From Aquibacillus albus (GTDB lineage: Bacteria; Bacillota; Bacilli; Bacillales; Amphibacillaceae), in NCBI RefSeq assembly GCF_016908325.1, contig NZ_JAFBDR010000004.1, forward strand, positions 1-64,000: a DNA stretch of 64,000 nucleotides, written 5' to 3'. Positions 1 through 64,000 of this stretch are shown here, one piece after another (the stretch's first letter is position 1; each line of letters begins with the position of its first letter). The translations under genes were made by a program, and so were the position numbers. Under the pieces are notes generated by a model. That model made no database searches, was not told the origin of the DNA, and saw only the letters and a program-made list of their open reading frames with translations.

Positions 1-62
1 AGATGAACTTTTTAAAAAGCGATTTTAAGAGTTTTAGTTAAGGTCGGTCTTTTTTACTTAAA

Positions 63-106
63 AATGGTGGTTGACTTATTTACCATTATACGCTGTCACC
101 ACCCGA
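63..106 (-). terminator. Probable terminator of speE
   Basis: Just beyond the speE stop codon, arms GGTGGTTGAC (66-75) and GTCACCACC (95-103) can pair. Read on the minus strand the hairpin is followed by ATTTTTAAG. The loop is long, so this is a moderate call. Confidence 0.5.
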
Positions 107-118
107 ATTTTGTCAAAT

Positions 119-946
119 TTAGTCTGTTAGGTCTTTTACGAATTTCGGTAGTGCGAAGGCTGCGTGGTGAAGTTCTTTTGTATAATATTTGGTTTCGATG
201 TCTGTAAAACGTTCTTCTTTTACTTTCAATGGATCGTGTATTTTACTTCCCATCGTGAATGTCCATAATCCACTTGGGTAGGTTGGGATATTCGCGGTAT
301 ATAATCTTGTCACAGGAAAAATTTCTTTGACATCATGATACACCTGACGAATTAAATCTGCTTTAAACCACGGATTGTCCGTTTGCGCAACAAATATCCC
401 ATCATCCTTTAGCGCCTTCGAAATTCCTGCATAAAAGCCTTTTGAAAACAGGTTAACAGCTGGTCCTACAGGTTCCGTTGAATCTACCATGATAACATCA
501 TAATCTTTTTCACTATTGGCAATGTGCATAAAACCGTCATCGACTTTTACTTCTACCCTAGGATTGTCCAAATCACCTGCAATTTCTGGTAAGTATTGTT
601 TCGAATACTCAATGACCTTTCCGTCAATCTCCACAAGTGTCGCTTTTTCAACAGACTTATGCTTCAACACTTCACGAATAACTCCACCATCACCACCGCC
701 AACGACTAGTACGTGCTTCGGATTTGGATGAGTAAATAGCGGAACATGTGCAACCATTTCGTGATAGACAAACTCATCCTTCTGGGTTGTCATTACCATG
801 CCATCTAGTACAAGCATGTTGCCCCACTCTTCTGTTTCAATCATATCCAGCTGCTGGAATGCTGTTTTTTCCGTGTGTAATGTCTGTTTCGTTTTTGCTG
901 TAATTCCAAAGTCCTTCGTTTGCTTTTCCGTAAACCATAAATCCAT
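119..946 (-). CDS. speE: Spermidine synthase (polyamine aminopropyltransferase)
   Basis: Transfers the aminopropyl group of decarboxylated SAM to putrescine to make spermidine in the cytosol. The 275-residue length is normal for the bacterial family. The glycine-rich nucleotide-binding motif [14 protein letters not shown] lies near residues 83-96 and the acidic motif DSTEPVGPA near 155-163, where the catalytic Asp of the family sits. The start has a clear Shine-Dalgarno AAAGGAG. In B. subtilis speE is next to pbpG (ywhE) and ywhD, and the same neighbours are seen here, with pbpG divergent. A speB gene (agmatinase), its usual downstream partner, could lie beyond the left edge of the window. 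Confidence 0.96.
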
Positions 947-974
947 TAAAAAAACTCCTTTATTTCAAAATATC

Positions 975-1001
975 GGGACAGAGGGACAGGTTCACTGTCC
1001 C
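975..1001. repeat. GGGACAG hairpin repeat
   Basis: GGGACAG occurs twice, followed by GTTCA and CTGTCCC, giving a perfect 7-bp stem (983-989 with 995-1001). It sits between divergent speE and pbpG. It resembles short REP-like palindromes scattered in Firmicutes genomes and is built like the GGGGTCTGACCCC palindromes elsewhere in this window. No transposase is nearby. Confidence 0.5.
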
Positions 1002-1199
1002 AAAATTCCAATTACTACTCTATTTACCAATTTTTTTATATCCAAACAAGGAAATTATAGAGAATTCCCTCAAAAAATCAAGCATTAATTTTTTAAGTTT
1101 CAAAAAATCATATAACTATCTTCCGCTACAATGTTTATTTCCCTGGTTATTTTGCCATAATGTTAAAAACATTATCCTGAAAAATTTAGGAGACTTCAC

Positions 1200-3281
1200 A
1201 TGTTCCGATCGGTTAAAAAAATGCTAGCGAAAATTAAAAATCGTCAGCTCCGTTGGTTACTAATTAGTTTTTGTTTCATTGCCATTTCGATGGTAATTTT
1301 TGTCGTGGCATTGTTTACCTATACATATAGTCTTGGGCCTCCAGCCTTAACAAACAACCAAAATACGGTTTACTATAGTCAGAATGGAAAAGTGATTGGG
1401 GAAGAGCACGGGTTAGAGAATCGATATTGGGTCGGATTAGATCATATCGATGAAGACTTGATTCAAGCAACCTTAACGACAGAGGATCGAAATTTTTACA
1501 ATCATCCTGGATTTGATTTCAAACGAATTTTAGGTGCTGCGATACAGGATATCCGCAGTCTGTCGATGGAACAAGGAGCAAGTACGATTACCCAGCAATA
1601 TGCAAGAAACCTATATTTAACCCATGATAAAACATGGAAAAGAAAAATAAAGGAAGCTTTTTATACGATACGCCTGGAAATGTTCTATAGCAAGGATGAA
1701 ATTTTAGAAGGATACTTAAACACGATTTATTATGGACACGGCGCTTATGGTGTGGAAGCTGCAAGTCGTTATTTTTTTGATAAATCAGCAAATGATTTAA
1801 GCATCGCAGAAGCAGCTATGCTCGCAGCAATCCCAAAGGGGCCCTCTTATTATTCTCCTTTTAATCATGCAGAAAATGCAGAGCGTCGAAAAAATCAAAT
1901 TGTAGCAAACCTCGCCAAACAACATGTTATTTCTGAGGCGGAAGCAGATGCTGCGATGCAGGAAGCGTTATCTTTTACAGAACCAAATGAACAATCAAAG
2001 AAGGCAATTGCCCCGTATTTTCAGGATGAGGTACTTCGGGAATTACAACACGTATTAAATAAAACAAAGGAAGAAATCCGTTCTGGCGGATATCAGGTAT
2101 ATACAACTTTACACATTGATAAACAATTGACCTTAGAAAAAACAGTCGAGAAGACGATTTCCTCTGACACGGAGTTGCAAGTGGGTGCCCTTGCTGTTAA
2201 CCACCAGACAGGGGCGATTCTCTCCATGGTTGGCGGGAAGGATTATAACGAAAGTCCATTTAACCGTGCTGTTCAGGCAAAAAGGATGCCAGGTTCTACC
2301 TTCAAGCCATTTTTGTATTATGCTGCGCTTGAAAATGGCTACACGCCTACGACAACGTTGATGAGTAAACCAACGGACTTTGAGCTTGCGAACGGCACGG
2401 TTTATCAGCCGAGCAATTATAATGGCTATTATGCAGATGAACCCATTACGCTGGCAGAAGCAATCGCGCTATCCGATAACATTTATGCGGTTAAAACGAA
2501 CTTATTTTTAACACCAGAGAGGCTAGTAGAAACAGCAAAGCAATTTGGAATCAAAAGTAATTTACAGCCATATCCTTCCCTTGCCTTAGGTACCGCTTCT
2601 GTTTCCGTGAAAGAAATGACTCGAGGCTATAGCATGATTGCTAACGGTGGAAAAGAAATAGATCCTTATACGATTGAAAAAGTAACCGATGCAGAAGGAA
2701 ATGTTTTGTATGAACGGCCGGAAAAAGAACAAAAAAGCGTATTTGATCCGAGGCAAACGTTTATTTTAACGCATCTCATGACAGGAATGTTTGACGAATC
2801 ACTAAGCAGTTATATGCGTGTTACAGGTGCTGCCATTAGTGATGAGTTAGGCAGACAATACGCCGGAAAGTCCGGTACAACAAAGACAGATAGCTGGATG
2901 ATTGGATTTAGTCCTGAGGTGGTAACGAGTGTTTGGACTGGATACGACAATAATATTCCAATTGAAAAAACAAAAGAACAGCGATACGCGAAGCAAATTT
3001 GGGCTGGTTATATGGAAAAAATTCATGAGGGAAAGCCTTTGCGAACATTTCAAGTTCCTGACGGCGTTGTTGGCGCTTATGTCGATACGGAATCGGGGAA
3101 TTTAGCCACTCCTTATTGTGATAACCATCGCTTGATGTATTTTCTCGAAGGGACAGAGCCAACCTCCTATTGTACAGCACACAAACCAGACGATGCGGAG
3201 AGTGGGTTGGATGATAAGAAGGAGAAGGATAGTGAGGACAAACGTGGTTTCTTTAAACGGCTGTTGGATTTTTTTCGGTAA
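1200..3281 (+). CDS. pbpG: Class A penicillin-binding protein (bifunctional transglycosylase/transpeptidase)
   Basis: Polymerises and crosslinks peptidoglycan at the outer face of the membrane. The 693 residues hold an N-terminal cytoplasmic stub, one membrane anchor (about residues 19-42), a GT51 transglycosylase domain with the TTEDRNFYNHPGFD motif (about 92-105), and a transpeptidase domain with the triad STFK (PGSTFKPF), SDN (ALSDNIYAVK) and KSGT (GKSGTTKT). A lysine/glutamate-rich tail ends the protein. Length and gene context (between speE and ywhD) match B. subtilis PbpG/YwhE, PBP2d, which works in spore peptidoglycan synthesis. The start is preceded by TAGGAG. The exact role, vegetative or forespore, is inferred from synteny. 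Confidence 0.93.
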   Translation: MFRSVKKMLAKIKNRQLRWLLISFCFIAISMVIFVVALFTYTYSLGPPALTNNQNTVYYSQNGKVIGEEHGLENRYWVGLDHIDEDLIQATLTTEDRNFYNHPGFDFKRILGAAIQDIRSLSMEQGASTITQQYARNLYLTHDKTWKRKIKEAFYTIRLEMFYSKDEILEGYLNTIYYGHGAYGVEAASRYFFDKSANDLSIAEAAMLAAIPKGPSYYSPFNHAENAERRKNQIVANLAKQHVISEAEADAAMQEALSFTEPNEQSKKAIAPYFQDEVLRELQHVLNKTKEEIRSGGYQVYTTLHIDKQLTLEKTVEKTISSDTELQVGALAVNHQTGAILSMVGGKDYNESPFNRAVQAKRMPGSTFKPFLYYAALENGYTPTTTLMSKPTDFELANGTVYQPSNYNGYYADEPITLAEAIALSDNIYAVKTNLFLTPERLVETAKQFGIKSNLQPYPSLALGTASVSVKEMTRGYSMIANGGKEIDPYTIEKVTDAEGNVLYERPEKEQKSVFDPRQTFILTHLMTGMFDESLSSYMRVTGAAISDELGRQYAGKSGTTKTDSWMIGFSPEVVTSVWTGYDNNIPIEKTKEQRYAKQIWAGYMEKIHEGKPLRTFQVPDGVVGAYVDTESGNLATPYCDNHRLMYFLEGTEPTSYCTAHKPDDAESGLDDKKEKDSEDKRGFFKRLLDFFR

Positions 3282-3310
3282 GGGGTAGTAGATTTTTTTG
3301 CGATCCCTTT

Positions 3311-3375
3311 TGAGCGGACATCGAAATCGTTATGAAATGCTTATTTTCTGACCATGATAACGGAATGTCCGCTCA
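3311..3375. repeat. Long hairpin repeat, GCGGA-n-CGTTAT family
   Basis: TGAGCGGACAT (3311-3321) is the perfect complement of ATGTCCGCTCA (3365-3375). Inside, CGTTAT (3328-3333) pairs with ATAACG (3357-3362). No T-run follows, so it is not a classic terminator. The half-arm GCGGA-n9-CGTTAT recurs with different inner bases at 42391-42410. Confidence 0.6.
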
Positions 3376-3420
3376 GCTCAGAATCATCGTATTTTTTGCA
3401 TACCACAGCTCTAAAAGAAA

Positions 3421-3452
3421 AAGGCCGGATCCAAATGATCCGACCTTTTTCT
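3421..3452 (+). terminator. Rho-independent terminator of pbpG
   Basis: AAGGCCGGATC pairs with GATCCGACCTT (one G-U pair) over a short loop, followed by a T-run. The A-rich left flank means it may also serve ywhD on the other strand. Confidence 0.8.
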
Positions 3453-3559
3453 TTGTCCTAGTAACATGAGTAAACCATGTGATACTGATACATATTTTAC
3501 AAATTCCCGCATGAAACCACAAGCGCTTTTATTGAATTTTATCGATGTTCACAAATTGT

Positions 3560-4084
3560 TCATTTTTTAGGTAATGCTGTTGTTAATTGTTCGGATGAAT
3601 TTTCCCACATTTCTTCACTAAATTCTCTTAGAAAATCTCCAAGTAATTGCTTTGACTTTTCATCCATATCCTCGACGATCACGTGCCCCTTTAATGATTT
3701 ATCCAAGCGGTTTACGTGCTCCGGCATTGATTTATACGCTCGTTTTATCGAACGGTCCACTCTGATTTCACAGCCTGTTACCCCGTGGTAATAAGGTCCT
3801 TTTTCACTACGATGGACGGTTACCCAAACAATCCAGTATAATTTTCCGTTCGGTACTGCGTCCCTATCCGGTAAAAATTTGACCCGGCGCTCAACATCAC
3901 TGCGCGCGTGCATGGCCGCCATATCGACGTAAGCTTTATCTTCATTCGGATCAACAATCACCGGAGAAACATTTTCTAATGATATAGACCCTATACCATA
4001 ACCACCGTGACCATCCGTAGAGTCATCCTTTAAAATTGTAAATGAATTGCCTTTCTTCTTTTTAGAAGATTCTTCGCCACTCAT
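3560..4084 (-). CDS. ywhD: YwhD family protein, function unknown
   Basis: A soluble protein of 174 residues recognised by similarity to YwhD of Bacillus and by its position next to pbpG and ywhB. It has no signal peptide or membrane segment. The N-terminus carries a lysine cluster (residues 8-12). The start is supported by AAAGGAGG eight bases upstream. No catalytic motif can be named. It is a single gene transcribed toward pbpG. Confidence 0.85.
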   Translation of the reverse strand: MSGEESSKKKKGNSFTILKDDSTDGHGGYGIGSISLENVSPVIVDPNEDKAYVDMAAMHARSDVERRVKFLPDRDAVPNGKLYWIVWVTVHRSEKGPYYHGVTGCEIRVDRSIKRAYKSMPEHVNRLDKSLKGHVIVEDMDEKSKQLLGDFLREFSEEMWENSSEQLTTALPKK

Positions 4085-4328
4085 ATGTTATACCTCCTTT
4101 ATACTATAAGTACGAAAACATGATTTGTACTATCTACAGGATATTCGTTTCTACTTTTCCTTATACTACTATTGTAGCAAATCAAAAATCCCTTTTCATC
4201 TTATTGAATCAGGCAGGATTTTCCCTATTTTTCGAGAATTATTATATAGTTATCATGTTCAAAAAATCACCAATACCGACTTTTTGAACACGTACCATTC
4301 GTGTTAATTATCGAGAGGAGGGCTTGTC

Positions 4329-4511
4329 ATGCCTTACGTAACAGTAGAAATGTTAGAAGGTCGTACCGATGATCAAAAGAAAGCATTAATTGAAAAAGTA
4401 ACCGATGCAGTAGTAGATACCACTGGTGCATCTAGAGAAAAAGTTGTAGTTTTTGTAGAGGAAATCAACAAAAATCATTACGGTGTTGGTGGCAAACGAC
4501 TGATTGATTAA
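4329..4511 (+). CDS. ywhB: 4-oxalocrotonate tautomerase family protein
   Basis: A 60-residue member of the tautomerase superfamily, equivalent to B. subtilis YwhB. After removal of Met1 the amino-terminal Pro (MPYVTVEMLEGR) is the catalytic base of the family, and Arg residues for substrate binding are near positions 12 and 36. These enzymes assemble as hexamers of small subunits and interconvert enol and keto acids. The physiological substrate is unknown. The start follows GAGAGGAGGG. Confidence 0.92.
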   Translation: MPYVTVEMLEGRTDDQKKALIEKVTDAVVDTTGASREKVVVFVEEINKNHYGVGGKRLID

Positions 4512-4523
4512 TCGTGTAAAGCA

Positions 4524-4558
4524 AAAAAGTGTCGCACATAAGGATGCGGCACTTTTTA
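4524..4558 (+). terminator. Terminator of ywhB
   Basis: AAAGTGTCGCA pairs with TGCGGCACTTT, followed by TTT. Confidence 0.8.
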
Positions 4559-4743
4559 GATAGAAACAATTTTACCATTTGATTATTAGAAATAGAACGA
4601 TTGGAAAATAATAGACTTAAGGTAAATATGCGGGGAAACGACTAGAAAATGCATAACAATAGAGGTTGTTCAAAGAGGTATTTAAAAATTTTGGGAAGGC
4701 ATAAAGAAAAATCCCGAACAACATTGTAGTCCTTAGGAACTCC

Positions 4744-5265
4744 CTACGCCATTCCCATCGTCTTCTTTATTCTTTGGGTATCTATTCTGTTACTCCAGCT
4801 TTCTTCTTTTAAAATTTCAATTCCAGCTTCATTTTTTGCAATCTCTTTTTTCATTGAACCAGCTTCTTCCGCATTTTGAAGCTTTATTTCACTTACTTCT
4901 GCTTGGAGCGATTCTTGTCCAGTCCTTAAAGACCGTAAAATCAATCCATGCTCTTCTAACGTTTGACTGTGTTCATTTAATTGGCTGGTGTGTTCATTTA
5001 GAATTCTACCGTGTTCATTTAATTGCTCCGTATGCTCATTTAGAATTCTACCGTGTTCATTTAATTGCTCCGTATGCACATTCAAAATTCTACTGTGTTC
5101 ATTTAATAGCTCGGTGTGTTCATTTAAAATTCTGCTGTGTTCATTTAATAGCTCGGTGTGCTCGTCTAAAATTTCGCCGTGCTTTTTCTGTGTCTCACTC
5201 ATCGAATCAATTTTAGTATTCATTTCTTGAAGAATGGATAAAATTTTCTCCTCCACGCCATTCAC
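4744..5265 (-). CDS. Histidine-heptad coiled-coil repeat protein
   Basis: A 173-residue protein with a central run of about eleven heptads of the form HxxxLNE (for example HTELLNE, HSRILNE, HTEQLNE), roughly residues 29-108. It is flanked by an N-terminal segment resembling those of other coiled-coil proteins (LSILQEMNTKIDSMSETQ) and a C-terminal helical region ending in SNRIDTQRIKKTMGMA. Leu or Ile recurs at a fixed heptad position, so a long parallel coiled coil is expected. There is no signal peptide or membrane segment. The start has GGAGGTG. Similar Bacillus proteins are annotated only as hypothetical; no function can be assigned. At DNA level the heptads are near-identical 42-bp units, so copy number may vary between strains. 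Confidence 0.75.
   Translation of the reverse strand: MNGVEEKILSILQEMNTKIDSMSETQKKHGEILDEHTELLNEHSRILNEHTELLNEHSRILNVHTEQLNEHGRILNEHTEQLNEHGRILNEHTSQLNEHSQTLEEHGLILRSLRTGQESLQAEVSEIKLQNAEEAGSMKKEIAKNEAGIEILKEESWSNRIDTQRIKKTMGMA
4970..5175 (-). repeat. 42-bp tandem repeats inside the coiled-coil gene
   Basis: About five near-identical units of 42 bp (two heptads each) follow one another with no spacers. They contain TGTTCATTTA on the plus strand every 21 bp. Boundaries are approximate. Confidence 0.7.
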
Positions 5266-5353
5266 CTCCTTTCACTCTTTTATTATACATCGACCATAAT
5301 TTTTCGTCTATTTATTTTACGGCAGAATACCATACGATAAAATTAGCCCCATA

Positions 5354-5392
5354 AGAAAAAGCCTCAACAAGTATTTTCTACTCATCAAGGCT
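5354..5392 (-). terminator. Terminator of the ywfO-ywgA unit
   Basis: On the minus strand GCCTTGATGAG pairs with CTTGTTGAGGC and is followed by TTTTTC. Confidence 0.75.
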
Positions 5393-5401
5393 ACCACTCT
5401 A

Positions 5402-5902
5402 TCAGTGCTTTTCTGTTAAACAACCAATAAAATCCCAGGCATCCACTAATTCCTGATCTGTGAAATTTTGCTTCTTTTTTACTGTACGTACTTTTTCCTC
5501 TACTTCCACTTTGGACAAGTTATCAAAATAGAGCATCGTAGAAACTAATTCTAGAAACCTTGAGCTTTTTTCTTTCATGACTGCAATTCTTTCTTCCATT
5601 GCTGGTAGTTCAACAGGAGAATGGTCTAAAAATTCCTCACCTTGACTCGTCACTTGATAGCGATATTGATAATAATTACTTTTATCTTCTTTTACTTCAG
5701 AAATAAAGCCTAAATTACACAATTCCTCTATTCGTAGTGTCAGCTCCTCTGAATACGGTCCGTAAAAATGGAACTCATACTTCTCCTCAAATGGTATCCC
5801 ACATTTTTTTAAAATATAAATCATTTTTTGCAGCTTTTTACGTCCAACTACTTCGTTGGAATCCAAAAAGAACTTCATCAATCTAGCATGATTTGCTAAC
5901 AC
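5402..5902 (-). CDS. ywgA: YwgA family protein
   Basis: A soluble protein of 166 residues with the conserved N-terminal block GRKKLQKMIYILKK and the HFYGPYSEELTLRIEEL motif typical of the YwgA family. The fold may be winged-helix-like, but that is inference. A GTG start at 5902 is chosen because AAGGGGATG lies six bases upstream, while the ATG three codons earlier overlaps that ribosome-binding site. It lies about 50 bp after ywfO on the same strand, as in Bacillus, and is probably co-transcribed with it. The biochemical role is unknown. Confidence 0.85.
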   Translation of the reverse strand: MLANHARLMKFFLDSNEVVGRKKLQKMIYILKKCGIPFEEKYEFHFYGPYSEELTLRIEELCNLGFISEVKEDKSNYYQYRYQVTSQGEEFLDHSPVELPAMEERIAVMKEKSSRFLELVSTMLYFDNLSKVEVEEKVRTVKKKQNFTDQELVDAWDFIGCLTEKH

Positions 5903-5959
5903 AAATAACATCCCCTTATCTTCGAAAAAATTGCCTATTGTCCGTGTTTCTCACCTGTA

Positions 5960-7252
5960 TTAAGCAAATAATATCTCTATAATTTTGTTTTTCGTTTCAC
6001 CGTCAGGCAATGCTTCAATAAAATCGATTGGAAAATAAAGCTTATGATCCGTCCGCTTCTTCCCGGAAATTGCCTCTACAATATCGGATTGTCTTGATAA
6101 TTCTTTCACTTCATTAGTCGGCATTAACAAATGAATCGGTAGCCGTTCCTCTTCTTCTCCTGGACGGTAAAAGTCATAAGGTAAGTCAGACGAAGAATCA
6201 ACAACAAGATAATATTCTGGGTCTATACCAGCTTCTTTAAAAAGGCTGTATAACTCCATCCATTCCTTCATTTGTAAATTAGAATTAAACTCTATGTATT
6301 TAAATAAATGACGATTCATAAACCTTGCACATAAGTCGCTCAATATCTCATCTTGTTCATCTGCCCACATTTGAAAATAATACAAAACAACTGCTTCATC
6401 CAATTTTAAATAATCCTTTAGCTGCACATCACCTTCAAAAAATGACAGAAAATGAGCTGGCTTCAAAGAGAATTGGTAATTATTGTCATACAAATATTTG
6501 GCTCGATGTAAAATTTTTGAAAGAATAACCTCCGCACTGCGAGTAACTGGATGAAAGTAGACTTGCCAGTACATTTGATAACGGCTCATGATGTAATCCT
6601 CAACCGCATGCATCCCCGTTTCTTTAATAACGACTTGATCTTCCATCGGCCGCATTACCCGCAGAATCCGTTCCATATCAAAATGCCCGTAGCTGACTCC
6701 AGTAAAATAAGCGTCTCGTTGTAAATAATCCATCCGGTCCGCATCAATCTGACTAGAGATTAAACTAACGACAAGCTTGTCTTCATACGTTTTATTAATG
6801 ACATCTGCTACTTTTTGTGGGAAATCCTTACTGACACGCGAAAGTATTTGATTGACATGGGTATCGCCTAATACAATTTTCCGAGTGAAATCTTCATGAT
6901 CCAATTTGAACACTTTTTCAAACGAATGCGAAAACGGCCCATGGCCCAAATCATGTAATAGTGCCGCACATAGACAGAGAAGTCTTTCTTCGTTATTCCA
7001 ATTTGGCTTTCTGTCAAAATTATTCAAAATTCGACGGACAATCTCATATACTCCTAGCGAATGATTAAAGCGGCTATGCTCCGCACCATGAAAGGTGACA
7101 TAAGATGTACCTAGCTGTTTAATCCGACGTAAGCGTTGAAATTCCGGGGCTCCAACTAAATCCCAAATCACTTGATCTTTTACATGAACATACCGGTGTA
7201 CGGGATCCTTAAATACTTTTTCTTCACTCAATTGCTCGTCTTTATATGGCAT
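5960..7252 (-). CDS. ywfO: HD-domain phosphohydrolase (dGTPase-like, YwfO)
   Basis: A metal-dependent phosphohydrolase of the HD superfamily. The metal ligands are visible as HSRFNHSLGVYEIVRR (about residues 60-75) and HDLGHGPFSH (about 99-108), followed by SSQIDADRMDYLQRD. The start MPYKDEQ at 7252 is preferred because GAAAGGATC precedes it at proper spacing and gives 430 residues, the usual length. A further-upstream GTG at 7306 lacks a ribosome-binding site. Family members hydrolyse nucleoside triphosphates; the precise substrate here is not shown. It is transcribed with ywgA and diverges from lipL. Confidence 0.9.
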   Translation of the reverse strand: MPYKDEQLSEEKVFKDPVHRYVHVKDQVIWDLVGAPEFQRLRRIKQLGTSYVTFHGAEHSRFNHSLGVYEIVRRILNNFDRKPNWNNEERLLCLCAALLHDLGHGPFSHSFEKVFKLDHEDFTRKIVLGDTHVNQILSRVSKDFPQKVADVINKTYEDKLVVSLISSQIDADRMDYLQRDAYFTGVSYGHFDMERILRVMRPMEDQVVIKETGMHAVEDYIMSRYQMYWQVYFHPVTRSAEVILSKILHRAKYLYDNNYQFSLKPAHFLSFFEGDVQLKDYLKLDEAVVLYYFQMWADEQDEILSDLCARFMNRHLFKYIEFNSNLQMKEWMELYSLFKEAGIDPEYYLVVDSSSDLPYDFYRPGEEEERLPIHLLMPTNEVKELSRQSDIVEAISGKKRTDHKLYFPIDFIEALPDGETKNKIIEILFA

Positions 7253-7485
7253 TTTTTGATCCTTTCTTTCGTTCAAAGTGAACCCTTTCTGCTTTATATC
7301 TGCCACTATTATATACTAGATTTATACTAGATAAAAAGGCTTTTCGGTAAAAAGGATAACTCTGCTATAATAGTAAAGGCTTTAATTGTACTGTCGATAA
7401 GGCTCGAAATTTATTTGGAAATTTTTATTAAAAATACTAGACATGTGTGAGCCACTTATATAAATGAAGCAAGGAGCAAAAAACA

Positions 7486-8322
7486 ATGGAAGATTGGAAA
7501 AAATTTTTTAATCATCGCGCCATTCGATATATCAATCATAGTAATCCAAGTTACCTTTCAACGGCAATGGCTTCCTTTGCGATTGATGATGCTATTGCTA
7601 TTTCGGTTGGAAATGAAGCATCCCCTCCTGCAGTGAGGCTCTGGGTCCATGAACAAACGGTTGTTTTAGGAATTCCAGACGTTCGATTACCTTATTTTGA
7701 ATCAGGTGTGCGCTTTCTCCATAACAAGGGCTACGATACAGTTGTGCGTAATTCTGGTGGTCTAGCAGTTGCACTGGATGCTGGTATTTTAAATATGTCC
7801 TTCATCCTACCAGATGTGAAACGTGTTAGTATCCATGATGGCTATCAAGCAATGGTTCACTTCATTCAATATCTGTTTCGCGATGTAACGAATGATATTC
7901 AAGCATTTGAAATAAAAGGTTCTTATTGTCCTGGCGAATATGACCTTAGTATTCGAGGGAAAAAGTTTGCTGGTATTTCACAACGGCGTGTAAAAAACGG
8001 GACAGCGGTACAAATTTATCTTTGTGTTGAAGGAGATGGATCTGTGAGGGCCAAGCTAATCCAATCGTTTTATGAATATGGGTTGCAAGGAGAAAAGGGA
8101 AACTTTGATTATCCTCTCATTGAGCCCGGAACGATGAAATCTTTATCCCAATTAATCGATCAGGAAATCACTGTAGATAGCGTGGTCAGACGAATTGAAC
8201 AATGCTTCAAGGAGTTTGCAGATGAATTGGTGACTACAGATATAAACGATGAAGAATTAGTTGACTTTGAAAAAAGAATGGCGCAAGTAATCGATAGAAA
8301 TAATAAAGCGCTTCGTTTTTGA
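7486..8322 (+). CDS. lipL: Octanoyl-[GcvH]:protein N-octanoyltransferase
   Basis: An amidotransferase that moves octanoyl from GcvH to E2 subunits in the Bacillus route of protein lipoylation. The protein has 278 residues, the normal size for LipL (YwfL). The catalytic Cys is at about residue 148 in GSYCPGEYDLS, followed by the conserved Lys of GKKFAGISQRR. The motif RNSGGLAVALDAG (about 89-101) matches the lipoate/biotin ligase fold. The start has AAGGAGC. It is monocistronic and diverges from ywfO; a palindromic repeat separates its end from the convergent pta. Confidence 0.93.
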   Translation: MEDWKKFFNHRAIRYINHSNPSYLSTAMASFAIDDAIAISVGNEASPPAVRLWVHEQTVVLGIPDVRLPYFESGVRFLHNKGYDTVVRNSGGLAVALDAGILNMSFILPDVKRVSIHDGYQAMVHFIQYLFRDVTNDIQAFEIKGSYCPGEYDLSIRGKKFAGISQRRVKNGTAVQIYLCVEGDGSVRAKLIQSFYEYGLQGEKGNFDYPLIEPGTMKSLSQLIDQEITVDSVVRRIEQCFKEFADELVTTDINDEELVDFEKRMAQVIDRNNKALRF

Positions 8323-8349
8323 TTTACCCTCTATAAACAGACAAAGTAG

Positions 8350-8388
8350 AAGGGGGGGTCAGACCCCTAGGGGTCTGACCCCCCCCTT
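8350..8388. repeat. Double GGGGTCWGACCCC palindrome between lipL and pta
   Basis: GGGGTCAGACCCC (8355-8367) and GGGGTCTGACCCC (8370-8382) are joined by TA. Together they form a nearly perfect palindrome of about 39 bp. It lies between convergent genes and could act as a bidirectional transcription barrier, though there is no T-run. Confidence 0.85.
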
Positions 8389-8397
8389 CCAACTAGT

Positions 8398-9369
8398 TTA
8401 TAGTGATTGAGCTGCTGTAATAATTGCTAGTTTATAAACATCATCCGAGTCACAACCTCTAGATAAATCATTCACTGGTTTATTAAGGCCTTGTAGGATT
8501 GGTCCTACCGCATCAAAATTACCTAAACGCTGAGCGATTTTATAACCAATATTCCCCGCTTCCAACCCAGGGAAAACAAATACATTGGCATCCCCTTTAA
8601 TAACAGAGTCTGGTGCTTTTTTCTCGGCAACAGATGGGACAAAGGCGGCATCAAATTGAAATTCCCCGTCCAATACTAGCTCTGGTTTAGACTCCTTTGC
8701 AATCGCAACAGCTTCCGCAACCTTTTCTGTTTCTTCTGATTTTGCTGACCCTTTTGTTGAAAAGCTTAGCATTGCCACTCTTGGGTCAATGTCAAATAGC
8801 TCAGCTGTTTCTGCACTAGCCAGCGCAATCTCTGCTAAATCCTGGCTGTTTGGAGAAATGTTAATGGCACAATCAGCAAACACATATTTTTCTTCCTCAC
8901 GAACCATAATGAAAACACCGGAAGTCTTTTTAATACCAGGTTTTGTTTTAATAATTTGTAATGCTGGACGAACCGTATCTGCTGTTGAATGAGCTGCACC
9001 GCTTACCAGTCCATCTGCTTTATTCATATAAACAAGCATGGTTCCAAAATAGTTTTCATCTAATAGAATCTTACGGGCGTCCTTTTCCGACGCTTTTCCT
9101 TTTCTCCGTTCAACAAAACTTGCAACCATTTCATCGAATTCATCATAATTGTTCGGGTCGATGATTTCCGTATTGACAATATCTACTCCAACATCTCTAG
9201 CCTTCTGTTTTATTTTTTCTTCATCACCTACTAGTACAGGTACTAAGATTCCTTCTGTGCCAAGTAAGCTTGCCGCTGTCAGTATTCGTTCATCCAGACC
9301 CTCTGGAAACACGATACGTCTACCATTCTCCTTTAGTGATGCTTTTAATTTTCCAAATAAATCGCTCAT
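8398..9369 (-). CDS. pta: Phosphate acetyltransferase
   Basis: Interconverts acetyl-CoA and acetyl phosphate in the acetate overflow pathway with acetate kinase. The 323-residue protein is the short single-domain Pta of Firmicutes. Family signatures include SGAAHSTADTVRPALQIIKT (about 122-141) and the C-terminal GPILQGLNKPVNDLSRGC (about 290-307). GGAGGG precedes the ATG and overlaps the stop codon of the small upstream ORF. In B. subtilis pta is also near lipL and hemQ. It is known to be CcpA-controlled in that species; no convincing cre box was seen here. Confidence 0.96.
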   Translation of the reverse strand: MSDLFGKLKASLKENGRRIVFPEGLDERILTAASLLGTEGILVPVLVGDEEKIKQKARDVGVDIVNTEIIDPNNYDEFDEMVASFVERRKGKASEKDARKILLDENYFGTMLVYMNKADGLVSGAAHSTADTVRPALQIIKTKPGIKKTSGVFIMVREEEKYVFADCAINISPNSQDLAEIALASAETAELFDIDPRVAMLSFSTKGSAKSEETEKVAEAVAIAKESKPELVLDGEFQFDAAFVPSVAEKKAPDSVIKGDANVFVFPGLEAGNIGYKIAQRLGNFDAVGPILQGLNKPVNDLSRGCDSDDVYKLAIITAAQSL

Positions 9370-9372
9370 GCT

Positions 9373-9618
9373 TTAACCCTCCAAATATATTTCTGTTATA
9401 TATGATACGCCTTTTTGTGTATGAATAAAAGTCATCGATATTTTGTCTGTATCATTGTTAACCGCTAACAATCCTGCCAAAGCAGCATTTTTGTTCTTTG
9501 ACAAAATGATGACAATTTTTCGTGTAAGTATATAAAGGATATAAGGTAAGGATTCACTGTTGAATGGTACGAATCTCGTACTTCCTTTCATCATCTTTAA
9601 CTGATTCGCCCATTCCAT
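9373..9618 (-). CDS. Small hypothetical protein translationally close to pta
   Basis: A possible gene of 81 residues ending three bases before the pta start, so that its last codons contain the pta ribosome-binding site. An ATG at 9618 is chosen because AAAGGATG stands just upstream. The sequence (MEWANQLKMMKG...) has a hydrophobic stretch near residues 25-40 but no clear membrane segment or known domain. The close spacing fits a leader ORF or small partner of pta, but no family is recognised and a chance ORF is possible. Confidence 0.4.
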   Translation of the reverse strand: MEWANQLKMMKGSTRFVPFNSESLPYILYILTRKIVIILSKNKNAALAGLLAVNNDTDKISMTFIHTQKGVSYITEIYLEG

Positions 9619-9754
9619 CGTCATCCTTTGTTCATGATTATCATTCCCTAATTATGTTATATTAAAAACATAGGATGTTTTCTAAAACTATAATGTGTAA
9701 CATAAGATTAATGCACAATACAAGATTAATGCGCCAGAGTGATAGCTTCGAATA

Positions 9755-9875
9755 TCGCTGCGGAAATACACTTCGCTTTCCGCGGGCGGCTGGTGAGCCT
9801 CCTCGAGCTTTCGCTCTGCGGGGTCTCACCGATGCCATTCCTCCCGCAGGAGTCTACGTGTATTTCCTCCGCTAT
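9755..9875 (+). repeat. GC-rich inverted-repeat element, copy A
   Basis: Ends GGAAATACAC (9762-9771) and GTGTATTTCC (9858-9867) are perfect inverted repeats. The interior is GC-rich and contains TTTCCGCGGG, GAGCCTCCTCG, GCGGGGTCT and CCCGCAGGAGTCTACGT. It is related to copies at 10160, 22733 and 23154. Its left flank AACATAAGATTAATGC recurs, inverted, beside the copy at 23154. No ORF of note lies inside. Confidence 0.75.
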
Positions 9876-10159
9876 ATAGTAAAGATTTGTAAAAGCTTCT
9901 TTGCAACATCTTATCTATTGCAATGGGACAAATTTTTATTTACTCAAGAGAACAAATCCAAGCTGCTGAAAATGTCAGACTCTTCATTTACTTTTGTGAT
10001 GTTGAAAACATTAGTAACGTTATATCGCACGCAAAAAATTGGTCTATATTTTCGAGGATTCGACCTGTCTTGTTTTGTAAAAAAGCGAAGAGAAGCATTC
10101 CACGATCATGAGTCCCAGTACATAAACTTACCATTAATCGGAGTATCCCTTTAAGCGTA

Positions 10160-10331
10160 GGCAGAATACGTAGACTCCTGCGGGAACAGCACGTGTCCGA
10201 AGACCCCGTGGATGCGCCTGCGTCTTCTAGTAATGCTTCGTAGTAGGCTTCCTCGGCGCAAGGGATCAAAGAAGTTTATTCAAGTAGTACCCTGGCTGAG
10301 GCCGTGCCCGCGGAAAGCGAAGTATTCTGCC
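10160..10331 (-). repeat. GC-rich inverted-repeat element, copy B
   Basis: This copy is in the opposite orientation to copy A. Ends GGCAGAATAC (10160-10169) and GTATTCTGCC (10322-10331) are perfect inverted repeats. It shares AGACTCCTGCGGGAACAGCA and GCCGTGCCCGCGGAAAGCG with the copy at 23154 but carries about 50 extra bases in the middle. The 850-bp stretch 9625-10500 holds only these two elements and related flanks; no gene is supported there. Confidence 0.75.
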
Positions 10332-10521
10332 GAAGCGGTTATAGCACCCGATTCAAAAAGAGTGTATTAAAGCAATTCCATGCAATGGTTATGTCGCATT
10401 ATAGGTCTACTAAGTAGTTAAAAACAACAAAGAATACGAAAAGGTTCAACACATAACATCGGTTTGCAGAGCTTTTCAAGTTAATAAATTGACTAACAAA
10501 TAAAGAAGGAGAGATAGTTGA

Positions 10522-11268
10522 ATGGCTGAAGCAGTTGAAACAATGGATGGTTGGTATTGTTTACATGATTTAAGAAAAATAAATTGGAGCGCTTGGAAAA
10601 AAGCTTCAAGCGAAGAGCGCCAGGCTGCGATTACTGAATTCCAGTCACTTTTATCAAATTGGGATGATGTGGAACAAGCTAAAAACGGAAGCCATGCAGT
10701 ATACACGATTGTAGGACAAAAAGCAGATTTTATAATGATGATTTTACGTCCGACAATGAAAGAACTTAACGAGGTTGAACTAGCTTTTAACAAATCTAAG
10801 CTGGCAGAATTCACAGTTCCTGCTTATTCATACGTATCTGTCGTTGAATTATCAAAATATATGACAAAAGAAGGCGAGGATCCTGAGCAAAAACCAGAGA
10901 TTCAAGCAAGACTTAAGCCTAGGTTGCCAAAATGGGAGCATATCTGTTTTTATCCAATGGACAAGCGCAGAGAAGGGAACGATAACTGGTATACGCTTCC
11001 TTTTGACGAGCGCAGACAACTGATGTATGAGCACAGCTTAACTGGGAGGAAATACGCTGGTAAAATTCGCCAAATTATCACTGGATCGATGGGGTTTGAT
11101 GACTGGGAATGGAGTGTTACGCTATTCGCTCATGACGCGCTTCAAATTAAAAAGCTCGTATATGAAATGCGCTTTGATGAGGTAAGTGCTCGATATGGAG
11201 AGTTTGGCGCTTTTTACGTAGGAAATATTTTACCGAAAGAAGCGGTTCCCTCCTTTTTACATGTATAA
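10522..11268 (+). CDS. hemQ: Coproheme decarboxylase (HemQ/ChdC)
   Basis: Last enzyme of the coproporphyrin-dependent heme pathway of Gram-positives, oxidatively decarboxylating coproheme to heme b with peroxide. The 248-residue length is typical. Conserved blocks include [12 protein letters not shown] at the N-terminus, [17 protein letters not shown] (about 155-171), which contains the catalytic Tyr of the family, and [17 protein letters not shown] (about 189-205). The start has GAAGGAG. As in B. subtilis (ywfI) it is near pta, and here the two are divergent, separated by repeat elements. Confidence 0.95.
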
Positions 11269-11277
11269 ATATAGTAG

Positions 11278-11311
11278 GACAGGCTGATGTAATGCAGTCT
11301 GTCTTTTTTTT
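11278..11311 (+). terminator. Terminator of hemQ
   Basis: GACAGGCTG (11278-11286) pairs with CAGTCTGTC (11295-11303), then eight T residues. Confidence 0.9.
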
Positions 11312-11534
11312 GCACATTAATCATTTTTCTATTCGTTCGTGTTTAAAAGAAGGAAAAAAAGCGCAACGAAGAGATTCAAAGCAATTTTCCCCGGACTTTT
11401 TGAACATTTTCTACTAGAATTCAAAAAAATGATTCATTCTTTTTGGGTTGTTGCATACCTATAGGTATTAGAGAATGTGCGCGAAAAGCAGGCATATTCA
11501 TTTATCATCTTGCTTCATGGAGAGAGGTGACTGC

Positions 11535-11957
11535 GTGGCTGTTGTACAACATACGGAGGAAGATGTGAAATTACTCGCGCGACTAATGAGAGCAGAAGCT
11601 GAGGGTGACGGCAAGCTCGGGATGTTAATGGTTGGCAATACAGGGGTTAATCGAGTCCGCGGTGACTGTTCCGATTTCGAAAAATTAACGAGTATTCGGG
11701 ATATGGTTTTCCAAAGTCCTGGTGGGTTTGAAGCAACACAGAAAGGTTATTTTTATCAACGAGCCAGACAAAAAGATATTGATTTAGCCAGAAAGGTTAT
11801 TCAAGGAAAAAAATATCATCCAGCAAGTAATTCCCTTTGGTTCTTCATGCCTGAAGGAAGTTGCCCTGCCCAATGGTTCGGACAATGGAACGCCGGTCGT
11901 TACAAATCACACTGCTTTTACAATCCTACACAATCAGAGTGTCCAAGAGTTTTTTAG
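11535..11957 (+). CDS. cwlJ: Spore cortex-lytic cell wall hydrolase CwlJ
   Basis: A germination enzyme that degrades cortex peptidoglycan, activated by calcium-dipicolinate. The start GTG at 11535 gives 140 residues beginning MAVVQHTEEDV, which aligns end to end with B. subtilis CwlJ (142 residues); the longer reading upstream has no matching family sequence. The SleB/CwlJ hydrolase motif RAEAEGDGKLGMLMVGNTGVN (about 18-38) holds the predicted catalytic Glu, and the C-terminal CPAQWFGQWNAGRYKSHCFY block is conserved. It lacks a signal peptide, as in CwlJ made in the mother cell. It lies 88 bp ahead of gerQ, the arrangement of the B. cereus group rather than B. subtilis. Confidence 0.94.
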   Translation: MAVVQHTEEDVKLLARLMRAEAEGDGKLGMLMVGNTGVNRVRGDCSDFEKLTSIRDMVFQSPGGFEATQKGYFYQRARQKDIDLARKVIQGKKYHPASNSLWFFMPEGSCPAQWFGQWNAGRYKSHCFYNPTQSECPRVF

Positions 11958-12045
11958 CTTTTTAGATCATTGGAAACAGCAGTAAGCAGCAGACTGTTTC
12001 CAATTCATTTTCAAGATTTACCATAAAGAAGGGAGAGGTTTCTTC

Positions 12046-12591
12046 ATGAGTAATGAGGAAAATCGTCAAACACCACAGCCATATTATTCACCTCAAGGTG
12101 GGGGAATGCCAGGAGCAGGCTACCCACAAGGTGCCCAAGGAGCTGGATTTCCACAAGGTGCTCCAGGATATTCACCAAACTTTCCACCTGGCTATGGTCA
12201 AAGTCCATACCAACAGCAGGTACCTGCTGGCTATCCAATGGGAGGTCCTATGCCACAATTTCCAGGCCAACAGATGCCACCTACAACAGATGTCCCTGGA
12301 ATGTTACCGGTCGAAGAATCGTATATTGAAAATATTTTACGGTTAAATAAGGGGAAAATTGCTACTGTCTATATGACTTTTGAAAACAACGAGCGTTGGA
12401 ATGCAAAAATTTTCAAAGGTGTCATTGAAGCTGCAGGCCGTGACCACATCATCTTAAGTGATCCAGAAACAGGTAAAAGATACTTACTGCTGATGATTTA
12501 TTTGGACTACATTACATTTGATGAAGAGCTTAACTATGAATATCCTTACGCTGCTGGTGGTGCTGATACAGTATCCTATCCGCCAAGATAA
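12046..12591 (+). CDS. gerQ: Spore coat protein GerQ
   Basis: A coat protein needed to place CwlJ in the spore and, in B. subtilis, crosslinked by transglutaminase Tgl. The 181 residues split into a low-complexity Gly/Pro/Gln/Tyr-rich N-terminal half (residues 10-85) and a conserved C-terminal domain (about 86-165) containing PVEESYIENILRLNKGK and the block beginning YMTFENNERWNAKIFKGVI. The start follows GGGAGAGG. Adjacency to cwlJ supports a joint germination function. It equals B. subtilis YwdL. Confidence 0.94.
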   Translation: MSNEENRQTPQPYYSPQGGGMPGAGYPQGAQGAGFPQGAPGYSPNFPPGYGQSPYQQQVPAGYPMGGPMPQFPGQQMPPTTDVPGMLPVEESYIENILRLNKGKIATVYMTFENNERWNAKIFKGVIEAAGRDHIILSDPETGKRYLLLMIYLDYITFDEELNYEYPYAAGGADTVSYPPR

Positions 12592-12613
12592 TAACAAAAG
12601 CTAGTATGATGAT

Positions 12614-12657
12614 GAAACCCTTGCCGCAATTTGTTCGCAGCAAGGGTTGATTTTTTA
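12614..12657 (+). terminator. Terminator of cwlJ-gerQ
   Basis: AACCCTTGC (12616-12624) pairs with GCAAGGGTT (12640-12648), followed by GATTTTTT. Confidence 0.85.
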
Positions 12658-12754
12658 CTCATTAAGATTTAGTCGGAAGTACGATGACGCAACTTTAAGA
12701 TTACATCAAATTTCTCTTTTTTTCATTCTACAAACAACAAGGAGTGACCTTTCT

Positions 12755-13003
12755 ATGAAGCACCCCTATAAAAAATTCGCACAGCTTCAATTATTTATGA
12801 TGGCGATCACACTGGTCATCGGAATTTTTGCACTTGTAAAAGCAAGCATGTTATTAGCCTTATTCACGTGTCTTACCTTAGCATTAAGCTTCACGTTTGA
12901 AGGACTTGCTGAACTAAAGAAGCAAAACACGCTCCAATTTGGCCAACAAATACTACGTTCGATGATCATCATTATCTTTGTCTGCTACTTATATTTTGGT
13001 TAG
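12755..13003 (+). CDS. Small membrane protein, two to three transmembrane helices
   Basis: An 82-residue protein beginning MKHPYKKFAQLQLFMM with hydrophobic stretches at about 12-29, 31-46 and 65-80. The ATG at 12755 is favoured by AAGGAGTGA at ideal spacing; the reading frame upstream of it has no family features. It somewhat resembles the small YczI/DUF3953 type of Bacillus membrane proteins, but this is a weak impression. The function is unknown. Confidence 0.65.
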   Translation: MKHPYKKFAQLQLFMMAITLVIGIFALVKASMLLALFTCLTLALSFTFEGLAELKKQNTLQFGQQILRSMIIIIFVCYLYFG

Positions 13004-13061
13004 TTTCATGCTTCTCTATCGGTTGGGTAGTTCCAACCTATGAATGGCCAAGCCTTCTACA

Positions 13062-13430
13062 TTAAACAACTTTTACAATTGCATAGCCTAGCAATACCCA
13101 TCCAATTAAAAAAGCCAGTCCACCGAACGGGGTTATCATTGCAAATGCTTTAATTCCTGACGGCGCATAGATATATAAACTTCCGGAAAACAATACGATA
13201 CCAACTAAAAAGAACCATCCAGCGGTGAGGAAGCTGGCTCCTCCGTATTTTGCTAGTAATATCGCAGCAATAAAAATGGCAACGGTATGGAACATTTGAT
13301 AGGTGACAGCCTTTTCCCATGCTTTCAATGCTTTTTCCGAGATTTTACCCTCTAAGCCGTGCGCACCAAAAGCCCCTAGCGCCACCGATAAAAAGCCATT
13401 TAATGCTACAAACAAGAATAATAATTTCAC
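13062..13430 (-). CDS. ywdK: DUF423 family membrane protein (YwdK)
   Basis: A 122-residue integral membrane protein with four predicted helices and the family hallmark GAFGAHGLEGK near residue 19. DUF423 proteins are widespread and uncharacterised. The N-terminus MKLLFLFVALNGFLSVALG begins the first helix. It lies 22 bp after the ywdI-like gene on the same strand, echoing the B. subtilis order ywdK-ywdI near gerQ. Confidence 0.9.
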   Translation of the reverse strand: MKLLFLFVALNGFLSVALGAFGAHGLEGKISEKALKAWEKAVTYQMFHTVAIFIAAILLAKYGGASFLTAGWFFLVGIVLFSGSLYIYAPSGIKAFAMITPFGGLAFLIGWVLLGYAIVKVV

Positions 13431-13452
13431 TGTATTTCCCCCTATTCATCTG

Positions 13453-13746
13453 CTAAAAATCAAAAATAGAATCGCCATTCGCCTCTCCATGATCGACGTC
13501 CTTTTCAAGCTTTTGATTTTCTAACGGAGCGTTTTTATTTGTATTGGATTTACCAACCATCTTCTGCCACTCAACGGATTCATCAGCAACCGTTGTGCTT
13601 GTTGATTCACTTTCTAACATTAAATCGCATAGTGACCGAACGGACCGGATATGCTCTCTAGCAAGATATGTGTCGTCCTGCTTCTCTAACGCTCGCCTTA
13701 ATTCCTCCATCATTTTCTTCATCACGACATGATTTGTAATTGCCAC
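13453..13746 (-). CDS. ywdI: YwdI family protein
   Basis: A soluble protein of 97 residues. The N-terminal half is helical (MAITNHVVMKKMMEELRRAL) with a conserved segment AREHIRSVRSLCDLML; the C-terminal half is polar and low in complexity. GTG at 13746 is chosen because GGGGGTG lies six bases upstream. Synteny with ywdK supports the name. The function is unknown. Confidence 0.75.
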   Translation of the reverse strand: MAITNHVVMKKMMEELRRALEKQDDTYLAREHIRSVRSLCDLMLESESTSTTVADESVEWQKMVGKSNTNKNAPLENQKLEKDVDHGEANGDSIFDF

Positions 13747-13776
13747 ACCTTTCACCCCCAACCAGTATTACATCGA

Positions 13777-15120
13777 TTAAAACGGTAAAATCTCCAATGC
13801 ATTTAAGAATATAATGATGATCATGACCGGCGCAATTAGCCGGACAATCCAAAACCATACAGTACCAAGCTTTGACCCTGTTAAATCGGTAGCTGCCAGA
13901 GCTTCTTCCTTTGTGAAGTGCCAGCCAATAAATAGGGCCATCACTAAGCCACCAATCGGTAAAAAGATATTGGAAGCGAGATAATCCATCGAATCCATTA
14001 TATTATTATCGCCTATCAGTGTCACATCTGATAGTACTCCCATTCCAAGCGATGCACCGATTCCTAGTACAAAAATAACAATACCTGTTATGATAGAAGC
14101 TGCTTTTCTGCTCCAATTCATCGCTCGCATAAAAAAGGCTACCGGTACTTCTAATAACGAAATAGAGGATGAAATAGACGCCAATGTTAAAGCAAGGAAA
14201 AAGATAATTCCAATCAACCCTCCAAGAGGCATCTGACTAAAGATATCGGTTAATGTAATAAAGACGAGAACCGGTCCTGAATCAGGTTGAATGCCAAACG
14301 CAAATACCGCTGGGAAAATAACAATGCCTGAAATGATGGCAAATAACGTATCCATAATCCCGATACCAACCGTTGCTCCAGGCAGTCGATGATCCTTAGA
14401 CAAATAACTCCCATAGGTCATCATCGTTCCAACCCCTAAACTTAGAGAGAAAAACGCCTGTCCTAATGCCGCTATATAAACAGATGGATTACTTAATACA
14501 CTCCAATCTGGCTGAAACAAAAAACGTACGCCTTCCATCGCTCCTTCTAAAGTAAGACTATACACCGCCAAAAGAATTAATAAAGTCGCCAAAACAGGCA
14601 TAAATATTTTGTTTGCGAATTCAATTCCTTTCTTCACGCCAGATAATACAATGAAAATAGTTATAAACATGAAGAGCGCGTGCCAAAACAGCGGTTGATA
14701 TGTTGAAGTGATGAACATTTCAAAGGTTGCACCATAACCAACCGAAGGCTCAACAGCTAATTTCCCAGTTAAATAATTCCATAAATAATACAGACCCCAG
14801 CCCGCAACAACACTATAAAAGCCTAATATTAAGAAAGCACCAAAAAGCCCTAAAAACCCACCAAGGAACCACGGCTTTCTTGGTGCGAGTGTTTGATAAG
14901 AACCAATAACATCACTTTGTGCTTTTCTTCCGATACTAACCTCTGTTAATAATAGAGGAATTCCAATCATTAATACACTTACTAAATAAATCATTAAAAA
15001 GGCTCCACCACCGTTTTCACCGGCTACATAAGAGAACCGCCATATGTTTCCTAAACCAACAGCCGAACCCATTGCAGCCAGCATGAAACCAAGCTTCGTT
15101 GCCCAGTTTTCTCGTTGCAT
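13777..15120 (-). CDS. Sodium-dependent amino acid/amine symporter, NSS (SNF) family
   Basis: A secondary transporter that uses the sodium gradient to import a small amine or amino acid. The 447 residues form about 11 hydrophobic helices. The N-terminal signature NWATKLGFMLAAMGSAVGLG followed by NIWRFSYVAGENGG carries the sodium and substrate sites of the LeuT fold. Substrate specificity cannot be read from the sequence. It starts with AAGGGAG ten bases before ATG. It lies 30 bp upstream of ywdI on the same strand, so some read-through is possible. Confidence 0.93.
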   Translation of the reverse strand: MQRENWATKLGFMLAAMGSAVGLGNIWRFSYVAGENGGGAFLMIYLVSVLMIGIPLLLTEVSIGRKAQSDVIGSYQTLAPRKPWFLGGFLGLFGAFLILGFYSVVAGWGLYYLWNYLTGKLAVEPSVGYGATFEMFITSTYQPLFWHALFMFITIFIVLSGVKKGIEFANKIFMPVLATLLILLAVYSLTLEGAMEGVRFLFQPDWSVLSNPSVYIAALGQAFFSLSLGVGTMMTYGSYLSKDHRLPGATVGIGIMDTLFAIISGIVIFPAVFAFGIQPDSGPVLVFITLTDIFSQMPLGGLIGIIFFLALTLASISSSISLLEVPVAFFMRAMNWSRKAASIITGIVIFVLGIGASLGMGVLSDVTLIGDNNIMDSMDYLASNIFLPIGGLVMALFIGWHFTKEEALAATDLTGSKLGTVWFWIVRLIAPVMIIIIFLNALEILPF

Positions 15121-15355
15121 CCATGTATACTCCCTTCCATCAGGTTAATGTCGTTTCTTATTTTACACAAAATCAACGTGGGTGAAAAGATTCAGTCAAC
15201 GATTGGGGATTTCTTACAGTGATAGCAAACCAACAACTTGAAGAGGGGCAAATGGAACGGAGGATTATTCTCGAATAACCTGTTTTTTACTACCATCCCC
15301 AAAAAGTATTGTGGTATGTTTAATATGATTGTAATTTTTGTAAGGAGTGTTCACA

Positions 15356-16081
15356 GTGTGGGATTGGTTTGGTGATTCAAACAATGAAGCATTCGAAGTA
15401 TTTACGGTCATTCATTTGATTGTATTCCTTATTTATCTTATAGGGATCATTTCTTTAGCAGGTACATACAAAAAAATCATGGTACATAAAAAACTGCAAA
15501 GAACCATTCGTCGGAGTTTGTTTTATATACTGCTACTATCAGAGTTGGGGTACCAGGCTTGGGGAACATTGAATGGAATTTGGAATGTAAAGGAGTTTAT
15601 GCCACTTCAATTATGCAGCATTGCAGGTATTATCGTCATGCTTGCCCTATTTTTTAAAACTCGCATATTAATCGTGCTTGCCTTTTTCATTGGGCTAATA
15701 CCGTCATTTCTGGCAATTCTAACTCCAGAACTACCACATGGATATCCGCACTTTCGCTTTTGGAATTTTTTCATACAGCACATTTGCTTATCTTGGGCAA
15801 GTTTATTTCTTCTATTAACAAGCAACATTGTTATTCGGTTTACCGATGTCATGAAGGCTTATGCAAGCTTAATAGCATACGCATGTTTCGTCGGCTTTCT
15901 GATTAATCCATGGTTCGAAGCAAACTATATGTTTTTATCAAGACAACCGACTGCGGATACACCGCTTAGCATGTTAGGCGACGGAATTTTGTACATCCTC
16001 AATCTTGCACTAATTGGCATGGGTATTTTCTTGATCCAATTCGGAGTCTATCGATCGTTGAAAAAATTAAAATCACACTAA
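15356..16081 (+). CDS. ywaF: YwaF family integral membrane protein (TIGR02206)
   Basis: A 241-residue protein with about seven hydrophobic helices. The N-terminal block FEVFTVIHLIVFLIYLIGII and the later block MPLQLCSIAGIIVML match the TIGR02206/YwaF family of unknown function. The GTG at 15356 is chosen because AAGGAGTG lies six bases upstream; an earlier GTG is part of that ribosome-binding site. It stands alone between divergent and convergent neighbours. Confidence 0.85.
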   Translation: MWDWFGDSNNEAFEVFTVIHLIVFLIYLIGIISLAGTYKKIMVHKKLQRTIRRSLFYILLLSELGYQAWGTLNGIWNVKEFMPLQLCSIAGIIVMLALFFKTRILIVLAFFIGLIPSFLAILTPELPHGYPHFRFWNFFIQHICLSWASLFLLLTSNIVIRFTDVMKAYASLIAYACFVGFLINPWFEANYMFLSRQPTADTPLSMLGDGILYILNLALIGMGIFLIQFGVYRSLKKLKSH

Positions 16082-16169
16082 TTTTGACAAACGCTTTGGG
16101 AGAAGCTATCCCCACTTTAAGTATATGTAGCCCTTTCTAAGCAACAGTATTCAGCTCCGATACGAGAAA

Positions 16170-16298
16170 TTATGCTTTCAACTTTTGTTCCATTTGATGC
16201 GTTTCATAAAGCCAAATCAAGAACTCCCATTCTTTTTCGCACAGTTTTCGGTTCAGTTGTTCTTCAACACTTCTTACAAACGATGAGAAATTCTCCAT
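16170..16298 (-). CDS. Unrecognised 42-residue protein
   Basis: A short ORF reading MENFSSFVRSVEEQLNRKLC and ending in HQMEQKLKA. The sequence is amphipathic and Glu/Lys-rich with an aromatic core (EWEFLIWLY), which looks like a real helical miniprotein rather than random translation. TTAGGGGGAATG, a strong ribosome-binding site, lies just upstream, and a near-perfect catabolite-response element stands directly before it. No family is recognised. It may be a regulatory peptide. Confidence 0.55.
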   Translation of the reverse strand: MENFSSFVRSVEEQLNRKLCEKEWEFLIWLYETHQMEQKLKA

Positions 16299-16321
16299 CA
16301 GATTTCATTCCCCCTAATAAT

Positions 16322-16335
16322 TGTAAGCGCTTTCC
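16322..16335 (-). promoter_or_regulatory. Catabolite-response element (cre)
   Basis: TGTAAGCGCTTTCC matches the CcpA-binding consensus TGWAANCGNTNWCA in all but the last base and contains the symmetrical AAGCGCTT core. It is 24 bp upstream of the 42-residue ORF on the minus strand. The rest of 16336-16599 holds no recognisable gene; ACTAAAATTTAATTTTAG near 16534 is an AT-rich palindrome. Confidence 0.65.
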
Positions 16336-16599
16336 CGAGTCTATAGTTAATACACTCTATTTCATTTTACCTTTATAACCTGCATTTAATCAAGCTTTAT
16401 TCGTATTTTTTTGGGAATTTTTTGATTTTTCTCCAAACTTTTGAGCTAATTTCATCTCTTTCCTATATTTTTGGTAATAAACTATACCCTCCTTCTTCCA
16501 TCATTAAACCAATTTTACAATAAAAATAGTGACTAAAATTTAATTTTAGCCAGTATACCTATTCGTACCATCCTTTCGCTTTTAGGGGGTCGAAGAAAA

Positions 16600-17613
16600 T
16601 TAATTTATTTCTTCATGTTTTTTTGAACGTTCCCTTACTATTTCAGCTATCCTATTTATTCTTCCCTCAATAAGTGGTTGTGTCACGGTAACGACAGGCT
16701 TACTTCCTAATATAAGAACAATCAAACAAGAAATTACTGCCAAGCCAACAACATCTATCGGATGGTTGATTTTTAGTATTTCAGTTTCGCGGAAAAATTG
16801 AATAAATATCCCGTGTAGTAAATAAATGAAAAGAGTTTTTTGTCCTAAGTGCGTAAATCGATTTCGCTTTCGCGGAATCCAAGCAAGAATGCTAATGGCC
16901 ATCATAATCGCAAGCACATACACACCAAGTCGAACCAGTCCCCCTACACCTGGAGCCCCAAGGTTATTATAGGGTTGTGTACCTAGTAACCAGTAAGTTG
17001 AGAATTCAGGTATTACCCAAAGAATAGCAGCTACTCCTGCCATCACAATTAGCGATACTGATTTGACTACTTTCCCTTTAACGAATAGTAGCTGTTCTTT
17101 CGTAATCCAGTAGCCTAAAAGGAAAAACGGGAAAAACACCAATGTTCTAGACAAGCTCATGGTATATCCTATTTGGTTAATATGCCCCGCAACAATCCCA
17201 ATTTCAATAGCTAAAATGATACCAACGATCGGCGGAAAACGTTTGAAGATAACGAGCATTAAATGCCAGCAAAACAGACTAAGCAAAAACCACAAGGACC
17301 ACTGCGGTCGAAATATGGTTGTTTCCCAATTGTCCATGCCGAGTGTAAAATAGTAACCTGTATAAAATAGTTGAAAAACGAAATATGGAAAAAGTAATCG
17401 TTTTGCAAGCTTAAAAATATATCCTTTATTACCAAGTCCCTTTGCAAAAAATCCACTTAGAAAAATAAATGCAGGCATATGAAAAATATAAATCCAAAAA
17501 TACAGTAATTGGATAGAAGATAATTGACTTGTAAAAGGCTGTATAACATGACCAAATACAACGAAGAAAATCAAAACTACCTTCGCATTATCTATAAATG
17601 CCTCTCTTTTCAT
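16600..17613 (-). CDS. Membrane-bound acyltransferase family 3 protein
   Basis: A predicted O-acetyltransferase of the acyl_transf_3 family with about ten transmembrane helices in 337 residues. The N-terminal signature NAKVVLIFFVVFGHVIQPF contains the conserved His of the family, and FHMPAFIFLSGFFAKG follows. Such enzymes acetylate extracellular sugars or wall polymers; the fucose 4-O-acetylase-like subgroup is closest by eye. The start has AAAGGATG. There is no adjacent polysaccharide cluster, so the acceptor is unknown. Confidence 0.85.
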   Translation of the reverse strand: MKREAFIDNAKVVLIFFVVFGHVIQPFTSQLSSIQLLYFWIYIFHMPAFIFLSGFFAKGLGNKGYIFKLAKRLLFPYFVFQLFYTGYYFTLGMDNWETTIFRPQWSLWFLLSLFCWHLMLVIFKRFPPIVGIILAIEIGIVAGHINQIGYTMSLSRTLVFFPFFLLGYWITKEQLLFVKGKVVKSVSLIVMAGVAAILWVIPEFSTYWLLGTQPYNNLGAPGVGGLVRLGVYVLAIMMAISILAWIPRKRNRFTHLGQKTLFIYLLHGIFIQFFRETEILKINHPIDVVGLAVISCLIVLILGSKPVVTVTQPLIEGRINRIAEIVRERSKKHEEIN

Positions 17614-17774
17614 TCATTTTCATCCTTTAACTTTTTGAATTTCATTATTCGATTATATACCTTATTCGATATTACTTTAAGCACTATGACCCGGAAATCA
17701 ATAATTGTTAAATAACTGTAAACGTCATTAATCTATGTGAAATATTAGTAACTTTGCTGACATTCAAAAGCAAA

Positions 17775-17787
17775 GGGGTCAGACCCC
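17775..17787. repeat. GGGGTCAGACCCC palindrome beyond ku
   Basis: A single copy, 20 bp past the ku stop codon. Confidence 0.8.
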
Positions 17788-17806
17788 TAAACACGAGGCC
17801 CAACCT

Positions 17807-18727
17807 TTATGCTTGTTTTTTCGTTTCTTTCTTTTTCTTTGGTGCAGCTTTTTTCGGTGTTGTAACCTTTTTCTTTGTAGATGCTTCCTTTTTCTCGGCA
17901 GTCGCAGTCGCTTTCTTTCCAGCTGTTTCCTTCTTCTCGGCAGCCGGATTTGTTTTCTTTGCACGGTCAAGCGACGCTTCTAGCGCATCCATTAAGTTGG
18001 TTACATTGTTCTTTACCGGCTTTTCCTTAGCGGTTGTTACATCGTCTTGGTCTTTCTTTTCATCAATTAATTCCAATAAGCTCTCCCGGTAATTATCTTT
18101 ATATTTCTCCGGATCAAACTCACTCGTTAATTGGTCAATTAACATTTTAGCTGTATCTAACTCTTTTTCAGGTGTTTCTGTTTCCTCCGGTACATTTGGC
18201 ACATCTTGTACATTTCGAACCTCGTCTGGATAATGAATCGTTTCTACCACTAATGTATTTTCGTACACGCGAATGGCTGCTAATTGTTGCTTGGAACGAA
18301 TCATCATATTGGCAACACCAATTTTCCCAGTGTCTTTCAATGCTTTTCGTAACAAGGAATAGGCTTTTGCGCCACCTTCATTTGGTGATAGGTAATAGCT
18401 TTTTTCAAAATAAATCGGATCTATTTCATCTAACTGGACAAAATCAACAATTTCAACTGCTCTATCGGTTTGCTCTTCTTTGATTTCAGCAAGCTCTTCA
18501 TCCGAAATCATAACAAATTTATTTTTAGCATACTCATATGCTTTAACAATCTCATCATTTTCTACTTCTTTATCGCAAACAGGACATATCTTTTCATACT
18601 TAATTGGCGATTGACATTCCTTGTGCAGCTGCCTTAACCTTACATCTTTATTTTCCGTGGCAGCATGTAGCTTTACAGGTATATTTACCAACCCGAAGCT
18701 AATCGACCCTTTCCACATCGTATGCAT
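17807..18727 (-). CDS. ku: Ku protein, non-homologous end joining
   Basis: A homodimeric ring that binds DNA ends and recruits LigD for repair, chiefly in spores and stationary cells. The 306 residues contain the bacterial Ku core (about 1-250; MWKGSISFGLVNIPVKLHAA at the start) and an extended C-terminal tail (about 262-306) very rich in Lys, Ala and Thr, a feature of Ku proteins whose tails bind DNA. AAAGGAGGTCGTG precedes the ATG. It is divergent from ligD with only 158 bp between, so a shared control region is likely (sigma-G in B. subtilis). Equivalent to YkoV. Confidence 0.95.
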   Translation of the reverse strand: MHTMWKGSISFGLVNIPVKLHAATENKDVRLRQLHKECQSPIKYEKICPVCDKEVENDEIVKAYEYAKNKFVMISDEELAEIKEEQTDRAVEIVDFVQLDEIDPIYFEKSYYLSPNEGGAKAYSLLRKALKDTGKIGVANMMIRSKQQLAAIRVYENTLVVETIHYPDEVRNVQDVPNVPEETETPEKELDTAKMLIDQLTSEFDPEKYKDNYRESLLELIDEKKDQDDVTTAKEKPVKNNVTNLMDALEASLDRAKKTNPAAEKKETAGKKATATAEKKEASTKKKVTTPKKAAPKKKKETKKQA

Positions 18728-18885
18728 CTACACGACCTCCTTTTTATATTTAGTTTGTGATACCCGCTATTTTTTACACGCTAAGAAAGAAAATTTTCAC
18801 GCGGTTCTACTTAATCTTCACTGCATAAGAAAATCTTTATTTTTACACAATAAAGTAAAACTACATTCAGTTAGAGGTGTAACGT

Positions 18886-20706
18886 ATGATGCAACCAAAA
18901 CCAAGTGAAACCATTCCAACTGGAAATAATTGGGCTTATGAAGTAAAATATGACGGCTTCCGTGCTGCGTTGGTTTGGAAGGAAGATAACCTTTCACTTG
19001 TTAGTCGCAATGGAAAAGACTTAAGTAACAATTTTCCCGAAATTATAAGCGCCTGCCAAGAAAAGCAGGATCTGGTACATTCGCTGTTACCATTAAAGTT
19101 TGATGGTGAAATTGTTATTCTAAATACACTTCTACAAGCGAACTTTTCCCTTTTACAGCAAAGAGGAAGGTTCAAAGCTACGCGTAAAATTGAACAAGCA
19201 GCACAAGATCGACCTGCACATTTTCTATGCTTTGATTTATTAGAGTACGAAGGAAAATCTCTATTATCCCATCCCTTCCAAGAACGGAAAACGCAATTAA
19301 AAAAAGTGTTCGATCGATTGAAAATAGGTTTCCACATTAGCTGGAACGACAGGTTAGGATATATTCAAACTTATTCGGATCATAAGAAATTATGGAATAA
19401 CCTTTACGAACAGCTTGGTGAAGGAATGATTGCTAAACGCTTAGAGAGTAAGTACATAGAAGGGAAGAACCATCATGACTGGTACAAAGTGAAAAACTGG
19501 CGAACAATTCCTGGTGTATTAACTTCTTATGATCAGGAGAATGGATACTTTGAGTTATCGGTATATGACGGGAAAAACCTTGTCCCCCTTGGAAAATTCA
19601 AGCATGGATTAGAGGGAAATGAATTGGAAACGATCAAACAGTTCATCCATGCAAAGGGAAACAAAACAGGCAATAAATATGAACTACCACCTGCTGTTTG
19701 TCTCGATGTAAATTGCTTAGGAATCCACGAGGGGGATTTACGTGAGCCGCAATTTCATCAATTTCGTTTTGATTTATCCCCAGAGGATTGTACTGTTTCA
19801 CAGGTACAAGAAGCATTAAGTTTGTTTCCAGATTCAATATCCTTAACCAATCAGACAAAAGTTTTTTGGGAGAAAGCAGGAAAAACAAAGGGAGATTTAC
19901 TTGTGTACGTACGGCAAATTGCCCCATATATGTTACCATTTACAACCAATCGAGCATTGACCGTTATACGTTGTCCAGACGGCATTCATGGACAGTCATT
20001 TTTCCAAAAGCATCTACCTGATTATGGACCTGCGTTTGTCGGTGGCATTCAAGTTGGAGATGAAACACTGCTTCACGGAGGGAGCGCGGAATCACTGACT
20101 TGGCTGGCCAATCATGGTGCACTGGAATATCATGTCCCTTTTCAGTACATGGGTAAATCCAATCCAATCGAAATTGCATTTGACTTAGACCCACCAAGCA
20201 TTGATCAATTTGATGTGGCGATTTATGCAGCATCTTTGTTAAAGGAGCTGCTCGACCAATTACAACTACAGTCGTTCGTAAAAACGTCAGGTAATAAAGG
20301 AATACAAGTTTATATTCCTATTCCAGAGAACAGTTTGACTTATGCCGAAACTGCGGTCTTTACACAAGGAATAGCCTTTTTATTAGAAAAGAAACACCCT
20401 GATTTATTTACAACCGAACGTTTAAAAAAGAACCGTAACAACCGGTTATATATTGATTACATCCAACACGGAAAAGATAAAACATTGATTGCTCCCTACT
20501 CGCCAAGAAAAAGCGAAGCAGCTACTGTATCGACTCCGTTGTTTTGGGATGAAGTAAATGAATCATTAAAACCGGACCAATTCACGATTACCTCTGTATT
20601 AGCAAGAGTCAAAGAAAAAGGTTGTCCCTTTGCCAGCTATGAGCAAGTAAGAGACAACCAAGATTTATCATTTATAAAAGAATTTGTGCACACAAAAGGG
20701 GTCTGA
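18886..20706 (+). CDS. ligD: ATP-dependent DNA ligase/polymerase LigD
   Basis: A two-domain repair enzyme that fills and seals ends held by Ku. The N-terminal ligase domain has the adenylation motif EVKYDGFR with nucleophile Lys at residue 21, and LSRNGKDLS after it. The C-terminal polymerase domain (about residues 320-606) contains EIAFDLDPPS with the catalytic Asp pair. There is no phosphoesterase domain, as in Bacillus LigD (YkoU, 611 residues). AGAGGTG precedes the ATG pair. The stop codon TGA lies inside a GGGGTCTGACCCC repeat, so the last residues KGV are encoded by repeat insertion sequence. Confidence 0.95.
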   Translation: MMQPKPSETIPTGNNWAYEVKYDGFRAALVWKEDNLSLVSRNGKDLSNNFPEIISACQEKQDLVHSLLPLKFDGEIVILNTLLQANFSLLQQRGRFKATRKIEQAAQDRPAHFLCFDLLEYEGKSLLSHPFQERKTQLKKVFDRLKIGFHISWNDRLGYIQTYSDHKKLWNNLYEQLGEGMIAKRLESKYIEGKNHHDWYKVKNWRTIPGVLTSYDQENGYFELSVYDGKNLVPLGKFKHGLEGNELETIKQFIHAKGNKTGNKYELPPAVCLDVNCLGIHEGDLREPQFHQFRFDLSPEDCTVSQVQEALSLFPDSISLTNQTKVFWEKAGKTKGDLLVYVRQIAPYMLPFTTNRALTVIRCPDGIHGQSFFQKHLPDYGPAFVGGIQVGDETLLHGGSAESLTWLANHGALEYHVPFQYMGKSNPIEIAFDLDPPSIDQFDVAIYAASLLKELLDQLQLQSFVKTSGNKGIQVYIPIPENSLTYAETAVFTQGIAFLLEKKHPDLFTTERLKKNRNNRLYIDYIQHGKDKTLIAPYSPRKSEAATVSTPLFWDEVNESLKPDQFTITSVLARVKEKGCPFASYEQVRDNQDLSFIKEFVHTKGV

Positions 20707-20710
20707 CCCC
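20698..20710. repeat. GGGGTCTGACCCC palindrome overlapping the ligD stop
   Basis: The palindrome supplies the TGA of ligD and ends three bases before the stop codon of the convergent aminopeptidase at 20713. Confidence 0.85.
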
Positions 20711-20712
20711 TT

Positions 20713-21963
20713 TTAAAGCGAGGCGAAAGTAATTGCCCAATTGCCATTTCGGAAAATGGCTTCTTTTTTCCCGTCCTTTGTTATTCCATCAATCGACAGC
20801 TGAGCAGAACCAATCATAAAGTCTTCGTGGATTAAACTATCATTGACACCGTGCTGATCCATTTCTTCCTTACTCATGGATGGACCATGTTCAATATTCG
20901 TTGGATACGCTTTTCCTAATGCCAAGTGACAGGATGCGTTTTCATCAAATAATGTATTGTAAAATATAATATTCGATTTAGAAATTGGTGAATCATGTGG
21001 AACTAAAGCCACTTCGCCAAGTCGCTTAGCACCATCCTCATCTGTTTCAAGCATATTTTTTAATGCTTCTTCACCTTTTTCAGCAGTAAACTCGACTACT
21101 TTCCCGTCCTTAAAAGTAAGCGTGAAGTTTTCAATCAGATTTCCACCGTAGCTAAGTGGCTTCGTGCTTGTCACTGTTCCATGAACACCGTATTTGTGCG
21201 GCATCGTGAATACTTCTTCTGTCGGGATATTTGGATTAAACTTCACTCCAGACGTGGAAGTTGCTGCACCCCCATGCCAAATATGGTTATCTGGAAGATC
21301 AATCGTTAAGTCTGTTCCTTCTGCTTGATACACTAACGATTGATATTGTTTCTTATTTAAAAACTCTCTCGCTTGTTTTAATGCATCATTATGCTTTTCC
21401 CATGCTTTAACTGGATCGTCTTGACCAACTCTAGCAATACGAAAGATATGCTCCCAAAGTTTTTCCTTTGCCACTTCAGCTGACAAATTCGGGAACACTT
21501 TTTTCGCCCATGCCTCCGCTGGATATCCGACAATCGACCAGCATATTTTATCATTCATGATATAATCTCTATATTCTTTGAGAGCCTGGCCACTTGCTTT
21601 GGTTACTGCTGATATTCGCGCTTGGTCAATGTCCTGCAAGAGATCTGGGTTCTCTCCGTAAATGTTCAATAATGCATAGCCATCCTTCACCATTTCTTCT
21701 AACCCTTGCGCTTTCCATTTCGGGAAATTTTCCAAAACATCCATCGACGCATGCTTCATTTTTAAGTATTTTATTTCATCATCATTCCACTCGAGATGGA
21801 CATTTTTAGCGCCTGCTGCGTATGCCTCTTTCACAACCATTCTAGCAAATGCTGCTGCTTCCACGGATGTATTTACAATTAACCCTTGGCCCTTTTGCAA
21901 GTTTACGCCTGTTTGAATGGCAAGCTTTGCGTACTTTTCTAGTTGTTCGTGACTTACTGACAT
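20713..21963 (-). CDS. ampS: Aminopeptidase, M29 family (AmpS-like)
   Basis: A cytosolic metallo-aminopeptidase of 416 residues. Family motifs include GVNLQKGQGLIVNTSVEAA near the N-terminus, PTEEVFTMPHKYGVHGTVTST (about 250-270) with metal-binding Glu and His, and HLALGKAYP (about 345-353) with another metal His. No signal peptide is present. The start has AAGGGAG. A closely similar paralog lies at 34028-35272. Substrate preference is not deducible. Confidence 0.92.
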   Translation of the reverse strand: MSVSHEQLEKYAKLAIQTGVNLQKGQGLIVNTSVEAAAFARMVVKEAYAAGAKNVHLEWNDDEIKYLKMKHASMDVLENFPKWKAQGLEEMVKDGYALLNIYGENPDLLQDIDQARISAVTKASGQALKEYRDYIMNDKICWSIVGYPAEAWAKKVFPNLSAEVAKEKLWEHIFRIARVGQDDPVKAWEKHNDALKQAREFLNKKQYQSLVYQAEGTDLTIDLPDNHIWHGGAATSTSGVKFNPNIPTEEVFTMPHKYGVHGTVTSTKPLSYGGNLIENFTLTFKDGKVVEFTAEKGEEALKNMLETDEDGAKRLGEVALVPHDSPISKSNIIFYNTLFDENASCHLALGKAYPTNIEHGPSMSKEEMDQHGVNDSLIHEDFMIGSAQLSIDGITKDGKKEAIFRNGNWAITFASL

Positions 21964-22053
21964 ATGATGACTCCCTTACTTTTTTCTTTTTATTATTTCA
22001 CATTTTGGTAGGGATTGGAAGTTAAACCAAAAGTGGTTGTCTTACTTTAAAGT

Positions 22054-22503
22054 TTATACACTTCGGGATACGTTAGCTTCAAGCTCTAACGTGACATTAC
22101 CTTTAACAGCTCGAGAAATCATACAAGATTTTTCTGCATGCTCGACTAACTTCTTTGTTTGCGCTAGTTGCCGTTCTGTTGCATGGTTCGCTAGCACCAC
22201 TCTCGGCTTATGAATAATTTTTTGATAAGTGAAAACTCCGTCTGTTACATCGACAACACCAATGGATTCAAGATCCATTTCGTTTAATGGTAGATCAGCT
22301 CGTTCGATCATTGCTGCTAATGTGATGATATAGCAGGTCGAAGCAGCACCTAGTAACATTTCATCAGGGTTTGTTCCGATACCCGGTCCTTCCATTTCAG
22401 GCGGAATGGATATTTTTGTCTTTAAATTACCTGCTTCAATCGCACCTACATTGTTTCGTCCCCCCGGCCAGTCTGCGTGCAAATGAAAATAATGCGTAGC
22501 CAT
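22054..22503 (-). CDS. OsmC family peroxiredoxin-like protein
   Basis: A thiol-dependent hydroperoxide reductase family member of 149 residues. The conserved Cys pair is visible in GAASTCYIITLAAM (about residue 59) and AEKSCMISRAVKGN (about 125). The start ATG at 22503 (MATHYFHLHADW) has AGAGGTGG four bases upstream; the longer reading is not needed. OsmC proteins reduce organic peroxides, and this may be part of stress defence. It is monocistronic. Confidence 0.9.
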   Translation of the reverse strand: MATHYFHLHADWPGGRNNVGAIEAGNLKTKISIPPEMEGPGIGTNPDEMLLGAASTCYIITLAAMIERADLPLNEMDLESIGVVDVTDGVFTYQKIIHKPRVVLANHATERQLAQTKKLVEHAEKSCMISRAVKGNVTLELEANVSRSV

Positions 22504-22732
22504 TTTTCCACCTCTTTCTGTCTTTTGCTTGATGTTGGTTTCCATCTACAATTGCTTAACATTTTAACGTATAGATTTCTATAAGTATAAACATAGGCTT
22601 TTACCAACAATGTGGTAAAGGCCTCACAATCACCGTTTTTAGTTGCCAATTAATATGCTACACAGTAGACAGATAACGCGCACAAAAGATGATTTATCAT
22701 AAATCTAACGAAAAAAAGCGTGCATAACCAAC

Positions 22733-22885
22733 GCTGTGGAAAAACACTCGCTTTCCGTGGGCAACGCCTCAGCCTCCTCGGAAGAAAACCACTTCCTGCG
22801 GGGTCTTCACCTGTTGGGACTGCGATTACTCGCCCCACCGAAAACCATTTGCTTTTCCCACAGGAATCTCGCATTTTTCCACAGC
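22733..22885 (+). repeat. GC-rich inverted-repeat element, copy C
   Basis: Ends GCTGTGGAAAAA (22733-22744) and TTTTTCCACAGC (22874-22885) are perfect 12-bp inverted repeats. The interior shares CGCTTTCCGTGGGC, CAGCCTCCTCGG and GCGGGGTCTTC with the other copies. It is the copy most different from B and D. Confidence 0.75.
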
Positions 22886-23153
22886 TTGGATTTATTTTTT
22901 TATAAGTGAGAAACTGTCCAACTGCTGTAACGAAGCTTTGATACCATTTCTTTTAACTAAAATTAGTTATTTTATGAAATTTCCATTATTAAGCTGTGAA
23001 GGCACATGTAGACAAATCGAAAAAATAAAACAATTTCTTATGTGCGATGTAATAGTGCCGGTGCTTTCCTTGTCTTGTGCAAAAAACAATGAGAAGACAT
23101 CCACGTAATGTGAATTCCACTTACACATATGATTAATCGAAGAATCTCTTTTA

Positions 23154-23275
23154 GCGTAGTCATAATACGTAGACTCCTGCGGGAACAGCACGTGTCCGAA
23201 GACCCCGCAAGAAGCGCTCTTTGCTTCTGAGGAGGCTGAGGCCGTGCCCGCGGAAAGCGAAGTATTCTGCCGAAG
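23154..23275 (-). repeat. GC-rich inverted-repeat element, copy D
   Basis: Closest to copy B: both have AGACTCCTGCGGGAACAGCA, GTGTCCGAAGACCCCG and GCCGTGCCCGCGGAAAGCG. Their flanks also match (TTAATCG-n-TTTAGCGTAG on one side, TTATGTCGCATTA on the other), so the repeated unit extends beyond the GC-rich core to perhaps 300-400 bp. The region 22504-23390 contains no supportable gene. Confidence 0.75.
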
Positions 23276-23396
23276 CGATTGTATGTTACTCAATAGAAAA
23301 GACCTGGAAGAAAGCAAATCCATGTAATAATTATGTCGCATTAATCTTATGTTGCGCATGATAGGCAACAACCTTTCAGAAATGCCATCCTAAAAA

Positions 23397-23428
23397 ACAC
23401 CCAGTGAGGGAAAGGCCCCACTGGGTGA
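23397..23428 (-). terminator. Terminator of pgcA
   Basis: CACCCAGTG pairs with CACTGGGTG; on the minus strand it is followed by TTTTTT. Confidence 0.88.
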
Positions 23429-23432
23429 AGTT

Positions 23433-25160
23433 TTACTTTATAATCACTTGAATACGATTGTCTAATTCCACTTTTAATGCTTCTATCATAGCTGCACTTT
23501 CTTGACCTGATCCACTAGTGACACCATAATAGCACTTCATTTTTGGCTCTGTGCCTGAAGGACGCAAACAAACCCAAGCATTATTTTCCAGTAAAAATTT
23601 CAACACATTTTCCTCTGGTAAATGGATTTGCTGCTTTTCTCCTGTGTTCACATTATATCGCTCTTGTTTTTGATAATCCTCCAGATAATGAACCTTTAAT
23701 CCTCCAATCGAGGTAAAAGGATTTTCCCGAACATCCATTAAAATCTTTTCAATCTTCTCCGCTCCATCCTTTCCTTTTAAGGTTAGGGAGGTCATATCTT
23801 CCAAATAATAACCATATTGATCATACAGAAGCTCTAATGCTTCCAGTAATGTTTTCCCTTCAGATTTCCAATAGCTTGCCATTTCACAGGCAACCATCGC
23901 TGCTTGGACTGCGTCTTTATCTCTGACAAAATCTCCGATTAAATAGCCATAGCTTTCTTCATATCCAAACAGAAAACGTTCCCCTGATGATTCAAACTCT
24001 TTAATTTTTTGTCCAATGTATTTAAAACCCGTTAATGTATCTATTGTTTTTACGCCATAGTCACTTGCAATCGCACGACCCATTTCCGTTGTAACAATCG
24101 TTTTCACTAAACGACCATTTTTTCGATTTTCATCGCTTTCATAGCGCATTAAAAATTCAAACAGCAATGTTCCAAGTTGATTTCCCGTCAGGACTTGATA
24201 GGAGCCACTGCCATCCTTCACTGCCACTCCCAATCGATCCGCATCAGGATCTGTTCCAATTAAAATATCCGCATCGACCTGTTGTCCGTATTCAATCGCC
24301 ATAGAAAAAGCTTGATGTTCTTCCGGATTAGGAGAAGCTACCGTTGAAAATTCAGGATCAGGTGTAGCTTGTTCTTCCACCACATGGATGTTTTGAAAAC
24401 CAAGTTGCTGCAAGCCTTTCATGATTAATGAGTGGGAAGTTCCATGCAACGGGGTAAATACAATGGATAAAGAGCTGAAATCTGATGATTGCTGGCTCAT
24501 TTTTGTCAGCTTCTTTAACTCTATTAAATATGCTTGATCGACTTCCTCGCCAACCCATTTCAATAAACCCTGCCGTTCTACTTCTTTCTGACTTTGAACA
24601 GCGATAGTCAGTTCATTCTCTACATCATTTACCTTCGAAATAATCTCAGCAGCTTCGTCTGGGGGCACCTGTCCTCCATCTTCGTTATATACTTTAAACC
24701 CGTTATACTCTGGTGGATTATGACTGGCAGTAATCATAATGCCTGCCGCAGCTTGTAAATGTCTCACAGCAAATGATAATAAAGGTGTTGGTCGAATCGA
24801 TTCAAATATGTATGTTTTTATTCCATGATTTCCAAGAACCTTCGCTGTTTCAACCGCAAATTCCTTTGACATATACCTCGAATCATAAGCAACTGCAACC
24901 CCTCGAGATTGGGCATCACGGTAATTTTCTTCTAAATAGATGGCTAATCCCTCAACTGCTTTTCGGACGGTATAAATATTCATTCGATTTGTTCCTGGTC
25001 CAAGGATCCCTCTCATTCCGCCAGTACCAAATGTAAGCGGTTTATAAAAAGCGTCCTCTAGGCCTTTTTCCGAGTTAGCAATCTCCATTAATTGCTGTTT
25101 TAATTGTGCATCGAGCTGATCAAATGATTTCCATTTTTTAAAGGTATCTTGCCAAGACAT
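23433..25160 (-). CDS. pgcA: Phospho-sugar mutase (alpha-phosphoglucomutase)
   Basis: Interconverts glucose 6-phosphate and glucose 1-phosphate for UDP-glucose, glycolipid and teichoic acid synthesis. 575 residues, normal for PgcA/PGM of Bacillus. The active-site serine loop is TASHNPPEYNGFKVY (about 142-156), the metal loop is GTDPDADRLGVA (about 300-311), the sugar loop is FGYEESYGYL (about 407-416), and a phosphate-binding RPSGTEPK stretch is near 538. The start has AGGGGGAGC. It stands alone and ends at a strong terminator. Confidence 0.94.
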   Translation of the reverse strand: MSWQDTFKKWKSFDQLDAQLKQQLMEIANSEKGLEDAFYKPLTFGTGGMRGILGPGTNRMNIYTVRKAVEGLAIYLEENYRDAQSRGVAVAYDSRYMSKEFAVETAKVLGNHGIKTYIFESIRPTPLLSFAVRHLQAAAGIMITASHNPPEYNGFKVYNEDGGQVPPDEAAEIISKVNDVENELTIAVQSQKEVERQGLLKWVGEEVDQAYLIELKKLTKMSQQSSDFSSLSIVFTPLHGTSHSLIMKGLQQLGFQNIHVVEEQATPDPEFSTVASPNPEEHQAFSMAIEYGQQVDADILIGTDPDADRLGVAVKDGSGSYQVLTGNQLGTLLFEFLMRYESDENRKNGRLVKTIVTTEMGRAIASDYGVKTIDTLTGFKYIGQKIKEFESSGERFLFGYEESYGYLIGDFVRDKDAVQAAMVACEMASYWKSEGKTLLEALELLYDQYGYYLEDMTSLTLKGKDGAEKIEKILMDVRENPFTSIGGLKVHYLEDYQKQERYNVNTGEKQQIHLPEENVLKFLLENNAWVCLRPSGTEPKMKCYYGVTSGSGQESAAMIEALKVELDNRIQVIIK

Positions 25161-25364
25161 TTTGCTCCCCCTATTCCTTTTTCATAGACTTTTGACAGGT
25201 TAATATATTCATAAAAAAATTTTATCATACTTACATTTATTAATCTATCTAACTTCCTTTCATTTTTCATATACGTTTAATATTTTCCAATTTTGGGCAT
25301 TCTGTTCATATATACTATGCTATACTCGGTTTATGACTACAAGTTAATAGAAGGTTGTGATTTT

Positions 25365-26447
25365 TTGTTTGAAAAAAAATGGTTTCAATCACTAGTCGTA
25401 GCAATTTTAGTATTCCTATTAATTTTACTCATCTCTAGTGCTAATTTTGTTTTTGAACCAATTTTTGCTTATTTAACTGCTATTGCGCTTCCTTTCATTG
25501 GCGCTGGAATTCTTTATTATATTACTAAGCCACTAGTCAGATTACTGGAAAAATACAAGATACATAGAATTATTGGAATTATGATTGTCTTTGTATTAAT
25601 TATTCTCGTTATCTTTTTAGTTAGTACCTATATCGCGCCAATTGTCCAAAAGCAATTTGGTCGATTAATTGATAATATTCCAAGGATGATCGATTCTACT
25701 TTTCAGTTGATCACTTATTGGCAGCAAAACCAAAATCTTATTCCACCTCAAGTTGAATCGATGATTGATAATTTCACAAGTAACCTACAATCACACCTGG
25801 AAGGGTTCTCTACTTTCATCTTTTCATTTATCGCTAATGTATTTAATTTTGTTTTTGCCATTGTTTTAGTGCCTTTCTTTTTATTCTTTATGCTTAAGGA
25901 TGATCGTAAGTTTGTTCCATTTATCGCACAGTTTCTTAGTAAGCCAAAAGCAAAAAGCTTCAAACGATTAATGGGTAATATTAATCATACATTGGCAGCC
26001 TTTATTCAGGGACAATTACTGGTGAGCTTTAGTGTAGGTGTCTTACTGTTCATCGGTTATTTAATTATTGGACTGAATTATTCCTTAACACTTGCTTTGT
26101 TTGCCATGGCGATGAATGTTATCCCTTTTATTGGTCCATTTTTATCTGTTATTCCAGCAATCTTAGTTGCAGCATTCCAGGATCCAATTATGATTGTCTA
26201 TGTGATTATTGTTATGGTTGCAGCACAACAATTAGAAGGAAATATTATTTCTCCAAACATTATGGGGAAAGCTTTAAGCATTCACCCACTAACTGTTATT
26301 ACATTAATTTTGGGTGCGGGTAGTATTGCTGGATTTCTCGGCTTACTATTTGTTATCCCGGCTTACGCAGTTATCAAAACGATTGTCGCTCATTTTTATG
26401 AGGAATGGCGAAAAAAGCAAGATCCTGGTAATAAAAACCTTATTTAA
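25365..26447 (+). CDS. AI-2E family transporter (UPF0118 membrane protein)
   Basis: An integral membrane protein with about eight helices. The central amphipathic region (QFGRLIDNIPRMIDSTFQLI and beyond) and the C-terminal motif EGNIISPNIMGKALSIHPL are hallmarks of the AI-2E/PerM family. A TTG at 25365 (LFEKKWFQSLVVAI) is proposed as start because GAAGGTTGTGAT lies upstream and it places a charged stub before the first helix; the start is uncertain and could be up to 72 bases earlier. Some members export AI-2 or act as Na+/H+ antiporters, so function stays open. Confidence 0.85.
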   Translation: MFEKKWFQSLVVAILVFLLILLISSANFVFEPIFAYLTAIALPFIGAGILYYITKPLVRLLEKYKIHRIIGIMIVFVLIILVIFLVSTYIAPIVQKQFGRLIDNIPRMIDSTFQLITYWQQNQNLIPPQVESMIDNFTSNLQSHLEGFSTFIFSFIANVFNFVFAIVLVPFFLFFMLKDDRKFVPFIAQFLSKPKAKSFKRLMGNINHTLAAFIQGQLLVSFSVGVLLFIGYLIIGLNYSLTLALFAMAMNVIPFIGPFLSVIPAILVAAFQDPIMIVYVIIVMVAAQQLEGNIISPNIMGKALSIHPLTVITLILGAGSIAGFLGLLFVIPAYAVIKTIVAHFYEEWRKKQDPGNKNLI

Positions 26448-26522
26448 TTAGTAAGTTCTGAAGAGCGGTTATATAGGCGCGTGCAATTAAATCGTAGATT
26501 GTGTAAATAAGAGGTACGCAAA

Positions 26523-26558
26523 AAACCGAGCACCCTAATAGGATGCTCGGTTTTTTTA
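26523..26558. terminator. Bidirectional terminator
   Basis: ACCGAGCACCC and GGATGCTCGGT (one G-T mismatch) with T-runs on both sides serve the AI-2E gene and the convergent TRAP operon. Confidence 0.9.
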
Positions 26559-26566
26559 TCTTTGTT

Positions 26567-27721
26567 TTACTCACCAGTGACTTCCGCAATTTCCTGTTTT
26601 AGCTTGTCAAATAGTTCTGGGTCAATTCCTTCCACTTCATCACGGTAAAATTCATGTACTGGTTCTGCAACTTCTTTAAATGCTGCAATTTGTTCTTCTG
26701 TTAACTCAATAATTTCAGTAGGATTCTCAGTATCTGCTTCAATAGCTTCTAATCCAGCATCATTTTGACTCTTTTGCTCTTCAAATACCCAATCTTGCAT
26801 TTCAGCTACTGTTTCATCAATTAAAGTCTTCTCTGCATCAGATAGACCGTTATACCAATCTGTATTAACAGTTGTCATCGCAATATAGTTGTTATGGTGT
26901 GAAACGGTAATCGTATCCTGAACTTCATGGAAGCTTGCTGATTCAATGAAGAAGATTGGATTTTCCTGTGCGTCTACTGTTTCACGATCAAGTGCGGTGT
27001 ATAATTCACCCCAGCTTAACGATTGTACAGTTGCTCCATACTCTGCATATGTTTCACGCATTAACGGTGATTCTTGGACACGCATGTTTAAACCTTCCCA
27101 ATCAGATGGCTCATCAATTCCAACGTTACTTGTCCAAGCCATTGACCCTTCCGTCCAAAAAGATAATGGAGTAATGCTATGCTCTTCATATTTAGCTCTT
27201 AAATCAGTATTCAATGCTTCACTATTTGTTAAAACTTCCTGTGTTAACTCCGGTTTTGCCGGGAAGAAATAGTGTAGGGAGAAAATTTGACCATCTGGTA
27301 CCTGACCACCAGTGAAACCTGGTGACATAACAGCCATTTCAATTCCACCTTGTTGTAATAGCTGTGCTTGGTCCACTTCACTACCTAATCCACCATATTC
27401 ATATGGTTCCACTGTTATTGCACCATCTGTTTTTTCCGAAATACGGTTTGCAAACTCTGCAGCATATTCATATTGAACTTGTCCTTCCAACTCTTCTGTT
27501 ACAAAGCCCCAAGTTTGCTCTTCATACGTTGTACCTTCATCTTCAGCAGTTTCACCAGTGTCACCAGTATCTTCGGTGTCCTGCTGTTCTGTATTATCTT
27601 CTTCGTTGTCAGCTCCCTCGTCTGCAGTGCCTTCATCATTGTCTGCTCCACCACAAGCCACTAGTAAGAATGAAAGTGACAAGATAGAAATGAGCATAAA
27701 TAGAAACTTTTTGTTAAAAAT
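26567..27721 (-). CDS. dctP: TRAP transporter substrate-binding lipoprotein (DctP family)
   Basis: Captures an organic acid, probably a C4-dicarboxylate or similar, and hands it to DctQM. A lipoprotein signal ends in SFLLVACGG with the lipid-bearing Cys; an acidic, Thr-rich linker (about 25-60) and a DctP fold with NPIFFIES and the terminal helices follow. The first ATG (27697) has no ribosome-binding site and leaves the signal without positive charge. Eight codons upstream an ATT (27721) is preceded by AGGGGGT at ideal spacing and yields an FNKKFLF n-region. A non-canonical ATT start is therefore proposed. It is the last gene of a Q-M-P operon. Confidence 0.9.
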   Translation of the reverse strand: MFNKKFLFMLISILSLSFLLVACGGADNDEGTADEGADNEEDNTEQQDTEDTGDTGETAEDEGTTYEEQTWGFVTEELEGQVQYEYAAEFANRISEKTDGAITVEPYEYGGLGSEVDQAQLLQQGGIEMAVMSPGFTGGQVPDGQIFSLHYFFPAKPELTQEVLTNSEALNTDLRAKYEEHSITPLSFWTEGSMAWTSNVGIDEPSDWEGLNMRVQESPLMRETYAEYGATVQSLSWGELYTALDRETVDAQENPIFFIESASFHEVQDTITVSHHNNYIAMTTVNTDWYNGLSDAEKTLIDETVAEMQDWVFEEQKSQNDAGLEAIEADTENPTEIIELTEEQIAAFKEVAEPVHEFYRDEVEGIDPELFDKLKQEIAEVTGE

Positions 27722-27793
27722 GATAATTACCCCCTAGTTTTTTTAAAAATTGTATTTATAATGGGCTAAAATAAATTTAGCACCCATTAAAAA

Positions 27794-29065
27794 CTAAATT
27801 AATACCAATGATAATTGTGGGAAAAATACTAGCAATGCCCCAATGATTAATAACATGATAATATATGGCGGTGTACTTCTTATAACTTCTAAGTAAGGTT
27901 TTTTAAACACCGCACTGGCTGTAAAAATATCAACACCAAACGGCGGTGTCGCTGAACCTAGTGCAGCCTGGAATGTAACAATGATTCCAAGGTGTATTAA
28001 ATCGATACCTGCAGCTTCTGCCGAAGGAACAAAAATCGGTGTTAATATTAGGATAACAACAATTGGATCGACAAACATACATCCAATAAAGAAGAAAAGA
28101 CTTACGATAATCAAGACATATAGAGCACTTGGATCTGTTCCTAACACAGCTTCTGTAATTTGCTGTGGAATCCTAGCATAACCTAGTACCCATGTGAAGA
28201 GTTGTCCACCTGCAACTAGTATAAAAACAGCAGATGTAACCAACCCTGTAGATAATGCGATGCTAGGAATACGCTTTAAAGATATTGTTTTAAAAATGAG
28301 CACTTCTAAAATAAATGCATATAAAACCGAAATACCGGAGGCTTCTACCGGTGTGAACCAGCCTTCATAAATACCACCTACAATAATAATTGGAAAGCCT
28401 AACGGCAATAATGCTTTTCTAAAAAATTTAAATCGGCTGGACCAACTTGCTTTTTCCGTTTTTGGTATTTTTTTCACTTTTGCATAAACGATACTATAGA
28501 TGGTAAAAGCTAAAAATACCATGATACCTGGAATGATGCCCGCTATAAACAAATCACCAACCGAAACTCCGGAACCCGCAGCTAAAGCATAAATAATCAT
28601 CCCGATACTTGGCGGAATTAATAATGCGACATCACTAGAATTGATGATAAGTGCCAATATACTCGAATCTTTATAACCAACTTTTAACAAACGTTCTCGC
28701 ATCGGCCTACCAATCGCAACAACTGTAGCCTGTGTGGAGCCTGAGATAGCACCAAACAATGTACAGGATGCTGCAGTTGTGACAGCATACCCTCCACGGA
28801 TGTGACCAACAAAAGAACCGATAAAATCTAATAAACGTTGCGCAGTCTTTCCATTTGTCATAATATCAGCTGCAAAAATAAATAAAGGTACAGCTAATAA
28901 AACTGGTGATTCAATCCCTGTTACTAATTGCTTCATTAATAGGTCCATATTAACTGCCGGATTAAATATCAGCATGATGATAACAGGACCAAGAATTAAC
29001 GGGATCATCATTGGGAAATTTAATAGTAAAAATACGATCATTATGGATAATAATGTGGCTAACAT
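27794..29065 (-). CDS. dctM: TRAP transporter large permease (DctM)
   Basis: The sodium-driven translocating subunit, 423 residues with about 12 hydrophobic segments. Typical DctM features are GPVIIMLIFNPAVNMDLLMK near the start, ASCTLFGAISGSTQATVVAIG (about 99-119), and LGSATPPFGVDIFTA near the C-terminus. GGAGAGGAC precedes the ATG. It lies 35 bp after dctQ and 70 bp before dctP. The substrate is unknown. Confidence 0.95.
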   Translation of the reverse strand: MLATLLSIMIVFLLLNFPMMIPLILGPVIIMLIFNPAVNMDLLMKQLVTGIESPVLLAVPLFIFAADIMTNGKTAQRLLDFIGSFVGHIRGGYAVTTAASCTLFGAISGSTQATVVAIGRPMRERLLKVGYKDSSILALIINSSDVALLIPPSIGMIIYALAAGSGVSVGDLFIAGIIPGIMVFLAFTIYSIVYAKVKKIPKTEKASWSSRFKFFRKALLPLGFPIIIVGGIYEGWFTPVEASGISVLYAFILEVLIFKTISLKRIPSIALSTGLVTSAVFILVAGGQLFTWVLGYARIPQQITEAVLGTDPSALYVLIIVSLFFFIGCMFVDPIVVILILTPIFVPSAEAAGIDLIHLGIIVTFQAALGSATPPFGVDIFTASAVFKKPYLEVIRSTPPYIIMLLIIGALLVFFPQLSLVLI

Positions 29066-29100
29066 AACATTGTCCTCTCCAGAAGTATTCTTAAATCAGC

Positions 29101-29673
29101 TTATACAGATGATATATCTTCCAGTTTTACATCTTTGTCCTTTGTATCGTTATAATCTACAGCGTCAACACCTAAGTAAACCTTATCTTTTGCTTTAGCA
29201 GTAAAGTTAACTATTGTGTTACGAAGGAATTGAATACCTGCGACTATGAAACCAATCGGTAAAAAGACTGACATTAAATATCTTGGTAGTTGTAGAGACG
29301 TTGTAATTGCGCCAGTATCATACTCAAACATAACAAAACTATATGTATAATAAGCCATCATAAACATAACAACAGATGTTATAAAGTTAATAACAATCAT
29401 CATCACTTTTCTTACTTTAAATGGTGCAAAATCGTAAAAAGCGGACATGCTAATATGGCGACCTTTTCTTGCAGCATATCCTATTCCCATAAACGTCGCG
29501 ATAACAATAGCAAACTTACTTACCTCATAAGCAAAATAAAATGCGCCTGAATTAAAAATCTCACGTGCAATTACATTACCAATGATCATAATTGAAATAA
29601 GGATTACAGAAAAGCTTAAAATCCATTCCTCTAATTTCATGACGGCTTTATCTAAAATTTGAAAAAATTTCAA
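29101..29673 (-). CDS. dctQ: TRAP transporter small permease (DctQ)
   Basis: The four-helix accessory membrane subunit, 190 residues. The motif GYAARKGRHISMSAFYD (about 62-78) is characteristic of DctQ. It begins with TTG, preceded by AAGGAGGAAC. It is the first gene of the operon; the promoter should lie in 29674-29900. The usual order is P-Q-M, here Q-M-P. Confidence 0.93.
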   Translation of the reverse strand: MKFFQILDKAVMKLEEWILSFSVILISIMIIGNVIAREIFNSGAFYFAYEVSKFAIVIATFMGIGYAARKGRHISMSAFYDFAPFKVRKVMMIVINFITSVVMFMMAYYTYSFVMFEYDTGAITTSLQLPRYLMSVFLPIGFIVAGIQFLRNTIVNFTAKAKDKVYLGVDAVDYNDTKDKDVKLEDISSV

Positions 29674-30135
29674 TCTATCAGTTCCTCCTTAAGTAGGATA
29701 AAAACCTCTTATTCACCAGACTACTATAATCTTACAAAAATGTTTATGTTTGTACAAATCCATTGTGTTCCTATTATTTGTTAAATTTCTATAAATTTTG
29801 GAATTTCTATTTAATGAATCATTTTAATGAACATATAGACCCAAATACTCTCAATATATTCTGAATACTCTAAAATTGGAAAAGGTATACATTCCGTTCG
29901 ATGGTTTTTATCCCAATACATGCATTAGCTTAAACAATATCTAGTAATAAGGCGTTACTTTTCTACTACGTGTATAATCACCTATTTTTAAGCATTTCAT
30001 TCTTTTCATAAACCTTTTGTAATAGGAAATCATACTCATGCCTCTAATATCCACTTTATTGCAAATGATTTAGTTTTTTTAACTGACATTTGATAGTATA
30101 AAAAAAGAGGTTAAATTGTAAAGAGGAGTGTTAGG
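29674..30135. other. AT-rich intergenic region without recognised gene
   Basis: The divergent spacer between the TRAP operon and a small coiled-coil gene. It should hold both promoters, but no clear operator, riboswitch or small ORF was found in it. Confidence 0.5.
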
Positions 30136-30318
30136 ATGACAAGGAAAGCGTTGCAGGATAGAATTAATGAGGTAAAGTCGGATTACATACGAATTCAGGG
30201 TGATTTAGAGAAATTGGACTCCGTTGGCGGGAATACTGCCAATGCAGAGAAGCAACTAGAGGAGTTGGAGAAGGAGTTAGATTCCTTAAATAAAAAGATG
30301 GCAGAGCTGAAGGAATAG
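30136..30318 (+). CDS. Small coiled-coil protein (SE1832-like)
   Basis: A 60-residue charged helical protein, MTRKALQDRINEVKSDYIRI followed by QGDLEKLDSVGG and a second Glu/Lys-rich helix. It resembles the short SE1832-type proteins of Bacillales in length and in the Y-x-R-I-Q-GDLEKL pattern, but this is by memory and tentative. The start has AGAGGAGTG. It stands between two promoterless-looking gaps and is probably monocistronic. Confidence 0.7.
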   Translation: MTRKALQDRINEVKSDYIRIQGDLEKLDSVGGNTANAEKQLEELEKELDSLNKKMAELKE

Positions 30319-30486
30319 TTACTTATTTAACAGAAAGGCTTTGTTAAAGTTCGGTGTTGATGTTTGGATGCCTAATGGATAGCGGATTGACAAAACATAT
30401 AGGCATTGGTAGTATAATTCTGCTTTTTATATTCACACCCACTAAAAATAATAGGACATCAAGCAAATTTTGACGGAGGTTACACC

Positions 30487-31758
30487 ATGAACAGACATAC
30501 TTTTTTTATCGGTTTTATGCTTTTCGCATTGTTTTTTGGTGCGGGAAACCTTATTTATCCTCCTACGTTAGGGATAGAAGCAGGTACCTCTTATTGGTCG
30601 GCAATGACCGGCTTTATTATCACCGGTGTTGGATTACCAATTCTAGCCATTGCCGCAATCGCTGTTATTAGTGATAAAACAACGGAAATTGGTCATCAGA
30701 TTAACCCTACGTTCGGGATTATTTTTTCTTCGATTATTTATTTAGCAATTGGACCCTTTTTCGGGATACCTCGAGCAGCGAATGTAGCCTTTGAAATGGG
30801 AGCCCAACCATTTATGCGTACTTATTCGAATACAGCATTAACTCTAGCACTATTTACCATTCCTTTTTTCATCGCTGTATACTTTTTAAGCTTATATCCA
30901 TCAAAGCTAGTGAATCATATTGGCCGGTGGCTGACTCCTATTTTAGTTGTTGCCATCGCAGCACTCAGTATCGGTGGAATATTTCTGCTTAATACCAATG
31001 TACAGGCCCCAGGTTCAAAGTATGAAACTTACCCATTTTTCACCGGATTTGTAGAAGGTTATTTAACGATGGATGCAATTGCTGCATTAGCATTCGGGAT
31101 TATTGTCGTAACAGCCTTCAAAAATGCTGGATTGAGCAATCGGAAAGACATGGTAGTTTCAACGATTAAAGCAGGAATTATTTCAGGTATTGCCTTAACG
31201 CTCGTCTATAGTTCGATTGGCTGGGTCGGTGCAAAAATGGATCCCGTGGGAACGTTTGATAATGGCGGACAAGTTCTTTCTACTGCTTCTGAAATTGTCT
31301 TTGGTCTCTATGGAAAAGTTTTATTAGGAGTAATCGTCGCCTTAGCCTGCTTAACTACATCGATTGGTTTGACAGTTGCCTGTGGGCAATATTTTTCACA
31401 ACGAACAAACATGGATTATCGACCGATTATCCGAATTGTTACAATTGCCAGTCTTGTTATTGCAAATTTAGGGTTAACCCAGATTATTTCGATATCTGTT
31501 CCAGTGTTATCCATCATTTACCCCATTGCGATTGTTTTAATAATATTAACGATTTTTCAAGCTTCCCAAAACATACAAAGATTGGCTGTCCTTTTCACTG
31601 CAGTAATAAGTATTTATCAAGGGTTAACTGCCTTTCAAATCAATCTAGCAGCCATTGACGATCTTATCGAAATGCTGCCTTTATATACGTTAGGACTAGC
31701 TTGGATTGTGCCTGCCATTATAGGCGGCGGGATTGGCTGGGTATTGGATCATCGATAG
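30487..31758 (+). CDS. brnQ: Branched-chain amino acid:cation symporter BrnQ
   Basis: Imports Leu, Ile and Val with sodium or protons. The 423-residue protein has about 12 helices. The family start is MNRHTFFIGFMLFALFFGAG with NLIYPPTLG, and GIPRAANVAFEMG follows (about 94-106). GACGGAGGTTAC precedes the ATG. The downstream recQ starts only 47 bp later, so the two may share a message. Confidence 0.94.
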   Translation: MNRHTFFIGFMLFALFFGAGNLIYPPTLGIEAGTSYWSAMTGFIITGVGLPILAIAAIAVISDKTTEIGHQINPTFGIIFSSIIYLAIGPFFGIPRAANVAFEMGAQPFMRTYSNTALTLALFTIPFFIAVYFLSLYPSKLVNHIGRWLTPILVVAIAALSIGGIFLLNTNVQAPGSKYETYPFFTGFVEGYLTMDAIAALAFGIIVVTAFKNAGLSNRKDMVVSTIKAGIISGIALTLVYSSIGWVGAKMDPVGTFDNGGQVLSTASEIVFGLYGKVLLGVIVALACLTTSIGLTVACGQYFSQRTNMDYRPIIRIVTIASLVIANLGLTQIISISVPVLSIIYPIAIVLIILTIFQASQNIQRLAVLFTAVISIYQGLTAFQINLAAIDDLIEMLPLYTLGLAWIVPAIIGGGIGWVLDHR

Positions 31759-31805
31759 CTGAAAACTGATTCCGTAAAGTTTAGTTTCGTAAAAGGATGG
31801 ATCTC

Positions 31806-33929
31806 ATGTTAACAAAAGCACAGCAACTACTAAAAGAATATTACGGCTTCGATGAATTCCGTCCAGGGCAACAGGAAGTCATCGAACAATTATTACAGCA
31901 GCAAAATGCTTTAGCGATTATGCCTACTGGAGGGGGAAAATCACTTTGTTATCAAATTCCTGGTCTGACCATGAATGGAACAGCTGTGATTGTTTCCCCC
32001 TTAATCTCGCTCATGAAGGACCAGGTGGATGCACTAGCATCGCTTGGCATTCCCGCTACCTACATAAATAGCTCCTTAAGCAATGAAGAACAGCAGCACC
32101 GGTTACATATGCTTCGTGAAGGCCGTTACAAGTTTCTTTATGTTGCTCCGGAGAGGTTTGAGCAACCTGCTTTTATAGAAACGTTAAAAAATATCTCGAT
32201 ATCTTTACTAGCCTTTGATGAGGCGCATTGTATTTCTCAATGGGGACATGATTTTCGTCCGAGCTATCGTTCCATTGTACCTACATTGAAAAAAATCCCA
32301 TCGATTCCGGTTATCGTTGCTTTGACTGCAACAGCGACAGATGAAGTAATCCAAGATATTCAGCGATTGCTACATATTCAAGATCAACAAGTAACAAACA
32401 CCGGTTTTGCTAGAGAAAACTTATCGTTTCATTTACTAAAAGGAAGAGATAAGCAAGCTTTTATTCTAGAATATGTTGAGCAACGTAAGCAAGAATCAGG
32501 GATTATCTATGCGACAACGAGAAAACAAGTCGATCAGCTTTATAACTATTTAAGAAGCAGGGGATTTGCTGTTGCAAAATATCATGCTGGCCTATCAGAA
32601 CAAGATCGTAAGCAGGCGCAAAATGCATTTATCCAAGAAGAAAAGTCGATCATGGTTGCAACGAATGCTTTTGGTATGGGGATTGATAAGTCCAATGTCC
32701 GTTATGTGATCCATTATGCAATGCCGATGAATATTGAATCCTATTATCAAGAGGCTGGTCGAGCTGGGCGAGATGGGGAACCGAGTGATTGCCTATTGCT
32801 GTTTTCTGGGCAAGACATTCAATTGCAGAAATTTTTGATTGAACAATCTCTAATGGATGAAGAAAAGAAAGTCAATGAGTATAAAAAACTGCAAGCAATG
32901 ATTAACTATTGCCATACCCATAGTTGTTTACAAACATTTATCCTTCACTATTTTAACGATTTTAGTACAAGCGAAGATTGCGGAAGATGTACGAATTGTA
33001 CGAGTGATTTAGAGCGTAAGGATATGACAACAGAAGCACAAATGGTCCTTTCCTGTGTCAAGCGGATGGGAGAAAGATTTGGAGCTGGCATGACAGCGAA
33101 AGTGCTAAAAGGGTCAAAGGATAAGAAAGTTAATTCCTTTCAACTGAATAAATTAACGACATATGGCATCATGTCGAAGCATACAGAAAAGGAAATTACC
33201 AACTTTATTCATTTCCTTGTCGCTGAGGATATTTTATCCGCAGGGGACCAAAGATTTCCAACCCTTAAGCTGACTAAAAAAGCAGCAGCTGTGTTAAAGG
33301 GCCAAAAGCAAGTTTGGATGCAGGTTGGAAATATTGAGCTCTCCGAATCTACCGACTACGATACAGCTTTGTTTGAAGAGCTGCGTTCCCTTCGTAAGCA
33401 AATTGCCGATGAAGAGAAGGTTCCACCTTACGTGTTATTTTCAGATGCAACAATAAAGGAAATGTGCAGATATTTTCCGAAAACAAAGGATGCCATGCTA
33501 CAAATTAAAGGTGTCGGACAAAAGAAATACGACCAATACGGGGAACAGTTTATGTCAGTAATTACGCAATCGGCAGGGGCAATCAACGAAAAAACTGTTG
33601 TATCCAAACCCGCACCCACCCTTACTGAAAATAAGGAGCCTAGTTACCTGATCAGTTACAATCTGTTTACTAATGGAAACGGATTGAAGGCAGTAGCTGA
33701 TGAGAGACAAATTACGGAGCAAACGGTTGTAAATCATCTGTTAACAGCTTACAAAAATGGATATCAACTAGACTGGTCTACATTTTTTAATGAGGAGCAG
33801 GAAATCGAAGTGCTAAGGGTCAGAGATACGCTTGAGGAACCAAAGCTAAAGCCTTTAAAAGAGCAGCTTCCAGAGGATTTTGATTATACAGTGATTCGCG
33901 CGGTACTCGTTAAAAATGAATTCTTATAG
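31806..33929 (+). CDS. recQ: ATP-dependent DNA helicase RecQ
   Basis: A 3'-5' helicase for recombination and repair. Domains in order: helicase core with Walker [14 protein letters not shown] (about 40-52) and DEAH box [19 protein letters not shown] (about 138-156); zinc-binding RQC with the CGRCTNC knuckle (about 392-398); HRDC domain (about 520-585); and a C-terminal helix-turn-helix extension (about 610-700) as in Bacillus RecQ paralogs. ATG at 31806 is chosen because AAAGGATGGATC lies before it. The total of 707 residues is longer than E. coli RecQ because of the C-terminal extension. Confidence 0.95.
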
Positions 33930-33990
33930 TTAGAAAAGCTGGGTCGAGTGCCTGGTCTCACGAATCGCTCGGGACCTTCGTGACATATAA

Positions 33991-34025
33991 AGAAGGAGCA
34001 GACGAAATGATCTGCTCCTTTTTTA
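33991..34025. terminator. Bidirectional terminator between recQ and an aminopeptidase
   Basis: AAGGAGCAGA (33993-34002) pairs with TCTGCTCCTT (34011-34020), followed by a T-run. Confidence 0.88.
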
Positions 34026-34027
34026 TA

Positions 34028-35272
34028 TTACGCGTTAAAATCTAACGCCCAAGTCCCATCACGGAATACCGGTTCTGATTTCCCATCTGCTGTTACACCA
34101 TCAATGTTTAAATCAGCAGATCCAATCATGAAGTCCACATGGGTAAGGCTATCGTTTACCCCATGTTTATCCAGCTCTTCCTCATTCATTTCAGATCCAC
34201 CCTTAAGGTTTGTTGGATATGCTTTCCCTAAAGCGATGTGACACGATGCATTTTCATCAAACAATGTGTTGTAGAAAATTAACCCAGATTGAGAAATTGG
34301 CGACTCATGCGGAACGAGCGCTAACTCACCCAAGCGACTAGAACCGTCATCTGTTTCTAACAAGTGCTTTAATGTCTCATAACCCTGCTCCGCCTTATAG
34401 TCGACCACTTTTCCATCCTTGAATGTTAAGCTAAAGTTATCAATCACATTTCCACCATAGTTTAGAGGCTTTGTACTGGACACCGTGCCATTCACCCCAT
34501 ACTTATGTGGCATTGTGAACACTTCTTCGGTTGGCATATTTGGATTAAAATCGATATCCGTACCTGCTAATTTAGCCGATCCGCCCTTCCAAATATGTCC
34601 CTCTGGTAATTCAAATGTAATATCTGTTCCTTCCGACTTAAAAACTAGCTTCTTATACTGTCGTTTATTTAAAAATTCCCTAGCTTTTCTTAATGTTTTA
34701 TTGTGTTCATCCCAAGCTGCAACAGGATCTTCTTTATCCACACGAACAATTTTAAAAATTTGGTCCCAAAGGCTTTCGATTGCCTCTTCCTTTGTTTTAT
34801 CCGGAAAGATTTTTTGCGCCCAGTCTCCAGTTGGAATGGAAATAATCGACCATGGAATTCGATCGTTCATCGTGTATTTTCTAAATTCCTTCATTGCTTC
34901 TGCCCCAGCCTTCGTTGCCTTAGCAACACGTCCGGGATTAATATCCTTTAATAAATCTGGATTTGTAGACCGAATCGCTAGTAGTGCAGCGCCGTCCTCC
35001 GCATAATACAGGTGCTTATCCACTTGCCATTGTGGAATCGTTGTCAAAACTTCCTCAGGGGCATTCTCATATTTTAACAATGTAATTTCATCATCTGTCC
35101 AGTTGATATGTACATTTTTAGCGCCGAGCTCATAAGCCTTTCTTACAACAACTCGTGTAAATTCCACACCTTCAATCGATGAATTAATGACAAGCGCTTG
35201 ACCTTTTTGTAAATTCACCCCAGTGCGCAGTGCTAACTCTGCATACTTTTCTTGCATTTGTTTATCTGCCAT
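34028..35272 (-). CDS. Aminopeptidase, M29 family, second paralog
   Basis: A 414-residue metallo-aminopeptidase closely similar throughout to the product of 20713-21963. Shared blocks include GVNLQKGQALVINSSIEG, PTEEVFTMPHKYGVNGTVSST and HIALGKAYPTNL, so the metal ligands are conserved in both. ATG at 35272 is preferred over the GTG immediately before it, since GGAGGG is seven bases upstream. The two copies probably arose by gene duplication in this lineage or before it; division of labour between them is not known. Confidence 0.92.
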   Translation of the reverse strand: MADKQMQEKYAELALRTGVNLQKGQALVINSSIEGVEFTRVVVRKAYELGAKNVHINWTDDEITLLKYENAPEEVLTTIPQWQVDKHLYYAEDGAALLAIRSTNPDLLKDINPGRVAKATKAGAEAMKEFRKYTMNDRIPWSIISIPTGDWAQKIFPDKTKEEAIESLWDQIFKIVRVDKEDPVAAWDEHNKTLRKAREFLNKRQYKKLVFKSEGTDITFELPEGHIWKGGSAKLAGTDIDFNPNMPTEEVFTMPHKYGVNGTVSSTKPLNYGGNVIDNFSLTFKDGKVVDYKAEQGYETLKHLLETDDGSSRLGELALVPHESPISQSGLIFYNTLFDENASCHIALGKAYPTNLKGGSEMNEEELDKHGVNDSLTHVDFMIGSADLNIDGVTADGKSEPVFRDGTWALDFNA

Positions 35273-35313
35273 CACATTCCCTCCATTATTCTGTATCTAT
35301 TTCATAATAAGCT

Positions 35314-35360
35314 GAGACTGTCCCATAGGGGTCTGACCCCTTTGTTGTTGGGGCAGCCTC
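35314..35360. terminator. Terminator-like hairpin interrupted by a GGGGTCTGACCCC palindrome
   Basis: GAGACTGTCCC (35314-35324) and GGGGCAGCCTC (35350-35360) can pair with one G-T wobble. The same two arms, joined by only seven bases, form the intact terminator at 54825-54857. Here the loop holds GGGGTCTGACCCC (35328-35340). No T-run remains on either side, so terminator function may be weak. Confidence 0.6.
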
Positions 35361-35429
35361 ATCTCATACTCTGAAGCTATTATTCCACAAAAGATCAAAA
35401 TCATAAAGCTTAAGTACTTTTGTAGCTAT

Positions 35430-37325
35430 TTAAGCATTTTCGTTTTCTATCTCCTCAATTAACATCGATAGTTCCGTCCAACGATCCATCGCATATTCTA
35501 GCTTTTCCTCGATCACTCGTTGTTCGTCGTATAGCTGCTGGACCTTTTCCAAATCACTGCCCGCCGCTGCAATATCAGCTTTTATTTTTTCCAGCTTGTC
35601 CTCTAATTCCGTAATCCGGTCTTCAATTCCATCCCATTCCTTTTGGTCATTATAGGAAAGCTTTTTTCTTCTAGTTGGTTGCTTAGTTTGGTGATTCTGC
35701 TTATTTGTTTTTTCTGTTTGCGCTTTCGTTTCTGTGACCTGCTGCAAATATTCCGAATAATTGCCATAAAAGGTTCTCGTACTGCCATTCCCTTCAAAAG
35801 CAATCAACTGATCAACCACACGATCTAAAAAGTATCGATCGTGTGAGACAGTGACAACGACACCAGGAAATTGATCTAAATAATCTTCTAGCACACCTAG
35901 CGTTTGCGTATCTAAGTCATTGGTTGGTTCATCAAGAAAAAGAACGTTAGGCTCACTCATCAGCACTCGCAATAGATAGAGCCTTCTCCGTTCCCCTCCG
36001 GACAGCTTACGAATATACGTCCATTGTTGGGAACGCGGGAACAAAAATCGTTCCAGCATTTGTTCTGCTGTAATGACCTCTCCCTTCGCTGTATGAATAA
36101 CTTCTGCTTCCTCACGTATATACTCAATCACACGCAGGTTCTCATCCATTTCCGAATGGTCCTGTGTATAATAACCAATTTTCACTGTCGGGCCAATTTC
36201 AATTTGCCCGCTATCTGCAGAAGTTCGATTCGCCATTATATTTAATAAGGTTGTTTTTCCACTCCCATTCGGTCCAATGATGCCAATCCGATCACCCGGC
36301 GTAATCAAGTAGTCAAAATCTTTTATAATCGCTCCGTCGCCATAAGACTTTTCAATACCTTCTAACTCGATTACTTTTTTCCCGAGGCGGGTCGAACCAG
36401 CTTGAAAATCTACCTGTTCTGAGCTTGTATCAAACTTTGTTTCCTTCATATCCTCCACACGTTGAATCCGTGCTTTTTGTTTCGTCGTTCTAGCTTTTGC
36501 ACCTCTTTTTAACCAAGCAAGTTCTCGTTTTAACGTGTTTTTATGCTTTTGTTCATTTTGAAGTTCCTGTTCCTCACGCTCGGCTTTCTTTTCCAAAAAG
36601 GTTTCATAGTTTCCTTCATAAATATATAAATTCCCTTTATCCAGTTCATAAATCCGATTCGTTATTCGATTTAAAAAATAACGATCGTGCGTCACTAGAA
36701 TGATGGCACCTTTATATTGTGGCAAGTAGCTTTCTAACCATTCAATCGTTGGATTATCGAGATGGTTCGTCGGTTCATCCAAAATTAATAGATCTGCCGG
36801 TTGAATGAGTGCACTTGCAATGGCTACCCGCTTTTTTTGACCACCAGAAAGCTGACTGATTTGTTTATCAAAGGCTGTTATTCCCAGCCTTGTTAACACT
36901 GTTTTAGCAGCTGTATTGGCATCCCATGCATCCTGCTGCTCCATTTGCTGCTGCACTTGAAGCAGTTTATTTTGTAAGGATTCATTGTTCGGATTCGCCT
37001 CTAATTCTAACAATGTCTTTTCGTAGTGGCGCATCACCTTCATTAAATCCGATTCGCCATAATAGATTTGCTCCAATACGGTTAAATCTTCATTTAATTG
37101 TGGCTCCTGACTTAAATACTCCACATGAAAATCATTGGCATGCTTGATCGACCCCTGTTCCGATGAGTCCAACCCTGCTAGCACTTTTAATAATGTTGAT
37201 TTACCTGTTCCATTTACACCGATTAAACCAATTCTCTCTCTTTCTTCGATTGTAAACGAAATCGAATCAAATAATACCTTGTCTCCATATGATTTATACA
37301 AATTTTCTACGGATAATATGCTCAT
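35430..37325 (-). CDS. yfmR: ABC-F family ATPase (YfmR-like)
   Basis: A soluble double-ABC protein that acts at the ribosomal E site. It has two Walker A motifs (GVNGTGKSTLLK about 37-48; GPNGSGKTTLLN about 352-363) and two signatures (LSGGQKKR, LSGGERRR). The linker with the lysine-rich KKAEREEQELQNEQKH is between them, and a C-terminal coiled coil (about 545-631) is the DNA/RNA-binding tail of the Uup/YfmR subgroup. 631 residues agree with that subgroup. There are no membrane domains nearby. The start is normal. Confidence 0.92.
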   Translation of the reverse strand: MSILSVENLYKSYGDKVLFDSISFTIEERERIGLIGVNGTGKSTLLKVLAGLDSSEQGSIKHANDFHVEYLSQEPQLNEDLTVLEQIYYGESDLMKVMRHYEKTLLELEANPNNESLQNKLLQVQQQMEQQDAWDANTAAKTVLTRLGITAFDKQISQLSGGQKKRVAIASALIQPADLLILDEPTNHLDNPTIEWLESYLPQYKGAIILVTHDRYFLNRITNRIYELDKGNLYIYEGNYETFLEKKAEREEQELQNEQKHKNTLKRELAWLKRGAKARTTKQKARIQRVEDMKETKFDTSSEQVDFQAGSTRLGKKVIELEGIEKSYGDGAIIKDFDYLITPGDRIGIIGPNGSGKTTLLNIMANRTSADSGQIEIGPTVKIGYYTQDHSEMDENLRVIEYIREEAEVIHTAKGEVITAEQMLERFLFPRSQQWTYIRKLSGGERRRLYLLRVLMSEPNVLFLDEPTNDLDTQTLGVLEDYLDQFPGVVVTVSHDRYFLDRVVDQLIAFEGNGSTRTFYGNYSEYLQQVTETKAQTEKTNKQNHQTKQPTRRKKLSYNDQKEWDGIEDRITELEDKLEKIKADIAAAGSDLEKVQQLYDEQRVIEEKLEYAMDRWTELSMLIEEIENENA

Positions 37326-37693
37326 AAAATGTCACCTTTCAAACTTACCAATATGTAAACATTATATAAGAATGTCGGATTAGTTAAAACTGTTAGCTAC
37401 TATTATGCTTTTGGTAAGTTCTGACCTCTACGTTTTTTCCTTTAAAAAGAAAAAATAGAACCTCTATGAGATTCTATTCTGATCTTGCAGTTACATGCTA
37501 TTTTATTTAGAAAGAATCTCATTTCATGGATCTACAATGTATCAATATAAAATTACTTCGTATAAAATTCGATGGAACGTCTAAATTACTAATGGTTAAC
37601 GCTACATCGGTTATGGTAAACGACTCTAATGGAATATGCGCCATATTTACTATTTCTCGCTAATATGCTATTCTAAAGGTAACATAGTTATAG

Positions 37694-37706
37694 TTACTTT
37701 TAGTAA
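37694..37706. promoter_or_regulatory. Candidate HxlR-type operator
   Basis: TTACT-TTT-AGTAA is a perfect palindrome 87 bp before the hxlR-type start and overlaps GTAAC-n9-GTTAC (37680-37698). HxlR-family boxes such as that of YodB contain TACT/AGTA halves. The 400-bp gap 37326-37780 contains no other recognised element. Confidence 0.4.
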
Positions 37707-37792
37707 GTAAAGTGTATATTAGTCAGGTTAAGCTGTCAACATAGATAAACAAAGTGCTTCGTGTTCGTAAAAAAGCAGGGGTGATGAAGACG

Positions 37793-38122
37793 ATGAAAGA
37801 ATTATGTCCGCGATTTGAAAAAGCAATGCAGCTTTTCAGCAAGAGGTGGGTTGGCTTAATACTATTTGAATTACTTGAGGGTCCCAAACGTTTTTCTGAA
37901 ATGGAGTCAGAGCTTCCTGTCAGTGGCAGATTATTATCGGAACGATTAAAAATGCTAGAACAGGAACAAATCATCGAAAGAAAGGTATATTCTGAATTTC
38001 CTGTACGGATTGAATATGCACTTACGGATAAAGGAAAAGCATTAGATCCTGTTATTAAGGAAATTCAATCATGGTCGGAAAGCTGGATTACAAAAAAAGA
38101 AGTGGAAAATAGTAACCTATAA
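37793..38122 (+). CDS. HxlR family transcriptional regulator
   Basis: A winged-helix regulator of 109 residues beginning MKELCPRFEKAMQLFSKRW. Recognition helix region: SEMESELPVSGRLLSERLKM; beta-wing: VYSEFPVRIEYALTDKGKAL. A Cys at position 5 is conserved with the redox-sensing Cys of YodB/CatR-type members, which respond to quinones and electrophiles, so a thiol switch is plausible. The ATG at 37793 is chosen since AGGGGTGATG lies eight bases before it. A methyltransferase gene follows about 135 bp downstream, past a small hairpin, and is probably separate. Confidence 0.88.
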   Translation: MKELCPRFEKAMQLFSKRWVGLILFELLEGPKRFSEMESELPVSGRLLSERLKMLEQEQIIERKVYSEFPVRIEYALTDKGKALDPVIKEIQSWSESWITKKEVENSNL

Positions 38123-38129
38123 TTTCAGA

Positions 38130-38162
38130 CAGAAAAGCCGCCTTTGAAGCGGCTTTTTTTCC
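38130..38162 (+). terminator. Terminator of the HxlR gene
   Basis: AAAGCCGC and GCGGCTTTTTT form a short GC-rich hairpin with T-run. Confidence 0.8.
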
Positions 38163-38256
38163 ACTTCTATGAATAGTTTTATCTGGTCCCTCGCAAAGTA
38201 AAGATACCCACCATACCACTTTTGCTAGATTTTTTTCAACGAAGGGAACGGTTCAC

Positions 38257-39858
38257 ATGGAAAAAAAAGATATAAAATATATTCAGCATCATTATCTGTC
38301 AACAACTTCCCCGGTACACCGCAAGCAGCTCGGTCAGTATTTCACCCCAGCTTTTATTTCTGATCTATTTGTACAATGGATTACTGCTTGCCCACATATC
38401 GATACTGTTCTTGAACCCTCCATTGGACTGGGCCATCTCGTTGAATCCCTGCCAGACGATATAAAAGTTGAAGGATATGACATTGACCCATTGATTTTAT
38501 CCGCTGCCCAACAATACCTCCAACACAAACCGAACCTTATTCTGCACGAACAGGACTTCCTTATGAGTAATTGGGAACAATCCTACGATGGAATTGTTTG
38601 TAATCCTCCGTATGTCACGTTTAGAAAATTAAAGGAGAAAAAACTCTATAATCAGCTTTTCCAAGAACAACTAGGGATGAAGTTCTCTGGCTTCAGTAAC
38701 CTTTATGCTTTCTTTCTTTTTAAGGCGCTCCATCAACTAAGCTCTAATGGTCGTGCTGCGTTTATTGTACCTTCTGATTTCCTTAATGCTGGCTATGGTG
38801 AAAAAATAAAATCCTTTTTCCTAAATGAACAAAACTTACATCTTATCGTTGTCGCTGACTTTAAGCAAGGGTGGTTTGATGATGCGATAACTACTTCCTG
38901 TTTGTTATTTTTTGATAATCAAGTAAAGGCTGAACAAATGGAATTCATCCAAATTTCTCAGCCTTCAGAGATACATACGGTTCAGCATCGCTTGAAAAAT
39001 TTTTATGAAGGCGAATCAATTGGAAAGACAGTCCCCTATCACCAATTAGATCCATCGATTAAGTGGCGAGCGTTTTATCAAAATCGTGTCAAATCTGACT
39101 TTCAGGGATTAAAACCCCTATCTACATTTGCCAAAGTCACACGAGGAATTGCAACGGGGGCGAATCACTTTTTTTGCTTTGATGAAGAAAAAAGACAAGC
39201 ATGGGGATTGGGTTCAACCTATTTCCGACCGTGTGTGACGAAATCTCATCAATTGAAGACGAACTTTTTTTCGACCGAGAATTATCAACAATTGGTTTCC
39301 GATGGGGCACCTGTTCAACTGTTAACGATTCAAGAAAAAGATTCGCTTGATCCTAACGTTCACAAGTACCTTACTTTCGGAGAGGAAAATAAAGTGAACG
39401 AGCGGTATTTAACAAAAAATCGTAGGCCATGGTATAAAAGTGAACATCGAGAACCTGCACCGATACTTGTTAACGTTTTCAGCCGTAATCAGTTACGGTT
39501 TATTCGTAATGAAGCTAACGTATATCATTTGACTGCGTTTCATGGTATTTATGTACATCCAGCCTATGACAAGGAAACGGACATTTTGATGGCTTATTTT
39601 TTAACGGATATCTGTCATCAGATTGTTGAAGAGCAGCATCGTGAATATGGAAGTGGCTTAAAAAAGTTGGAACCGAATGATTTAAATCAAGCACCTGTCA
39701 TTGATTTAGATGAGATTTCTACCGTAGACAAACAGATGATTCGAAAGCTTTATGCGAACATTCGCAATCAACAGCTTCAAAAAAAGGTAATAGAACCTTC
39801 AGATGCATTAGAGGAGCTCAACCAGATTTTTAAACAGCTGATGATTAAAAACAAATAG
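38257..39858 (+). CDS. Orphan DNA adenine-N6 methyltransferase, Eco57I/TaqI-like
   Basis: A class gamma-type DNA methyltransferase of 533 residues. The N-terminal HRKQLGQYFTPAFISDLF is the Q-x-FTP motif X; VLEPSIGLGHLVESL is motif I (SAM binding, about residues 52-66); and CNPPYVTFRK near 113 is the catalytic NPPY motif IV of adenine-N6 enzymes. The C-terminal half (about 290-520) is a target-recognition region. No endonuclease domain is visible and no restriction gene is next to it, so it may be an orphan epigenetic methylase or part of a type IIG-like system that lost its nuclease. The start has AAGGGAAC. Confidence 0.85.
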   Translation: MEKKDIKYIQHHYLSTTSPVHRKQLGQYFTPAFISDLFVQWITACPHIDTVLEPSIGLGHLVESLPDDIKVEGYDIDPLILSAAQQYLQHKPNLILHEQDFLMSNWEQSYDGIVCNPPYVTFRKLKEKKLYNQLFQEQLGMKFSGFSNLYAFFLFKALHQLSSNGRAAFIVPSDFLNAGYGEKIKSFFLNEQNLHLIVVADFKQGWFDDAITTSCLLFFDNQVKAEQMEFIQISQPSEIHTVQHRLKNFYEGESIGKTVPYHQLDPSIKWRAFYQNRVKSDFQGLKPLSTFAKVTRGIATGANHFFCFDEEKRQAWGLGSTYFRPCVTKSHQLKTNFFSTENYQQLVSDGAPVQLLTIQEKDSLDPNVHKYLTFGEENKVNERYLTKNRRPWYKSEHREPAPILVNVFSRNQLRFIRNEANVYHLTAFHGIYVHPAYDKETDILMAYFLTDICHQIVEEQHREYGSGLKKLEPNDLNQAPVIDLDEISTVDKQMIRKLYANIRNQQLQKKVIEPSDALEELNQIFKQLMIKNK

Positions 39859-39908
39859 GATTTACCCGCTACTTAAGCAGAAAAAACTACTTTTCCATCC
39901 ATGCTAAC

Positions 39909-40415
39909 TTATGGAAAAGCAGAGCCAAACTTTCTTGCTACTTCCTTCGACCTTTTTCTTCTTTCTCTTCTTTGCTCTGCTCGCTGGGCTGCATCTTGAT
40001 GTAAATATTTTTCTTCCTCTGATTCCGGATACACACCAGGTACTGTGGTTGGTTTGTGGTTTTCATCAAGGGCAACCATTGTCATGTATGCTGTTGCACA
40101 AACCGTCCTCGTTTGGTTCACTACATTTTCTGTTATTGCTTTAACGAACACTTCCATTGACGTTTGATGTGTCCATGTGACAAATGCTTCCAGGCAAATC
40201 GTGTCTCCATCTTTTACCGGATGCAGAAAGTCTACGGAATCGGTTGAAGCGGTAACGACATGCCGTTGTGCGTGCCTCGTAGCAGCAATCGCAGCGATCT
40301 CGTCAATATGTGCCATTAGTTTCCCACCAAATAACGTTCCATAGCTGTTTGTATCAGGTGGTAATACGAAAGCAGTTTTTACCGTTAAGGATGCAGCACA
40401 TGGTTTTGATTTCAT
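39909..40415 (-). CDS. ykhA: Acyl-CoA thioesterase, hotdog fold (YkhA)
   Basis: Hydrolyses acyl-CoA to acid and CoA. 168 residues with the hotdog signature NSYGTLFGGKLMAHIDEIAA (about 24-43), which carries the catalytic Asp/Asn region, and TASTDSVDFLHPVKDGD (about 57-73). The ATG at 40415 (MKSKPCAASLTVK) is favoured by CGAGGC upstream and the N-terminus matches Bacillus YkhA; the reading from 40436 is seven residues longer. The C-terminus is Arg/Lys-rich. It lies 27 bp after clsA on the minus strand and may be co-transcribed. Confidence 0.92.
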   Translation of the reverse strand: MKSKPCAASLTVKTAFVLPPDTNSYGTLFGGKLMAHIDEIAAIAATRHAQRHVVTASTDSVDFLHPVKDGDTICLEAFVTWTHQTSMEVFVKAITENVVNQTRTVCATAYMTMVALDENHKPTTVPGVYPESEEEKYLHQDAAQRAEQRRERRKRSKEVARKFGSAFP

Positions 40416-40442
40416 CGTTTTTGCCTCGCTTTCCATCTTTTC

Positions 40443-41885
40443 TTAAAGAATAGGTGATATTAATCTTGAAATAGATTCCTTAAAACGTACCCATAAAGAC
40501 CGCTGCTGATAAAGTTTAAGCGTTAACTGTGAGGATAAGATAATATCTTTTTTAAATTCTTCTACTAGCCTTGCTGCCAATGTCTCATCATATAAAAATG
40601 CATTGATTTCAAAATTTAAACGAAAGCTCCGCACATCGATATTCGCTGTTCCAACGGAGGCAATTGTCCGATCAACAACTATTGACTTAGAATGGAGAAA
40701 TCCATTTTGATAGATATAGACCTTTGCTCCTGCCTTCAATAACTCACCAATATAAGACAGCGTTGCCCAATAAACAAACGGATGATCTGGCTTATTTGGG
40801 ATCATAATTCGAACATCAACACCAGACATAACGGCTATTTTCAGGGCATCAGCAAGGCTGTCATCCGGGATGAAATATGGTGTCTGAATAAACACATGCT
40901 CCTTGGCACCTAAAATCATTTTGATATAGCCATTTTTAATTTGTTCCCATTCCGAATCAGGTCCGCTCGAAACAATTTGAATGCCGATTTCTCCACTCGG
41001 TTCTGAAGCATAATACCTATCCTCATAAACGATGGCATGCTGTGAAGCCTGATTCCAATCTAAAATAAAACGGGTTTGCATTTGCTGAACGGCTCCACCG
41101 GTAATTTTTAAATGTGTATCACGCCAATAGCCAAAACGTTTATTAAAGCCCAAGTATTCGTCACCAATATTAAAGCCACCTATATATCCTATTTTCCCAT
41201 CGATAATGGCCAGCTTTCGATGATTTCGATGATTAATCTTAAGGTTGACTTTTGGAATCAATGGAGGGAAAAACGACTCTACCTCCACACCAGATTTTTG
41301 TAATTTTTTGATAAATTTACGACTTAACGTTCTAGACCCCAAATCATCAAATAGTAACCGAACCTGAACGCCTTCGTTTACCTTTCTGATTAAAGCTTCT
41401 GACACTCGCTCTCCAAGTCCATCATTACGAATGATGTAATAGAGCAAATGAATATGGTCCTTTGCTCCTTCTATATCATTTAACAAGGCATGGAATTTCT
41501 TTTCTCCATCTGTAAATACTTCTACATCGTTATCTTGGGTAAAAATTGCATCATCATTTCTTAAATGTAAATAAAATAAGTCCTTGTACGGGAGGAGACT
41601 CTGTTGATGAATTTGGAACGTACCTTTTTCTAAAGCACGTAACTGCTGCTGCACTACTTTTTTTACCCCAAGTCTACTCTTCGTATCCCAAGTGAAAATT
41701 GTTTTATTACTCAATTTTCTTCCAAAAATAAGATATAAAATAAATCCGACTACAGGAATGAATAATAATACCATTAACCATGCCCAAGTTGCAGTGGCAT
41801 TTTTTCGCTCTAAGAAGACAATCGTTAGGGCTAATAGTATGTTAAAGAATAAAAGCGATCCTAATAAATACGACATAACATCCAC
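40443..41885 (-). CDS. clsA: Cardiolipin synthase
   Basis: Condenses two phosphatidylglycerols to cardiolipin at the membrane. Two N-terminal helices (about 5-25 and 33-52) precede two phospholipase-D domains with HKD-type motifs: HRNHRKLAIIDGK (about 218-230) and FLHSKSIVVDRTI (about 396-408). GTG at 41885 is chosen because AGGGGG lies seven bases before it and the 480-residue length then equals Bacillus ClsA (YwnE). The reading from 41942 adds a stretch without family match. Confidence 0.94.
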   Translation of the reverse strand: MDVMSYLLGSLLFFNILLALTIVFLERKNATATWAWLMVLLFIPVVGFILYLIFGRKLSNKTIFTWDTKSRLGVKKVVQQQLRALEKGTFQIHQQSLLPYKDLFYLHLRNDDAIFTQDNDVEVFTDGEKKFHALLNDIEGAKDHIHLLYYIIRNDGLGERVSEALIRKVNEGVQVRLLFDDLGSRTLSRKFIKKLQKSGVEVESFFPPLIPKVNLKINHRNHRKLAIIDGKIGYIGGFNIGDEYLGFNKRFGYWRDTHLKITGGAVQQMQTRFILDWNQASQHAIVYEDRYYASEPSGEIGIQIVSSGPDSEWEQIKNGYIKMILGAKEHVFIQTPYFIPDDSLADALKIAVMSGVDVRIMIPNKPDHPFVYWATLSYIGELLKAGAKVYIYQNGFLHSKSIVVDRTIASVGTANIDVRSFRLNFEINAFLYDETLAARLVEEFKKDIILSSQLTLKLYQQRSLWVRFKESISRLISPIL

Positions 41886-42123
41886 ATTAAAGCCCCCTAA
41901 TCGGAATTCCACACCTACCCATAATATAGCATATATGTACAATTCCTTGACATCATTCCGTTTACTTTTCTCTATTCCAATTAGCCATTTGCCTTTCCGG
42001 CTTTCCTATACACAGGCTTGGGCTTCATTTATTTCCAACTGTTGACTCGAGTAATGGTGATTTGGTTGGAAAAACTGATAGAAGAAGTCGTTCAATGGTT
42101 TTAATTAAGAAGGAGGATAAACA

Positions 42124-42312
42124 TTGGCAAACAAATTTACGGTTAGTGGTACGAATATAGATGACGTGAAAAAGAAAAATCAGCATTCGGGGATGTCTTA
42201 TAATGAAGCCAAGGAATATATAGCAAGAACAACAGGCGGTCACAACACGAACAAATTTAGTAACACGAATGCGGAACAAGTTCGAAACGAAATACAGCAG
42301 AACCAGCGATGA
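42124..42312 (+). CDS. sspE: Gamma-type small acid-soluble spore protein
   Basis: A forespore storage protein degraded to amino acids on germination. 62 residues starting with TTG (NKFTVSGTNIDDVKKKNQ...), preceded by AAGGAGGAT. The Gln/Asn-rich composition and the HNTNKFSNTNAEQVRNEIQQ segment are those of gamma-SASP. It contains only one of the repeats that B. subtilis SspE (84 residues) has in two copies, so it is a short form. Monocistronic. Confidence 0.88.
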   Translation: MANKFTVSGTNIDDVKKKNQHSGMSYNEAKEYIARTTGGHNTNKFSNTNAEQVRNEIQQNQR

Positions 42313-42368
42313 TTTTTCCTACTATCTTTGAAGCAGAAGAATACACAAAATTGTTCACTTAGCCGAAT

Positions 42369-42592
42369 GAGGATCCACTTTATTGATTTGGCGGATTCTC
42401 CTTCCGTTATTTACTCTAAAACCATCGTTTTAAGCATGGTTTAGGATTCTCGTTCCGTTATTTGCCTTTTTCAACCCAACATTTCATCAACTTTGTGCTA
42501 TTAACGGAACCAGAATCCGACTCCCCCCTATTGTGACAGCTTTTTTTCGATTTAGCGGAACGAGAGCCCACTTTATTGATTTGCTGAATTCC
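42369..42592. repeat. Cluster of GCGGATTCTC/TTCCGTTAT repeats
   Basis: Direct and inverted copies: GCGGATTCTCCTTCCGTTAT (42391-42410), GGATTCTCGTTCCGTTAT (42444-42461), inverted TAACGGAACCAGAATCC (42502-42518) and inverted TAGCGGAACGAGAGCCC (42553-42569). CCACTTTATTGATTTG occurs twice (42375, 42568). This fills the gap between sspE and rarD; no gene is present. Confidence 0.6.
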
Positions 42593-42683
42593 CCAACCAA
42601 ATATTGGATAAGCGGATGTATTGCATTTTGTTGCTAAAGCCCCTAAACTTAATCATATTCTACTGGGAACCGAGGTAATCATA

Positions 42684-43640
42684 ATGAACAATAATCATGA
42701 ACTGAAAATAGGCATCCTGTACGCAGCAGGGGCATATATATTATGGGGATTTCTCCCGATTTATTGGAAAGCGATAGACGGGGTTTCTGCTGGGTCCATA
42801 TTGGCACACCGTATTGTTTGGTCACTGGTCTTTATGGTCATTTTATTGCTCGTGACAAGAAGCTTTAAACGATTTATAAAGGAAGGAAAGCGAATCCTTC
42901 AAGATAAAAAAAGACTGGCGGGAATTACGCTAGCTTCCATCTTCATAAGTCTTAATTGGCTTATTTTTATTTGGGCAGTAAACAACGATCATGTGATTCA
43001 AGCAAGTCTCGGCTACTATATTAATCCATTAATTAGTATTCTGCTTGGAATGCTCATCTTAAAAGAAAAGTTAACGAAGTGGCAATTATTTTCATTTATT
43101 TTAGCAGCAATTGGAGTCCTATACTTGACGCTTAATTATGGTGTTTTCCCATGGGTGTCGATTGTACTTGCGTGTTCATTTGGGTTATATGGCTTATTAA
43201 AAAAGACCGTCAAGATTAGCTCAATGTTCGGTCTTACGATTGAAACATTAATCGTTTCACCAATTGCATTGATTTTTTTAGTTTATCAGCGAATCGATAT
43301 AGGAACTCTTCCAGAAATATGGAATACAACGACGGTTTTACTAATTTTATCAGGAATTGCAACAGCAGTACCTCTTTTGCTGTTTGCAAGTGGAGCAAAA
43401 CGAATCCCTTTATCCATGATTGGATTTTTGCAATATTTTGCCCCTACCCTCATGTTAATTTTAGGCGTATTCCTATATAATGAGGAATTTACCAATGCAC
43501 ATTTCGTTGCATTCCTCTTAATATGGACGGCACTTGCGATTTATACTGCATCGAAAACAAAAGCCTTTAAACAGGTAGAGCAAAAAATGGTGTACAAACG
43601 GAAATCTTTTGAAGAGGACGTTCAAAAAGTCACCAAATGA
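42684..43640 (+). CDS. rarD: RarD-type DMT superfamily permease
   Basis: An EamA/RarD membrane protein with ten predicted helices in 318 residues. The conserved opening GILYAAGAYILWGFLPIYWK and LNWLIFIWAVNNDHVIQASL (about 91-110) identify the RarD subgroup. ATG at 42684 is chosen since GAGGTAATC lies seven bases upstream; the frame before it lacks family sequence. RarD is named for chloramphenicol sensitivity in other bacteria; the substrate is unknown. Confidence 0.92.
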   Translation: MNNNHELKIGILYAAGAYILWGFLPIYWKAIDGVSAGSILAHRIVWSLVFMVILLLVTRSFKRFIKEGKRILQDKKRLAGITLASIFISLNWLIFIWAVNNDHVIQASLGYYINPLISILLGMLILKEKLTKWQLFSFILAAIGVLYLTLNYGVFPWVSIVLACSFGLYGLLKKTVKISSMFGLTIETLIVSPIALIFLVYQRIDIGTLPEIWNTTTVLLILSGIATAVPLLLFASGAKRIPLSMIGFLQYFAPTLMLILGVFLYNEEFTNAHFVAFLLIWTALAIYTASKTKAFKQVEQKMVYKRKSFEEDVQKVTK

Positions 43641-43680
43641 ACAAATAATGGAGCCGCAAATCACGGCTCCATTATTTGTT
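43640..43680. terminator. Bidirectional terminator between rarD and hsp20
   Basis: Arms of 17 bp, AACAAATAATGGAGCCG and its complement, with a 7-base loop. The left arm begins at the rarD stop codon. Confidence 0.9.
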
Positions 43681-43681
43681 C

Positions 43682-44158
43682 TTATTCAATATCTAAGTGG
43701 TAGTTGGAACGAGGTTTCTTGGGCCCGCGGATCTCCAGAATTCCATTGTTATACTTTGCTTTTGCAGTTCGTTTATCAATTGCATAAGGCAACTGAACGG
43801 TCCGCTCTGTGTGATAGTATTTTCTTTCTCGCTGATAAAACTCATGCTTTTCATCATACTGTTTTACATCTTCATCATTCGTTAATGAAATGTTTACGCG
43901 ATCCCCGCTAATATCTACTTTAATATCTTCTTTATTAACCCCTGGCAGTTCTGCTTTTACGATCCATTCCTTATCTGTCTCAAACATATCGACAGGAATT
44001 CTTGCTGGCAATGATTGATTTTGAAAGAATGAATCAATGGAATCCAAAATATTTCTTGGCGGTTTATTTGTAAAAAAGTCATCCATTTTACGTAAAAAGT
44101 CGGAGCCCATCTCTTGAAAATCAGGCTTTTTCTTTGGTCGCCTTGGTTCCTCACCCAT
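43682..44158 (-). CDS. Hsp20/alpha-crystallin family small heat shock protein
   Basis: An ATP-independent holdase of 158 residues. The alpha-crystallin domain spans about 55-150, including VKAELPGVNKEDIKVDISGD and the C-terminal AKYNNGILEIRGPK. The N-terminus is basic and Pro/Lys-rich. GGGAGGG precedes the ATG. It resembles the YocM/CotM-type small heat shock proteins; expression control is not evident. Confidence 0.93.
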   Translation of the reverse strand: MGEEPRRPKKKPDFQEMGSDFLRKMDDFFTNKPPRNILDSIDSFFQNQSLPARIPVDMFETDKEWIVKAELPGVNKEDIKVDISGDRVNISLTNDEDVKQYDEKHEFYQRERKYYHTERTVQLPYAIDKRTAKAKYNNGILEIRGPKKPRSNYHLDIE

Positions 44159-44276
44159 AAGTATTCCCTCCCTTTCTCACTTTTTTACTATCAGCTTATG
44201 TACCAGACTTTCTATTTGACATAGACATTCGCTCAGTTTTTTTTATCAAAAGGCAAGATGAGCTTCCAAAAAGTGG

Positions 44277-44305
44277 TTGACGGATTGGGAATATTAACCT
44301 ATACT
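44277..44305 (+). promoter_or_regulatory. Sigma-A promoter of the SAM riboswitch-metY unit
   Basis: TTGACG (44277-44282) and TATACT (44300-44305) are separated by 17 bp, close to the consensus, and start 23 bp upstream of the aptamer. Confidence 0.85.
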
Positions 44306-44327
44306 TTTTACTAAGTGATATTGTAAT

Positions 44328-44438
44328 CTCTTATCAAGAGCGGCAGAGGGACTAGGCCCTATGATGCCCAGCAACCTTCAAGTGTAAAGCTTGAAAAGGT
44401 GCTAAATCCTACAGGTCACCGATCTGGAAGATAAGAGG
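44328..44438 (+). ncRNA. SAM-I (S-box) riboswitch
   Basis: A cis-acting aptamer that binds S-adenosylmethionine and shuts down transcription of metY. Conserved parts are CTCTTATC (P1 left), AGAGCGGCAGAGGGACTAGG, CCCTATGATGCCCAGCAACC, the P3 arm CTTCAAGTGTAAAGCTTGAA, GGTGCTAAATCC and the P1 right strand GATAAGAG. The expression platform terminator follows at 44459. Confidence 0.95.
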
Positions 44439-44458
44439 AGGAACGGAAAGTGCACAGT

Positions 44459-44485
44459 CCCTCTTCTTAAAAGAGGGGCTTTTTC
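44459..44485 (+). terminator. Riboswitch-controlled terminator
   Basis: CCCTCTT pairs with AAGAGGG, followed by GCTTTTTC. The terminator would form when SAM is bound. Confidence 0.88.
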
Positions 44486-44586
44486 TTTTGCCTCTACCTC
44501 TAACCAAGCGAAGCATCTTCTCCAAACGTCCTGAAGGATTTAACAATTGTTCGTACCTAGGAAAATAATTTGAGGAGGAATCATTG

Positions 44587-46335
44587 ATGGGAAATTCTTT
44601 TGATTTTCAAGGAACAGAAACACAATTGCTTCATGGAGGACAAACAGCCGATCCAACAACAGGATCACGAGCGGTACCAATTTACCAAACGACTTCTTAT
44701 CTTTTTAAAGATGCAGAGCATGCACAAAATTTATTTGCATTAGCTGAACAAGGAAATATTTATTCCCGTATTATGAATCCAACGGTTGATGCCTTTGAAC
44801 AACGAATGGCGCTACTAGAAGATGGTGTGGCAGCAGTAGCTACTTCTTCTGGGGCAGCAGCGATCACACTTTCTATTTTAAATATTGCCAACTCCGGAGA
44901 CGAAATTATTGCTGATAGTAACCTATATGGCGGAACATACAATTTATTTTCGACTACCCTTCCGAAATATGGGATTCATGTGATTTTTGTTGACGGTTCT
45001 GATCCAGAAAACTTCCGTCACGCAATCACACCGAAAACGAAAGCAATTTTTGGTGAAATCATAACTAATCCTAGTCTCAATGTTTTTGATTTAGAAGTGG
45101 TGTCTAGCATTGCTCATGAACATGACATTCCGCTTATTATTGATAATACGTTTGCTAGCCCGTATGGGTGTAAGCCTATCCAATGGGGTGCAGATATCGT
45201 TGTTCACTCTGCAACAAAATGGATCGGTGGACACGGAACATCGATTGGCGGGGTAGTGATTGATGGGGGAAGATTTAACTGGAATAATGAAAAATTCCCT
45301 GGCTTTACTGAACCTGATAGTAGTTATCACGGCTTACGCTATGCACAGGACATCGGTGCTCCAGCATTTGCAATCAAATTTCGCGTACAGCTATTACGAG
45401 ATATTGGTGCATGCTTAAGTCCACAAAATGCTTTTTATTTTTTACAGGGACTAGAAACGTTAAATCTACGTATTCAAAAACATAGTGAAAATACAGAGCG
45501 TGTTGCAGAATACTTATCAAATCATCCTGCTGTCGATTGGGTTACTTATCCTGGGTTGGAGGAGCATCCATCCCATGAACTAGCTAAAAAATACTTATCG
45601 AACACATTTGGCTCCATCATTACTTTTGGAATTAAAGGTGGTCGTGAGGCTGGCAGAAAGGTTATCGACAATATTAACCTATGGTCTCATGTTGCCAATG
45701 TTGGTGATGCAAAATCATTAATTATCCACCCTGCTTCCACTACACACCAGCAGCTAGATGAAGAAGGTTTAAAAAGTAGTGGTGTAACGGCAGAGCTTAT
45801 TCGCTTATCCGTTGGAATAGAAACCGTTGATGATATTATTAAAGATTTGGATCAAGCAATTTCAAAAGCGACTGGAACAGAACCAACGATTGTTCCAACA
45901 GAAGCACAGGCAATCGAATGGGCTCTATCTTCGCCATTTGCTAGGGGAGATGGACAGGTTAGACAAAAGACAATCGCGGTCGCTGGTGTAGTGAATGAAC
46001 CGACAGATGAAGGGTATCAAACCATTCAGAAGCTTCAGTCACTTGGCTATAATATTGCACCAATTGATGATCAAGAGGAAACATTATTTGGCGTAAAAAC
46101 CGTGCCATCACTTCAATCTGTCTCTTCTGACATTGATGTTCTTTATGCAAAGGATGCAGCCTTTGTAGACGGCATAGAGGAAAGTAACGTGAAAATTCTT
46201 TGGTTAGAAAACGGAAATGAAGCAACGAAAAAGCTTGCAGAAGCAAACGGTATTGTTGTGGTTGAAAACTTGAATCCATTTAAAGAACTGGATCGAATCC
46301 GTCGAAATGAAACAAGGGAAACAGTTCGTGTATAA
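44587..46335 (+). CDS. metY: O-acetylhomoserine sulfhydrylase (MetY) fused to a CoA-binding domain
   Basis: A PLP enzyme that makes homocysteine from O-acetylhomoserine and sulfide. The first 430 residues are complete MetY, with the PLP Lys near position 211 in HSATKWIGGHGTSIGG and GSRAVPIYQTTSY near 27. An extra C-terminal domain of about 130 residues (about 450-575; TIAVAGVVNEPTDEGYQ, GYNIAPIDDQ, VPSLQSVSSDIDVLY) has the Rossmann-like CoA-binding-2 (YccU/YneT) pattern. This fusion is unlike the stand-alone 430-residue MetY. ATG at 44587 follows GAGGAGGAATC. Expression is under the SAM riboswitch. Confidence 0.93.
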   Translation: MGNSFDFQGTETQLLHGGQTADPTTGSRAVPIYQTTSYLFKDAEHAQNLFALAEQGNIYSRIMNPTVDAFEQRMALLEDGVAAVATSSGAAAITLSILNIANSGDEIIADSNLYGGTYNLFSTTLPKYGIHVIFVDGSDPENFRHAITPKTKAIFGEIITNPSLNVFDLEVVSSIAHEHDIPLIIDNTFASPYGCKPIQWGADIVVHSATKWIGGHGTSIGGVVIDGGRFNWNNEKFPGFTEPDSSYHGLRYAQDIGAPAFAIKFRVQLLRDIGACLSPQNAFYFLQGLETLNLRIQKHSENTERVAEYLSNHPAVDWVTYPGLEEHPSHELAKKYLSNTFGSIITFGIKGGREAGRKVIDNINLWSHVANVGDAKSLIIHPASTTHQQLDEEGLKSSGVTAELIRLSVGIETVDDIIKDLDQAISKATGTEPTIVPTEAQAIEWALSSPFARGDGQVRQKTIAVAGVVNEPTDEGYQTIQKLQSLGYNIAPIDDQEETLFGVKTVPSLQSVSSDIDVLYAKDAAFVDGIEESNVKILWLENGNEATKKLAEANGIVVVENLNPFKELDRIRRNETRETVRV

Positions 46336-46423
46336 GATTGTATCCTTTCATTAAATGGAGGAAGTACCACTAATTTTCTTAAATCAGTGAATGTTCTGGT
46401 AGACACAAAAATAAAGAAACCAT

Positions 46424-46458
46424 TTAAAGAAGGACAGGGAGACTGCTCCTTCTTTTTC
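46424..46458 (+). terminator. Terminator of metY
   Basis: AAAGAAGGA and TCCTTCTTT with T-run. Confidence 0.75.
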
Positions 46459-46614
46459 TTTCTAAATCCCCCCCTTTAAATGAAAATATAACTCCTTTAA
46501 AATAGTTATTGCTAATTACGAACAAGTTATCATAAAATAAAGTATCCTAATTACTCGTTTTGTATCGATTAGAATAGGGAAAAATATAGTTAAATTCATT
46601 TAGGTGTGGTGTGC

Positions 46615-47538
46615 ATGCGCAAGTCTATACTTATTATTTCAACATTCGCCATCCTCTTCCTTTTACTTGGAGTTTCATATTCTTTTGATCATTCAACAAG
46701 TTATGTTCCACATGAAGAAGAGATGAAAGATTCACAAATTATCGAAGAGGGACAACAGGAAGAAGAGGATAAGGAAGAGGAAGAACCTGAACAAAATCAA
46801 GAAGAACAGGCCAATCATAATATTGCCAGCAACATAAAAGAGACCGTTAAGCATGTGATTGAGGGTGCCGTTAATTTATTTATAAAAGAGGACTTATCTA
46901 TTGTAGCGATAGGCGACTCCCTAACCCAAGGTGTCGGCGATGAAACAAATAATGGTGGCTATGTAGGGATTCTTAATCATACATTTGAGGAAATGGATCA
47001 ATCGATAGATATTGTCAACTATGGGAAGCGAGGCAATCGGTCTGATCAATTGCTAAAGAGACTTGAAGATCCCGAAATTTCCTCATCGATTGAAAACGCT
47101 GACCTTACACTTATAACAATCGGCGCTAATGATATCATGAAAGTAGTGCAAAACAATTTTACCAACCTTCATTATGAACCATTTAGAGTGGAATTGGATG
47201 ATTATGAAGATAGGCTTCGAGAAATAATTGAAAGAATGAAAACAATGAATCCGGAAACAGAGATTTATCTGCTTGGCATTTATAACCCATTCGAAAAATA
47301 CTTTGGTGATATTGAACAACTAAACTTAATTATTGAAAATTGGAATCAAACGAACTTAGCTGTTGCAAGCCGTTATGATCAAGTAACCTTCGTTCCAATT
47401 AGAGACTTATTTCAAGATGGTGATGAAAGTTTATTCGCAGAGGATAAGTTTCATCCTAATATTAACGGGTATGAGTTAATGGCAGAGCGTGTCCTTCATT
47501 TTATTAAACCATCAATTGAGAAAAAGGAAGACTTCTAA
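46615..47538 (+). CDS. ypmR: SGNH/GDSL-family lipase-like protein (YpmR)
   Basis: An extracytoplasmic serine esterase-like protein of 307 residues. The N-terminal membrane anchor (MRKSILIISTFAILFLLLGV) is followed by an acidic, Gln/Glu-rich linker (about 30-62) and an SGNH domain: IVAIGDSLTQGVGDE (Ser, block I), GKRGNRSD (block II), LITIGANDI (block III Asn), and DKFHPNINGYE (Asp-His, block V). Substrate unknown. ATG at 46615 is chosen after TTTAGGTGTGG. Followed 69 bp on by ypmS, as in B. subtilis. Confidence 0.9.
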   Translation: MRKSILIISTFAILFLLLGVSYSFDHSTSYVPHEEEMKDSQIIEEGQQEEEDKEEEEPEQNQEEQANHNIASNIKETVKHVIEGAVNLFIKEDLSIVAIGDSLTQGVGDETNNGGYVGILNHTFEEMDQSIDIVNYGKRGNRSDQLLKRLEDPEISSSIENADLTLITIGANDIMKVVQNNFTNLHYEPFRVELDDYEDRLREIIERMKTMNPETEIYLLGIYNPFEKYFGDIEQLNLIIENWNQTNLAVASRYDQVTFVPIRDLFQDGDESLFAEDKFHPNINGYELMAERVLHFIKPSIEKKEDF

Positions 47539-47607
47539 TTTAGGCTGCCGCTAATGCTGCTGTGTATTGCGTAAAGGACTTTGACATTTGAGAAAAGGTG
47601 AGTAGAA

Positions 47608-48207
47608 ATGGACGGAATCAATAAATGGAAAGTACTAACGTACGGATTATTTAGTTTTATTCTTGCTTGTGTCCTTATTATTTTATTACTGATCATGTGG
47701 CCTGTGCCACATACACAGGTACCCGAAAAAGAATTTATTGAAGAGGAAGATGGGGCAGAATTCACCATTCGTTCAAGCAAAGAGAACCTAAATGAGCTTG
47801 TCAATGCCTATGTTGATAAACTTTTAGATAACAAAGGCGACAAATATACGGTTGACTTTGGCGATGATGTCCACCTAATGGGGTCGATTGAAGCTTTTGA
47901 TACAGAAATTCCAATCTCCATTAGATTGGAGCCGGTTGTCCTGGAAAATGGAGACTTAATCTTAAACCAAAAAGAAATTTCTTTAGGATTATTACATCTT
48001 CCAAATAAAAGAGTGTTGCAATATTTACAAAGAAATATTCCTACACCTGAATGGGTAGTCATTAATCCAAAGGAAGAGAATATTTATGTTGCCATTACGC
48101 AAATGGATATTAAAAGTAATTTTAAAATAAAGGCTCAACAGTTCGACTTAAAAAATGATAACATTTCGTTTCGAATAAAAGTTCCAAATGAAACGTTAGG
48201 CTTATAG
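47608..48207 (+). CDS. ypmS: YpmS family membrane-anchored protein (DUF2140)
   Basis: A 199-residue protein with one N-terminal helix (about 9-30) and an extracytoplasmic domain with the pattern VHLMGSIEAFDTEIPISIRL. It is the standard partner of ypmR in Bacillaceae. Start after AAAAGGTGAG. Its role is unknown, but the pairing suggests work on cell-surface lipids or polymers. Confidence 0.88.
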   Translation: MDGINKWKVLTYGLFSFILACVLIILLLIMWPVPHTQVPEKEFIEEEDGAEFTIRSSKENLNELVNAYVDKLLDNKGDKYTVDFGDDVHLMGSIEAFDTEIPISIRLEPVVLENGDLILNQKEISLGLLHLPNKRVLQYLQRNIPTPEWVVINPKEENIYVAITQMDIKSNFKIKAQQFDLKNDNISFRIKVPNETLGL

Positions 48208-48233
48208 TTTTAGAGAGAGAACAAGACTAGGAA

Positions 48234-48270
48234 CTGAACTCAATCATACTTCTGGTTTGATTGAGTTCAG
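48234..48270. repeat. Perfect 13-bp inverted repeat after ypmS
   Basis: CTGAACTCAATCA and TGATTGAGTTCAG with an 11-base loop. No T-run follows, so it may be a terminator without tail or an RNA 3' end. It lies between convergent ypmS and the DUF4097 gene. Confidence 0.6.
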
Positions 48271-48372
48271 CACTAGATTGGCATTGAACTATATGAGCCT
48301 CGGCGTTTTCGTTACATTCAGCACCTTTTCTCTCCTTGTATTGCACGAATTCACTTAAAAGGTCCATTCTCC

Positions 48373-49212
48373 TTAGCGGCCTATAACAGAAACTTTTCCC
48401 ACATCTGTCTGCACATGAACTTTCGGTGAGCCACTTCCCACCTTCTTATAATAACTTTTGCCAGACATTTCGGAGACAATATCTAAATTTTTAACAGACA
48501 CATCCCCGACATTACTCTGAAGGCTTAGCAATAAACTGGTTGGTTGTTCTTGGACAGATACTTCTGCTTCTCCTACATCTGTTTTCACCATGATATCATC
48601 TGTAAACGCAACCATATCCATCTCCACTTTTCCCGTATCTGTTTCGATCGTAAATGCACCGACTCCCTGCCTCACATCAACTTTTCCTACATTACTTTTT
48701 AAAACTGCTCTTTCACTAATCACACCTTCTATATGAACGGCTCCGACGTCAGAACTTGCTATTAGCTCATTAATCGTCAAGTAATCTATATTTATCTGAC
48801 CAACACCTGTTTTTACATCAACCTTTTGATAGGTTTTTGCAGGTAATTGAACATCTAACTGTAATGATTCATTAAAACGAAATAGAGAAGTGATATTAAA
48901 TTGGAACCCCTTATCTTTTTGCCTGGTTTCAATCGTTAACTTTTCATCATCTTCTATGACATCAAATTGCAATTGCTTATTTAATGATTTTCCTTTTAGT
49001 TCGATGTGGATCGAATCATCGATACTTTCTGTTACGTTGACTTTTCCTACATCCATTATGATCTCTACAGATTCGATTGCCTCTCCATCAACAACCTTTG
49101 ACTCTTGAATAGTATTTTCTGACTTCATGGAAAATACATCTCTACTAAAAGTAAGAGAGCCTACAATACCTATAATGAAAAAAATAAACGCAATAAGTGC
49201 AACTTTTTTCAT
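48373..49212 (-). CDS. DUF4097 beta-strand repeat protein (LiaG-like)
   Basis: An exported, membrane-anchored protein of 279 residues: N-terminal helix (about 4-24), then a beta-helical DUF4097 domain of short repeated strands with DVGKV/DVGAV motifs, for example VGKVNVTES, VGQINIDYL, VGAVHIEGV, VGKVDVRQG and DTGKVEMDM. The ATG at 49212 follows AAGGGGTGA, five bases after the stop of the upstream DUF1700 gene. B. subtilis LiaG is of the same fold, but there it is inside the lia operon; here it is distal. Confidence 0.88.
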   Translation of the reverse strand: MKKVALIAFIFFIIGIVGSLTFSRDVFSMKSENTIQESKVVDGEAIESVEIIMDVGKVNVTESIDDSIHIELKGKSLNKQLQFDVIEDDEKLTIETRQKDKGFQFNITSLFRFNESLQLDVQLPAKTYQKVDVKTGVGQINIDYLTINELIASSDVGAVHIEGVISERAVLKSNVGKVDVRQGVGAFTIETDTGKVEMDMVAFTDDIMVKTDVGEAEVSVQEQPTSLLLSLQSNVGDVSVKNLDIVSEMSGKSYYKKVGSGSPKVHVQTDVGKVSVIGR

Positions 49213-49217
49213 ACCCG

Positions 49218-49763
49218 TCACCCCTTAATGACCCGAATATTAAATTTTACATATGTTCCAATTCCTTTAATTAATCCTTTACCGACATACATCATACCGA
49301 TGGAAATAAGCACACCCAAACTAGAAACCGTTAAAACAATAAAAAATTCACCGAGCACATTTGCTGCCTGCCCAAGAACAATGGAGACAAGCCAGGCCAG
49401 TGGTGTTAAGGAGAAGGCTATTCCAACGGCTGAAAACGATAGATACACCGCAATGATTGCTACTACTGGACCTAGCAAAAAAATTAAGTTGAAAAAGAAT
49501 AAACCAATCGCAGCAATGATGACTCGGGAAATACTTGTCGTTGGGTTCCCCTTTTCTATTACTTGAACATCGACATCTGCTAATATATCATCTGCAATCA
49601 TTTTCGGAATTCCCAATGCAGCTGCAACCTCGGCCTCTGTTTTTCCTTCTGTAAAACCAATGTCAAACTGCTCTTCATATTCATCGATAATTTCTTTACG
49701 TTTCTGTTGCGGCACCTTTCTCAGCCGGTAGTCTAATTCCTTCAAAAAATCTTTTTTCGTCAT
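49218..49763 (-). CDS. DUF1700 (HAAS domain) membrane protein
   Basis: A 181-residue protein with a soluble HAAS N-terminal domain (MTKKDFLKELDYRLRKV..., about 1-60) and a C-terminal four-helix membrane part (about 79-160). HAAS domains often work with PadR-type regulators or as anti-sigma-like sensors, a family-based remark. ATG at 49763 after GGAGGAGGG. It is translationally close to the following DUF4097 gene, the common partner in Firmicutes. Confidence 0.88.
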   Translation of the reverse strand: MTKKDFLKELDYRLRKVPQQKRKEIIDEYEEQFDIGFTEGKTEAEVAAALGIPKMIADDILADVDVQVIEKGNPTTSISRVIIAAIGLFFFNLIFLLGPVVAIIAVYLSFSAVGIAFSLTPLAWLVSIVLGQAANVLGEFFIVLTVSSLGVLISIGMMYVGKGLIKGIGTYVKFNIRVIKG

Positions 49764-49881
49764 CCTAATAACCCTCCTCCATCCATACACTTACATTGTG
49801 ATTAAACACTCTAGATAATAAAATATGATTCCACTAAACAAATAGGCAAAGCAACAATCTTTTAGAAAGCAGTCTTACAAT

Positions 49882-50721
49882 TTAATCAGTTATCCAGTTC
49901 TTTATTTTGTCTAGGCTATCTGGGTGGAATAGAATACCGTTATGGTCTGTATCTGCTATCACTTGAGGTGTTGTCGTGGAGTATTTTGTGAATAAGGGTT
50001 CATATTTTGTATGATCAAACTCCTCATCTTGATCGCCAATTAGGAGTAACGTAGACTCAGGTAGATTAGCCAGCGCTTTTTTATAATTATCAGGAATGCG
50101 TGACATGAATAATCGATAGCTTAGCGTTAATGTCTCTGTACCATGGAATAATTCTTCCGGCTTAAATCTTCTATATATTGGCAAATGATTCTGTTTCGTA
50201 AAACCGAGTTTATTTAGAAGCATGAGCTTAATCAGCCTTCCCATCCACACCTTGTTCTTTTCAGTCTCCTCGGTCTTCTTCATAATCGGAGCCTGAAAAT
50301 GCACGAATGGGGACAACAGTAAATACTTATCTACCAAACTAGCAAATTTACTATCTGCAAACCGTATAAATGTCCCACCACCGGCAGAGTGACCGGCTAA
50401 AATTACTTTTGTAGATGGATATGTTTTCTTTAATTGCTTAATCAATTCTGCAATATCTTCTTCTTGCTGCCCAATATAATCAAGATCTCCTCTACGTATT
50501 GGGTTCTCTCCATAACCTCTTAAATCAGGAGTAAATACGTGGGCTAAATTTTCAGATGAAAGATAAGCAGCTAATGGCTCCAAATACTTGCTGTCTTCCC
50601 CAATTCCATGCAGTAGGATAACGATACTTCCTGGATTACTCGCTTCATAATGACGGTAATATAAATGGTTTCCATCTGTTGCTTGATAAGATAAAAGATC
50701 AGGTAAATTTGTTGCTGACAT
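49882..50721 (-). CDS. Alpha/beta hydrolase, lysophospholipase-like
   Basis: A 279-residue serine hydrolase. HGIGEDSKYLEPLA (oxyanion region, about 36-49), nucleophile GHSAGGG (about 106-112), Asp near GDQDEEFD (about 231-238), and His near DTDHNGILFHP (about 258-268) form the triad pattern of the monoacylglycerol lipase group. GGAGGGGAT precedes the ATG at 50721; the frame upstream adds 13 residues without support. It lies 74 bp after liaR and may be the end of the lia message, perhaps tied to membrane lipid repair. Confidence 0.88.
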   Translation of the reverse strand: MSATNLPDLLSYQATDGNHLYYRHYEASNPGSIVILLHGIGEDSKYLEPLAAYLSSENLAHVFTPDLRGYGENPIRRGDLDYIGQQEEDIAELIKQLKKTYPSTKVILAGHSAGGGTFIRFADSKFASLVDKYLLLSPFVHFQAPIMKKTEETEKNKVWMGRLIKLMLLNKLGFTKQNHLPIYRRFKPEELFHGTETLTLSYRLFMSRIPDNYKKALANLPESTLLLIGDQDEEFDHTKYEPLFTKYSTTTPQVIADTDHNGILFHPDSLDKIKNWITD

Positions 50722-50794
50722 CAATATCCCCTCCGCTTTACTTTTCCTATATCTTACCAATTATTGGATAGAACGACAACGCGCAATCTTCCAT

Positions 50795-51430
50795 CTAACC
50801 TTTGATTAAACCGTGCTTAAACGCATAAATAGCTGCTTGTGTTCGATCACTAACTTCGAGCTTACTCAATATATTACTGACATGAACCTTCGTCGTTTTT
50901 AAAGCAATAAATAATTCGTCTGCAATTTCTTGATTGTTTTTTCCTTGAGCAATTAATAACAAGATTTCCATTTCTCTTGCAGTTAACGATTCATGGGGAT
51001 GGACAACATTTTTCGTTCTCATTTTCGATAACACTTTATTCGTTACTTCTGATTCGAACACAGACTCTCCCTCATAGGTGGAGCGAATCGCCTTCGCTAT
51101 CTCGCTTGCCTTCGAAGTTTTCAGCAAGTAACTTGTCGCACCAGCTTCGAGTGCTGGATATACTTTTTCATCATCGATAAAACTAGTGACAACTATAATT
51201 TTTGCCTCTGGCCATGCTTGAACGATTTTTCTTGTTGCTTCAATCCCATCCATTTCATCCATGACTAGGTCCATCAGAATAATATCCGGACGGAGCTCCA
51301 ATGCTAACTCCACCGCTTTTTTCCCATTGTCCGCTTCAGCTACAACTTCAATATCAGCTTGTGTGGACAGATAGGAACTAACCCCAATACGAACCATTTC
51401 ATGGTCATCCACAAATAATACTTTAATCAA
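50795..51430 (-). CDS. liaR: Response regulator LiaR
   Basis: A NarL/LuxR-type regulator, 211 residues, partner of LiaS. Receiver domain with [14 protein letters not shown], phospho-Asp about 51 in [13 protein letters not shown]; output [21 protein letters not shown] and the block after it (about 143-205). TTG at 51430 is chosen: AAGGTGA is five bases upstream and the product begins exactly like other LiaR proteins. It overlaps the liaS stop by eight bases, implying translational coupling. It should activate the liaI promoter under cell-envelope stress. Confidence 0.93.
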
Positions 51431-52472
51431 TTCGTTCACCTTCTATATCAATGATTGGAACACGAACCTCTAAACGAGTTCCTTCATTTGGAATACTTAT
51501 CATCCGAAAATTTGCACCAACTTCAGCAGCTCTTTCTTTCATATTCGTCAGTCCATAAGAGCCGGCACTATTTTCTTCCATGTCAAAACCAACCCCATCA
51601 TCGGTTACACGTAAAATAACGAAATGGTCTCTCTCCACTAACCAAACGTCTAATGTAGTTGCTTTTGCATGCCTTAATGTGTTGGATATTGATTCCTGTA
51701 AAATTCGAAACAGGTGATCCTCTACCCCTTTACTGAGCTGTACCTGTTCCATTTTCCAATTGATTTCCAACGGAACCTTCTGCTGCAGCTCTTCTAATAG
51801 CTGTTTGACCCCTTCTGTAATGGATTTATTCTTCAATGCAACAGGACGCAGGTGTAAAAGTAAGGCCCTCATTTCTAATTGTGCTTGTTGTATAATAGCT
51901 TCTATTTGCTTTAACTGCTTTGTTAGCATTTCACTTTTATCCATCGTTGACTCATTCATTGCCGATACCATCATCGATGCTGCGAACAACTCTTGACTGA
52001 CGGAATCATGAAGCTCTCTTGCCAAGCGATTTCTTTCCTCGGAAACAACTTGTTCGATTTGCTTTTCCTGGTCTTCTACTCGCTCATCAACTAAACGTTG
52101 TGTTCGTTTCGTTTGTTCATTGATGTATTGTTGAACCTCTTTTAACTTCAGCTGCAAGGATGCAATTTCGGTCATATTGATCTGTTTGTCTACCTCAAAA
52201 TTCGTGCCGCGGTTTAATGCTTCCACCGATTGTACTACGATTGATAATTGCTTTCTACTTACTAGGCCAACAATCATTCCACAACCTGCTCCAACCACAA
52301 GTGATACTACTGGTGCAATCAAAACAAATGGTAGTTCAAACAAAGTTTGTTCCCATAATAAAGTCCAATCCTGTAGCGGAAAAGCAAGAAAAAACATTCC
52401 CCCCAACACTAAAAATAAACAAAAGGAATAGATTGCACCAAGGACAATCGAGCGATTAACAACCGTTTTCAT
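51423..52472 (-). CDS. liaS: Sensor histidine kinase LiaS
   Basis: A membrane kinase of the NarX/HisKA_3 type, 349 residues. Two N-terminal helices (about 9-30, 44-68) with a very short outside loop, typical of intramembrane-sensing kinases; a coiled linker; dimerisation motif [18 protein letters not shown] with phospho-His near 153; and an ATPase domain with [14 protein letters not shown] and [14 protein letters not shown]. It overlaps liaF by four bases (ATGA). Reads envelope damage by cell-wall antibiotics. Confidence 0.94.
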
Positions 52473-53200
52473 CCTCTAATCACCTCGATTTTCCCAACAA
52501 CCATCGAAGTAAAGATTTTAACTTTTTGATTCGTATCCGAGTAATTCGGTGTTTCCAGATGAAGCACCTTATTCCATACATTCGGTTCTACATGGTCCAA
52601 TATTTTAACCGTACCAAACATAACCGAATGATGAACACTAACTTCCACATCATACGGAACACGAATCTGCACATTACCTACAAGATTACGGATGACAACT
52701 ACCGGTTCACTTTTTGGAATAACTGTATAATTTAAATCAATAATGACGTCTCCGACAGCCGTTTGAATGTTGACATCTTGCCATTCATACGCACGGGGCG
52801 GAGTCTTTTGCTCCCCAAACCAATTATTCGTAAAGACAACCTTTTTTCGAACAATTTTTTCAGGTTCATCCGGTTCATGCTCAGTAAACTGCGGTGCATA
52901 ATAAGCCGGATCTTGCTTTGACTTATACCATTTGTAAACAAAATAAATAACCCCGACCATTAACAAAACTTTAAATGCAATCGTGTTCATCACTGTAACC
53001 GCAAGGAAGAAGGCACCCACCCAAAACATGAATTTCCCACGAGGTCGATAATAGGTTTTCTTGCCAAAATAAACGAGCAATATAAAAATGACCGAAAAGA
53101 TGAGGAGTCCAGTGTTAAGAAACAACAATTCGACAAGAAATAGAAGCATCGTCCCAAGCAACAGAATATCTACGATGCCTATATTCGCTTTATTAATCAT
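52469..53200 (-). CDS. liaF: LiaF, negative regulator of LiaRS
   Basis: A membrane protein of 243 residues with about four N-terminal helices (about 8-90) and a cytoplasmic C-terminal beta domain (about 140-243) containing VGDVIIDLNYTVIPKSEP and VGNVQIRVPYDVEV of the DUF2154 type. It holds LiaS inactive in the absence of stress. GGAG lies upstream. It is separated from liaH by a palindromic repeat. Confidence 0.92.
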   Translation of the reverse strand: MINKANIGIVDILLLGTMLLFLVELLFLNTGLLIFSVIFILLVYFGKKTYYRPRGKFMFWVGAFFLAVTVMNTIAFKVLLMVGVIYFVYKWYKSKQDPAYYAPQFTEHEPDEPEKIVRKKVVFTNNWFGEQKTPPRAYEWQDVNIQTAVGDVIIDLNYTVIPKSEPVVVIRNLVGNVQIRVPYDVEVSVHHSVMFGTVKILDHVEPNVWNKVLHLETPNYSDTNQKVKIFTSMVVGKIEVIRG

Positions 53201-53233
53201 AGGAGCTCTCCTCTGTTTAAAAATAAAGTCTCA

Positions 53234-53255
53234 CTAAGGGGTCTGACCCCCTTAG
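53234..53255. repeat. GGGGTCTGACCCC palindrome inside the lia operon
   Basis: CTAAGGGGTCTGACCCCCTTAG, written in two parts as CTAAGGGG and CCCCTTAG around TCTGA-C, extends the core (53238-53250) to a 22-bp stem. It lies between liaH and liaF. Confidence 0.8.
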
Positions 53256-53282
53256 CAATTCTCTCTTAAGACTACCATGAAA

Positions 53283-53909
53283 CTACTTAGAAGCAACTCT
53301 TTTTTCGAGCTCTGCAAATCTTGCATCTAGCGTGTATAGACGATAATCCGATTTGACTTGATTTTCCAATCGTTCAATGTAGCTTTCCAATTCCTCAAAT
53401 TTAGATGTGCTTTTGGCTGCCAAATCAGATTGCAGTACTTTATTCATTCCCTTATGTGCCCTTGCAACATTCTCCCTAGACTTTAATTCCATTCTTTTTA
53501 CGTATAAATCCTTTAGTTTATGACGCATTTGAACATACTTGGTTTCCAGAAGTTCTAATTCGTTCCGTGCTTTATCTGTTATTTCCTGTAACTGCTGAAC
53601 TCTTCCTTCATATTGAAGCTGCTCTTCTAATGCTTGCTCCTGTAATTCTGTTTCATTTGCCTCTTGAGCAATTGCTGCTTGACGCTTTCTTTTTTCCACC
53701 ATTGCTTTCGCTTGCTGAAGCTCACGGGAAAACTGTTGTTTGATGTCATATTGCTTATCAACCAGATGCTTTATTTTTCTCGCTTCCTGCTCACATTCAC
53801 GTATATATTGATTCACATGACCAATTGGATTTTTTTGCTCCTTTTGATCTAAAACTTCATGTAAGTCTGCGCTGATCGTTTCTTTTATTCTTGTAAATAG
53901 ATTGCTCAT
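53283..53909 (-). CDS. liaH: Phage-shock protein A homolog LiaH
   Basis: A PspA/IM30/Vipp1-family protein of 208 residues, nearly all alpha-helical coiled coil (about 25-205). The N-terminus FTRIKETISADLHEVLDQKE is the membrane-binding amphipathic helix of the family. Forms large rings that protect the membrane in envelope stress. GGAGCG precedes the ATG. It follows liaI by 27 bp. Confidence 0.93.
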   Translation of the reverse strand: MSNLFTRIKETISADLHEVLDQKEQKNPIGHVNQYIRECEQEARKIKHLVDKQYDIKQQFSRELQQAKAMVEKRKRQAAIAQEANETELQEQALEEQLQYEGRVQQLQEITDKARNELELLETKYVQMRHKLKDLYVKRMELKSRENVARAHKGMNKVLQSDLAAKSTSKFEELESYIERLENQVKSDYRLYTLDARFAELEKRVASK

Positions 53910-53936
53910 TATTTTCGCTCCTTTAATTATTGTGTT

Positions 53937-54242
53937 TTATTCATAAATTTCTTCTAGATACTTTTGGTCCTTTTCACTTTTCCACTTTTTATAGGCATAA
54001 TAAAGCACGACAAAGGAGGCAACGCCTATTAATGCTGGGACGTTCGACAAGGAAATAGCGATACCAAGTAAAATCGCAAATCCCCAAAGTACCTTTTCCA
54101 TTGCTGTATTTGCTAAGATGAATTTTTTAATCGCATAGTAAGAAACAAGTAAACTTACCAGTAGGATAATCATCGGGCCTAGGTTGGCAAGAATGATGAT
54201 ACCTGCAACGATTGCAAGCAGGATTAGTAGGAATGTTTTCAT
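53937..54242 (-). CDS. liaI: LiaI-type small membrane protein
   Basis: A 101-residue membrane protein with about four hydrophobic helices (about 4-24, 26-42, 45-60, 62-80) and a charged tail YKKWKSEKDQKYLEEI. It anchors LiaH to the membrane. ATG at 54242 is chosen because GAAAGGAGGGAA lies upstream; the reading from 54263 begins inside that ribosome-binding site. First gene of the lia operon. Confidence 0.88.
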   Translation of the reverse strand: MKTFLLILLAIVAGIIILANLGPMIILLVSLLVSYYAIKKFILANTAMEKVLWGFAILLGIAISLSNVPALIGVASFVVLYYAYKKWKSEKDQKYLEEIYE

Positions 54243-54321
54243 TTTTTTATTCCCTCCTTTCATGCTCTTATCATACCGAGATTACTCGCCCGATTTAATG
54301 GCCCTAGGGTATATTTTTAAC

Positions 54322-54337
54322 TAAGACCTTAGTCTTA
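54322..54337 (-). promoter_or_regulatory. Candidate LiaR-binding site upstream of liaI
   Basis: TAAGAC-CTTA-GTCTTA is an inverted repeat with a four-base centre, the layout described for LiaR boxes, 80 bp upstream of the liaI start. The exact consensus was not checked. The interval also has TATGAT as a possible -10 closer to the gene. Confidence 0.5.
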
Positions 54338-54517
54338 TCTTGATATAGGTCTCTAATGGCAAATTTGTGTAACGATAACTTATTTTTCAGGGAAAAGCAT
54401 AGGAGTTACTTCAACTTGCTTTTTCTAATCTAACTCAATCTATAAAACTACTTAAAGCGATGATTACAAGTGAATGGACATAAACCCTTACATTTTTCAC
54501 ATAACTACATAAGCTAC

Positions 54518-54640
54518 TAGTAGACAACGAAGGAAGTGTATTTTTCAAATCGTGCAGTATTTGCTGGAGAAGGCGTGGCTACGACGGAGGATTCATCTTA
54601 TTAGATTCTACTAATGATCATAGGCGCTTCTTGTCGTTGT
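54518..54640. repeat. Imperfect inverted repeat upstream of yjcZ
   Basis: ACAACGAAGGAAG and CTTCTTGTCGTTGT (with one-base bulges) frame about 95 bp containing GGAGAAGGCGTGGCTACGAC. It is built like the GC-rich elements at 9.7, 10.2, 22.7 and 23.2 kb but does not share their core; relation uncertain. Confidence 0.35.
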
Positions 54641-54676
54641 GACAGTTACTAAAGATTGAAGTTAGGAGGAATATTA

Positions 54677-54814
54677 ATGGGCTTCGGATATGGTGGATAT
54701 GGCTATGGTGCCGGTTATGGTGCAGGCTGTAGCGGCTATGGTGCCGGAGGAGGATTTGTATTAATTGTTGTACTGTTTATCCTTCTCATTATTGTAGGCG
54801 CAGCATGGTACTAA
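54677..54814 (+). CDS. yjcZ: YjcZ family small glycine/tyrosine-rich membrane peptide
   Basis: A 45-residue protein whose N-terminal half is Gly/Tyr repeats (GFGYGGYGYGAGYGAG...) and whose C-terminal half is a single helix (FVLIVVLFILLIIVGAAWY). This is the YjcZ/sporulation-associated family pattern of Bacillaceae. AGGAGGAA precedes the ATG by six bases. Too short for a routine ORF cut-off. Its role is unknown; family genes are often expressed in sporulation. Confidence 0.9.
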   Translation: MGFGYGGYGYGAGYGAGCSGYGAGGGFVLIVVLFILLIIVGAAWY

Positions 54815-54822
54815 ATTGTTAG

Positions 54823-54862
54823 AAAAGAGGCTGTCCCAAAAAATGGGGCAGCCTCTTTTTAT
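54823..54862. terminator. Bidirectional terminator between yjcZ and the murE-like gene
   Basis: AAGAGGCTGTCCC (54825-54837) pairs with GGGGCAGCCTCTT (54845-54857) with T-runs on both strands. The same arms appear in the interrupted hairpin at 35314-35360. Confidence 0.9.
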
Positions 54863-54886
54863 GAAAAAATATACAATGGATGGTAG

Positions 54887-56347
54887 TTATTTTAACTTCA
54901 GGCTTTTAAAGTACATCACCGTTTCTTTGTCCGTTTTTGTTGGTAAAGCAAATGCTTGTTGATATTGTTCATGGCCTTTTCCTGTAATAATAATCCAGTC
55001 GCCTTTTTTACTATTTGCTACTGCATGTTCAATCGCTAAGGTACGATCAGGTATGATAACACCCTTGTCATTGCCATAGGTACTATTAAGCGATTCCAAT
55101 GTATGTAACATTTCCTTCAAAGGTACTGCATTTAAATCATCCATCGTCAATACATATTGATCACTTAAATCAGCAGTAATTTGAATCATTTCTTTTCTTT
55201 TTGTCGTATCCCGATTGCCTCTAAAACCGAAAATATGAATAATCCTTTGTGCCCCGGAGGAACGCGCTGTATGTAAGCAATGGAAAACTGCATCAGCGGT
55301 ATGTGCATAATCAACAATGACATTTGATCCATTTTGTTGAGGGAACACTTCAAATCTCCCATCTACACCGGGGAAAGTTTTGGTTGAATCGATGATATCC
55401 TTCGTTTGTATAGATAGTTGTTGTGCTGCAGCATAAGCCATTGCAGCATTGTATAAATTATGTGTTCCCGCCATAGGAAAAGAAATCGTCTGTTGTTTCG
55501 AATTTTCTTCTATTTTAATGGTCGGATTTGGTGAAGGTTCGATTTTGCTAATAAAGTAGTCATTGTCCATCGATTGACCAACGGAAAACGTTTGGACTTG
55601 TTCATGTTGTAGCTTCTCAACCAGCTTTCTCCCCCAAATATCATCTGCATTAATAATGGCCTTCCCATCACGCTTCAATTTATTAAAAAGACTTGCCTTT
55701 GTTTCAAAATAATTTTCTAACGTCTCATGATAATCAAGGTGTTCGTGAGTCAAATTTAAGAATAAACATAAATCAAACTCCATTCCTTCTAGACGGTATT
55801 GGGACAATCCATGAGAAGATGCTTCTAAAATGACAAATTGATCCTTGCTTTTATTTAATAGATGATTGATGGTTAGCGAACTCGGTGTCGTATTCTTCGA
55901 CTTCATGCTTTCTCCATTAACGATTGTCTGAATGGTTCCAATCAATGAGCAGGATAATCCATTTTCTTCTAAAATATGCTTTAAAAGATAACTCGTTGTT
56001 GTCTTTCCATTCGTGCCTGTAACAGCGATCATTACTTTCGATTTGGATGGGTTTCCATAGTAGTTTTTTGCCAGAACCCCAAGCGCCTGTCTGCTATTTT
56101 CCACCTTTATGTACGGGACAGACAAACCGCTTAATTCTTGTTCCCCAATAATCGCAGATGCACCTTTAGTTATTGCATCATCGATAAAATGATGGCCATC
56201 AAATGTATTCCCCTTTATTGCTACAAAAAGAAAACCCTCTTTTATGCTGGAAGAGGATTCCGCTATCCCTGTTATCTTTAAACGGTCTAAAGTATCGAGA
56301 GACTTGCATTCATGCTGTATATCTTTTAATACTTGTAGTAATTCCAT
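54887..56347 (-). CDS. MurE-like Mur ligase with an altered substrate motif
   Basis: An ATP-dependent amino acid ligase of the Mur family, 486 residues. MurE-type features: TGTNGKTTTSYLL (P-loop), TTPSSLTINHLL, EASSHGLSQYRLEG, NLTHEHLDYHETLENYF, GVDGRFEVF and FGFRGNRDTTKRKEM. Where MurE has the DNPR (diaminopimelate) specificity loop, this protein has TMDDLNAVPLKEML. So its amino acid or acceptor may differ from peptidoglycan precursors. ATG at 56347 follows AAGGAG. It is outside any dcw cluster and probably is a second, specialised copy. Confidence 0.8.
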   Translation of the reverse strand: MELLQVLKDIQHECKSLDTLDRLKITGIAESSSSIKEGFLFVAIKGNTFDGHHFIDDAITKGASAIIGEQELSGLSVPYIKVENSRQALGVLAKNYYGNPSKSKVMIAVTGTNGKTTTSYLLKHILEENGLSCSLIGTIQTIVNGESMKSKNTTPSSLTINHLLNKSKDQFVILEASSHGLSQYRLEGMEFDLCLFLNLTHEHLDYHETLENYFETKASLFNKLKRDGKAIINADDIWGRKLVEKLQHEQVQTFSVGQSMDNDYFISKIEPSPNPTIKIEENSKQQTISFPMAGTHNLYNAAMAYAAAQQLSIQTKDIIDSTKTFPGVDGRFEVFPQQNGSNVIVDYAHTADAVFHCLHTARSSGAQRIIHIFGFRGNRDTTKRKEMIQITADLSDQYVLTMDDLNAVPLKEMLHTLESLNSTYGNDKGVIIPDRTLAIEHAVANSKKGDWIIITGKGHEQYQQAFALPTKTDKETVMYFKSLKLK

Positions 56348-56483
56348 CGAGTTGAAACTCCTTGATTCTGCTTTTTGAACAACTTTTAGATTCATTGTAC
56401 ACTAATTTCTATCTTAAGTATGTACAGATATCCATTTTGTAACACATATATAATGTATATGCAAAAGAGTGAATTTATTCCTT

Positions 56484-58394
56484 TTATTCATTAAATCGTA
56501 TCTCACCAGGAACAACAATCCGATACGGAATCTCGATTACTTTGCCATTATCAAGTGTTACGTTCACCTTCATATTAATGGTGCCTGCAGCATGGAGTAG
56601 GTTTCCAGTCAGTTTATATAGTCCCTCATCAACTTTAAACGCATTTACTTTAATCCGCCAATTTGGAGGCATACTTAGTTCAACAGCAACATTTTTTATA
56701 TCAGGATTATTAGCAAAATCTAACGTTATCGTGTTCAGCCCCATTTCTAATGGGGCAATTTCTACATTCAATTCTAGATCATCTTGTCGTTCTACTGGCT
56801 CCTCATATACTCCTTGCTCAGCAGCACTAGGATTGGCAGCAACTAAGCTTGCAGCAAAGAAGAAAACAAGTACACCATAGATTATTTCTGTTCTTACTCT
56901 TTTAAAAAAGGAATGAATAATTTTTCTCTTCATCTGTTTGACTATTTTCCGTTGGATATATCCGATCATCAAAAGCACTAAAAACAGAGTGACCTTGATA
57001 ATCAGCGCACGCCCCCATTCGCTTTCCATTAAACTAATCCATGAAAAGGATGGAAGAAATTTAGCGGACATCCAAACGCCAGAAAATATGATGAGTATCA
57101 CACTGGTCACTGCCCACTTAGAGAAGGATGGACCTACCTTTTTAAACCATTCTTGAGAGTCCTGATGTTTTGGCTTCAACAACAATGCAACTAAGCCACC
57201 CATCCATATCCCAGCAGCTAAGATATGGATCACATTTACAGTCATCGTTACATAACCGCCATAGCGAGGGTATGAAGCGTGTCCTATCATAAATGGCCAT
57301 AGAAGAAGGGCCAAACCAATCATTACCACACGGAGCGTTCTTAGACATATCCCAAGGGTAATAAGGATAATCTGTAAAATAGGTATCCAAACAAATTTTA
57401 TTGCAAAAAAATCTTTAAGGTGAAGCCCAGATAAGTCTAATCGATGATGTAAGATTAATAAAATAATACCAATCACACTGAGCAAATAAAACAATCGATC
57501 TATTTTCACTCTTCTTATATTTTTGTAAATAACCGTATCAAACCATGCTAGTCCAAATAAAACCGTTAACCCAATAAACGTTAACCAATAAGCCATCTGC
57601 TTTAACCCAAACGAAAAGCTAAACGTATCCGTATCGATTGTATTCTGGGTATCCCCAACAGGTCTCATTGATGAAAACTCATCGACAGCAAAATAAAAGA
57701 CACCTACTCTATCCCTTTGTACCGGGCTGTCTTCTTTGTTAATGGGAGATGCATACCAGGTAATTTGATAAGTACCAGGGTCAAGCTTTTCCTTGACTGG
57801 CACCTTGATATGGTTGGGATTCTCTTCATTTATTTTTGCTTGTTCTGTTGCAATCGGTTGATAGTTATCATCAAAAATTCCAAATGCAGTGATTTCAGCA
57901 GGTTGGTTAAAGCCTAAATCAATCTGATTTGGTGCCTCATTATAGATTTTTCCATCAGATACGTTCGATTCCACTAATTCAAGCTGTTTATATTCCGATT
58001 CTTTTTTTTCTCCATCAACTGAAAAGGTAAACGCTTCTTCCACAACAAAGCCATCCTGAGCAATGACATTTATTTTTACCTTGTACTTACCAGCTTCTAA
58101 CTCTTCTTCTAGTTTAGTAACGATATGCCGTTTGTCTTCAGGATCCAATTCGCTCTTCCTAGTTGGGATTTCCTTTCCTTTCGAATCCATTACTTTAATA
58201 GAGTCCCCGTGGATGACTACAGGATCTTGAAACCAAACTTGAATCTCTGAAGGTGACTTTTCCAATACGGCGTTCCCTTCCGGATAAGTTTCCTTTAATG
58301 AGGAATGAGCTTCTGCTAACGTACTAAACATTGTAAAATTAGTTGCCACAGCTATGATAAGCAACAAGCTAATCCTTTGAATTATATAAAACAT
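56484..58394 (-). CDS. ycnJ: CopC-CopD fusion, copper transport protein (YcnJ-like)
   Basis: 636 residues. A signal peptide ending in LAEA exposes a mature His (HSSLKETYPEGNAVL), the Cu(II)-site start of CopC domains; two CopC/immunoglobulin-like segments cover about 30-240. The middle (about 265-520) is the CopD membrane domain of about eight helices, and the C-terminal region (about 540-636) is a beta-rich outside domain. Thought to import copper, as B. subtilis YcnJ. AAAGGGGAC precedes the ATG at 12 bases. 39 bp after a methyltransferase gene on the same strand. Confidence 0.92.
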   Translation of the reverse strand: MFYIIQRISLLLIIAVATNFTMFSTLAEAHSSLKETYPEGNAVLEKSPSEIQVWFQDPVVIHGDSIKVMDSKGKEIPTRKSELDPEDKRHIVTKLEEELEAGKYKVKINVIAQDGFVVEEAFTFSVDGEKKESEYKQLELVESNVSDGKIYNEAPNQIDLGFNQPAEITAFGIFDDNYQPIATEQAKINEENPNHIKVPVKEKLDPGTYQITWYASPINKEDSPVQRDRVGVFYFAVDEFSSMRPVGDTQNTIDTDTFSFSFGLKQMAYWLTFIGLTVLFGLAWFDTVIYKNIRRVKIDRLFYLLSVIGIILLILHHRLDLSGLHLKDFFAIKFVWIPILQIILITLGICLRTLRVVMIGLALLLWPFMIGHASYPRYGGYVTMTVNVIHILAAGIWMGGLVALLLKPKHQDSQEWFKKVGPSFSKWAVTSVILIIFSGVWMSAKFLPSFSWISLMESEWGRALIIKVTLFLVLLMIGYIQRKIVKQMKRKIIHSFFKRVRTEIIYGVLVFFFAASLVAANPSAAEQGVYEEPVERQDDLELNVEIAPLEMGLNTITLDFANNPDIKNVAVELSMPPNWRIKVNAFKVDEGLYKLTGNLLHAAGTINMKVNVTLDNGKVIEIPYRIVVPGEIRFNE

Positions 58395-58433
58395 AAAAAA
58401 ACTTGTCCCCTTTGATCAACAAAACTAATTATT

Positions 58434-59024
58434 CTATTCTTTCTCACATGTCACCACGATGAATAATCCTTTATAGAATGTATGGACATTCATTATAGAA
58501 AAACTGGACCGTTCTACTAGCTTCAAAGTATCACGGTTTAGATGGCACCCATCACAAACTTTTTTCCATAACGGCGTTAACACCTCTTGGGTTTTCCCTA
58601 AAAAAGGATGACTCATTTTTACATGCTCAAAAAGTAACAGGGTAGCACCAGGTTTACTTACTCGTTCTATCTCTCTAAGGGCTTTCTCTGGATCCGGAAT
58701 GGTGCAAAATACTAATGTTGCAACGACTGAATCAAACGTATTATCGCTAAAAGGAAGTTTTTCAGCTGAAACTAAATAAGTTTGAATGGGAATTTTTGCT
58801 TTTCTTTGGCGTTTTAATGACTGTTCCATCATTAGAGGGTTAGGTTCGATAGCATCTACCTGAAGTGCATTTGAATAATAGGTAAAATTAACTCCTGTTC
58901 CTGAACCAATTTCAAGCACCCTTCCAACAGCTTCCTTTAACAGGCCCTTTCTAATTCGTTTAAACTTTGTCTGCTCAAGGGGCTTCATCGCAATATCATA
59001 AAAATGAGAAAAGCCTTTCCCCAT
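58434..59024 (-). CDS. Class I SAM-dependent methyltransferase
   Basis: A 196-residue UbiE/AS3MT-type methyltransferase. SAM motif LEIGSGTGVNFTYYS (about 34-48), acidic end of beta-2 VDAIEPNPLMMEQS, and later FDSVVATLVFCTIPDPEKAL (about 99-118). ATG at 59024 (GKGFSHFYDIAM) is chosen because GAGGTGATGCAT lies before it. Acceptor unknown; it may methylate a small thiol, phospholipid or quinone. The neighbouring copper-uptake gene suggests a metal/redox role. Confidence 0.85.
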   Translation of the reverse strand: MGKGFSHFYDIAMKPLEQTKFKRIRKGLLKEAVGRVLEIGSGTGVNFTYYSNALQVDAIEPNPLMMEQSLKRQRKAKIPIQTYLVSAEKLPFSDNTFDSVVATLVFCTIPDPEKALREIERVSKPGATLLLFEHVKMSHPFLGKTQEVLTPLWKKVCDGCHLNRDTLKLVERSSFSIMNVHTFYKGLFIVVTCEKE

Positions 59025-59059
59025 ATGCATCACCTCGTCCATCCTCCATATTATTCAAA

Positions 59060-59086
59060 GGGGTCTGACCCCTGGGGTCAGACCCC
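59060..59086. repeat. Double GGGGTCWGACCCC palindrome
   Basis: GGGGTCTGACCCC (59060-59072) and GGGGTCAGACCCC (59074-59086), joined by T. The order is the reverse of the pair at 8355-8382. Confidence 0.85.
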
Positions 59087-59101
59087 TTTTTGCAAGGAGC
59101 T

Positions 59102-59314
59102 TTATTTCTTATTATTTTTTCTTTTCTTTAAAAATAAAAGATATACAATTCCTAAAATTAAAATAGGTAAACCCATCCATAGGCAAAGCTGCAGAAACGT
59201 CGTTAAATAAGTTTCGAATGACTCAGTTCCCCACATCGTTGTAGCCGAAACCGTTAGACACCCCAAGCCCATTGTAATTAGTAAAATAACGATTAACCAT
59301 TCTATCTTTTTCAT
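59102..59314 (-). CDS. Small membrane protein, two helices
   Basis: 70 residues with helices at about 5-22 and 38-62 and a Lys/Asn-rich C-terminal tail. GGGGGAC precedes the ATG. It lies 11 bp after the sensor kinase gene and is probably in the same operon. No family recognised. Confidence 0.75.
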   Translation of the reverse strand: MKKIEWLIVILLITMGLGCLTVSATTMWGTESFETYLTTFLQLCLWMGLPILILGIVYLLFLKKRKNNKK

Positions 59315-59325
59315 TTCTGTCCCCC

Positions 59326-60702
59326 TTACTCTGCTGCTGGGAATCTTAACTCGAATCTTGTCCCTTTACCAACCTTGCTATCTATGGAAATAGTTCCATT
59401 CTGTAGTTCAACCAAGTTTTTTACAATCGATAATCCTAACCCAGTTCCTCCAAGCTCCCTTGAACGCGATTTTTCAACGCGGTGAAACCGTTCAAAAATA
59501 AACGGGATCTCTTCTTCAGGAATCCCAACACCGGTATCCTCTATGATCACATGAACTTGATTCTTTTCGTACCATGCTTTTACATCAATAAACCCCTTCT
59601 CAGTATATCGAATCGCGTTTCCTAATAAATTCACAACAATTTGTTCTAAGCGAACCGGGTCTCCATCTATAGAAGAGATTTTCTTATCTATATCACTTCT
59701 TAAAGATAACCCTTTTTGTTCCATTTCCATACTCACTTTAAGAAGAGCCTTTTCCAATATATCATCAAGCTTTACTTTTTCGAACGCAAGATCTAGTTTG
59801 CCTTCTTCCATTTTTGATAAATCAAACAAATCATTAATTAGCCGAACTAACCGGTCTGTTTCATCTTCTATGATATTCAAATATTGTTGCTTTTCTTTTT
59901 CCGATTGATAAAGGCCTTGTTTTAATACTTGAGAATAGCCTCGCAAATACGAGATCGGTGTACGTAATTCATGCGAGATATTCGCAAAAAATTCGCTTCG
60001 ATTAGATCGATAACGGTTTGTTTCCACTGCAAGGTTATTAATGGCTTTACCTAGAGAACCTAGTTCATCATCCGAAGGGACACTTACTCGGATATCCAAA
60101 TTTCCTTTGGCAATTTCCCGCGTTGCTTTCTCCATCTCTAAAAGAGGATCGGACATTTTCTTTGATAGGATAAACGTAAACCCGAGCGCTAAAAACAATG
60201 CTCCGACGGCAGACAAAATGAGTAAATCTCTAATTTTTTTAACAGGCTCTTCCACATCGTTTACTGAAGCTAGAACAAAGAAGGCACCTTTAAACATACC
60301 GGACTCGATAATCGGGTGGCCTGATCCAAGATAACTACTGTTATTTTCCGCATCACCAAGTCTTTTTTGGACCGGATATCCCTCTGATAAATGCTTCATG
60401 TCCTCATTAGAAACATTTACAATCTGTGTGCCTGAATCTGCAATCACCGTACCAGATGCATCAAGAATCACAATTTCTTTGTTTGTTAATTCTGCTAAAT
60501 TCATAAACATACCGATAATAGTTTCATCTTCAAGGGAAGGGATGGTACGAGCGTATTTTTGTGATAACTCCCCTATTTCTTGTTGGACTTGACTGTAATA
60601 AAAGTTAGTAAAAATTTGATTGGCAACATAGCCTAAAGGTAACAGCACTACGAAAAACAGAGCCATGATAGTTCCGCCAAGCTTCATAACAATTTTATTC
60701 AT
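59326..60702 (-). CDS. Sensor histidine kinase (HAMP/HisKA/HATPase)
   Basis: 458 residues. Two membrane helices (about 8-30 and 158-178) bracket an outside sensor domain; HAMP about 180-232 (SDPLLEMEKATREIAKGNLD); HisKA with phospho-His in FFANISHELRTPISYLRGYS (about 240-260); ATPase with NLLGNAIRYT, DTGVGIPEEE and GGTGLGLSIVKNL. The signal is not known. Starts two bases after the response regulator stop. Confidence 0.93.
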   Translation of the reverse strand: MNKIVMKLGGTIMALFFVVLLPLGYVANQIFTNFYYSQVQQEIGELSQKYARTIPSLEDETIIGMFMNLAELTNKEIVILDASGTVIADSGTQIVNVSNEDMKHLSEGYPVQKRLGDAENNSSYLGSGHPIIESGMFKGAFFVLASVNDVEEPVKKIRDLLILSAVGALFLALGFTFILSKKMSDPLLEMEKATREIAKGNLDIRVSVPSDDELGSLGKAINNLAVETNRYRSNRSEFFANISHELRTPISYLRGYSQVLKQGLYQSEKEKQQYLNIIEDETDRLVRLINDLFDLSKMEEGKLDLAFEKVKLDDILEKALLKVSMEMEQKGLSLRSDIDKKISSIDGDPVRLEQIVVNLLGNAIRYTEKGFIDVKAWYEKNQVHVIIEDTGVGIPEEEIPFIFERFHRVEKSRSRELGGTGLGLSIVKNLVELQNGTISIDSKVGKGTRFELRFPAAE

Positions 60703-60703
60703 G

Positions 60704-61405
60704 TTATGCTCGATCCTCTGGTGTGAATAATTTGTATCCTACTCCCCAAACCGTCTTAATTGGATTAAAGGATAGCCCTGCCTTTCGAAGCTTTTCCCGT
60801 AAATTTTTCACATGCGTATCAACCGCTCTTGCATCACGGAATTCGTTGGTAGGCCATACTTTATCTAACAGTATTTCCCTTGTAAATACTCTTTTTGGAT
60901 GTGCTGCAATTAAATAGAGAATATCAAACTCTTTTGGAGTTAAATCAATGAGGTGTTCGTTAAGCTTTACTTCTCTACTTTCACTATTGATGGATAGTTC
61001 ACCAATGAATAAAAGGGTGTCTTCCTCTTCCATAACTGTTCGATTACTACGGCGAAGTAATGCTTTAACTCGAGCAACCATTTCCTCTGGCGCAAATGGT
61101 TTCGTCAAGTAATCATCTGCCCCAATATCAAAGCCAAATACCTTATCCTTCATATCGTTTCTTGCTGTTAACATCAAAATAGGTATGTTCTTTGTTTTAC
61201 GAATGGTAGAGCACACCTCCCATCCATCGATATCTGGAAGCATAATATCTAATACCAATAAATCATAACGGGTTTGCTCAACCATCCAAATTGCATCAGC
61301 ACCATTACTCGCTTCATCGATATCAAAGGTTTCATTAAGTAAATAAATCTTTATTAAGTTACGCATGTTCCATTCATCATCAACCACTAAAATTTTATGT
61401 GTCAT
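60704..61405 (-). CDS. OmpR/PhoB-family response regulator
   Basis: 233 residues. Receiver KILVVDDEWNMRNL with phospho-Asp in LLVLDIMLPDIDGWE (about 53-67) and the GADDYLTKPFAPEEMVARV block (about 100-118); winged-helix C-terminal domain with VFTREILLDKVWP and DTHVKNLREKL. It probably controls the genes of this cluster, including ccdA and copCD; no binding site was defined. Start after GAGGGTTGTAG. Confidence 0.93.
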   Translation of the reverse strand: MTHKILVVDDEWNMRNLIKIYLLNETFDIDEASNGADAIWMVEQTRYDLLVLDIMLPDIDGWEVCSTIRKTKNIPILMLTARNDMKDKVFGFDIGADDYLTKPFAPEEMVARVKALLRRSNRTVMEEEDTLLFIGELSINSESREVKLNEHLIDLTPKEFDILYLIAAHPKRVFTREILLDKVWPTNEFRDARAVDTHVKNLREKLRKAGLSFNPIKTVWGVGYKLFTPEDRA

Positions 61406-61435
61406 CTACAACCCTCATTTTTTTGATTGCATTTT

Positions 61436-62641
61436 CTATTCTTGTGCGACACCTTCATGAACACTTTGATCCCACGTTTTTCCACCATCTTCTGAAAAGT
61501 AGATGTCCTTTTCACTAGTGGCAAGAACGAGTGAATCGCTAGTCACAGGATTTTGTTTGATATAGGTGATGACATCTCCTGCTAAATCAGGAATGCTTAA
61601 TTCATTTCCTTCACCCGAGGCTAAATTTACCTGAATAAGCTCTCCTTCATCCGTGGCAACCATTAGATTATCTTGATGGTCAAAAGAAACAGCCGATACA
61701 GCATCAGACACAGACAGCTTTTGGAAGTTATCACCATAATCATCCGACTGAAAAACACCTTGATCTGTTCCGATTGCAACTGTACCAGATTTTGTTGGAT
61801 GTGCAGCTAACGCCGTAGCTTGTCCTTCTAGTCCTTGTAACTGTGCTTGGTTCCACGTATCTGTTTGATCGGTAGAATAATAAAACCCTGGTTGCTCCAT
61901 CCGTGAATTTTCTGATGGGTTAAAGACATAGATATCTTCTGTTTCGTAGCCTACTGTCATCCCGTGAAAATCAATTTCTTCATATAGATCAACCATTTCA
62001 ATCGTTTCTCCCATATCGGTACTTTTCACAATCCCTAGTGGATTGGCTAGATCTGAACCGGGTGCAGGATGACCACTACTGTAAAATCCATCTTTAAACA
62101 TAGAAAAACCCATGTAATCATGTTTTTCGCCTACTGGTGGAATCGTCCATTCTCCATCTTTGAATACTCTTAACCCATCATGGGCAGGAACATAAACTTC
62201 TTCTCCGTCACTCGAATAACCAAGCCCATGGATATGTCTAAAACTTACCTTTTCTTCCTTTCCTTCATGAACACTATCTTGTGCTGTTCCATCCAGTTCA
62301 TTTGCTAGATATCCAGGCTCATTTGTAATATTTGTCATGATTAAAAACAGAACGGTTAATACAATTGAACCATACATGACCCATTTATAGATGTTTGCTT
62401 TGGCGATCCATGTTTGATGTTTTTTCCGATTCGCTTTATTTTTCATGCTAATTTTGCTTGCTTTCTGTTTTGTTAGTAAAAACAAGGCAAGAAAAACAAC
62501 GAGCACTACTAGTGATGCAATTAAACCATAGCTCCAATAATTAACTGCTTGTTCCAATGCATGTTCCTCTTCCGTACCATGTGCAAGTACTTTAAAAGGT
62601 ATAGAAAATAGAATAATGCCTAAAATTAATATTTTTTTCAT
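61436..62641 (-). CDS. Membrane-anchored beta-propeller protein with Asp-box repeats (F510_1955/YCF48-like)
   Basis: 401 residues. A signal peptide (MKKILILGIILFSIPFKVLA) exposes HGTEEEHALEQ, rich in His and Glu and suited to metal; two helices follow (about 36-58 and 78-97). The outside part (about 125-400) is a propeller of short repeats with Asp boxes SEDGGKTW, STDQTDTW, SDDYGDNF and STDMGETI and a FRHIHGLGYS motif. In Bacillales such proteins are named F510_1955 family glycosylhydrolase, but no glycosidase site is evident. The start at 62641 has AGGAGTG at 12 bases. Between ccdA and the regulator gene. Confidence 0.82.
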   Translation of the reverse strand: MKKILILGIILFSIPFKVLAHGTEEEHALEQAVNYWSYGLIASLVVLVVFLALFLLTKQKASKISMKNKANRKKHQTWIAKANIYKWVMYGSIVLTVLFLIMTNITNEPGYLANELDGTAQDSVHEGKEEKVSFRHIHGLGYSSDGEEVYVPAHDGLRVFKDGEWTIPPVGEKHDYMGFSMFKDGFYSSGHPAPGSDLANPLGIVKSTDMGETIEMVDLYEEIDFHGMTVGYETEDIYVFNPSENSRMEQPGFYYSTDQTDTWNQAQLQGLEGQATALAAHPTKSGTVAIGTDQGVFQSDDYGDNFQKLSVSDAVSAVSFDHQDNLMVATDEGELIQVNLASGEGNELSIPDLAGDVITYIKQNPVTSDSLVLATSEKDIYFSEDGGKTWDQSVHEGVAQE

Positions 62642-62716
62642 AATTGCATGTTTCACTCCTAGCAAAATTATACTTTAAATGATCCTTTTATTACTCATCT
62701 TTACCTTAAATCAACT

Positions 62717-63427
62717 TCAAAAACCAGTAAAACCATTAAAGAGGCTGTTAGAAATAATCGTAATTAACTTTGACATCCAATCAAAATATAAGAAAACTCC
62801 CATGACAATCATAGTCGCCCCACCGATTTTCATAATAAGCTGATTATATTTCTTTATCCATTTCATTTTCCCAATAAAAAACGACATGAACAAAAATGGA
62901 ATCGAAAAACCAAGAACGTAGGCGACCATATAAAATAGAGCTTGATCTGGATTCGAAACGCCTAAAGCGATAATCCCAGCAAGAATCGGGCCCGTACAAG
63001 GTGTCCAACCTGCAGCAAAAGCAAAACCAATCAGACTTGAACCAAGATATCCTGCTGGCCGATTCTTCAGTGTTATTCGTTTTTCTTTCATCAAAAATGA
63101 AGGTTTAAATACTCCTAATATAAAAAAACCTAAAAGTACAATCAAAATCGCACCAAGCTGTCGAACCAAATCTCCATAATAAATAAATATTTCGCCCAAT
63201 AGAGAGGTCGAAAATCCTAATGCAATAAAAATAATCGAAAAACCAATTAAAAAAAAGATTGTATGCAAAAATGCTCGTTTCTGCAGAATCCCTTTTCCAT
63301 TCTCTAATTCATCGATGGACATACCCGTTATATAAGATAAGAATGCCGGGTATAACGGCAAGCAACAGGGTGAAATAAAAGATAACAGGCCTGCTGTAAA
63401 AGCTAATACTATTGTGACATCTCCCAT
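62717..63427 (-). CDS. ccdA: Cytochrome c biogenesis protein CcdA
   Basis: Carries electrons across the membrane from cytoplasmic thioredoxin to outside thiols. 236 residues, six helices. The two redox Cys sites are in [18 protein letters not shown] (helix 1) and [14 protein letters not shown] (helix 4). ATG at 63427 after GGGGGATAA. About 40 bp downstream of another membrane gene and 75 bp before the beta-propeller gene. Confidence 0.93.
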
Positions 63428-63466
63428 TTTATCCCCCACTTTTTTTAAAAGGTAACATTCGATGAT

Positions 63467-64000
63467 TTACCAATAAGTCATCGTGTCAAGAACCCCTAAT
63501 AGGATTAATGCCCAACCTGCCACTCGTTGGATGACTTTCCCAAACTTTCTTCCTCGTTTCATAAACTTTCCGCCTAATTCGAAATACCAAATAAGGAATA
63601 TGGCAAAAAGAAAGGGGATTGATGTACCTAATCCAAATATGAATGGTAATACAGCCCCGTAGGATGTTGATAGAACGATTGGCATTAGTGTCATAAAAAA
63701 TAAAATAAACATCGTAGGACAAAATGCTAACGTAAAACTAACACCTAGCAAAAAGCTTCCAATTTTACTATCGGACAAATATCGCTCAGGAATTTTCCAT
63801 AGATTTAATGTCCAGCGCATACGAATAAAGCCGGCCATAAAAATTCCTATAACAACTAGTAGCGGTCCGATTGCTTTTCGCATAATAGGAATAACCTGTG
63901 TAAAACTAGCGTGGAACTCCTTACCAATCAACCAAACAATCAATCCCAACACGGAAAAAACAACAATTTTTCCTAGTACAAATAAAAAAATATTAATCCA
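63467..64000 (-). CDS. CcdA/DsbD-TauE-like membrane protein, partial (5' end beyond window)
   Basis: An open frame continues to the window edge, so the start is missing; at least 177 residues are seen. The helix content and GVSFTLAFCPTMFILFFMTL with a Cys-Pro pair, along with FIFGLGTSIPFLFAIFLIW, fit the UreH/TauE/CcdA-like family. It may be a second electron carrier or metal transporter that works with ccdA. Same strand and 39 bp from it. Confidence 0.8.
   Translation of the reverse strand, partial: WINIFLFVLGKIVVFSVLGLIVWLIGKEFHASFTQVIPIMRKAIGPLLVVIGIFMAGFIRMRWTLNLWKIPERYLSDSKIGSFLLGVSFTLAFCPTMFILFFMTLMPIVLSTSYGAVLPFIFGLGTSIPFLFAIFLIWYFELGGKFMKRGRKFGKVIQRVAGWALILLGVLDTMTYW

Follow-up and report, generated by a model that had tools for sequence, protein, structure and literature searches.

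In the 64,000-nucleotide stretch of Aquibacillus albus DNA analysed here (the window), a short palindrome lies within the loop of a longer hairpin, in the spacer between a putative ABC-F gene and a putative aminopeptidase gene. Did the palindrome enter a hairpin that already stood there, or are both parts of one larger element that has lost its middle? That a hairpin with a palindrome in its loop occupies 35314-35360, as an earlier note had described, is real and can be read directly from the sequence: the outer arms enclose a loop of 25 nt, made up in order of ATA (35325-35327), the 13-mer GGGGTCTGACCCC and TTTGTTGTT (35341-35349). Folded as single-stranded DNA, positions 35305-35370 gave a z of -2.69, with 5 of 200 shuffled sequences folding equally well, and Rfam at gathering scores returned no match in 34900-35800. 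We consider it probable, at about two chances in three, that the window hairpin is a worn-down, internally deleted copy of a dispersed element, E1, and not an older hairpin that a short palindrome has recently entered (Table 1).

Table 1. Features of the window that bear on the origin of the nested hairpin
Feature	Position	Strand	Basis or remark
Inverted 13-mer pair	8355..8382	.	Repeat scan
13-mer whose right side resembles E1 (24 bases the same as in C4:231006-type E1)	17765..17788	-	Probable E1 remnant
Solo 13-mer	20698..20710	+	Repeat scan
Putative aminopeptidase gene (name from the earlier note)	34028..35275	-	ORF; relatives in 61/61 genomes, the A. albus genome itself included
47-bp single-13-mer E1 copy, arms GAGACTGTCCC (left, 35314-35324) and GGGGCAGCCTC (right, 35350-35360)	35314..35360	-	Sequence, arm pattern, consensus fit
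13-mer palindrome GGGGTCTGACCCC inside the hairpin loop	35328..35340	+	Sequence, repeat scan
Promoter-like box TGTGGAATAATAG (35379-35387, TGNNATAAT), preceding the hairpin when read towards the aminopeptidase gene	35377..35389	-	By eye
Putative ABC-F gene (name from the earlier note)	35430..37325	-	ORF; adjacent in 16/29 fetched relatives
Solo 13-mer	53238..53250	+	Repeat scan
Short E1 copy without 13-mer, terminator-like (L134)	54827..54855	.	Arm-pattern matches
Inverted 13-mer pair, 1 nt between	59060..59086	.	Repeat scan

The 13-mer is a high-copy short palindrome, with 163 exact copies in the 4.41-Mb genome and none of the reversed-pattern control. The window holds eight exact copies, or 16 when both strands and up to two mismatches are counted (shuffle mean, 0.24). 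Among 159 genomes of the family, 31 carry at least one copy, and the only other genome of the genus in the comparison (G001) carries one; a search of the open-access literature for the 13-mer in either orientation found nothing. We collected 96 contexts from 811,220 bases, chosen mostly for holding 13-mers, and in 53 of these (on contigs C2, C1, C3 and others; e.g., L016) the 13-mer belongs to a composite repeat, in which it is followed after 4 nt by GTGGACATTTGTCCGCGGTGGGAGGACA or variants. By eye, GTGG follows the 13-mer in composite copies, and in long E1 a GTAG precedes the right 13-mer by 4 nt.

E1 itself is most likely, to judge from the sequences of its copies, a dispersed non-coding palindromic element of REP type, about 119 bp at full length; its predicted architecture is that of a GGGGTCWGACCCC-like palindrome in each arm, with the arms joined by a CTACAACA..TGTTGTAG stem. 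The copies fall into size classes: at least five of 107-119 bp, one of 71 bp with two 13-mers, four of 46-62 bp that hold one, and 17 of about 30 bp that lack it. The right-arm pattern TTTKGGRRCAGYCY has 24 matches in the genome (controls, 1 and 0), comprising 17 short copies, three with a single 13-mer (L125, L142 and L146; C1:2697, C13:17106 with a mutated 13-mer, and C17:15533 with an internal duplication), one with a double 13-mer (L133; C3:199306), one long copy (L126; C1:202492), one right half (L141; C13:10200) and one unassigned match (L148); the window copy, the fourth of the single-13-mer class, is missed by this pattern. The short copies are hairpins of the form GAGGCTGNCCC-TTTGCTTTT-GGGACAGCCTC or variants, several of them followed by T-runs, and the hairpin at 54827 is among them. 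The five long copies, found as matches that cover at least 103 of 110 query bases at 86-100% identity, are a lower bound, as 5 of the 188 first-look candidates in the A. albus genome were scored; L018 contains another, about 100 bp long, at 17669-17768. In the long copies the palindrome is imperfect and both arms contain a 13-mer-like stretch (-58, -52 and -39 kcal/mol for the three that were folded), and the right end is lost in L212 and L229 and damaged in L228. Long E1 thereby has the make-up of a REPIN, two inverted REPs in one end-to-end hairpin, with the window copy holding one 13-mer only. When the 158 other genomes were searched with long E1, 12 gave only matches of 19-40 bases, at E values of 0.0015 or worse.

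The outer arms lead to a second hairpin of the window, at 54827-54855, which consists of GAGGCTGTCCC, a 7-nt loop (AAAAAAT) and GGGGCAGCCTC, and which the earlier note had given, with two more bases on each side, as 54825-54857. The two pairs of arms match, as stated there, but for one base (1 difference in 22), and the kinship that this implied holds in that both hairpins are members of E1; the reverse strand at 54827 departs from a 119-bp E1 consensus by one deletion and 2 mismatches of 29. The description "terminator-like" suits the hairpin at 54827, with an A-tract before and a T-tract after it, but not the one at 35314-35360, whose outer stem is followed by no T-run on either strand. A terminator scan listed, on the plus strand, the inner 13-mer hairpin alone at the latter place, and nothing in 54600-55000 although a T-tract follows the 54827 hairpin. 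Arms of the pattern GAGRCTGYCCC..GGGRCAGYCTC form hairpins at five places in the genome (control, 0) and in 4 of the 159 family genomes, with five in A. albus and one each in G104, G118 and G007; the 13-mer adjoins the right arm in the A. albus genome alone. The hairpin of G104, a genome of another genus (L092 1501-1537; GAGACTGTCCC..TTGTTGTTGGGGCAG / GAGACTGTCCC..TTGTTGTTGGGGCAGTCTC), is without the 13-mer and has 12 + 19 bases in common with the window copy, while the flanks are unlike.

The place of the hairpin between the two genes might suggest an ordinary terminator of the ABC-F gene that happens to carry a palindrome in its loop, since the ABC-F stop codon is about 70 bp upstream of it and many short E1 copies are terminator-like. 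This we regard as very improbable: besides the missing T-run and the 163-fold repetition of the 13-mer, the hairpin lies downstream of the promoter-like TGNNATAAT box, which, counted by eye, 11 of 16 syntenic spacers also contain. These come from 30 fetched aminopeptidase loci, one of them that of A. albus; of the 29 relatives, 16 have the ABC-F gene as the immediate upstream neighbour. The earlier note had proposed comparing the orthologous spacers in search of the short-loop hairpin; none of the 16 has one, and all lack both arms and 13-mer (best, 4-7 mismatches of 13). Hence, the window hairpin is not a conserved ABC-F terminator. The relatives' spacers measure 0-348 bp, 13 of the 16 being 61-95 bp long, and that of the window 154 bp. 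Between A. albus and G001, whose contig C44 is about 72% identical to the window contig C4 over alignable DNA, none of 11 sites was spanned by an alignment that could give an empty site at the nucleotide level, and only presence or absence could be judged. In one relative (L033, G012), another repeat-like palindrome, GGTGGTGACAGGCACC, lies in the spacer upstream of the aminopeptidase gene, just before the promoter-like box. Since the window hairpin is preceded by the TGNNATAAT box and followed by the aminopeptidase gene's ribosome-binding site, this E1 copy is probably transcribed as a 5'-leader hairpin of the aminopeptidase message, in which any role would be purely hypothetical; a promoter scan of 35200-35600 listed nothing, the box included.

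The preferred reading supposes that E1 reached the ABC-F/aminopeptidase spacer as one unit and later lost its central part, through slippage during replication or recombination among its repeats, so that one 13-mer was left between the outer arms; more loss would yield the copies of about 30 bp, some of them terminator-like. With a single deletion, the window copy fits the 119-bp consensus with 4 mismatches of 47, C3:199306 with 4 of 71, C13:17106 with 5 of 46, C1:2697 with 7 of 46 and eight short copies with 0-5 of 30-32, the consensus having been set by eye from the same E1 copies that were later fitted to it; C17:15533, with its internal duplication, fits badly (17 of 62). None of 2000 shuffles of the window loop reached 4 mismatches (minimum, 11), a control that mainly shows that the 13-mer is shared. 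The break-point overlap is CCC in five of the eight short copies and none in the other three, 2 nt in the 71-bp form, and one base (positions 13-14) in the window copy, where, with one more mismatch allowed, the break may fall anywhere in the shared GGGTCTGAC.

Such fits do not by themselves favour deletion, as the short consensus with a free 16-nt insertion also accounts for the window copy (4 mismatches of 31), and the G104 hairpin with an insertion does so with 5 of 37. Alignment alone gives no direction; as far as the sequences can indicate it, the direction rests on the intermediates and on the shared CATA left end. CATA precedes the 13-mer in all four single-13-mer copies and stands at the left end (CATAAGGG) in three of the five long ones; moreover, the window arm GAGACTGTCCC is the left end of the long copies L227 and L228. 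MAFFT aligned the single-13-mer copies with the long ones over the right part only, and the counts run against deletion, short copies (17) being more numerous than long ones (at least five). The insertion that the earlier note had proposed, in which a terminator hairpin of the GAG.CTGTCCC type stood in the spacer and the 13-mer entered its loop together with ATA, could draw, beyond these fits and the stretches shared with G104, on the short-loop hairpins with these arms (17 in the genome and one each in G104, G118 and G007) and on published cases of REPs within palindromes (PMC3733652, section 7). We nevertheless find it unlikely, given that the arms are absent from all 16 syntenic relatives, that the 13-mer has no general preference for hairpins (see below), and that insertion would account for neither the shared CATA nor the 71-bp and 107-119-bp copies, whose ends are the same. 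Central deletion from such longer copies is simpler and is favoured as the only account that covers the intermediate and long copies as well as the absence of the arms from the syntenic spacers.

The preferred reading leaves room for an older insertion at the birth of E1, the only point on which this mixed origin differs from it: one ancient insertion of a 13-mer pair (a REPIN) into a GAGGCTGTCCC hairpin would have made long E1; the element would later have spread, and many of its copies would have lost the central part. Inverted 13-mer pairs do occur outside E1 (the two of the window in Table 1), arms without the 13-mer exist in three other family genomes, and GTAG-15 dimers sit in long palindromes of Anabaena variabilis (PMC3733652, section 7). 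However, the junction between long and short forms, at one loop edge, may equally be a deletion, and no dated or ancestral copy is among the E1 copies seen; we entertain the mixed origin as a tentative possibility.

Whether hairpins serve as targets at all was addressed in the 13-mer contexts, 17 of the 96 being dropped because a 13-mer half lay in the flank. A flanking stem score of at least 9 was reached by 4 of 30 solo copies (the window, C2:39615, C2:192500 and C2:248238) and 0 of 49 composite ones, where exchanged partners gave 2.2% and 1.1%, respectively. General hairpin targeting by the 13-mer is not supported, and a small excess among solo copies exists. Of the earlier view of a REP-type repeat that entered a hairpin already standing at this place, the first half is upheld, the repeat being mobile-looking, and the second is not supported, few 13-mers being found in hairpins; its statement that such target choice is known has a precedent for REP dimers in palindromes in section 7 of PMC3733652, and no source was found for IS200-like elements. 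If any other hairpin holds a 13-mer, the strongest single case is C2:39615 (L006, L014), where complementary arms of 13 bp, AGTTTTGCAAAAA / TTTTTGCAAAACT, which have no relation to E1, enclose the 13-mer exactly.

The flanks of E1 outside GAGGCTG/CAGCCTC, by contrast with exchanged ones, are complementary copy by copy (e.g., GAAAC|E1|GTTTC, AATAC|E1|GTATT and AAGGAAA|E1|TTTCCTT), with long complementary flanks at C9:80672, C13:75939 and C3:131171. In 23 of the 25 copies (the 24 pattern matches and the window copy, with L141 and L148 left out), the mean was 3.04 contiguous pairs vs. 0.93 after exchange, and none of 20,000 right-flank exchanges gave as high a value; the window copy adds one flank pair. 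Possibly, whole E1 enters the dyad centre of pre-existing palindromes, a RAYT-type enzyme placing the element at the tip of a single-stranded DNA hairpin, which we regard as doubtful; if true, it would keep the idea of a hairpin target, shifted from the 13-mer to the whole element. The pairing could alternatively come from stem extension by template switching (a route described in PMC8794818) or from selection for terminator strength after insertion. In 19 E1 copies (six of the 25 left out), there was no excess of 2-9-bp direct repeats, and the window flanks form a weak imperfect direct repeat that 5.1% of random pairs equal. The target-site duplication that would mark a MITE of a DDE insertion sequence was not found in these 19 copies.

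The A. albus genome holds four Y1_Tnp genes. The product of one, C2:73762-74370, exceeds the Pfam cut-off for Y1_Tnp, reaches 66.7 bits with NCBIfam REP_Tyr_transpos (cut-off, 80) and carries HxH (NHIHL, by eye). This RAYT-type gene is flanked by 13-mers, the nearest 2 nt past its stop codon, which belong to the composite repeat with GTGGACATTTGTCCGCGGTGGGAGGACA (13-mer + GTGGACA..) and not to E1. A match to the C2 protein occurs in 30 of the 31 family genomes bearing the 13-mer vs. 44 of the 128 without it (Fisher, 4e-11), where matches include distant paralogues and related genomes are not independent. From the copy 2 nt after the stop and this co-occurrence, the 13-mer is, on sequence grounds, associated with a RAYT-type tyrosine transposase; that the C2 enzyme, as an HUH transposase, moves the 13-mer repeats, including E1, in trans is what we infer with less certainty. 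Two more RAYT-like genes (L010, L011) have no 13-mer in the fetched loci, and a 13-mer-like site lies within 1.5 kb in only 2 of 29 fetched RAYT-like loci of relatives, which counts against the link. Relatives of the C2 transposase occur in Bacillus, Salipaludibacillus, Mesobacillus and other genera. In the 16 loci examined of 43, exact 13-mers lie within 10 kb of the homologous gene in four (Salipaludibacillus aurantiacus, Salipaludibacillus sp. CUR1, S. neizhouensis and Bacillus sp. BHET2), and GGGG-[AT]-[CG]..CCCC palindromes in seven, these four included. Near the homologous gene of Bacillus kwashiorkori and B. methanolicus (L169, L172), the palindromes have other sequences (GGGGACTGTCCCC; GGGGTCTGGCCCC, paired in inverted orientation next to the gene), as though transposase and repeat had changed in step. 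Around the A. albus gene, C2:60001-100000 (L016, L017) holds 21 of the 163 13-mers in 40 kb (1.5 expected), and 50 of the 61 copies in C2:1-280000 are in minus orientation, the same as the gene; 13-mer copies also lie on the RAYT contig in G031, G035, G111 and G018. The crowding may reflect either local, orientation-biased spread or an island.

Taken together, a hairpin within a hairpin that resembles targeted insertion is probably better explained by a longer palindrome losing its middle and, if the direction is right, the 119-, 71-, 47- and ~30-bp forms would trace how mobile REP-type DNA can turn into ordinary terminators. The case also brings out an abundant RAYT-associated repeat, that of the 13-mer. 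Among known systems, TIRYT-linked terminal inverted repeats carry the motif GGGGWSAS (Di Nocera et al., 2013; PMC3733652, section 16), which GGGGTCAG, the 13-mer start on the other strand, fits; as with those repeats, 13-mers lie on either side of a RAYT-like gene, and their families include dimers; the sections consulted of that paper, which names Bacillus twice, hold no Bacillus example. Nesting of a REP-type palindrome in a constant outer palindrome is shared with the REP dimers GTAG-15 of Anabaena variabilis, GTAG-23 of T. roseum and CGTC-1 of H. neapolitanus (PMC3733652, section 7), whereas E1 shows graded lengths with the same ends in one genome, which point to deletion. Central deletion of inverted REP dimers is the origin proposed for double-foot REPs in section 13 of PMC6006769, as it is here for E1; those repeats keep their GT[AG]G feet, while the window copy keeps the outer arms and one 13-mer. 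E1 resembles the REPINs described, with REP singlets and RAYT, by Bertels and Rainey (2011; PMC3116915) in being an inverted pair of short palindromes in a long hairpin, with many copies and a RAYT-type gene in the genome; it differs from them in sequence, in its extra outer arms (GAGGCTGTCCC) and in the graded series down to REP-less hairpins. For REPINs, the same paper states that loss of the stretch separating the paired REPs can yield a long palindrome in which only one REP is retained.
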